Source: an uncultured beta proteobacterium
GTDB lineage: Bacteria; Pseudomonadota; Gammaproteobacteria; Burkholderiales; Burkholderiaceae_C
NCBI GenBank assembly: GCA_903876715.1
Contig: CAIRBF010000080.1
Coordinates: 1-32,180 of the forward strand
Reading direction: 5' to 3'
DNA: 32,180 nt
The notes below the pieces were generated by a model that saw only the letters and a program-made list of their open reading frames with translations, made no database searches and was not told where the DNA came from. Each line of letters opens with the position of its first letter. Position 1 is the first letter of the stretch. Positions 1 to 32,180 of this stretch are shown here, one piece after another. Position numbers and translations under genes: made by a program.

Positions 1-947
1 ATCAGGCCCATCAGATGGCCGACCACGCGCCCGCTCTTGCCGCGCGCGAGCTCGGCCACGTCGGGGTTGCGCTTCTGCGGCATGATGGACGAGCCGGTGC
101 AGTAGCGGTCGGCCAGGTCGATGAAGCCGAAGCTCTGGCTCATCCACAGCACGAGCTCTTCCGCCAGGCGCGAGACGTGCACCATGCAGATCGACGCGCA
201 GGCGGCGAACTCGAGCGCGAAGTCGCGGTCGCTGACGGCGTCCAGGCTGTTCTCGCATACGCCATCGAAGCCGAGCGCGCGCGCCACGGCCTCGCGGTCC
301 AGCGGGTAGCTGGTGCCGGCCAGCGCCGCCGCGCCCAGCGGCAGGCGGTTGACGCGCTTCCTCGCGTCGGCCAGACGCTCGGCGTCGCGCGCGAACATCT
401 CCACATAGGCCAGCAGGTGGTGCGCGAAGCTCACCGGCTGCGCCACCTGCAGGTGCGTGAAGCCGGGCATCACGGTCTCGGTGTGGCGCGCGGCCAGCTC
501 GACGAGGGCGCGCTGCATCGCCGCCAGCAGCGTGGCCAGGCCGTCGATCTCGGCGCGCAGCCACAGGCGCACGTCGGTGGCCACCTGGTCGTTGCGCGAG
601 CGCCCGGTGTGCAGGCGCTTGCCCGCCAGGCCGACGAGTTCGGTCAGCCGGGCCTCGATGTTCAGGTGCACGTCCTCGAGCTCGAGCTTCCAGGTGAACT
701 CGCCGCGTTCGATCTCGCCGGCGATCTGCGCCATGCCGCGTTCGATGTCGGCCAGGTCCTGCGTGCCGATGATGCCCTGCGCGGCCAGCATGCGCGCGTG
801 CGCCAGGCTGCCGTCGATGTCGGCCCGCCACAGCCGCTTGTCGAAGCCGACGCTGGCGGTGTAGCGCTGCACCAGCTCGCTCATCGGCTCGGAGAACAGA
901 GCCGACCAGGCCTGGGACTTGTTGGCGAGGGGATTCGAGCTGGTCAT
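1..947 (-). CDS. argH: argininosuccinate lyase, C-terminus cut by window edge
   Basis: Cleaves argininosuccinate to arginine and fumarate, the last step of arginine synthesis, in the cytoplasm. About 315 N-terminal residues are present; the family is usually about 460, so the C-terminal third lies outside the window. The reverse strand starts at ATG 947 with [18 protein letters not shown]. It contains the substrate-binding HTGRSRND stretch around residue 110 and the fumarase/aspartase superfamily signature [11 protein letters not shown] near residue 285, which carries the catalytic serine loop. It runs in the same direction as ppc, 121 bases downstream of the ppc stop. The assignment is firm; only the truncation by the window limits it. 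Confidence 0.96.
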
Positions 948-1068
948 GGGTGGGCGTGGGAGTGACACCGAAGGATCCCGTGATTATCTGAGGTCGCCTG
1001 CCGAGGGACTCCATCCACACGCGTGCGAAGCCCATCGTTCGAAGGCGGCGCCTGCGCCGCGGGCTTGA

Positions 1069-3960
<2,892 letters not shown>

Positions 3961-4041
3961 GGGGCTGGCTCGGGATGAGAGGAGGGCGAGATCGCTGGAA
4001 CACAGTATGCAAGGTCCATACCTGCCAACTGTCGCCCTTCA

Positions 4042-4061
4042 TTGACGATAATGTCTGTCAA
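4042..4061. promoter_or_regulatory. TTGAC-N10-GTCAA inverted repeat in the ppc/hemC divergent region
   Basis: Between the divergent ppc and hemC starts lies a perfect inverted repeat of TTGAC and GTCAA spaced by ten bases, with GATAAT inside it. The GATAAT could serve as a -10 element and TTGACA read on the minus strand as a -35, but I find no partner element at ideal spacing. It may simply be overlapping promoter elements. A regulator site is possible but unproven. Confidence 0.3.
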
Positions 4062-4148
4062 CCCGTCGGCGTGTGGCCCCTTCGGTCATCCGAGTTGCCA
4101 CACGCAGCACCCGGGGCAGGACGACAAGGCAGCGTACCGGAGGGACTC

Positions 4149-5078
4149 TTGAGCACACGCACCATCATTGCCACGCGCGAGAGCCGCCTGGCCCTGTGGC
4201 AGGCCGAGCACGTGCGCGATCTGTTGCGCGAGCGCTTCGGCCACGAAGTCGAGCTGCTGGGCATGACCACCCGCGGCGACCAGATCCTCGACCGGGCGCT
4301 CAGCAAGGTCGGCGGCAAGGGGCTGTTCGTCAAGGAGCTCGAGACCGCGCTCGAGGAGGGCCGCGCCCACCTGGCCGTGCACTCGCTGAAGGACGTGCCG
4401 ATGGACCTGCCGCCGGGCTTCGTGCTGGCGGCGGTGCTCGAGCGCGAGGATCCGCGTGACGCCTTTGTGTCCAACCACCATGCCGACCTCGCTTCGCTGC
4501 CGCCGGGCGCCTGCGTGGGCACCTCGAGCCTGCGCCGCGTCGTGCAGTTGCTGGCCGAGCGGCCCGACCTGCGCATCGAGCCCTTGCGCGGCAACCTCGA
4601 CACGCGCCTGCGCAAGCTCGACGAAGGTCAGTATGACGCCATCGTGCTTGCTGCCGCGGGGCTGAAGCGGCTCGGGCTTTCGGCACGCATCCGCGCCGTG
4701 TTCGACGTCAAGCGCATGATCCCGGCCGCGGGCCAGGGCGCGCTCGGCATCGAGGTGCGCGAGGACGACGCGGCATTGCGGCAGACGCTGGCTGAGCTGG
4801 TCGACACGCCGACTTGGCTGGCCGCACACGCCGAGCGTGCGGTTTCGCGGTCGCTGGGCGGCAGCTGCAGCATGCCGCTGGCGGCCCACGCCGTCTGGAA
4901 CGGCCCGGTGCTGAGCCTGCAGGCGGCGCTCGGCGACGCGCAGCAGCTCACGCGACCGCTGCTGCGGGTGTCGGTCGAGGGCCAGCCCGCGGACGCAGCG
5001 GCAGCGCGCGTGCTCGGCGAATCGGCGGCGGCCCAACTGCGCGCGGCGGGTGCGGGCAGCTATCTCGCGCCGGCTTGA
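4149..5078 (+). CDS. hemC: hydroxymethylbilane synthase (porphobilinogen deaminase)
   Basis: Polymerises four porphobilinogens into hydroxymethylbilane, on the route to heme; cytoplasmic monomer. I chose the TTG start at 4149, giving 309 residues, because GGAGGG lies four bases upstream and the product then begins [20 protein letters not shown], as in homologues. An in-frame ATG at 3975 would add 58 residues of unrelated sequence. The cysteine that binds the dipyrromethane cofactor lies in [14 protein letters not shown] near the end of domain 2. The substrate-site stretches KDVPMDLP and GTSSLRR are present. First gene of a hemC-hemD-hemX-hemY cluster. Confidence 0.96.
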
Positions 5079-5081
5079 TCC

Positions 5082-5909
5082 GTGGCCACGGCGCCCGATG
5101 ACGCCGGCGCGCCGTCCGCCGCCCTGGGCGGCCCGCGCATTGTCATCACCCGCCCGGCCGCACAGGCCCGGCCCTGGGTCGATGCGCTGCGCGCCGGCGG
5201 GGTGGACGCAGTCGCGCTGCCCCTGATCGAGATCGGTCCGTCCCCCGACCCGGCGGCTGTGCACGCGGCTTGGCATGTCCTGCCGGGCTGCGCCTTCGTG
5301 ATGTTCGTCAGCGCCAACGCGGTGCAGCAGTTCTTCGGGGCGCGGCCCCCGGGTCTGGCCTGGCCCGCCGCGCTGGAGGCTGGCTGCACCGGGCCCGGCA
5401 CGGCGCGGGTGCTGCGCGTCGCGCTGGCCGCAGCCGGTGCGCCGCAAGCGCCCGTGGTCGAACCCGGCCCCGGTGACGCGCTGGAGTCTGAATCCCTGTG
5501 GCGCCGCATCGGCGGGCGGGACTGGCAGGGCCGACGTGTCCTCGTCGTCCGCGGCGAGCAGGGCCGGGACTGGCTGGCTGTGCAGTGGCAGGGCGCCGGC
5601 GCGCGAGTGGACTTCGTCGCCGCCTACGCGCGCACGCAGCCGGCCCCTGGCAGGGCGGAGCGGGCGGTGCTGCACGCCGCGCGGGCCGAGCCGCAGCGCC
5701 ACCTCTGGCACTTCGGCAGTGCAGAAGCGGTTGCACATCTGCGCCTTCTCGATCCTGAGGCCGATTGGGCGTCGGCGGGGGCGCTGGTAACCCACCCGCG
5801 CATTGCGGCGGCGGCGCGGACCGCGGGTTTCCTGCGCATCCGCCTGGTCGAGGCCGGCTGGCAGGCGGTGTCGGAGGCGGTGGGCCGCCTAGAATCCGAG
5901 CCCTTGTGA
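5082..5909 (+). CDS. hemD: uroporphyrinogen-III synthase
   Basis: Cyclises hydroxymethylbilane with inversion of ring D to uroporphyrinogen III. The 275 residues fit the two-domain HemD fold, a poorly conserved family. Recognisable parts are RIVITRPAAQARPWVDALRA at the N-terminus, FVMFVSANAV near residue 70, a central VLVVRGEQGRDWL stretch, and a late LVTHPRIAAAARTAGF segment. The GTG start is three bases after the hemC stop, so translation is probably coupled. The stop overlaps the start of the next gene. Sequence divergence makes the family motifs weak; position in the cluster carries part of the assignment. Confidence 0.9.
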   Translation: MATAPDDAGAPSAALGGPRIVITRPAAQARPWVDALRAGGVDAVALPLIEIGPSPDPAAVHAAWHVLPGCAFVMFVSANAVQQFFGARPPGLAWPAALEAGCTGPGTARVLRVALAAAGAPQAPVVEPGPGDALESESLWRRIGGRDWQGRRVLVVRGEQGRDWLAVQWQGAGARVDFVAAYARTQPAPGRAERAVLHAARAEPQRHLWHFGSAEAVAHLRLLDPEADWASAGALVTHPRIAAAARTAGFLRIRLVEAGWQAVSEAVGRLESEPL

Positions 5910-7075
5910 GCGCCCCTCAGAACGTCGTTCCTCCGACCCCGGAATCCACCGCCACGCTGGCCGCGGACGCGAGGCTTGAGCCTGTGGTCCCGCCGGCTGC
6001 GGTGGCGTCCGCCTCGGCTTCGCAGCCTTTGTCGCGCCCGTGGATCGTCGGTTTCGGTGTCACGGCCGTGGTCGCGCTGGTGGCGTTGGCGATGTCCTGG
6101 AGTGGTGGTCGGCGGCTGGAGACGAGTGAGAGCGAGCTCGTCAAGCGCCAGCAGGAGGCTGCCGGCGTGGCCGCCGAGGCCCGCGCGCTCTCGCGTCAGG
6201 CCGAGGCGTTGACACGCGAGTCGGCGGCCAAGCTTGCGCTGCTGGAGACCCGTGTGGCCGAGACCTCGCTGCAGCGCACGCAGCTCGAGGAGCTGATCCA
6301 GGCGCTGGCGCGCTCGCGCGATGAGAACCTGCTCGCCGACGTCGAGGCGGCGGTGCGGGTGGCGATGCAGCAATCGGCCATCACCGGCAGCGCCGAGCCA
6401 CTGGCCAACGCCTTGCGCCAGGCCGACGAGCGCCTGGCCCGTTACCCGCAGCCGCGCATCGAGCGCGTTCGGCGCGCCATCGTGCAGGACCTCGAACGCC
6501 TGCGCGCCGCCGGTCTTGTCGACCTGCCTTCGCTGACCATCCGCGTCGACGAAGTCGTGCGCCAGGTGGATGACCTTCCGCTGGTGGCCGGCATCGACCG
6601 CCGCGGCGCCCGGCGCGAGCCCGGGGCGTCGGCCCCCCCGCCAGCCCAGGTGGCCTCCGCGCCCGCCGGCGCAGCGTCGTCGTCATCGTCGGCCTGGCCG
6701 CGTTGGATCGACGAAGGGTTGCGCCTGCTCCTGACCCAGGTGTGGTTCGAGGTGCGCGACCTCGTGCGGGTGACGCGGGTGAACGACCCCGAGGCGCTGC
6801 TGCTGGCGCCCGAGCAGGCCTTCTTCCTGCGCGAGAACCTCAAGCTGCGGTTGCTGAATGCGCGCTTGGCGCTGCTGAGCCGGCAGTTCGACGTGGCGCA
6901 GGCCGACCTGCGGGAGGCTCAGCAGACCTTGGAGCGCTACTTCGACCGCAGCTCGCGCCGTGTCACCCTCGTCGTCGACCTGCTGCGCCAGACGGCGGCG
7001 CAGGCGCGCCAGGTGAACCTTCCGCGCCCGGACGCGACGCTGGCCGCGCTGGCCACCGCTGCGGCGGGTCGCTGA
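5906..7075 (+). CDS. hemX: HemX-like membrane protein (uroporphyrinogen-III C-methyltransferase-like annotation)
   Basis: 389 residues from a GTG at 5906 that overlaps the hemD stop codon as GTGA. The N-terminal 40 residues are Ala/Pro/Ser-rich and cytoplasmic. One membrane helix follows (WIVGFGVTAVVALVALAMSW, about 43-62), then a long coiled coil rich in Glu, Ala, Leu and Arg (about 70-135). After it comes a mostly helical periplasmic domain containing LTQVWFEVRDLVRV and a low-complexity Ser run near residue 255. This is the HemX architecture. Despite the common database name, no methyltransferase motif is visible. Its role is thought to be accessory or scaffolding in tetrapyrrole synthesis. 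An in-frame extension back to 5765 lies inside hemD and was discarded. Confidence 0.88.
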   Translation: MSAPQNVVPPTPESTATLAADARLEPVVPPAAVASASASQPLSRPWIVGFGVTAVVALVALAMSWSGGRRLETSESELVKRQQEAAGVAAEARALSRQAEALTRESAAKLALLETRVAETSLQRTQLEELIQALARSRDENLLADVEAAVRVAMQQSAITGSAEPLANALRQADERLARYPQPRIERVRRAIVQDLERLRAAGLVDLPSLTIRVDEVVRQVDDLPLVAGIDRRGARREPGASAPPPAQVASAPAGAASSSSSAWPRWIDEGLRLLLTQVWFEVRDLVRVTRVNDPEALLLAPEQAFFLRENLKLRLLNARLALLSRQFDVAQADLREAQQTLERYFDRSSRRVTLVVDLLRQTAAQARQVNLPRPDATLAALATAAAGR

Positions 7076-7099
7076 TCGCGAGCCACCCGCAACCCTGCC

Positions 7100-8344
7100 A
7101 TGCGCGGCGTTCTCTGGGTCGTCCTGCTGTTCGCGGTGGCCGTCGTCGCCGCGATGACGCTCGGCACCAACGACAGCCTCGTCACGCTGAACTGGCGCGG
7201 CTGGCGTGTGGACCTGTCGCTGAATCTTTTCCTGCTGCTGCTGGTGGGGGGCTACTTTTTTCTCGCGGCGACGCTGCGGGGCATCGAGGCCCTGGTGAGC
7301 CTGCCTCGCCGCGCGGGCGAGTGGCGGCGCCTGCAACGTGAACGCGCCGTGCACGCTCATCTGCGCGACGCGCAGTTCGAACTCGCCGCAGCCAGGTTCG
7401 CGCGCGCGCGCAGGGCAGCCGAGCGTGCCCTGGGCCTGCTCGACATCGGCCAGCCCTTGGACAACGCTGCAGAGACCGGGGTGGCGGCCCGCCTGCTGGC
7501 AGCGGAGGCGGCGCACCGCCTGCAGGACCGCGAGGCGCGCGATGCCGCACTTGGCGCGGCGCTGGACCAAGCCACGGCCCGTGGCCTGCGCGTGGCAGCC
7601 GAAGGCGCGCGTCTGCAGGCTGCAGCATGGGCGCTGGACGACCGCGACGCTGAGCGCGCCCTGCAGTTGTTGGGCGGGCTGCCGGCGGGTGTGTCGCGCC
7701 GCACACAGGCGCTTCGACTGCGCTTGCAGGCGGCACGCCTGGCGCAGCACCCGGTCGAGGCCCTGCAGACGGCGCGCCTGCTGGCCAAGCACCAGGCGTT
7801 CTCCCCCGGCGCCGCCCAAGGCCTGCTGCGCTCCTTGGCTGGCCAGGTGGTGGACGCGGCGCACGACGCCGATCAACTGCGACGCGAGTGGCAGTTGCTC
7901 GACCCCGCCGACCGGCGCGACCCCATCGTCGCGGCGCACGCGGCGCGGCGCGCGGCGGCGCTCGGTGTCCTTGGGGACGGTCGCTTCTGGCTCCTGCCGC
8001 ACTGGGAGCGGCTGGCCGAACTGGCGCCCGACGAGCGCGAGGCTGTTGTCACGGCGCTGGCGGATGTGTTGCCTGGCCTGGGCCCGGAATGGCTGCCGTT
8101 GGCTGAACGCGCGCTCGAGAAGCTGCGCCGCGAGCCGCTGGTGGAGGCCGTTGTCGGCATGGTCTACGCCGAACGCGAGCTCTGGGGCAAGGCTCGACGC
8201 CCGTTGGAGAACGCCGCGGCCACCGCCACGCTCGCCCCCCCGCTGCGTCGCCGCGCCTGGCGCCTGCTCGCCCAGGCCGCGCGCGGCGCTGGCGACGAGG
8301 CGCGTGCGATCGAGTGCGAGCAGGCGGCGGCAGCCCTGGATTGA
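7100..8344 (+). CDS. hemY: HemY protein, membrane-anchored TPR protein
   Basis: 414 residues beginning with two membrane helices (about 3-20 and 40-60, the second LSLNLFLLLLVGGYFFLAAT) separated by a short loop with NWRGWRVDL. This is the HemY N-terminal domain. The rest is alanine-rich helical hairpins resembling tetratricopeptide repeats (from about residue 90 to the end), e.g. RFARARRAAERALGLL and a repeat-like EARAIECEQAA at the C-terminus. This proteobacterial HemY is not the protoporphyrinogen oxidase of the same name in Bacillus. It is thought to assist late heme synthesis at the inner membrane. It follows hemX by 24 bases and ends 60 bases before a tRNA gene. Confidence 0.9.
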   Translation: MRGVLWVVLLFAVAVVAAMTLGTNDSLVTLNWRGWRVDLSLNLFLLLLVGGYFFLAATLRGIEALVSLPRRAGEWRRLQRERAVHAHLRDAQFELAAARFARARRAAERALGLLDIGQPLDNAAETGVAARLLAAEAAHRLQDREARDAALGAALDQATARGLRVAAEGARLQAAAWALDDRDAERALQLLGGLPAGVSRRTQALRLRLQAARLAQHPVEALQTARLLAKHQAFSPGAAQGLLRSLAGQVVDAAHDADQLRREWQLLDPADRRDPIVAAHAARRAAALGVLGDGRFWLLPHWERLAELAPDEREAVVTALADVLPGLGPEWLPLAERALEKLRREPLVEAVVGMVYAERELWGKARRPLENAAATATLAPPLRRRAWRLLAQAARGAGDEARAIECEQAAAALD

Positions 8345-8365
8345 CGCATTCCATGCAGATGGTGG

Positions 8366-8394
8366 CTGACGGTGCCCGCGGCCCCTGCTATACT
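8366..8394 (+). promoter_or_regulatory. promoter of tRNA-Arg
   Basis: CTGACG at 8366-8371 and TATACT at 8389-8394 are spaced by 17 bases, a good sigma-70 arrangement. The expected start near 8401 lies a few bases before the mature tRNA. It sits in the 60-base gap after hemY, so the tRNA can be transcribed independently. Confidence 0.65.
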
Positions 8395-8404
8395 GCGTGG
8401 CTCA

Positions 8405-8481
8405 GCGGCTGTAGCTCAGTTGGATAGAGTACTTGGCTACGAACCAAGGGGTCGTGGGTTCGAATCCTGCCAGCCGCGCCA
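8405..8481 (+). tRNA. tRNA-Arg, anticodon ACG
   Basis: A full cloverleaf of 77 nucleotides. The acceptor stem GCGGCTG/CAGCCGC is perfectly paired, followed by discriminator G and an encoded CCA. The D arm begins GCTC and the anticodon stem CTTGG/CCAAG encloses loop CTACGAA, giving anticodon ACG. The T loop is TTCGAAT. The T stem has two G-U pairs. The A at position 34 would be edited to inosine so that CGU, CGC and CGA are read. The sequence closely follows the enterobacterial tRNA-Arg(ACG) pattern. tRNA 3' ends are frequent integration sites, and the accessory region starts just downstream. Confidence 0.98.
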
Positions 8482-8488
8482 ATAAAAT

Positions 8489-8523
8489 CAACGGGTTAGT
8501 CCTCACGAGGGGCTGACCCGTTG
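8489..8523 (+). terminator. strong hairpin after tRNA-Arg, probable terminator
   Basis: CAACGGGTTAG pairs with CTGACCCGTTG over 11 positions with one G-U, and the inner bases (TCCTC, AGGGG) can extend the stem. It begins eight bases after the tRNA CCA. The following TGCTTTG is only a weak U-tract, so termination is likely but not certain. A remnant of an integrated element is an alternative. Confidence 0.6.
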
Positions 8524-8670
8524 TGCTTTGTGGGCTCGCTGGCGACGGAATCGGCGACAGAATGGTGGACGGTTCGTCTTCGAGAGGTCCTCTGTGTCGC
8601 CGCCGCGGCCTGCACCGCCTGAGCATGCGTCTGCGGTGTTGCCCGATCTTGAGCTGACTGCAGCAACCGC

Positions 8671-9033
8671 CTAGCTGATCTCGCCCATGTACGAACCATA
8701 GCGCTTGCGCTTGCGCAACAGCGGGACCAGGCGCTCCTCCTTCATCAAGCGCCGCACAACCTTCTCGGAGATGGTCACCGACTGCCTTGCGAGCGTGGCG
8801 TGCATTCGGCGCGAGCCGTAGCAGCGGTAGTTGCGCTGGAAGATGTCGGCCATGACGCCTCGAACTTCGGCGTACTTGTCTTCGCGGTCAAGCCGTCCCC
8901 GGTGGTAGGAGTAAGTGCTTCGCGGCAGTTCCAGCTCTGCAAGAAGGTCGGCCAGCGTGTGCGTGGATCGCAGGGCATCAACCAGCCGGGGCCTCTCCCG
9001 ATTCGTCAGGAGGTGCTGATCGATGCCCAGTTC
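8671..9033 (-). pseudogene. IS3-family orfB fragment (transposase lacking DDE domain)
   Basis: In the -1 frame relative to orfA, reading continues as ELGIDQHLLTNRERPRLVDA and through RNYRCYGSRRMHATL to KRKRYGSYMGEIS, then TAG. This is the HTH_21-like N-terminal part of an IS3/IS150-type OrfB. In intact relatives the sequence continues after the GEIS position into the rve integrase core with its DDE triad. Here about two thirds of the protein is absent. Downstream bases do not resume the reading frame in any other phase, so this looks like a deletion rather than a point mutation. Confidence 0.85.
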
Positions 9034-9659
9034 TTTTTTTTCAGTTCCTTCGACTTCTTCAAGATGCCCTGCTCAAGCTTCAGGCGCTTGACGTCTCGTT
9101 GGAGGCGCTCGACTTCCCGCTCGAGCACATCGCGCTCCGAGCTTGGTGAAGGGTCGCGCTGGGGCTTCATGGATGCCAACGCCTCGTTGCTGAGCAGCTG
9201 ATTCCTCCAGTTGTACAGCGAAGACCTGGACACCCCCAGCTCCTGGGCGACCGCTTGGGCATTTCCTTGCCGCATGCACAACGCCATGACCGCAGACTGC
9301 TTCGCCTGCGATGACAGCGCTTCGTGGGCTTGTCCCACACGCGGGCGCTCTTCAGGATACGCGTCCCGAACCCAACCAGCGAGCAGCGCCCTGGACGGGT
9401 AGCCCATTGCCTTGATGGTCGCCGAGAGACAACGGCCGTGCTCAAGGTAGTGCTGGACCGCCTGCTCCCTGTGTGCGGTCGTGCACTTCGGCTGGCGCGT
9501 GTACCCGGTGGATAAACCCTGAGGCTGCTCGAACTCGCTGTGCCAAGCCTTGAGTGCGTTCTTGGTCGGGTAGCCGAGCTGCCAAATGGTCAAGCCTGCC
9601 CGCTTGCCGAGCTTGATGTGGAGCCGAACGGCATGTAGCCGATCCTCGTATGAATACAT
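9006..9659 (-). CDS. IS3-family transposase OrfA
   Basis: 217 residues, the DNA-binding subunit of an IS3/IS150-type transposase. There are two or three helix-turn-helix segments: the N-terminal LGKRAGLTIWQLGYPTKNAL, a middle CLSATIKAMGYPSRALLAGW, and NAQAVAQELGVSRSSLYNWR near residue 140. A leucine-zipper-like coiled coil follows (residues about 175-205, LEREVERLQRDVKRLKLEQG), used for oligomerisation in this family. The ATG at 9659 has GGAG six bases upstream, placed inside a small hairpin. The frame ends 27 bases past the slippery A-run that would create OrfAB. Without an intact orfB only OrfA, classically an inhibitor of transposition, can be made. Confidence 0.9.
   Translation of the reverse strand: MYSYEDRLHAVRLHIKLGKRAGLTIWQLGYPTKNALKAWHSEFEQPQGLSTGYTRQPKCTTAHREQAVQHYLEHGRCLSATIKAMGYPSRALLAGWVRDAYPEERPRVGQAHEALSSQAKQSAVMALCMRQGNAQAVAQELGVSRSSLYNWRNQLLSNEALASMKPQRDPSPSSERDVLEREVERLQRDVKRLKLEQGILKKSKELKKKNWASISTS
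9033..9039 (-). other. programmed -1 ribosomal frameshift heptamer A-AAA-AAG
   Basis: On the minus strand eight A residues (9041-9034) are followed by G at 9033. In the orfA frame the heptamer reads A AAA AAG, the classic IS3-family slip site. Slipping back one base joins KKK directly to ELGID of orfB, as in OrfAB fusions of this family. Confidence 0.8.
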
Positions 9660-9661
9660 GA

Positions 9662-9679
9662 ACTACTCCTTCAAGTAGT
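9662..9679 (-). promoter_or_regulatory. hairpin over the orfA ribosome binding site
   Basis: On the minus strand ACTACT, TGAAGG and AGTAGT form a 6-bp stem with a 6-base loop. The AGGAG ribosome site spans the loop and the second arm, just before ATG 9659. Such sequestering hairpins limit transposase translation from outside promoters in several IS families. The stem is short, so the effect would be modest. Confidence 0.45.
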
Positions 9680-9827
9680 CCAAGAAATCGTCCGCACCCC
9701 CTCTGCCGTTCGCGGCCGACTCGCCCCGTCAGCCTGTCGACGAGGTCGTCCCCTGCATCGTCTGTTACAACCGCATCAACGAAGGGGTGCATTCGCCACA
9801 GCCGTGGCCCATAGCGCGGAGTGATTG

Positions 9828-11162
9828 ATGTCTGTCCGCAGTCTGCTCATGCCTGCGCTGACCGAGCGCTGGCTGTCGCGTGATCGCCTGCTGAGGGCGC
9901 GCGCCAAGGCGGAGCGCATTCGCCTCGCGAAAGGCGAGCCGCACACGCTCCACTATTTTCACCAGACCGACGACCCCTACAGCGCACTGCTGGCGGCTTC
10001 TCTGCCGGCGCTGGTGCAGCGCTACCAGATCGACGTTGTCGCCCATGTGGTGGGCCCGCCTGCGGACGCGGCTGCGCCCGACCGCGATCGGCTGGTGGCC
10101 TACAGCCGCAAGGATGCGCAAGGGCTCGCGCAGCACCACAGGCTGGACTTCAGCGATCCCGGTGCCCAACCGTCGGCGGCAGCCATCGAACGGGCCAACC
10201 GGATGCTGGTCGCAGCGGCCGGGCAGGGCGGATTTGTCGAAGCGGCTGGCCCGATTTCGGCTGCGCTCTGGAAGAGTGTCACGCAGGGCACCCCAGCCCC
10301 TTTGCTCGCTCAGCCCTGGCCGCAAGCCAGTGAACAGCAGGCGGCCGCGCACCTGGCCATGGCCCACACCCTGCGCAAACAGTGGGGCCACTACCTGGGG
10401 GCCACCCTTTTCTTCGCCGGTGAGTGGTATTGGGGCATCGACCGCCTGCACCACCTGGAGCAGCGTCTCCAGGACCTGGGCGCGCAGCGGCCGGGTGTCC
10501 GGGGTGCCCTGTTCGCCCCCGACGATGACCTGGCCGCGCCTGTGACTCTGGCCGAGGCGCCGCCGATCGACTTCTATTTCTCGCTGCGCAGCCCCTACTC
10601 GGCCATCGTCGCGCCGCGCGTGTTCGAACTCGGCCGTCTGACAGGAGCGCCCGTGCGCTTGCGCTACGTGCTGCCGATGGTGATGCGCGGGCTGCCGGTA
10701 CCGCGCGAGAAGCGCATGTACATCAGCCTGGACGCCGCACGTGAGGCCCACTGGCGCCGCATGCCGTTCGGCCGCCTCAACGACCCGGTGGGCCGGCCCG
10801 TGGAGCGTGGGCTGTCGTTGATGCCGCTGGCCGAGCGGGCCGGCCAGGGTCAGGCCTATGTGCGGTCCTTCATGCACGGTGTGTGGGCCGAGGGCATCGA
10901 TGCCGGCAGCGACCGCGGCCTGCGCCGCATCGCCGAACGCGCCGGCCTCTCCTGGGCCGACGCGCGTTCAGCGATGCAGGACGATACCTGGCGCCAGACC
11001 GCCGAGGCCAACCGCGTCGAGATGCTGGGTCTGGGCTTGTGGGGTGTGCCGTCCTTCCGCGTGCGCGACACCGCCGTCTGGGGGCAGGACCGTCTCTGGG
11101 CCGTGCGACAGGCACTGCTTGCACCCCACCAACCCTCCCGCCACACGGCGACCAACCCATGA
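9828..11162 (+). CDS. tandem DsbA-like (HCCA isomerase / GST-kappa type) protein
   Basis: 444 residues from ATG 9828, with GGAG six bases upstream. Two thioredoxin-fold DsbA-like domains lie in tandem. The first starts about residue 40 (HYFHQTDDPYSALLAASLPAL). The second starts about 247 (PIDFYFSLRSPYSAIVAPRV) and ends with LGLWGVPSFRV and WGQDRLW, typical of 2-hydroxychromene-2-carboxylate isomerase. Neither has a CxxC pair; both have a Tyr-Ser (DPYS, SPYS) where glutathione-dependent members hold their catalytic serine. A glutathione-dependent isomerase or transferase is therefore more likely than a disulfide oxidase. No signal peptide is seen. First gene of the six-gene operon; its stop overlaps the next start. 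The substrate is unknown. Confidence 0.85.
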   Translation: MSVRSLLMPALTERWLSRDRLLRARAKAERIRLAKGEPHTLHYFHQTDDPYSALLAASLPALVQRYQIDVVAHVVGPPADAAAPDRDRLVAYSRKDAQGLAQHHRLDFSDPGAQPSAAAIERANRMLVAAAGQGGFVEAAGPISAALWKSVTQGTPAPLLAQPWPQASEQQAAAHLAMAHTLRKQWGHYLGATLFFAGEWYWGIDRLHHLEQRLQDLGAQRPGVRGALFAPDDDLAAPVTLAEAPPIDFYFSLRSPYSAIVAPRVFELGRLTGAPVRLRYVLPMVMRGLPVPREKRMYISLDAAREAHWRRMPFGRLNDPVGRPVERGLSLMPLAERAGQGQAYVRSFMHGVWAEGIDAGSDRGLRRIAERAGLSWADARSAMQDDTWRQTAEANRVEMLGLGLWGVPSFRVRDTAVWGQDRLWAVRQALLAPHQPSRHTATNP

Positions 11163-11443
11163 AGCTGACCATCAACTACCTGCTGCGGGCGCTGTGTCTG
11201 CTGGCTTATGCCCTGGCCCTTGCGAAGATGGTGGGTCTGGTGCCCGAGGGCAGCTTCGACCGCGCTCCGCTGGTGGCCGGCGTGCTGCTGACGCTCCACG
11301 CCGCCGAGCTGGTCTTCATGTTCAAGCACGTGCGCTTGTACCGGGGCGCCTTGGCGGTCAGCGTGCTGCTGACGCTGTTGTTCGGCCTGTTGCACTGGAA
11401 GCCTCTGGCCGAGCAACAGGCGCTCACATCGAATCGGGGTTGA
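11159..11443 (+). CDS. small three-helix membrane protein
   Basis: 94 residues, starting MKLTINYLLRALCLLAYALA. Three hydrophobic helices (about 5-25, 36-56, 63-80) carry short charged loops (FKHVRLYRG). The ATG overlaps the previous stop as ATGA, and the next gene begins three bases after its stop. The start and size recall DUF1145-type small membrane proteins, but the similarity is weak and I do not assign a function. Its place inside a tightly coupled catabolic operon suggests a transport-related or membrane-tethering role. Confidence 0.75.
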   Translation: MKLTINYLLRALCLLAYALALAKMVGLVPEGSFDRAPLVAGVLLTLHAAELVFMFKHVRLYRGALAVSVLLTLLFGLLHWKPLAEQQALTSNRG

Positions 11444-11446
11444 GCC

Positions 11447-13252
11447 ATGAAGCCCGCACTCATCGCGCTGTGGTCGGCTTGGGGGCTGCTGGCAGGCGCC
11501 GCCGCCGTCGCGGCCGCCGCCGCACCGTCCGCTGGTGCGGCTTCGGCCGCCGCCAGGCCCAACTTCGTCGTGCTGGTCGCTGACGATTGGGGCTTCACCG
11601 ACGTCGGCGCATTCGGTGGGGAAATTTCCACGCCCCACCTCGACGACCTGGCCCGGCGCGGCGTGCGCTTCGCCAACTTCCACGTCGCTGCGTCCTGCTC
11701 GCCCACGCGCGCCATGCTGCTCACCGGCGTGGACACCCACCGCAACGGCCACGGCAACCTGCGCGAGACCATGCCGGGCGCGCACCTGGGCCAGCCGGGC
11801 TACCAAGCCACCCTGACGCCCAACGTCGTGACCGTGGCCACGCTGCTGCAGGCGGGCGGCTACCGCACGTCCGTGACCGGCAAGTGGAACGTGGGCAACG
11901 AGCCCCGCAACCTGCCCGACCAGCGCGGCTTCGACCAGTCCTTCGTCATGGGCGACACGGGTTCGGACAACTGGGAGCCCGAGAAGCGCTACCTGCCCCA
12001 CGCGGCACGGGTGAACTGGTTCGAGAACGGCAAGGCGGCGGTGCTGCCCAAGCAGTTCTACTCCTCGACGTTCTTCGTCGACAAGACCATCGAGCACCTG
12101 CGCGCGGGCGCCTCCAGCGGCAAGCCCTTCTTCGCCTACGTGGGCTTCCAGGCCAACCACGTGCCGGTGCAGGCACCGCAAGCCTTCATCGACAAGTACA
12201 AGGGCCGCTACGACGGTGGCTGGACGGCGCTGCGGGAAGCGCGTCGCGCCAAGGCCGGCGAACTCGGTCTGGTCCCGAAAGACACACCGATGGTGACGAT
12301 GGGCACCACGCTCGACTGGGCTGCCCTGAGCGCCCAGGAAAAACGATACCAGGCCCGCCTGATGGAGGTCTATGCGGCGATGGCCGAAGCCACGGACCAC
12401 GAGGTGGGCCGGCTCGTCGCGCACCTGAAATCCACGGGCGAGTTCGACAACACGGTGTTCATCTTCCTGTCCGACAACGGCCCCGAGGGCTCGGACTACA
12501 AGGCGGCGGCGCCGTGGCTGCTCTTCAACTACAGCCGCGACTTCGACCGCCTGGGTGGGCCGGGCGCCTACGTCGTTCCCGGGCCTTCCTGGTCCAGCGC
12601 CTCGGCGTCGCCCCTGAGCACGTTCAAGTTCTACGCGGGTGAGGGCGGGATCCGCTCGCCGCTGATCATCAGCGGCCGGGCCGTGACGGCAGCCAACCAG
12701 ATCCATGCCGGGCTGACCCATGTCACCGACATCATGCCCACCTTGCTCGATCTGGCGCAGGTGCCGCGTCCTGGCCGCACCTACCAAGGCCAGCCCATCG
12801 AGGCGCTGACCGGCCGCAGCCTGCTGCCCGTTCTGGCCGACCCGAGCGCCCGCGTGCGCGGCAGCGACGAACCGCTGGGCTACGAGCTGGCCGGCAACAA
12901 GGCCCTCTTCAAGGGCGACCTGAAGCTGGTGCTGAACAACCCGCCGGTGGGTGACGGGCAGTGGCGCCTGTATGACCTGCGCGCCGACCCGGGTGAAACC
13001 AAGGATCTGCGGGAGGTCTTGCCGGCGCAGTTCACCGCCATGCAGGCCGACTACGCCGCCTGGGCCCGCGCCCACGGCGTGCTGCCCATGCCCGAGGGCT
13101 ACAACCCCGTCGACCAGGTGATGATCAACACCTTCGTCAACTACTGGATCCCGGCGTACTGGCCGCATGGCGTGGCGGCGTCTGTGCTGCTCCTGGGGCT
13201 GCCGGCATGGCTGGTGGTGCGCGTCCGGCGGCGCCGCGGCTTGGCAGGATGA
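11447..13252 (+). CDS. type I sulfatase (arylsulfatase family), exported and membrane-tethered
   Basis: 601 residues of the alkaline-phosphatase-like sulfatase family, hydrolysing sulfate esters. An Ala-rich signal peptide (1-26) precedes NFVVLVADDWGFTDVG, whose Asp46-Asp47 pair binds the metal. CSPTR at 84-88 is the C-x-P-x-R motif whose Cys84 must become formylglycine. The motif GKWNVGNEPR carries further active-site Lys and His-position residues, and FIFLSDNGPEG supplies the second metal-site Asp/Asn. A C-terminal helix (SVLLLGLPAWLVVRV) followed by RRRRG is a stop-transfer tail, so the catalytic domain should face the periplasm on the inner membrane. Its CxPxR type needs an FGE, which is encoded at 20370. 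The stop overlaps the next start. Confidence 0.93.
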   Translation: MKPALIALWSAWGLLAGAAAVAAAAAPSAGAASAAARPNFVVLVADDWGFTDVGAFGGEISTPHLDDLARRGVRFANFHVAASCSPTRAMLLTGVDTHRNGHGNLRETMPGAHLGQPGYQATLTPNVVTVATLLQAGGYRTSVTGKWNVGNEPRNLPDQRGFDQSFVMGDTGSDNWEPEKRYLPHAARVNWFENGKAAVLPKQFYSSTFFVDKTIEHLRAGASSGKPFFAYVGFQANHVPVQAPQAFIDKYKGRYDGGWTALREARRAKAGELGLVPKDTPMVTMGTTLDWAALSAQEKRYQARLMEVYAAMAEATDHEVGRLVAHLKSTGEFDNTVFIFLSDNGPEGSDYKAAAPWLLFNYSRDFDRLGGPGAYVVPGPSWSSASASPLSTFKFYAGEGGIRSPLIISGRAVTAANQIHAGLTHVTDIMPTLLDLAQVPRPGRTYQGQPIEALTGRSLLPVLADPSARVRGSDEPLGYELAGNKALFKGDLKLVLNNPPVGDGQWRLYDLRADPGETKDLREVLPAQFTAMQADYAAWARAHGVLPMPEGYNPVDQVMINTFVNYWIPAYWPHGVAASVLLLGLPAWLVVRVRRRRGLAG

Positions 13253-14499
13253 GCGTCGGCTACTTCGACAGCCCCTGGCCGGCCGAGGACGCCGGGGCGC
13301 AGCGGCTGCAACAACCCCGCACTGGCAGTGGCCTGAACCTGCGCGCGGGCGAGTCCCTGCGCGCCACCACGCGGCGCACCTGCATGTCCACGATGACCGT
13401 GCTGGGCGCGCCGGGCGAGGTCTACCTGCTGACGCACTCCGCCTTGCGCAGCAAGATCGGCCTGCCGACCACGGCCTGCGTCGAGCAGATCGATCCGGTG
13501 ACGCTGAAGCCGCTGCATCGCTCGCCCCGCCTGCGCGGCGGGCCGATGTGGCCCGGTGGCATGGCCATCCACCGCAACGGCGATCTGTATGTCGTCTACG
13601 GCCGCCACGCCCACCGCCTGAACCGCCGCTGCGGGCCGCTGGCGTCGCTGGCCTTGCCGGTGAATCAACCCTACAACTCATTTGTCGTGCTCGACAACGG
13701 GCTGATCGTCACCAAGAACCTGTCGGACCGCACGCCGGCGCGCCTGACCGTCATCGATCCCGAGTCGCTCACGCCGGCCTGTGCCTACACCGAGGCCCCC
13801 GAGCCGTCCATCGCGCGGCTGAGCGCCAGTGGCAACACGGTCTATGTGGTGGGTGTGCGGTCCCTCTTCCGCTACCACTGGAGCGAGGCCAGTCACGCCT
13901 TGGTGCGGGACCCCGACTGGCGTTTCGACTACATCGGCCGCAGCCCGCAGACCCACGGCTGGGACGCGGTGCTGGACGGCCGGCACGCCTGGTTCATGGA
14001 CAACGGAGCGCACCGCTACCGCCACCGCATGCTCGGCGCCGGTGTCAGCCGCACGGCCAACCGCCTGATCCGGGTGTCACTGAGCGACGCTGCCGACCAT
14101 CAGGCCCTGGACATCTGCGGCCTGCCCGGCGGCAGCATCACCAACCCGCCGCTGGTGGACGTGCAGCGTGGCATCGTCGTGGGCTACGACTCGGCCAATG
14201 CCGTGCTGCAGGCCTGGCAGTTCAGCGCCCTCCAGAGCACGCTGACACCGCTGTGGCGAAAAGCGCCCTTCGGCTGCGCCAGCCACATGATCCTGTATGG
14301 CGACAGTGGCGAACTGGTGGTCAACGACTATCGCCGCCACGGCGAAGAGGTGGTGGTGCTGGACATCGGCACCGGCGCCGAGCGGGCTCGCGTGCGCACC
14401 GGGGGCCTGATGCAGGGGGTGGTCTTCCCCAGCCCGGGCTGGGGGCGTGACCTCTATTGGTCTTCGATGGGCCGCCTGGCCCGGGTGTACGTCGCATGA
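13249..14499 (+). CDS. beta-propeller-like protein of unknown function
   Basis: 416 residues from ATG 13249, which overlaps the sulfatase stop (ATGA). The sequence shows repeated strand-loop units such as GGMAIHRNGDLYVVYGRH, NSFVVLDNGLIVTKN, LSASGNTVYVVGVRSLFRY and VVLDIGTGAERARVRTGG. These resemble the blades of an SMP-30/gluconolactonase or YVTN-type propeller. I see no signal peptide and no clear metal-site set, so cytoplasmic location and lactonase activity are only guesses. A lactonase would fit a pathway with a Baeyer-Villiger enzyme. A 14-residue longer in-frame start inside the sulfatase gene was rejected. Confidence 0.75.
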   Translation: MSVGYFDSPWPAEDAGAQRLQQPRTGSGLNLRAGESLRATTRRTCMSTMTVLGAPGEVYLLTHSALRSKIGLPTTACVEQIDPVTLKPLHRSPRLRGGPMWPGGMAIHRNGDLYVVYGRHAHRLNRRCGPLASLALPVNQPYNSFVVLDNGLIVTKNLSDRTPARLTVIDPESLTPACAYTEAPEPSIARLSASGNTVYVVGVRSLFRYHWSEASHALVRDPDWRFDYIGRSPQTHGWDAVLDGRHAWFMDNGAHRYRHRMLGAGVSRTANRLIRVSLSDAADHQALDICGLPGGSITNPPLVDVQRGIVVGYDSANAVLQAWQFSALQSTLTPLWRKAPFGCASHMILYGDSGELVVNDYRRHGEEVVVLDIGTGAERARVRTGGLMQGVVFPSPGWGRDLYWSSMGRLARVYVA

Positions 14500-15287
14500 C
14501 GAAAACCATCCTCATCACGGGAGCCGGCAGCGGCATCGGGCAGGACACGGCCTGGGCGCTGGCCGCGCGCGGCCACCGCGTCATCGCCACCACCTTCGAC
14601 GAGGCGCAGGCGGCACGCCTGCGCGCCGAAGCCGTTTCCCGCGGCGTGGCCTTGCAGGTCTTCAAGCTCGATATCACGTCGGCGGCCGACCGCGCGCAGA
14701 TCCTCGCGCTGGAACTGGACGTGCTGATCAACAACGCCGGCGTCGGCGAGTCGGGCTCGCTGGCCGAAGTGGACGTGGACCGGATCCGGCAGGTCTTCGA
14801 GGTCAACCTGTTCGCCACGCTGGAGCTCACGCAGCTCGCCTTGCGCGGGATGATCGCGCGGCAGCGCGGCACGGTGCTGTTCGTCAGCTCCATCGCCGGC
14901 CGCGTGCCCATGCCCTTCCTGATGCCTTATTCGATGAGCAAGTTCGCCCTCTCGGCAGCGGGTGCCGGCCTGCGCGCGGAGCTGGACGAGCTGCGCTGCA
15001 ATGTGCATGTGGCGCTGATCGAACCCGGCGCCATCCACACCGGCTTCAACCAGGCGATGACCGACCGCAAGTACGCGTGGATGGGGCCGCAGTCCTACTT
15101 TGCCGGCCAGGTCGAACGGATGAAGGCCGCGGAGGCGCGCACCTTCGCCCTCCTGGAAGCGAAGTCCACGCGCTCGATCGTCGCGCAGATCGTCAAGGCG
15201 GCGGAAGCCCGCAAGCCCCGGTTGCGCTACGTCGCGCCCTGGATCCAGGGTCTTGGCGTTCGCCTGGCCCGCGTCTTCGGAGTTTGA
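14496..15287 (+). CDS. short-chain dehydrogenase/reductase
   Basis: 263 residues, a classical SDR oxidising an alcohol or reducing a ketone with NAD(P). The cofactor loop TGAGSGIG is at 8-15, NNAG at 79-82, the structural Asn at 104, catalytic Ser at 131/132, and the Tyr145-x-x-x-Lys149 pair in YSMSK. The residue after the second strand region (TTFDEAQ) carries Asp35, which suggests NAD rather than NADP. ATG overlaps the preceding stop, and the stop overlaps the next start, so translation is coupled. In context it could convert the alcohol released by the sulfatase into a ketone for the Baeyer-Villiger enzyme at 21513. Confidence 0.94.
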   Translation: MTKTILITGAGSGIGQDTAWALAARGHRVIATTFDEAQAARLRAEAVSRGVALQVFKLDITSAADRAQILALELDVLINNAGVGESGSLAEVDVDRIRQVFEVNLFATLELTQLALRGMIARQRGTVLFVSSIAGRVPMPFLMPYSMSKFALSAAGAGLRAELDELRCNVHVALIEPGAIHTGFNQAMTDRKYAWMGPQSYFAGQVERMKAAEARTFALLEAKSTRSIVAQIVKAAEARKPRLRYVAPWIQGLGVRLARVFGV

Positions 15288-16243
15288 TGTCCATGTCCGC
15301 ACTGCCCGTCGTCACCGACTTCCTGCGCACCGACGAAGCCCGCTTCGCACGGGTGCCGGACTTCCCCTACACCCCGCGCTACACCACGGTGGGCGGGCTG
15401 CGCATCGCGCACATCGACGAAGGCCCGCGCGACGCGCCGGCGGTGCTGCTGATGCACGGCGAGCCCGCCTGGTCCTTCCTCTACCGCAAGATGATCCCGG
15501 TGCTGCTGCAGGCCGGCTTTCGTGTCATCGCCCCGGACCTGGTGGGCTTTGGTCGTTCCGACAAACCTTGCCGCGCCAAGGACTACTCGTACTTGAACCA
15601 CGTGCTGTGGATGACGGCCTGGATGGAAGCGAACGACCTGCGCCACCTGACGCTGTTCTGCCAGGACTGGGGCTCCTTGATCGGACTGCGCCTGGCGGCG
15701 GGCGCACCCGATCGCTTCGATCGCATCGTGCTGGCCAACGGCGGCTTGCCCACCGGCACCACGGCGGTCCCGCGGGCCTTCAAGATCTGGCGTGCCTTTG
15801 CGCGCTTCAGCCCGTGGTTCCCGATCGGCCGCATCGTCAAGGCCGGCTGCGTGGACGGGCTGAAGCCCGAAGAGGTGGCGGCCTACGACGCACCATTTCC
15901 CACCCGCCGCCACCGCCTGGGCGCGCGGCTGTTCCCCACCTTCGTGCCCACGACGCCAGAGGATCCCGAGCGCGAACGCAACGAAGCGGCGTGGGAGGTC
16001 TTCAAGCGCTGGGACAAGCCCTTCCTCACGCTCTTCAGCAACCGCGACCCGGTGACGCGGGGCGGCCACCGCATCTGGCACGAATGCGTTCCCGGGACCC
16101 GGGGTCAACCCCATGCGGTGACGCGCGGCGCCGGTCACTTCCTGCAGGAGGACCGCGGCGCGGAAGTGGCTCAGGCCATGGTGGCCTTCATCAATGCCAC
16201 GCCGGTCACGCCGCCTGCTGCACCGTCGCCAGCAGCGCCCTGA
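15287..16243 (+). CDS. haloalkane dehalogenase, subfamily I type
   Basis: 318 residues, alpha/beta hydrolase fold. The oxyanion/halide-site motif HGEPAWSFLYRKM (58-69) is nearly that of DhlA-type enzymes. The nucleophile Asp127 is in CQDWGS with the halide-binding Trp128 next to it. The acid is Asp254 (NRDPVT) and the base His284 (GAGHFLQED). The second halide Trp may be 168 or 177. Known members hydrolyse carbon-halogen bonds; related alpha/beta hydrolases of this branch can act on other substrates, so the natural substrate is open. ATG overlaps the SDR stop by one base. The 3' end overlaps the convergent TetR gene by 38 bases. Last gene of the operon. Confidence 0.9.
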   Translation: MSMSALPVVTDFLRTDEARFARVPDFPYTPRYTTVGGLRIAHIDEGPRDAPAVLLMHGEPAWSFLYRKMIPVLLQAGFRVIAPDLVGFGRSDKPCRAKDYSYLNHVLWMTAWMEANDLRHLTLFCQDWGSLIGLRLAAGAPDRFDRIVLANGGLPTGTTAVPRAFKIWRAFARFSPWFPIGRIVKAGCVDGLKPEEVAAYDAPFPTRRHRLGARLFPTFVPTTPEDPERERNEAAWEVFKRWDKPFLTLFSNRDPVTRGGHRIWHECVPGTRGQPHAVTRGAGHFLQEDRGAEVAQAMVAFINATPVTPPAAPSPAAP

Positions 16244-16874
16244 CACCCAGGCGCATGACCTCGCGGGCCTGACGGGTGTCCAGGCCCTGCTCGCGCCGCA
16301 GCCGGATCCAGGCCTCGAAGCTCAGCACCAGATCGAGCGCGTCGAGCAGCAGGGCGTCCTGCGCCACCGTCTCGGGCAGCAGCTGTCGCAGCAGGTCGCG
16401 CTGCAGCCGCGCCGAGCCCATCAGGTTCTGTGAAAGATAGGCCGATTCATGCCGATGCACCTGCGCGGCCAGGTGGATGGCGGCTGTGCGGTCGTAGATG
16501 GCACTGCGGATCTCGATGCTCTGCAGCACGCGTTCCTGCCAGGTCGCGGCGTCCAGCCGGGCCTGCAGCAAGGGCTGGATCTGCGCATCGACATGGATGC
16601 TGATCTCGCGGTACAGGGCATCCATGTCGTCGAAGTGGCGGAACACGGTGCGCAGGCCGACGTCGGCGCGCTGGGCCACCTGCTCCGCGGTGGGTGTGAT
16701 GTGGCCCTCGACCACGAGCGCCGTCAAGGCATCGACGATCTTCTGGCGCGTGACGATGCGGCGATGGACCCGGCCGTCCGGCTTCGGCTGCTCGTTGCCC
16801 GCACCGGACAGGCGCGCGCTGGTCGCTGTTGCCGGTGGAGTCCTGCGCCGGGTGCCTGACGGGGAGCTTCGCAT
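16206..16874 (-). CDS. TetR/AcrR-family regulator
   Basis: 222 residues. A Ser/Thr/Pro-rich leader of about 35 residues is followed by the TetR helix-turn-helix (RRIVTRQKIVDALTALVVEG, then TAEQVAQRADVGLRTVFRHF at about 62-81). A helical ligand-binding domain reaches the C-terminus. The unusually long leader may mean the real start is a few codons further in. The gene is convergent with the dehalogenase and overlaps it by 38 bases. A 7-bp inverted repeat 25 bases upstream of its start could be its own operator. The neighbours suggest it senses a pathway intermediate; the targets are not shown by sequence. Confidence 0.9.
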   Translation of the reverse strand: MRSSPSGTRRRTPPATATSARLSGAGNEQPKPDGRVHRRIVTRQKIVDALTALVVEGHITPTAEQVAQRADVGLRTVFRHFDDMDALYREISIHVDAQIQPLLQARLDAATWQERVLQSIEIRSAIYDRTAAIHLAAQVHRHESAYLSQNLMGSARLQRDLLRQLLPETVAQDALLLDALDLVLSFEAWIRLRREQGLDTRQAREVMRLGVRALLATVQQAA

Positions 16875-16898
16875 GCCGGGGATTTTGCCGCTCGTTGA

Positions 16899-16918
16899 CG
16901 TGCCGCTGCCTCGGCACG
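16899..16918. promoter_or_regulatory. CGTGCCG-N6-CGGCACG palindrome upstream of the TetR gene
   Basis: A perfect 7-bp inverted repeat with a 6-base spacer lies 25 bases upstream of the TetR start. The size and position fit an autoregulatory TetR operator. It differs from the palindrome at 25852, so the two would not bind the same protein by the same contacts. In this GC-rich sequence a chance match is possible. Confidence 0.4.
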
Positions 16919-16983
16919 GAGGGCGTGCCAGGTCCCCGGCCGCGAGCGCGTACAGGGCGTGAACCCGTTCCTGACGCCAGGGG

Positions 16984-18654
16984 TCAGTTGCTGTAGTAGA
17001 CGTATTCCTCGCCGGCTTTCGTGGGCTGCTTCATCGTGTGGTCGATCGCGATCGCCCCGGCGCCCATCGATGGCCACAGCGGCTTGCGCTGAGCCTTGTT
17101 CCATTCCAGCAACTGGGCCTTGAGCGCGGCCACACGCTCCGGCTCCCTGGCAGCCAGATTGGTCTTTTCGGTGGGGTCGGTGGCCAGGTTGAACAGCCAG
17201 TCCTTCTTCGGCTGCTGTGACACCTGCAACTTCCAATCGCCCGCCCGCATGGTGAGGTAGTTGTCGGTTCGCCAGAAAAGCACATCGTGCGGTCTGCCAG
17301 GCGCGTCGCCCTTGATGAAGGGCAGCAGGTTGACGCCGTCGATGATGCGGTCGCCCGGCGCCTTCTGGCCGGCGGCAGCCGCCGCAGTGGCAAAGATGTC
17401 GAAATGGCTGACCGGTGCCATGACGCTGGCCCCGGCCGGGATGGTGCCCGACCAGCGCATGAAGAAGGGGACGCGGATGCCCCCCTCGAAGAAGGTGGCC
17501 TTCCAGCCGCGGTAGGGTGAGTTGATCCCGTCCAGCCCGATGTAGTGTGCGCCGCCGTTGTCGCTGGTGAAGATGACCAGGGTGTCGTCGTCGAGGCCCT
17601 GGTCTTTCAGCGCCTGCAGCACGCGGCCGATGTTGCGGTCGAGCGACCGGATCATCGCGGCATAGACGCGCATCGTGTGGTCGGGGATGAAGCTGAGCGC
17701 GTCGTAGTCTTCGCGCGTGGCCTGCAGGGGCGTGTGCGGCGCGTTGTAGGCCAGGTACATGAAGAAGGGCCGATGCTTGTTGGCCGCCACCACCTTCACC
17801 GCTTCGTCGGTGAGGTAGTCGGTCATGTACTTGGGCGGCTGGAAGGGTTCGCCGTCCTTGAAGCGCACGACCCAGGGCTCCGCCGCCCACAGGAACTTGT
17901 CGATGGGGTCGAAGTCCTGCAAAGCGTTGACGACGCCTGGGTGCTTGGTGGGCAGGTACATCGACGCACCGTGCAGATGCGACAGCGACTCGGTGAAGCC
18001 GTGGTTGTAGGCCCTGAACTGCGGGCTGTCGCCCAGGTGCCATTTACCCAGGTGCACCGTGTGATAGGCCGCGCCCTGCAACAGCTTGGCCAGCGTGATC
18101 TCGCTGGTGGGCAGTCCCATGTCTTCGTAGGGGATGAGGTCGGCCTCGCGTTCGGCGTGGTAGAGCGGCTTGAACAATTGATCGGCCGGGGCCATGCCGG
18201 TGATGGCCTGCATGAACTGCTTGGGCGTAGGCGTGAACTCGAAGCCGAAGCGCGTGGCATAGCGCCCGGTCATCATGGCTGCGCGCGCCGGTGCGCAGGT
18301 GGCGTTGCCCGAGTAGCCGTTGCGGAAATCCACGCCCTGCCTGGCAATGCTGTCGATGTTCGGCGTCGGTACCCCGCCGCCGGCGATACCGCCGCCGTAG
18401 TGGGTGATGTCGTTGAAGCCCAGGTCGTCGGCGACGATCAGCACGACATTGGGCGGACGGCGTTCTGCGCCGGCTGCCGTTGGTGGGGCCGGGGGGCCGG
18501 CCTGCCAGGCCACCTCGCGGGTCGGCGCGTAGTCCTGGCGCAGGACGAACTTCACGGTCAACAGCAACAGCCCCGCTCGTCCGCCCACGGCGTAGAACGC
18601 CACCGCACCCAGCACCAGCAAAGCTGCAAGCGCCCAGGCCACCCGTTTGATCAT
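16984..18654 (-). CDS. type I sulfatase with N-terminal membrane anchor
   Basis: 556 residues from ATG 18654, chosen because GGAG lies eight bases upstream; a 35-residue longer frame has no support. MIKRVAWALAALLVLGAVAF is a signal anchor with a positive N-side, so the enzyme should face the periplasm. The metal motif is NVVLIVADDLGF (69-80). The formylglycine motif CAPAR (120-124) is a C-x-P-x-R variant with Ala before Arg. Further sulfatase signatures are GKWHLGDSPQFRAYNHGF and the metal-site IFTSDNGGAHY. The sequence GWKATFFEGGIRVPFFMRW is typical of the arylsulfatase A/B branch. It follows the metallo-beta-lactamase gene by 43 bases in the same direction. Substrate unknown. Confidence 0.93.
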   Translation of the reverse strand: MIKRVAWALAALLVLGAVAFYAVGGRAGLLLLTVKFVLRQDYAPTREVAWQAGPPAPPTAAGAERRPPNVVLIVADDLGFNDITHYGGGIAGGGVPTPNIDSIARQGVDFRNGYSGNATCAPARAAMMTGRYATRFGFEFTPTPKQFMQAITGMAPADQLFKPLYHAEREADLIPYEDMGLPTSEITLAKLLQGAAYHTVHLGKWHLGDSPQFRAYNHGFTESLSHLHGASMYLPTKHPGVVNALQDFDPIDKFLWAAEPWVVRFKDGEPFQPPKYMTDYLTDEAVKVVAANKHRPFFMYLAYNAPHTPLQATREDYDALSFIPDHTMRVYAAMIRSLDRNIGRVLQALKDQGLDDDTLVIFTSDNGGAHYIGLDGINSPYRGWKATFFEGGIRVPFFMRWSGTIPAGASVMAPVSHFDIFATAAAAAGQKAPGDRIIDGVNLLPFIKGDAPGRPHDVLFWRTDNYLTMRAGDWKLQVSQQPKKDWLFNLATDPTEKTNLAAREPERVAALKAQLLEWNKAQRKPLWPSMGAGAIAIDHTMKQPTKAGEEYVYYSN

Positions 18655-18697
18655 GTACTTGTCTCCAGCCTGTTCGGTATCGGCGAGCGCTGGGGGC

Positions 18698-19783
18698 TCA
18701 GGGCCGCTTGCCCATGCCGACGGAGGTGCTGCCCGCTGCCAAGGTGATCCAGTCGCCATCCACGCCGATGCGCAGCGGGCCGGTGTAGATCGTGGCAGCG
18801 CGCTGCAGGAAGGCCGGGTCCAGCCCCGACAAGGGCAGCGGCGGCACGATGTGGTTGAACACCAGCGCCTTCACGCCGGCGGCCCGTGCGATCTCGGCGG
18901 CTTCCTCGGGCGTGGTGTGGTAATTCACCACGTCGTGCATGACCTTGGCCAGGCTTGGTCGGCCGGCCTGGCTGAAGCCCTGACCCAGGATAGCCAGCAA
19001 CTGCGGCGACAGCGCCTCGTGCAGCAGCAGGTCCACGCCCTGCGACTCGCGCGCCACCGCCGCGCTCTTGCGCGTGTCGCCGCTGATCACCAGGCTGCGG
19101 TCCTTGTAGCGGATGCGGTAGCCCACGGCCGGGTGGACCGGGCCGTGGTCCACCGCGAAGGCCACGATCTCCAGATCGGGCTCGGCCAGCAGGACCTTGC
19201 GCCCCGTGGCGGCGGGCAATTCAAAGGTCCGCGGTGTGCCGCCGAAGCCTTCGGAGGGCGCCACGGCCGCCCCATGGTGAGCCGTTCGGTACCCTTTGTC
19301 GAGCGTGTAGGCGTCGTTGAAACCCTCCAGCACCTTCTCCAGGCCCGCCGGGCCGTGAACCGGCAGGGGCTCCTTGGACGTGCGTTGGATCCAGCGTTGC
19401 AACATCAGTTCACCCAGGCCGTCAATGTGGTCGGAGTGGTAGTGGGTGAGGAACAAGGCCTCGATCTGTCCTGCATTGAGCCGCATGCGGGCGATGTTGC
19501 GGCCGGCGCCCGAGCCTGCGTCGAAGATGAACAGGCGGCGTCCCGCCACCACGGCGGTGCAAGGCCCGCTGCGCTGGTCGTCGGGGAAAGGCGATCCGGC
19601 GCCGCACAAGCCCACGTGCAGGCCGTCGGGCAGTGCGGCGAGCGGGTCGGCCGCCGCCGTCATCGCGTTCACTTGCCGCGTCATCAGGGCCACGGTGATC
19701 GGAGCGCGCTGCCACCAGGCCGCTGCGGCTGCCACTGCCAACAGGACCCCGATCCACAAGACTGTTTTCGCTCGACGCTGCAT
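18698..19783 (-). CDS. membrane-anchored metallo-beta-lactamase-fold hydrolase (RNase Z / AtsA-like)
   Basis: 361 residues from ATG 19783, preceded by GAGGA; the longer frame from 19858 lacks this. MQRRAKTVLWIGVLLAVAAA is an N-terminal signal anchor. The zinc motif is HYHSDHIDG (114-122). Later ligands are His and Asp in FAVDHGPVHPAVGYRI and VISGDTRKSAA, and FNHIVPPLP near the C-terminus. The order resembles RNase Z-like enzymes and also the MBL-fold arylsulfatase AtsA of Pseudoalteromonas. An anchored, outward-facing protein is unlikely to process tRNA. Next to a sulfatase it may itself be a sulfatase or other esterase. First gene of the two-gene minus operon, divergent from the FGE. Confidence 0.85.
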   Translation of the reverse strand: MQRRAKTVLWIGVLLAVAAAAAWWQRAPITVALMTRQVNAMTAAADPLAALPDGLHVGLCGAGSPFPDDQRSGPCTAVVAGRRLFIFDAGSGAGRNIARMRLNAGQIEALFLTHYHSDHIDGLGELMLQRWIQRTSKEPLPVHGPAGLEKVLEGFNDAYTLDKGYRTAHHGAAVAPSEGFGGTPRTFELPAATGRKVLLAEPDLEIVAFAVDHGPVHPAVGYRIRYKDRSLVISGDTRKSAAVARESQGVDLLLHEALSPQLLAILGQGFSQAGRPSLAKVMHDVVNYHTTPEEAAEIARAAGVKALVFNHIVPPLPLSGLDPAFLQRAATIYTGPLRIGVDGDWITLAAGSTSVGMGKRP

Positions 19784-20369
19784 CTGCTTGTCCTCTGTCG
19801 ACCGGCACTGACGGACCCAGTTCCGATCTTGCGACCACCCATATCGTCGGGACCGCAAGCGGCTTGCGCCTGCATCGCCCAGACCAGTATGGCATTGTCA
19901 GTGTCATCAGATTCCACGCGTCTCGCGCCACTCTCGGTTTGGTGCTGAATCGGGCGCCGCCAAGCGTCCACTCTGAGGAAGTTGTCCGAGCGCACGGAAG
20001 CGACCTTGCTGGCCCGATGGCGCGAAAATCACCACGGGCGACGAGAGGCTGACCGAGATCGTCTGTCTCGACGACCGGCGCGAGAGCCCCATCGGCAAGA
20101 TCCTGCGACGCGGGCTGGGCGGTACCACCTGGGCCGCTGTACCCTGCCTGCACGAACCACCCCATGACCGACCCTGTCGTCCGAGGCTTGTTGATCGATT
20201 TGGAATTGCCCTTCCGGGCCGAGCAGCGCGTCCGGGAACCCGTCGGCGCCAGCGCCGACCTGGACTCGCACCCAGGCCGGCATGACCGCGAACGGCCGCA
20301 GCGGTCTGTGCTGAACCACCGCGTGCAGTTCACGGTGGTCGGTTCACCGGCCTGCAGGGCCGGGACGAG
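19784..20369. other. 586-base region between the divergent MBL and FGE genes
   Basis: No convincing gene. Short open frames on both strands have no recognisable domain. One plus-strand stretch around 20040-20150 reads ERLTEIVCLDDRRESPIGKI then RRGLGGTTWA, which looks protein-like, but it has no start and breaks into stops, so it could be a decayed coding remnant. The region must hold promoters for both flanking genes. A GTGTCAT half-site near 19900 recalls the palindrome at 25852 but is not symmetric. Confidence 0.4.
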
Positions 20370-21404
20370 ATGAAGAGCCGCCGCCGACGCTGGACCCTGG
20401 CCGGGGCGGCAGCCCTGATCCTCCTGGCTGCGGGGGTTGCCGCATGGTGGGCGATGGGCGAGCGCAGCGCCCGGCAAGCCCGAGCCGAGCGCGTGGCATG
20501 CGCCTTGCCGCCCGAGCCGGCAGCCCGCCCGCACCCCGGCATGGTGTGGGTGCCGGCGGGCAGCTTCGACATCGGCGACACCGTCTATCCGGAGGAACTG
20601 CCTCGGCGCCGCACCCGTGTCGAAGGTTTCTGGATGGACCGCACGGAGGTCACCAACGACGAATTCGCCGCCTTCGTGAAGGCCACACGCTATGTGACCG
20701 TGGCCGAGCGCCCCGTCGACACCGTGAAGAACCCGGGCCTGCCGGCGGCCCTGCAGCAACCGGGTGCCGTCGTGTTCTTCATGCCGGGCGCCGTGAAGGG
20801 CCGCAGCGACATCACCCAGTGGTGGCGCTACACGCCGGGCGCGAACTGGCGCCACCCGGGGGGCCCTGGTACACACATCGAAGGCCGCGGCGCCTTCCCC
20901 GTGGCGGCCGTGACGCTGGAGGATGCGCAGGCCTACGCACGCTGGAAGGGCCGGGCCCTGCCCAGCGAAGCCCAATGGGAATGGGCGGCCCGCGCTGCCC
21001 GGCCCGAGCTGCCGCCGGCGCACGAGCAACCTAAGGAAGCAAACACCTGGCAGGGCTTGTTTCCGGTGCTGAATTCCGGCGAGGACGGGTTTGTCGGGCT
21101 CGCCCCGGTCGGTTGTTATGCGCCGAACCCGCTGGGGCTGCACGACATGATCGGCAACGTCTGGGAACTCACTGCCGATGCGTGGACACCGCATCACCGC
21201 GACGCCGATGCACCGCCACCTGATCAGATTCCGGTGGGAATGCGTGCGGCCGGGGCCGCGCAGCAGGTCATCAAGGGGGGCTCCTTCCTGTGCGCGCCAA
21301 ACTACTGCATGCGCTACCGCGCCGGCGCGCGCCAGCCGCAGGACCGGGATCTGGCGACCAGCCACCTGGGCTTCCGGACCATCTTGACCGCGCCCGGCCC
21401 ATGA
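20370..21404 (+). CDS. formylglycine-generating enzyme, membrane-anchored
   Basis: 344 residues of the SUMF1/FGE family, which oxidises the cysteine of C-x-P-x-R in type I sulfatases to formylglycine using oxygen and copper. Domain start: MVWVPAGSFDIGD (58-70), then FWMDRTEVTNDEFAAFV. The central LPSEAQWEWAARAA and GNVWELTADAW are typical. Both active-site cysteines are present as Cys308 and Cys313 in GGSFLCAPNYCMRYR, with the same CX4C spacing as human FGE (CHRSYC); many SUMF1-fold paralogues lack them. The N-terminus KSRRRRWTLAGAAALILLAA is a positively charged signal anchor, which would place the catalytic domain in the periplasm. It lies next to two sulfatase genes, its likely substrates. 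Convergent with the esterase-BVMO gene. Confidence 0.93.
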   Translation: MKSRRRRWTLAGAAALILLAAGVAAWWAMGERSARQARAERVACALPPEPAARPHPGMVWVPAGSFDIGDTVYPEELPRRRTRVEGFWMDRTEVTNDEFAAFVKATRYVTVAERPVDTVKNPGLPAALQQPGAVVFFMPGAVKGRSDITQWWRYTPGANWRHPGGPGTHIEGRGAFPVAAVTLEDAQAYARWKGRALPSEAQWEWAARAARPELPPAHEQPKEANTWQGLFPVLNSGEDGFVGLAPVGCYAPNPLGLHDMIGNVWELTADAWTPHHRDADAPPPDQIPVGMRAAGAAQQVIKGGSFLCAPNYCMRYRAGARQPQDRDLATSHLGFRTILTAPGP

Positions 21405-21512
21405 AGCCGGCCAGTTCCCGGTAGCGAAAGGGCGGATGCACGGGTTCGGTACGAGGGCACCGTCCAGGCGTGCGAGGAGCCGGCGGCAAGAACCCCCATC
21501 GGGTCGATCACC

Positions 21513-23870
21513 TCAGGCGCGACCACCCCGCGAAAAGTCCATCACGCCATCGTCGACCTTGCCCAGGCGCAGGGCCAACAGGTCCCATACATAGTTCTGG
21601 TGCAGCCGCCAGGGCGCGCGGTCGCCTTGCTTGGGCAGCAGGGCGGCGGCCCGTTGTACATATCCCGACGTGAAGTCGAGAAAGGGTTCGGGCGTGACAT
21701 CCGCGCCCCGGGTGGGCTTGAACACGGTCTGGCCGCGGCGGTCCATGTGGCGCAGCAGTCGGCAGAAATAGCGCGCTGTCAAGTCGGCCTTCAGCGTCCA
21801 ACTGGCATTGGTGTAGCCGAAGGTGTTGGCCAGGTTGGGCAGGCCGCTGAACATCATGCCCTTGTAGACCAGCAGATCGGCCGGCGTCACCGGTACACCC
21901 CCCAGGCTCAGCCTCACATCGCCCAGCACCTTGAGCTGCAAGCCGGTGGCGGAGACGATCACGTCGGCCTTCAGCAGTTCACCGGACTTCAGCCGGATGC
22001 CTTGCGACGTGAAGGTTTCGACCTGATCGGTGACGACGGAGGCCCGCCCCTCGCGCAGCGCCCTGAACAGGTCGCCATCGGGCACCAGGCACAGGCGCTG
22101 GTCCCAGGGCTTGTAGTGCGGCTTGAAGTGCTTGTCGACATCGAACTGCGGGCCCAGGGCCTCGCGCACCATGCGCACCAGCCGCCTCTTGGCAGCGCCG
22201 GGGTACCTGCGCATGACGCGGTAGAAATACAGGCCGACCAGGATGTTCTTGGTGCGGATCAATCGGTAGGCCAGCGCCGCGGGCAGCCAGCGCTTGAGGA
22301 CTTCGGCCAGGGCATCGGTGCTGGGCCGCGCGACGACGTAGGAGGGTGAGCGCTGCAGCATCGTCACGTGGGCGGCGGTGCGCGCCATCTCGGGCACCAG
22401 GGTGACGGCCGTGGCACCGCTGCCGATCACCACCACCTGCTTGCCCGCGTAGTCCAGCCCTTCGGGCCAGAACTGCGGGTGCACCACCGTGCCCTCGAAT
22501 TGCGTTTCCCCCGGAAACGCGGGCCGGTGGCCCTGCGCGTAGTTGTAATAGCCGCTGCAGAACAGCAGGAAACGCGGCTTCATCTGCAGGCGTTGGCGCT
22601 GCGGCCCGCGTTCGACCTCCACGGTCCAGCGCCCTTCGGCGGCCGACCAGTCGGCGCTGACCAGACGGTGCTGAGTGCGGACGTGGGCCCCGATGCCGTG
22701 TTCGATGGCGGTTTCGCGGATGTAGTCGCGGATGGACGGGCCGTCGGCGATGGCCTTGGCGGCGCGCCAGGGCTTGAACGCGTAGCCCAGCGTGTACATG
22801 TCGGAGTCGGAGCGGATGCCGGGGTAGCGGAACAGGTCCCAGGTGCCGCCGATCGCATCGCGTGCTTCCAGCAGGGTGAACGATTTGCCAGGGCATTCGC
22901 GCTGCAGGTGCACCGCGGCGCCGATGCCCGACAGGCCCGCGCCCACGATCAGCACGTCCACTTCCTCGGGCGCGCTGCTGCGCTGGGCCGAACGCAGGAA
23001 GGTGGCTGCCGCGCGCACCGAGCGGCGCGACTCCGGCAATTGGCGCACCAACTGCCATACGTGCGCCACGCCAGGGAAGACCTGCAATTCGACCGTCACC
23101 CCGGCTTCGCGCGCCTTCTGCGCCAGCCGGATCGAATCGTCGCGCAGCACTTCCGATTCGCCCACGTGCAGCAGCAGTGGCGGCAGGCCCGCCATGTCCC
23201 CGTAGAGGGGCGAAGCCAACGGCTGCGTCGGGTCGGCGCCGGCCAGATAGGCCGCGGCCAGGTGGGGCAGTTGCGCGGGATCGAACATCGCGTCGTGCCC
23301 GGCGTTGAGCTTGATCGACGGGCTGCCACCGGTCATGTCCAGGGCGGGTGAGAACAAGGCGGCTGCCGCCGGCAGCGGCTCGCCGTTATCGCGCAGGGTG
23401 AGCAGCAGGCCCAGGGTCAGATTGCCGCCGGCGCTGTCGCCGGCGACCACGATGCGGGCGTGCGGCGCATCGGCGCGCAGGGCGCGGTAGACGGCCAGCG
23501 CATCGTGCGGCGCGGCTGGGAACGGGTGTTCGGGCGCCAGGCGGTAGTCGGGTGCGAACACGCGCAGGCCTTGCAGCGCGAAGGCTGCGGTCAGCGGCCG
23601 GTGGGTGCGCGCTGAACAGGCGACGAATCCGCCGCCGTGCAGGTACAGCAGCGTCGTGGAGGCGCCTGTGCCTGGCGCGTCGGCCTCGACCCATTCGCCG
23701 GGCACGCCGCCGACGCAGGCCGGTGTATAGCGCACGCCCTGGGCCGCGGCCAGTGGCTTGGCGAAGGCCGCGCGCACCGAAGCGATGTCGCGCATGTCGG
23801 CCAAGGCCGGCTTGACACGCCGGCGCACCACGGCCGCCGCCATGCGGGCCTGCCAGCTTGCTTTGTTCAT
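21513..23870 (-). CDS. fused esterase (HSL family) and Baeyer-Villiger monooxygenase
   Basis: 785 residues with two complete enzymes in one frame. Residues about 45-290 form a hormone-sensitive-lipase-type alpha/beta hydrolase: oxyanion HGGGF (78-82), nucleophile Ser146 in GDSAGG, His270 in GVAHVWQL, and an acid in ESEVLRDD where Glu240 takes the place usually held by Asp. After a linker (about 292-303), residues 304-785 form a flavin-dependent Baeyer-Villiger monooxygenase. Its motifs are FAD GAGLSG (310-315), GGTWD (341-345), the BVMO fingerprint F-x-G-x-x-x-H-x-x-x-W-P (458-469) and NADPH GSGATA (483-488). The monooxygenase would convert a ketone to an ester or lactone and the esterase would hydrolyse it. 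No signal peptide. Last gene of a minus operon. Confidence 0.93.
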   Translation of the reverse strand: MNKASWQARMAAAVVRRRVKPALADMRDIASVRAAFAKPLAAAQGVRYTPACVGGVPGEWVEADAPGTGASTTLLYLHGGGFVACSARTHRPLTAAFALQGLRVFAPDYRLAPEHPFPAAPHDALAVYRALRADAPHARIVVAGDSAGGNLTLGLLLTLRDNGEPLPAAAALFSPALDMTGGSPSIKLNAGHDAMFDPAQLPHLAAAYLAGADPTQPLASPLYGDMAGLPPLLLHVGESEVLRDDSIRLAQKAREAGVTVELQVFPGVAHVWQLVRQLPESRRSVRAAATFLRSAQRSSAPEEVDVLIVGAGLSGIGAAVHLQRECPGKSFTLLEARDAIGGTWDLFRYPGIRSDSDMYTLGYAFKPWRAAKAIADGPSIRDYIRETAIEHGIGAHVRTQHRLVSADWSAAEGRWTVEVERGPQRQRLQMKPRFLLFCSGYYNYAQGHRPAFPGETQFEGTVVHPQFWPEGLDYAGKQVVVIGSGATAVTLVPEMARTAAHVTMLQRSPSYVVARPSTDALAEVLKRWLPAALAYRLIRTKNILVGLYFYRVMRRYPGAAKRRLVRMVREALGPQFDVDKHFKPHYKPWDQRLCLVPDGDLFRALREGRASVVTDQVETFTSQGIRLKSGELLKADVIVSATGLQLKVLGDVRLSLGGVPVTPADLLVYKGMMFSGLPNLANTFGYTNASWTLKADLTARYFCRLLRHMDRRGQTVFKPTRGADVTPEPFLDFTSGYVQRAAALLPKQGDRAPWRLHQNYVWDLLALRLGKVDDGVMDFSRGGRA

Positions 23871-23963
23871 GAGTGACTGGCCTTCATGGGGATGGGGCCG
23901 CGTGGATGCCCTGACCCACCAGCACCCGGGGCTGCGCCACAGGAAAGGGTGGTGTCTGCGACC

Positions 23964-24992
23964 TCAGAGCCCGGTGAACAAGGACTCGCAGCCCGTCCCG
24001 GCCAGGATCCGGTCGACCCGGGTACGTGCCTGAGCATCCAATGCCTGGTGGTCACGCCGCAGCCAGGCCAGGCACTTGCCCTGGTAGGGGAAAGCCTGCT
24101 GCGCCCAGACCTGGCCATCGACCGTGGCATGGACCTGCGTCGCGCCATCCGCCAGCGCCTGCGCGTTGGCTGACAGCACCGGGGCGTAGAGCCGGCCCAC
24201 TTCGCACAACAGGGCGTGCAGGCTGGCGGGCAGGTCGCCGCCATCGAACCAACCGTCTTCGCCGACTTCCAGCCCGGACAGGTCTTCCGTCAGCGCCACC
24301 CAGGCGCACACGCGCGGCGCGTGGGCCACGGCCAGTGCCATAGGCGTGGGGTCGAACTGGACCAACTGGGTCAGTTGCCCGTGGAAGGCAAAGTCGCTGG
24401 ACCCCGGCCGGGCGCCCATCAAGAAGTGGTGATGGCGAAGGTGTTCTTCCAACACCCCGAGCACGCGCAGGTAGCCCGCTTCGATGACGGGCGCGGTGGT
24501 GGGGTTGGAGCCGACATAGCGCAGACGCGGGATCTGCCGTTGCGAGACCGCGGCGGCAAGCCTGGCCAGGCTTTCATCGTCATGCGGTGCGCCGAGATAG
24601 CACGCCAGGATGCGCGCCGCCTTGTCGATGTCGGCCGCGTAGTGCCAGCGGTAATGGAACATCGCCTTCGTCAGCCACTCGTCGGCGAAGTCCTCGAGCA
24701 GGGCGTCGATGAAGGCCAGTGCCGGGTCTGCCGGGATCACGCCACGGCCTGCGTGCTCGGCTTCGAAGCGGCGGATCAGCGGGGTCGAGTCCGTCACCGC
24801 CTGCAGGGCGCCGTCGGGCCCCGGCAGGTAGAACGTCGGCAGCAGGTGGGGCCGGGCCATGGGCAGACCGGGCACGCCGGAACTGCTGGCCACCAGCTGG
24901 TAGGCGATACGCCGGTAGCGCAGCAGCGCGACCATCTTGCGCGTGTAGGGCGAGCCTGGCACGCCACTGAGCATGAGTGGAGTGGTGGTCAT
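23964..24992 (-). CDS. glutathione S-transferase family protein
   Basis: 342 residues, longer than the usual 200-230. An N-terminal thioredoxin-like domain (LSGVPGSPYTRKMVALLRYR) carries the GSPYTRK motif where the catalytic Ser or Tyr of bacterial GSTs sits, and STPLIRRFE holds the glutathione-binding Ser at about residue 69. A helical C-terminal domain follows with GARPGSSDFAFHGQL, the conserved GST N-capping region. The last 80 residues are an extension seen in some long GST-like proteins. It may conjugate, reduce or isomerise a pathway intermediate, but no substrate can be read from the sequence. It lies between the membrane protein and the esterase-BVMO gene. Confidence 0.88.
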   Translation of the reverse strand: MTTTPLMLSGVPGSPYTRKMVALLRYRRIAYQLVASSSGVPGLPMARPHLLPTFYLPGPDGALQAVTDSTPLIRRFEAEHAGRGVIPADPALAFIDALLEDFADEWLTKAMFHYRWHYAADIDKAARILACYLGAPHDDESLARLAAAVSQRQIPRLRYVGSNPTTAPVIEAGYLRVLGVLEEHLRHHHFLMGARPGSSDFAFHGQLTQLVQFDPTPMALAVAHAPRVCAWVALTEDLSGLEVGEDGWFDGGDLPASLHALLCEVGRLYAPVLSANAQALADGATQVHATVDGQVWAQQAFPYQGKCLAWLRRDHQALDAQARTRVDRILAGTGCESLFTGL

Positions 24993-25068
24993 GTCTGGTT
25001 CACGCCGGGGTGACGGTCACCGCATCGACGCCTGCGACGCAAGGGCGTTTCCATGCGGTCGCCGCGTG

Positions 25069-25713
25069 CTATCGCGCCAGCAGCACGACCAGGCTCGCCA
25101 GGTGCGCCAGTGCTGCCGCGAGAGCCAGCAACAACGCCACCCAAACCCTGGGTCCGAGGGCCAGGCTGACGACCACCTGGGCCGGAAAGCTGAAGGTCAC
25201 CGCCGTGCCGGCGGTCTTGAACACGTGGACGTCACGCAGCGAGGGGTCGAGCACCAGCGCGATCATGTCGCGTCGGCTGCGGTAGCGCATCGCGCCCACC
25301 ACGTGCCAGCCGGGGTCGGGTGGGGTGTTCCATGCGTCCACATAGCCCCCCACCTTGCGCATCGCCAGCAGAGGGTGCCCGCCGTGGCGCAGCAGCATCT
25401 TGATGAACAGTCGCGCGTAGGACTGGAACAAGGCCAGACCAGGCGTGGGAGCGCCGGTTGTCGGATGGGGCACCTCGCCGGGATGCACGCGCACCAGGTT
25501 GCTCATGACGAATTCCTTGCCGTCGTCGGCTTCCAGGAAGGCGCGCACCACGGCCGGGTCGGTGTACTGATGGACCCTCATCTGCGCCACCTTCGCCATG
25601 AAGGCGTCGATCTCGGGCTGGGTCAGCGGCCCGCGCCGGCTGTCGTACCAGAGCCTGAAGGCGCCGTACAGGGCCAGCGCCACGAGCCACGACCACCACG
25701 CGCCGATCATCAT
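25069..25713 (-). CDS. membrane protein with a possible DUF1330-like domain
   Basis: 214 residues. A single N-terminal helix (WWSWLVALALYGAFRLWY) is followed by a soluble region (about 30-170) and a C-terminal hydrophobic pair (about 170-213, ending LASLVVLLAR). The soluble part contains NLVRVH, YARLFIKMLLRHGGHPLLAM, VVGAMRYRSRRDMIALVLDP and HVFKTAGTA. This order resembles DUF1330/ferredoxin-like dimeric barrels found beside oxidative pathways, but the match is by eye only. The start ATG-ATG overlaps the stop of the short upstream ORF. It leads the operon with the GST and the esterase-BVMO. No function can be assigned. Confidence 0.75.
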   Translation of the reverse strand: MMIGAWWSWLVALALYGAFRLWYDSRRGPLTQPEIDAFMAKVAQMRVHQYTDPAVVRAFLEADDGKEFVMSNLVRVHPGEVPHPTTGAPTPGLALFQSYARLFIKMLLRHGGHPLLAMRKVGGYVDAWNTPPDPGWHVVGAMRYRSRRDMIALVLDPSLRDVHVFKTAGTAVTFSFPAQVVVSLALGPRVWVALLLALAAALAHLASLVVLLAR

Positions 25714-25838
25714 GCAGCCTCCGCAGGGGCGCCGGTGTCAGCCCACAGACCTTGCATGGCAGGCCGCACGCGCGCGCCGCGACCGGGCCGCGCGCGCGGG
25801 CACGACGGGCGTACAGAAATCAGGAGCCACGGAGTCAT
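25710..25838 (-). CDS. possible 42-residue leader peptide
   Basis: ATG 25838 is preceded by GGAG with five bases between, right after a strong promoter. The 42-residue frame starts MTPWLLISVRPSCPRARPGR and ends with a TGA that overlaps the next gene's ATG (ATGA). The composition is Arg/Pro/Ala-rich, as any frame in GC-rich DNA may be, and there is no recognisable domain. The start signals and the coupling make translation plausible, either as a leader that couples translation of the next gene or as a small protein. No homologue is known to me. Confidence 0.4.
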   Translation of the reverse strand: MTPWLLISVRPSCPRARPGRGARVRPAMQGLWADTGAPAEAA

Positions 25839-25851
25839 GCCATCTCCAACA

Positions 25852-25888
25852 TATTGACACTATAGGTGTCAATACAGCTTGAGGTCAA
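25852..25888 (-). promoter_or_regulatory. promoter overlapping a palindromic operator, driving the GST/esterase-BVMO operon
   Basis: A perfect 9-bp inverted repeat, TATTGACAC and GTGTCAATA with TATAG between (25852-25874), is the strongest palindrome in the window. On the minus strand TTGACC (25888-25883), 18 bases and TATAGT (25864-25859) form a good sigma-70 promoter whose -10 sits in the middle of the palindrome. A bound repressor would block it. The start site would fall near 25852, a few bases before GGAG and ATG 25838. The regulator is not identified; the TetR at 16206 is a candidate. The 200 bases beyond, to 26080, show no gene. Confidence 0.7.
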
Positions 25889-26080
25889 CAAGGGGAACAT
25901 CCGGGCACGTCGGTGCGCTGCATGCGTGGGCGGCGGCCGCCCGCCCGTCCGCGCCGCCGAGTGGCTGAAGGTCCCCCCGGCTCCGCGAGTCGATCCCGCG
26001 CAGCGCCTTCGCCGGCACCTGGCGCGACGGGGCTCATCAGTGCCGCGCTCGCGAGGGGTGATGCCGGTGCGGGCGGGTGG

Positions 26081-27457
26081 TCAAGGTTTGGGCCCGAGCT
26101 GGTCGGCCACGGATGGCACCCACGTCCGGCCGTAGGAGAACTGCCGGTAGGCATGGAAGCGCGCCTGCCCCGAGGGGGCCAGGGTGCGCGCGAGCGCGTT
26201 CATCGCCTCGGCACCGGTGTCGCCCCACCGACCACTGTCGATGCGCCGCATCACGGTCTCGATGGCGGCCAGGCTCTCGGCGGCGGTGAAGGTGCAGTGG
26301 CCGGGCGCGTTGATGAAGGCGGCTCGGTAGTGGTCGCCATAACCCTTGGCCGCCACCAGCCCGTCGTATCCCTGGACCAGGCTGACCGGGACCGCCTTGT
26401 CGCCGTGGGTGTGGATGCGCAAGGCCGGCACCTTGGGCTCGCCCACGACCGTGCGGCCGGGCGCGCTCCAGTGCTTGACCGCCTTGGGGTCGGCCGCGAT
26501 GCGGGGGGCGGCTTCCAGCGCCCGGAGGTCGTCTTCCAGGCGGGCGCCGGCCTGTGCGTACAACTGGCGCACGGCATGGCGGTGGTCGGGGTCGCTCTGG
26601 GTCTCGAAGCGCGCGGTGTAGTCCACGCCCGTGTTCCATGAAAGCTGGCCGCGCCCGCCCTGCTCGAACATGCGCCGCGACTGGCCGGTGGGTTGCGCCG
26701 CGCCGATGACCAACGATTCGAACATTCTGGCCTGCAGCGCTGCGACGTCCCGTGGGTCCGGCTCTTGACTCGTCGGGCCCACCCAGGCCGGGAGTTGCCC
26801 CAGGGCGGTGGCCAGCGAGATGCGCGCGCGCCCGATGGGCGTCTGCTGCGCGGCTTGAAGGGCCTGCTTCCAGGCCGAGGTCAGGGCGCTGTGATCGCCT
26901 GGCAGGTCGATGATCGCCAGGTTCGGTGCGACCAGGGTCTTGAGCGTGAACCAGGCGTCCAGTTCGGAGTTCATCAACCAGACCGGCGTGTGCGCGCAAC
27001 CGACGATGGCGCCGTCGATCCGGTCGGGACGGGTTTCGGCCATGGCCAGCGCCAGATGCCCGCCACCCGAGTGCCCGTACTGCAGGATGCGGCGCGGCTT
27101 GCCGAAACGCTGCTCTACCCGGTCCATCACGTTGACCAGGTCATCGATCTCGCGTGCCGGGTCGTAGTTCGTCGGCCTGTCGGCCCGGCGCGCCGTACCC
27201 GCGACCGCGTAGCCGGCCTTGAGCATGGCGTCATAGCGTGGCGCGTCAGGAGTCTGGGCGAAGTCGAGGTCGCTGATGAGCACACCGTTCCAGGGCGTTG
27301 GCATCCGGATCTCATAGGTCGTGCCGCGGGGCAGCATGCCGCGCTCCGCCTGTGCTACCGACTGCGCCAGCACGCCACCCGCGGTCAGCAACAAGGCGGC
27401 TGACCACAGGCAGGTCCTGCGAAGGGTGACGGAGCGAGTCAATGCCGGACTGATCAA
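26081..27457 (-). CDS. exported alpha/beta hydrolase
   Basis: 458 residues from TTG 27457, preferred because GAGGGA lies six bases upstream; an ATG at 27487 adds ten residues but has no ribosome site. A signal peptide is visible (LRRTCLWSAALLLTAGGVLA then AQS). The nucleophile elbow is QYGHSGGGHLALAMAE (Ser about 130). A late THGDKAVPVSL supplies the likely acid Asp, and NAPGHCTFTAAE the His. The middle carries a large helical insertion of about 150 residues, so the substrate pocket is probably covered by a lid. Likely a periplasmic esterase. It faces away from the ligase at 27793 and its 3' end meets the upstream region of the minus operon. Substrate unknown. Confidence 0.85.
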   Translation of the reverse strand: MISPALTRSVTLRRTCLWSAALLLTAGGVLAQSVAQAERGMLPRGTTYEIRMPTPWNGVLISDLDFAQTPDAPRYDAMLKAGYAVAGTARRADRPTNYDPAREIDDLVNVMDRVEQRFGKPRRILQYGHSGGGHLALAMAETRPDRIDGAIVGCAHTPVWLMNSELDAWFTLKTLVAPNLAIIDLPGDHSALTSAWKQALQAAQQTPIGRARISLATALGQLPAWVGPTSQEPDPRDVAALQARMFESLVIGAAQPTGQSRRMFEQGGRGQLSWNTGVDYTARFETQSDPDHRHAVRQLYAQAGARLEDDLRALEAAPRIAADPKAVKHWSAPGRTVVGEPKVPALRIHTHGDKAVPVSLVQGYDGLVAAKGYGDHYRAAFINAPGHCTFTAAESLAAIETVMRRIDSGRWGDTGAEAMNALARTLAPSGQARFHAYRQFSYGRTWVPSVADQLGPKP

Positions 27458-27792
27458 GGTGATTCCCTCAGGTGGGTGGGACGCCATGCGCCGCGTAGGC
27501 GTGCGCGGTCCGCGTCAGGTGGGCAGCGCCTTCGCAGAACGAGCATAGGCTCGAGTTTCCTGGGGCGACAGCGGGTTTCTCCCATGGGCAGCGTGTGCTG
27601 GGTCGCCGGTTCCCGAAACCCTCGGGATCGAGACCCGGCCCGGATGCACCGACCACGAACACAGGCCATTGCAGCGCGTAGGCGTCGCCGCCCGCATCGT
27701 TGCTCCCCTGCGACGGTCGGGCGGACCTCTGGCGCTGGCCGCTGCAAGGTGGGAGGATGTCGGCCTCGCTTACGATTCCAGGAGGCCCTGGC
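27458..27792. other. 335-base divergent gap between hydrolase and CoA ligase
   Basis: No gene seen. GCGTAGGCGT occurs twice, near 27490 and 27677, which may be chance. The region should hold promoters for the hydrolase (-) and the ligase (+), but I found no clear -35/-10 pair. The strong AGGAGG at 27780-27785 belongs to the ligase. This is also the right edge of the accessory region, with no repeat of the tRNA-Arg 3' end. Confidence 0.45.
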
Positions 27793-29397
27793 GTGATCTT
27801 CCACAGCCCCCACCCCGACATCGACATCCCGGAGGGCCCCTACGACGCGCTCATCCTGGCGCAAGCAGCTGCGCGCGGCGACCGCGCCGCTTTCGTCGAT
27901 GGCGCCAGCGGCCGCGCGCTCAGCTTTGCGCAGGTGGCCGAGGGCGTGCAGCGCGTGGCGGCTGCGTTGGCACGGCGCGGTTTCGGCCGCGGCGACGTGC
28001 TCGCCGTCGTGCTGCCGAACCTGCCCGAGTACGCGCTCGTCTTCCACGGCGTGCTGCGCGCGGGCGGGGTGGTCACGACGGCCAACCCGCTGTACACGGC
28101 CGAGGAACTGGCGCACCAGCTTGGTCTGACGCGCGCCTGCTTTGTCGTCACGATCCCGTCCTGTGTCGACAAGGTGCGCGCGGCGGCGCAGGGCACGGCC
28201 GTGCGCGAGGTCTTTGTCGTCGGCGATGCGGCGGGCGCCACGCCCTTTGACGAGCTGCTGCGTGACGCCGGTCCGCCGCCCGAGGTTCGCATCGACCCGG
28301 CGCGCGACCTGGCCGTGCTGCCGTTCTCCAGCGGCACCTCCGGGCGGCCCAAGGCCGTGATGCTGACCCACCGCAACCTGGTGGCCATCACGCGGCAGGT
28401 CGAGGGCGCGGGCCTGAGCTCCTTCGACGAGAACGCCCGGGCGCTGGCCGTGCTGCCCTTCTTCCACATCTACGGCATGGTGGCGCTGATGAGCTTCCCG
28501 CTGTACCGGGGGGCCTGCTGCGTGACGCTGCCGCGCTTCGAGCTCGAGAACTTCCTCCAGGTGGCGCAGGACCAGCGGGCCACGCACTTGTACCTGGTGC
28601 CGCCCATCGTGCTGGCGCTGGCCAAGCACCCCTTGGTGGACCGCTACGACCTGTCGTCCGTGCGGCGCATCAACTCGGGCGCCGCGCCGCTGGATGCCGG
28701 CGTGCAGCTTGCGGTGGCTGCGCGCCTGCGCACGGGCGTCAGCCAGGGCTACGGCATGACCGAGACCAGCCTGGCCATCAGCATCACGGCCGACGGCGAA
28801 CTGCAGCCGCGCGAGGGCGCCTCGGGGCGGCTGTTGCCGAACATGCAGGCGCGCATCGTCGATGCGGCCAGCGGCGCGCTGCTCGGTCCCGGCCAGGACG
28901 GCGAGATCGTCGTGCGTGGGCCGAACGTGATGCAGGGCTATCTCGACGACCCCGCGTCCACGGCCGCCTGCCTGGACGACGAGGGCTGGCTGCGCACCGG
29001 CGACATCGGGCACATCGACGCCGAGGGCTATGTGTACGTTGTCGACCGGGTCAAGGAGCTGATCAAGTACAAGGGCATGCAGGTCGCGCCCTCGGAGCTG
29101 GAGGGCGTGCTGCTGGCGCACCCGGCGGTCGCCGACGCCGCGGTGATCCCCAGCCCGGACGAGGAAGCCGGCGAGATCCCCAAGGCCTTCATCGTGCTCA
29201 AGGGCGAGGCCGACGCCGCGGCGCTGATGGCCTGGGTGGCGCAGCGCGTGGCGCCGCACAAGCGCATCCGGCTCCTCGAGATCGTGCCGCAGATCCCGAA
29301 GTCGCCCAGCGGCAAGATCCTGCGCCGGCTGCTGGTGGAGCAGGAGCGGGCGCGCGTGCGGGCGCAGCCCAGCCCTGGGGGTGTTGTCAGTCTCTGA
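27793..29397 (+). CDS. acyl/aryl-CoA ligase, 4-coumarate-CoA-ligase-like (AMP-binding)
   Basis: 534 residues from GTG 27793. AGGAGG lies seven bases upstream and the product then begins VIFHSPHPDIDIPEG, as relatives do; an in-frame ATG at 27757 has poor spacing. It adenylates a carboxylic acid with ATP and transfers it to CoA. The P-loop FSSGTSGRPKAVMLTH is at about 178-192, YGMTETS near 320, and the acceptor motif DRVKELIKYKGMQVAPSELE with PSGKILRR at the C-terminus (catalytic Lys). The overall pattern is 4-coumarate/medium-chain CoA ligase. It could activate acids produced by the neighbouring esterase steps, but its true substrate is not visible. It ends shortly before a convergent phosphatase gene. 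Confidence 0.92.
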   Translation: MIFHSPHPDIDIPEGPYDALILAQAAARGDRAAFVDGASGRALSFAQVAEGVQRVAAALARRGFGRGDVLAVVLPNLPEYALVFHGVLRAGGVVTTANPLYTAEELAHQLGLTRACFVVTIPSCVDKVRAAAQGTAVREVFVVGDAAGATPFDELLRDAGPPPEVRIDPARDLAVLPFSSGTSGRPKAVMLTHRNLVAITRQVEGAGLSSFDENARALAVLPFFHIYGMVALMSFPLYRGACCVTLPRFELENFLQVAQDQRATHLYLVPPIVLALAKHPLVDRYDLSSVRRINSGAAPLDAGVQLAVAARLRTGVSQGYGMTETSLAISITADGELQPREGASGRLLPNMQARIVDAASGALLGPGQDGEIVVRGPNVMQGYLDDPASTAACLDDEGWLRTGDIGHIDAEGYVYVVDRVKELIKYKGMQVAPSELEGVLLAHPAVADAAVIPSPDEEAGEIPKAFIVLKGEADAAALMAWVAQRVAPHKRIRLLEIVPQIPKSPSGKILRRLLVEQERARVRAQPSPGGVVSL

Positions 29398-29406
29398 TTC
29401 CTGCCA

Positions 29407-29424
29407 GGCGGGCCAGAACCCGCC
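29407..29424. terminator. weak hairpin between convergent genes
   Basis: GGCGGG and CCCGCC pair over six bases with a six-base loop in the 36-base gap between the ligase and phosphatase stops. There is no U-tract on either strand, so termination would be inefficient or Rho-assisted. Confidence 0.35.
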
Positions 29425-29433
29425 GCACCGCTG

Positions 29434-30111
29434 TCAAGCGTAGGTGATCCACGCCTGTCGTTCCGGCTGCTGCAAGTGGGGCAGGGTGTTGAAGCTCAGC
29501 AGCGCGTGCCGCGCCGGGGTGAATTGCAACTCGCTGAGCGCGCTGTTGCGCAGGCGCAGGTTCAGCTCGACGACGGTGGCCGGCGGCGCGGCGAGCACCT
29601 GCGCCACGGCGGTGGAGATCGGGCCGCCGCTCGAGACGAGCAGCACGGGGCCGTCGAAGTGCCGGCATACGTGGTCGAGCACGGCGTCGATGCCGCTGAC
29701 CCATTCGGCCCAGGCGGGCAGGCCCTCGGGCTGGATGCGGCCGGCCATCCACTCCAGCAGCGCGCGCCGCAGCAGGCGGAAGTGCGCGCGCCGGCCTTCC
29801 GCCGTTTGCGGGGGCGGCAGGGCTTGTGGCTCGAGATGGGACGCGCTGCGCAGCAGGGCGGCGCTGTCGTACTCGTCGAGCGCTGGCCACTCCTGGGCAG
29901 CCGGCAGGCCGGGCAAGGCCGCGGCGATGGCCTCGAGCGACTCGCGCTGCCGGCGCAGGCGGCCGCGCAGCACTCCCTGGTAGACAACGCCGCTGTCGCG
30001 CAGCCAGGTCCCCAGGGTCTGGCACTGGCGCCAGCCCAGGTCGCTGAGGCGGTCGTAGTCGTCGGCGCCGAAGCTGGCCTGACCGTGGCGCACGAGGTGA
30101 AGGGTGCCCAT
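29434..30111 (-). CDS. histidine phosphatase family protein
   Basis: 225 residues. The phosphohistidine motif LVRHGQAS (6-13, His9) identifies the phosphoglycerate-mutase/acid-phosphatase superfamily. ALLRRALLEWM and WVSGIDAVLDHV are typical helical parts. The second catalytic histidine is normally in a VxHGG motif near the C-terminus. Here the corresponding sequence reads VSSGGPISTAV, with Ser instead of His, as in some proteobacterial subgroups. The activity, if any, is thus less certain than for a canonical member. It lies 42 bases downstream of the feruloyl-CoA-synthase-like gene and probably shares its transcript. Confidence 0.88.
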   Translation of the reverse strand: MGTLHLVRHGQASFGADDYDRLSDLGWRQCQTLGTWLRDSGVVYQGVLRGRLRRQRESLEAIAAALPGLPAAQEWPALDEYDSAALLRSASHLEPQALPPPQTAEGRRAHFRLLRRALLEWMAGRIQPEGLPAWAEWVSGIDAVLDHVCRHFDGPVLLVSSGGPISTAVAQVLAAPPATVVELNLRLRNSALSELQFTPARHALLSFNTLPHLQQPERQAWITYA

Positions 30112-30153
30112 GGCGCTGCGTGCGAAGACTGGGCCGCGCGGCGGGTGAGAGTC

Positions 30154-32010
30154 TCAGGCTGGGTTCGCCATGAAGGCGTCGGGGTCGCGCCCCGCATGCA
30201 GCGCCTCGACCAGCGCGGCCCGGCGTGCCAGCACCGCGCGCTGGTTGATCGAGCCCTTGTCGGTGACTTCTCCATGGTCGATCGACGGCGGCTCGACCAG
30301 CACGTGCAGGCGCGTGACGCGGCTCGCGCTGCCGGTGGCCTCGCGGGCGAGGCGGTCTACCAGCCCCTGGAAGAAGGACCGCGCCGGCGCTGTCGTGAGC
30401 AGTTGCGCCAACGCGGCGTCGCCAGGGGCGGCCGCGCCTACGAGGGCGCGCAGCTCATCCACGCGCGCGAGCACGAGCGCGCCGACCTCGTCCTGGTTCA
30501 GGCCGGTGATGATCGCGTCCTGCACGCAGGGGTCTCCCGCGGCAACGATGCGCGCGCGCAGGGGCCCGACGCTGACGAAGGTGCCCGTGGAGAGCTTGAA
30601 GTCCTCGGCGGTTCGGCCGTCGAAGAACAAGCCGCGCTGCGGGTCGGCGGCATCTAGCCAGCGCACCGCGTCGCCCGTGCGGTAGTAACCCTCCTCGTCG
30701 AAGGCCGCGTGCGTCTGCTCGGGTGCGCGCCAGTAGCCCGGCATCACGTTCGGGCCGCGGAAGCGGATCTCGGTCTTCCCGCCGGTGGTCTCGTCGCGCA
30801 CGAGCTTGGCTTCGACCCCCGGCACCGGCAGCCCGAGATGACCCGAGGCCACGTCGGTGCCCACGGCGAAGGTGCAGGTGGGCGCGGTTTCCGTCATGCC
30901 CAGGCCGGTCATGATGCGCACGCGCTCGCCGATGGCGGCTTCGGCGTGGGCGTGCAGGCGGTCCCACACCTGCTGGCTCAGCGCGGCGCCGGCGAACATC
31001 ATCGCCCGGCAGCGGCTGAAGAACGTGTCGCGCAGCAGCGTGTCGTGCTCCATCGCGCGGGCGATCTCCTCCAGCCCCTTGGGCACGTTGAAGTAGACGG
31101 TGGGCGCGATCTCGCGCAGGTTGCGCAAGGTCTCGGCCATGCCCGCGGGGGTCGGGCGACCGTCGTCGATGTACAGGGTGCCGCCGTTGTACAGCGCGAT
31201 GCCGACGTTGTGCGTGCCGCCGAAGACGTGGTTCCACGGCAGCCAGTCCACCAGCACCGGCGGCTCCTCGGCCAGGAAGCCGAAGCACTGGCGGATCATC
31301 TGCAGGTTCGAGCAGATCATGCGGTGGGTCGTCGTCACCGCCTTGGGTGCCTTCGTCGAGCCCGAGGTGAACAGGAACTTGACGATGGTGTCGGGGCCGA
31401 CGGCCTGCTCGGCGGCGGCCTGGCGCGGCCCCGGCATGGCCGCGGCCAATTCGGCCCAGGCGATGGTGGTCCGTCCGGGCAGGGTGCCCTCGCCGAGGAC
31501 CACCGGCACGTCGGCACCGACGGCCGCTTCGATGGCCGTGGCGTACTCGGGCGTGGCTGCGTAGACGAGGCCGGGTGTCACGGTGGCGAGCACCTGGCGC
31601 AGCTTGCCGAAATCGCGCGACACCAGCGAATACGCGGGCGAGACCGGCACGTACGGCACGCCGGCCAGCATGGCACCGAAGGTCAGTTGCAGATGCTCGA
31701 GGTCGTTGCCCGAAAGGATGGCTACCGGCCGCTCGACGCTGACGCCGCGGTCCAGCAATGACTGCGCCACGGCCCGCGCCTGCTGCAGGAGCGGCGCGTA
31801 GCTCAGCCGCACCCACGCGCCGCCGCGATCGCGCCGGGCGACGAAGGTGCGCTGCGGCGCCTCCTGCGCCCAGTGCAACAGCCGGTCCGTCAGGCGCGCG
31901 GGGTAGGGCGCCAGGGCTTCGGTGGAGCGCAGCAGCAACGCGCCGTCGGCGCGGTGTTCCACATGGGCGCTCAGGCAGCCGCCTACGGCAGCATCACGGT
32001 AGCGGGGCAT
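30154..32010 (-). CDS. feruloyl-CoA synthase-like acyl-CoA ligase
   Basis: 618 residues from ATG 32010; an in-frame GTG seven codons earlier is less likely. It is an AMP-forming CoA ligase of the feruloyl-CoA synthase branch, longer than the 4CL-type neighbour. Motifs are FLFTSGSTKAPKAVTTTHRM (about 204-223), DWLPWNHVFGGTHN, TGLGMTETAP, and YYRTGDAVRW before FDGRTAEDFKLSTGTFVSVG. The C-terminal region shows DKGSINQRAVL with the catalytic Lys. Members activate hydroxycinnamic acids for vanillin-forming routes, but no hydratase-lyase or vanillin dehydrogenase is in the window. The gene symbol is left empty because the substrate cannot be proved from sequence. Confidence 0.88.
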   Translation of the reverse strand: MPRYRDAAVGGCLSAHVEHRADGALLLRSTEALAPYPARLTDRLLHWAQEAPQRTFVARRDRGGAWVRLSYAPLLQQARAVAQSLLDRGVSVERPVAILSGNDLEHLQLTFGAMLAGVPYVPVSPAYSLVSRDFGKLRQVLATVTPGLVYAATPEYATAIEAAVGADVPVVLGEGTLPGRTTIAWAELAAAMPGPRQAAAEQAVGPDTIVKFLFTSGSTKAPKAVTTTHRMICSNLQMIRQCFGFLAEEPPVLVDWLPWNHVFGGTHNVGIALYNGGTLYIDDGRPTPAGMAETLRNLREIAPTVYFNVPKGLEEIARAMEHDTLLRDTFFSRCRAMMFAGAALSQQVWDRLHAHAEAAIGERVRIMTGLGMTETAPTCTFAVGTDVASGHLGLPVPGVEAKLVRDETTGGKTEIRFRGPNVMPGYWRAPEQTHAAFDEEGYYRTGDAVRWLDAADPQRGLFFDGRTAEDFKLSTGTFVSVGPLRARIVAAGDPCVQDAIITGLNQDEVGALVLARVDELRALVGAAAPGDAALAQLLTTAPARSFFQGLVDRLAREATGSASRVTRLHVLVEPPSIDHGEVTDKGSINQRAVLARRAALVEALHAGRDPDAFMANPA

Positions 32011-32062
32011 GGGCCTCAGTGTAGGACGCACCGCACCCCGGGGGGCCTGGGGGGCTGGCGCA

Positions 32063-32180
32063 TCAACGGGTGATCACCACCAGCACGCTGCAGGGCGAGT
32101 GCTCGATCAAGGCCTGCGAGACCGAGCCGCGCCACCAGCGCTCGGCCCAGCTGTCCAGGTGCTTGTGCCCGACGACGATC
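32063..32180 (-). CDS. universal stress protein, C-terminal fragment at window edge
   Basis: The last 39 residues of a minus-strand gene that enters from the right edge. VVGHKHLDSWAERWW followed by GSVSQALIEHSPCSVLVV matches the C-terminal nucleotide-binding strand of the UspA family (the G-S-V-S and SPCSVLVV pattern). The rest lies outside the window. It is separated from the feruloyl-CoA-synthase-like gene by 52 bases. Confidence 0.85.
   Translation of the reverse strand, partial: IVVGHKHLDSWAERWWRGSVSQALIEHSPCSVLVVITR

Follow-up and report, generated by a model that had tools for sequence, protein, structure and literature searches.

A conserved gene fusion of an HSL-type esterase with a type I Baeyer-Villiger monooxygenase, probably functional partners on one polypeptide

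The window analyzed here, a 32,180-nucleotide stretch of DNA from an uncultured beta proteobacterium of the Burkholderiaceae_C (contig CAIRBF010000080.1), contained a single minus-strand gene encoding both an esterase and a Baeyer-Villiger monooxygenase (BVMO) (Table 1). The initial annotation had placed the two enzymes in one uninterrupted 785-residue frame, giving no strand, and this was borne out, as the frame was found to be open from its ATG to its stop. The motifs that had been named for the two halves were likewise all located: HGGG, GDSAG and His270 in the esterase half, and GAGLSG, FEGTVVHPQFWP and GSGATA in the BVMO half. PEP carboxylase and heme-synthesis genes occupied one end of the window, and the fusion was surrounded by two sulfatase genes, a formylglycine-generating-enzyme-like gene, a metallo-beta-lactamase-fold gene, a GST-like gene and two AMP-binding (acyl-CoA-synthetase-type) genes; none of these neighbors fixed a substrate for the fusion. 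The GST-like gene (23964-24992, minus strand; 342 aa) showed a weak GST match and precedes the fusion on the same strand at a distance of 93 bp.

Table 1. Coordinates of the fused gene, its parts and related fused genes (window positions unless a locus is named).
Feature	Location	Strand	Basis
Whole fused gene, 785 aa	21513..23870	-	ATG at 23870, stop at 21513-21515; relatives with the same fusion
Esterase half, residues 1-296, alpha/beta hydrolase of HSL type	22983..23870	-	Pfam Abhydrolase_3, 2.9e-55; Est8 (6y9k), Z 43.5
HGGG oxyanion-hole motif, residues 78-81	23628..23639	-	Motif script; first three residues in 13/13 fusions
GDSAG nucleophile elbow, residues 144-148 (Ser146)	23427..23441	-	Motif script; Ser146 in 13/13 fusions
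Glu240, proposed catalytic acid	23151..23153	-	Aligned Glu in 9vmr; 13/13 fusions
His270, proposed catalytic histidine	23061..23063	-	13/13 fusions
Linker core, residues 297-301	22968..22982	-	Model secondary structure and 13-fusion alignment
Type I BVMO half, residues 302-785	21516..22967	-	Pfam families; half folded alone, Z ~32 to solved BVMOs
First Rossmann motif GAGLSG, residues 310-315	22926..22943	-	Motif script
BVMO1 fingerprint GGTWDLFRYPGIRSD, residues 341-355	22806..22850	-	Motif script; pattern per PMC9044951
BVMO2 fingerprint FxGx3Hx3WP, FEGTVVHPQFWP, residues 458-469	22464..22499	-	Strict in 12/13 fusions; F to Y in L012
Second Rossmann motif GSGATA, residues 483-488	22407..22424	-	Sequence and 13-fusion alignment
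Arg592, proposed counterpart of the BVMO active-site arginine	22095..22097	-	13/13 fusions; invariant in 37 BVMO-half sequences
Class A fusions from genome-contig search	L008 (same gene as L088, L222), L009 (Limnohabitans), L010, L011, L012, L013		
Class A fusions from genome samples	G021, G009, G246, G836, G835, G810		
Class B fusions	L215:2750-5251, L216:4820-7639, L217:9248-12226		Three genomes, two of them in the window's own genus
Deinococcus radiodurans plasmid MP1 fusion DR_RS15615	L107:5716-8217		

Pfam placed the Abhydrolase_3 family at residues 74-273 of the window protein, and the motif set of this HSL-type family, HGG together with Ser146, Glu240 and His270, was present in each of the 13 fusions of the same type described below. 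Glu240 is the apparent catalytic acid and aligns with a Glu of the solved esterase 9vmr; the same position is Gln in entry 9vmu. A full-length AlphaFold2 model, calculated from the window protein in a 62-sequence alignment, had a mean pLDDT of 91.8 and a pTM of 0.88, with values under 50 at residues 357-360, beside the BVMO1 loop, and at residues 687-689. Upon superposition of this model, the best match was Est8 (6y9k; rmsd 1.8 over 291 aligned residues). Est8, EstD11 and E40 shared the modeled fold across the whole esterase half (best-row Z-scores of 43.5, 42.9 and 41.8; 39-44% identity), and the Est8 and EstD11 alignments also shared HGGG and GDSAG with the window esterase; unlike the window fusion, all three are single-domain enzymes. 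The top-scoring NCBIfam model was NF058651, a GESAG motif subfamily, and its 214 bits fell under the curated whole-protein cut-off of 430, so the protein was not assigned to that subfamily.

The two halves were joined by a short linker. In the secondary structure of the model, the final esterase helix ended at residue 294 and the first BVMO strand began at residue 302, and the linker varied in length by at most 6 residues across the 13 aligned fusions. FMO-like and FAD/NAD-binding families were matched between residues 302 and 524. Within the BVMO half, the motif GGTWDLFRYPG presumably recalls the EthA/MymA group of BVMOs. The hallmark order of type I BVMOs is given, in an excerpt of PMC9044951, as a Rossmann motif GxGx2[GA], the BVMO1 fingerprint [GA]GxWx4[FY]P[GM]x3D, the BVMO2 fingerprint FxGx3Hx3W[PD] and a further Rossmann motif, and the window protein presented the same order, starting at residues 310, 341, 458 and 483. 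We infer that Arg592 corresponds to the active-site arginine of BVMOs.

In the full-length model, the top BVMO found by Foldseek was PAMO, with a loose superposition (rmsd 6.4; 4.8-9.6 among the BVMO rows listed), and VIA-align returned only esterase rows; the BVMO half was therefore folded separately. Modeled alone from 37 sequences (pLDDT 90.1, pTM 0.88), it showed high similarity to the steroid monooxygenase 4aox, the CHMO 5m0z and the PAMO 2ylx, with Z-scores of 32.4, 32.1 and 32.0, respectively, rmsd values of 3.1-3.3 over 452-455 aligned residues and a sequence identity of approximately 22%. These enzymes have the fold and the fingerprints in common with the window BVMO half but lack an esterase half, and the sequence match to PAMO was strong only across the first 230 residues.

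The initial annotation had suggested looking for the same domain order in other genomes and for its taxonomic spread. With the window included, at least 13 distinct fused genes of this esterase-BVMO type, here termed class A fusions, were identified, of which at least 12 lie outside the window; one of these (L010) ended at approximately residue 710 at a contig end. Their identity to the window protein ranged from 60 to 86% when aligned, L013 standing at 59% in the genome-contig search. At least 6 fusions were among the 80 loci listed by the genome-contig search, a count that does not represent a frequency. Within the window's own genus, the full-length fused gene occurred patchily, in 7 of 81 genomes; in the genome G010 (L093) of this genus, the contig ended inside the BVMO half, and L093 fell within the fused BVMO clade. 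In the order and phylum samples, where scoring was limited to the two best candidates per genome, the fusion was detected in 2 of 399 genomes (the window's and G246) and in 1 of 398 (the window's own only), respectively.

Alignment of the class A fusions revealed that His78, Ser146, Glu240, His270, Asp355, His464, Trp468 and Arg592 were kept in all 13, while Phe458 was kept in 12 and was Tyr in L012. Crude Nei-Gojobori dN/dS values for seven pairs were 0.05-0.35 in the esterase half and 0.09-0.44 in the BVMO half, the window-L009 pair being near saturation at synonymous sites. The fusion in the window is genuine, and the two-domain enzyme is conserved. Domain matches of less than 200 query residues and BVMO matches under 100 bits were excluded from the counts; for the trees, identical domain sequences were merged, and the BVMO tree was built without matches of less than 350 query residues. 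The class A fusions formed one clade in the tree of 57 esterase sequences (support 100/96), and the corresponding clade on the BVMO half was weak (SH-aLRT 66). The trees point to a single origin of the class A fusion, firmly on the esterase half and weakly on the BVMO half. A standalone BVMO of Schlegelella koreensis (L051:3935-5452) was placed inside the fused clade of the weakly supported BVMO tree, which may reflect fission, loss of the esterase half or lack of resolution.

The esterase half alone was also searched in the 398 phylum genomes, and 29 standalone loci were examined (30 minus the window). A same-strand BVMO gene adjoined the esterase in at least 6 of these 29 nearest loci and in at least 3 of the 4 most similar ones (52-60% identity), both counts being lower bounds because the loci span approximately 1.5 kb per side and some end at contig ends. 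In 23 of the 29 loci, no BVMO was found within approximately 1.5 kb of the esterase. The sister group of the class A esterase halves consisted of four esterases (support 98/75): three of the six with a BVMO beside them, encoded in genomes that belong to a different class of the phylum, and a fourth carried by a plasmid of Methylobacterium aquaticum; support dropped to 91/49 in a second esterase tree calculated without L107, L002 and L003. All four sit immediately upstream of a BVMO of a second class, class B, and the same esterase lineage is thereby linked to two BVMO classes. By sequence, the class B BVMOs appear nearer to PAMO than those of class A: PAMO (1w4x) was matched at E 5.6e-76 by the class B half of L216 versus 1.4e-30 by the window BVMO half. 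Because its closest free-standing relatives adjoin BVMO genes, the window esterase looks like a BVMO partner. The earlier proposal that it is the likely partner of the BVMO gains support from this linkage and from the completeness and conservation of both halves, and the two halves of the window protein are probably functional partners. The 74 listed loci L014-L087 showed no related esterase in the vicinity of the BVMO, which suggests that the close class A BVMOs there work without a nearby esterase partner.

A third gene recurred beside these enzymes. A short-chain dehydrogenase (SDR) gene lay directly upstream of the fusion in half of the 12 class A loci with upstream sequence (L222, that is, L008, and L009, L010, L011, L012 and L013), and upstream of the esterase-BVMO pair in three of the four sister-group loci (L206, L208 and L109, not L207); Pfam adh_short was confirmed on 4 of those 9 SDRs. 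No SDR adjoined the fusion in the window, L218, L219, L220, L221 or L223, and in L224, outside the 12 loci, the contig begins just upstream of the fusion. Among the esterases that lack a BVMO neighbor, the one of highest similarity (G619, L230) still has the SDR gene, a related SDR was found beside 13 of the 75 BVMOs in the listed loci L014-L087, and another immediately precedes a BVMO of class A on a plasmid of Mycobacteroides chelonae. Since the SDR precedes both the fusions and the sister pairs, a module in the order SDR, esterase and BVMO recurs with two BVMO classes, separate or fused. For BVMOs whose role is unknown, such a module helps to identify the partner enzymes. A close SDR was not found in the window's own genome, where the best match showed 31% identity. 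The SDR gene at 14457-15287 of the window was rejected as a partner; it is a general SDR that scored 81 bits against the query SDRs, as compared with at least 343 bits for the SDRs beside fusions.

Fusions of an esterase with a class B BVMO were also found (L215 from G004, L216 from G300 and L217 from G006), and in all three the BVMO2 motif ends in WD. Their esterases formed a separate clade (100/99), adjoining one esterase with a BVMO neighbor (98/97), and this fusion looks independent of the class A fusion. On plasmid MP1 of Deinococcus radiodurans, DR_RS15615 (WP_010884002.1) is one annotated 2.5 kb gene in which an esterase is followed by a class A BVMO, the same order as in the window. 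Its esterase scored 196 bits with the LipP1 model and 83 with the GESAG model, whereas the window protein showed the reverse (GESAG 214, LipP1 135), and its BVMO half lay outside the class A fusion clade, the support of which is weak (66). Since its esterase comes from another HSL branch, this fusion looks independent. On a plasmid of Streptomyces sp. NBC_01717, an open frame (L108:3743-6292) encodes a BVMO first and then an Abhydrolase_1/6 hydrolase; the gene table gives the hydrolase part alone, without the BVMO part, and the frame is a candidate fusion. The plasmid results cover 4 of the best 30 among 72 records, of 1038, with one place covering at least 80% of the protein, and further fusions may occur among the plasmid records. 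The esterase-then-BVMO order, to which the initial annotation had drawn attention, carries no clear mechanistic weight, given that the genes of the SDR-esterase-BVMO module follow this order too and that the Streptomyces frame reverses it. The differing esterase branches and BVMO classes suggest that esterase-BVMO fusion likely arose at least three times, and fusions that apparently arose separately suggest in turn that the two steps gain from linkage.

We propose, with a probability of roughly 0.75, that the window protein is a bifunctional catabolic enzyme that converts a ketone to an ester and then to an acid and an alcohol. The C-terminal half, as a FAD- and probably NADPH-dependent type I BVMO, would insert oxygen beside the ketone carbonyl to give an ester or lactone, and the N-terminal HSL-type esterase, with a proposed Ser146-Glu240-His270 triad, would hydrolyze this product. 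In relatives with an SDR gene upstream, the SDR would oxidize a secondary alcohol to the ketone, and the whole route would run from secondary alcohol through ketone and ester to acid and alcohol. The direction of this pathway, its cofactor and its substrate class are as we infer them. The fusion would fix at least a 1:1 ratio and the co-localization of the two activities, and direct channeling between the halves is possible. Several results count against this proposal, namely the patchy occurrence within the genus, the absence of such an SDR beside the window fusion and of a close one elsewhere in its genome, the drop in sister-group support to 91/49, and the standalone esterases and class A BVMOs that lack the respective other partner nearby.

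The proposal was weighed against other readings of the same locus. The two halves might be independent detoxification enzymes, each with its own substrates, whose union in one polypeptide serves only expression or stability. Both the esterase and the BVMO family are broad in substrate, and besides the GST-like gene upstream of the window fusion, one GST family has members near three other fusions (L219, L220 and L224; by clustering, with Pfam on one of the three); the nearest free relatives of the esterase are nevertheless BVMO neighbors, and fusions of the same two enzyme kinds recur, which makes this reading unlikely. It is less likely still that the esterase acts before the BVMO, so that an ester yields a hydroxy or keto compound, or serves as a transacylase that passes the acyl group on, rather than hydrolyzing the BVMO product. 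The title of the Est8 entry (6y9k), the top structural match, refers to transacylase activity, but the upstream SDR fits ketone formation, and the known acmA/acmB pair, as described in an excerpt of PMC6215540, runs from ketone to ester to hydrolysis.

That one half is non-catalytic and has a scaffold role seems very improbable: the low model confidence at residues 357-360 and the F458Y change in L012 point weakly in this direction, yet the catalytic motifs persist throughout the 13 genes, and both halves have dN/dS values under 1. The window genome is a fragmented draft of 505 contigs, and several fusion copies come from metagenome-assembled genomes, so an assembly or sequencing error that joined two genes was considered as well; the same join in at least 12 other distinct fused genes, one of them from a Limnohabitans strain (L009), ruled it out for practical purposes. 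With the bifunctional enzyme as the preferred reading, we further suggest, as a tentative view held at somewhat less than even odds, that the fusion is recurrent and convergent. In this view, the partner esterase, with its SDR, changed from one BVMO class to another, and fusions of an esterase with a BVMO arose at least three times because selection favored passing the ester on directly, or clearing at once an ester that is inhibitory or reactive. The fusions, if this is true, would amount to naturally occurring "ketone cleavage" enzymes, taking a ketone to an acid and an alcohol on one polypeptide.

The LipR protein of Mycobacterium tuberculosis is an HSL-type esterase. It is encoded, as a so-called thioesterase, in the mymA operon together with the monooxygenase mymA and the dehydrogenase sadH, an operon tied to the cell envelope and mycolic acids (excerpt of PMC10740695); the three genes are of the same kinds as in the SDR-esterase-BVMO module, and the likeness is one of gene kind, but they are separate, unlike the window fusion. 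Additionally, acmA (acetone monooxygenase) and acmB (esterase) of Gordonia sp. TY-5 form a bicistronic operon for the conversion of ketone to ester to acid and alcohol (excerpt of PMC6215540). The pair carries out the same two reactions in sequence as proposed for the window fusion, with which it is likened by function, but from two separate genes. The pairing of BVMO and esterase genes is already known and the chemistry is not new; the novelty lies in the two enzymes being fused, in this having likely happened repeatedly, and in the switch of BVMO class next to one esterase lineage. Among the listed matches of the open-access literature search, judged by title and the opening of the abstract, none described a naturally occurring fusion of a BVMO with an esterase. 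The Deinococcus gene was, we assume, once annotated as "arylesterase/monoxygenase", an annotation that the open-access literature search did not turn up. Because the search covered open-access literature only and the Deinococcus gene stands in public annotation, we do not present the fusion as previously undescribed. Artificial fusions are in use in designed BVMO cascades. A natural, conserved fusion of a BVMO with its likely ester hydrolase, apparently arisen more than once, provides scaffolds ready for use and allows one to test directly whether a covalent link between the two steps speeds flux or removes an ester intermediate.

In the region 20300-25800 around the fused gene, no sigma-70-like site was found, and terminator-like sites numbered 3, as compared with 2.2 expected. 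The two sulfatases of the window contain the CxPxR motif (as CSPTR and CAPAR) and cluster with the formylglycine-generating-enzyme-like gene, the three genes lying at 11447-13252 (plus strand), 16984-18759 (minus strand) and 20370-21404 (plus strand).
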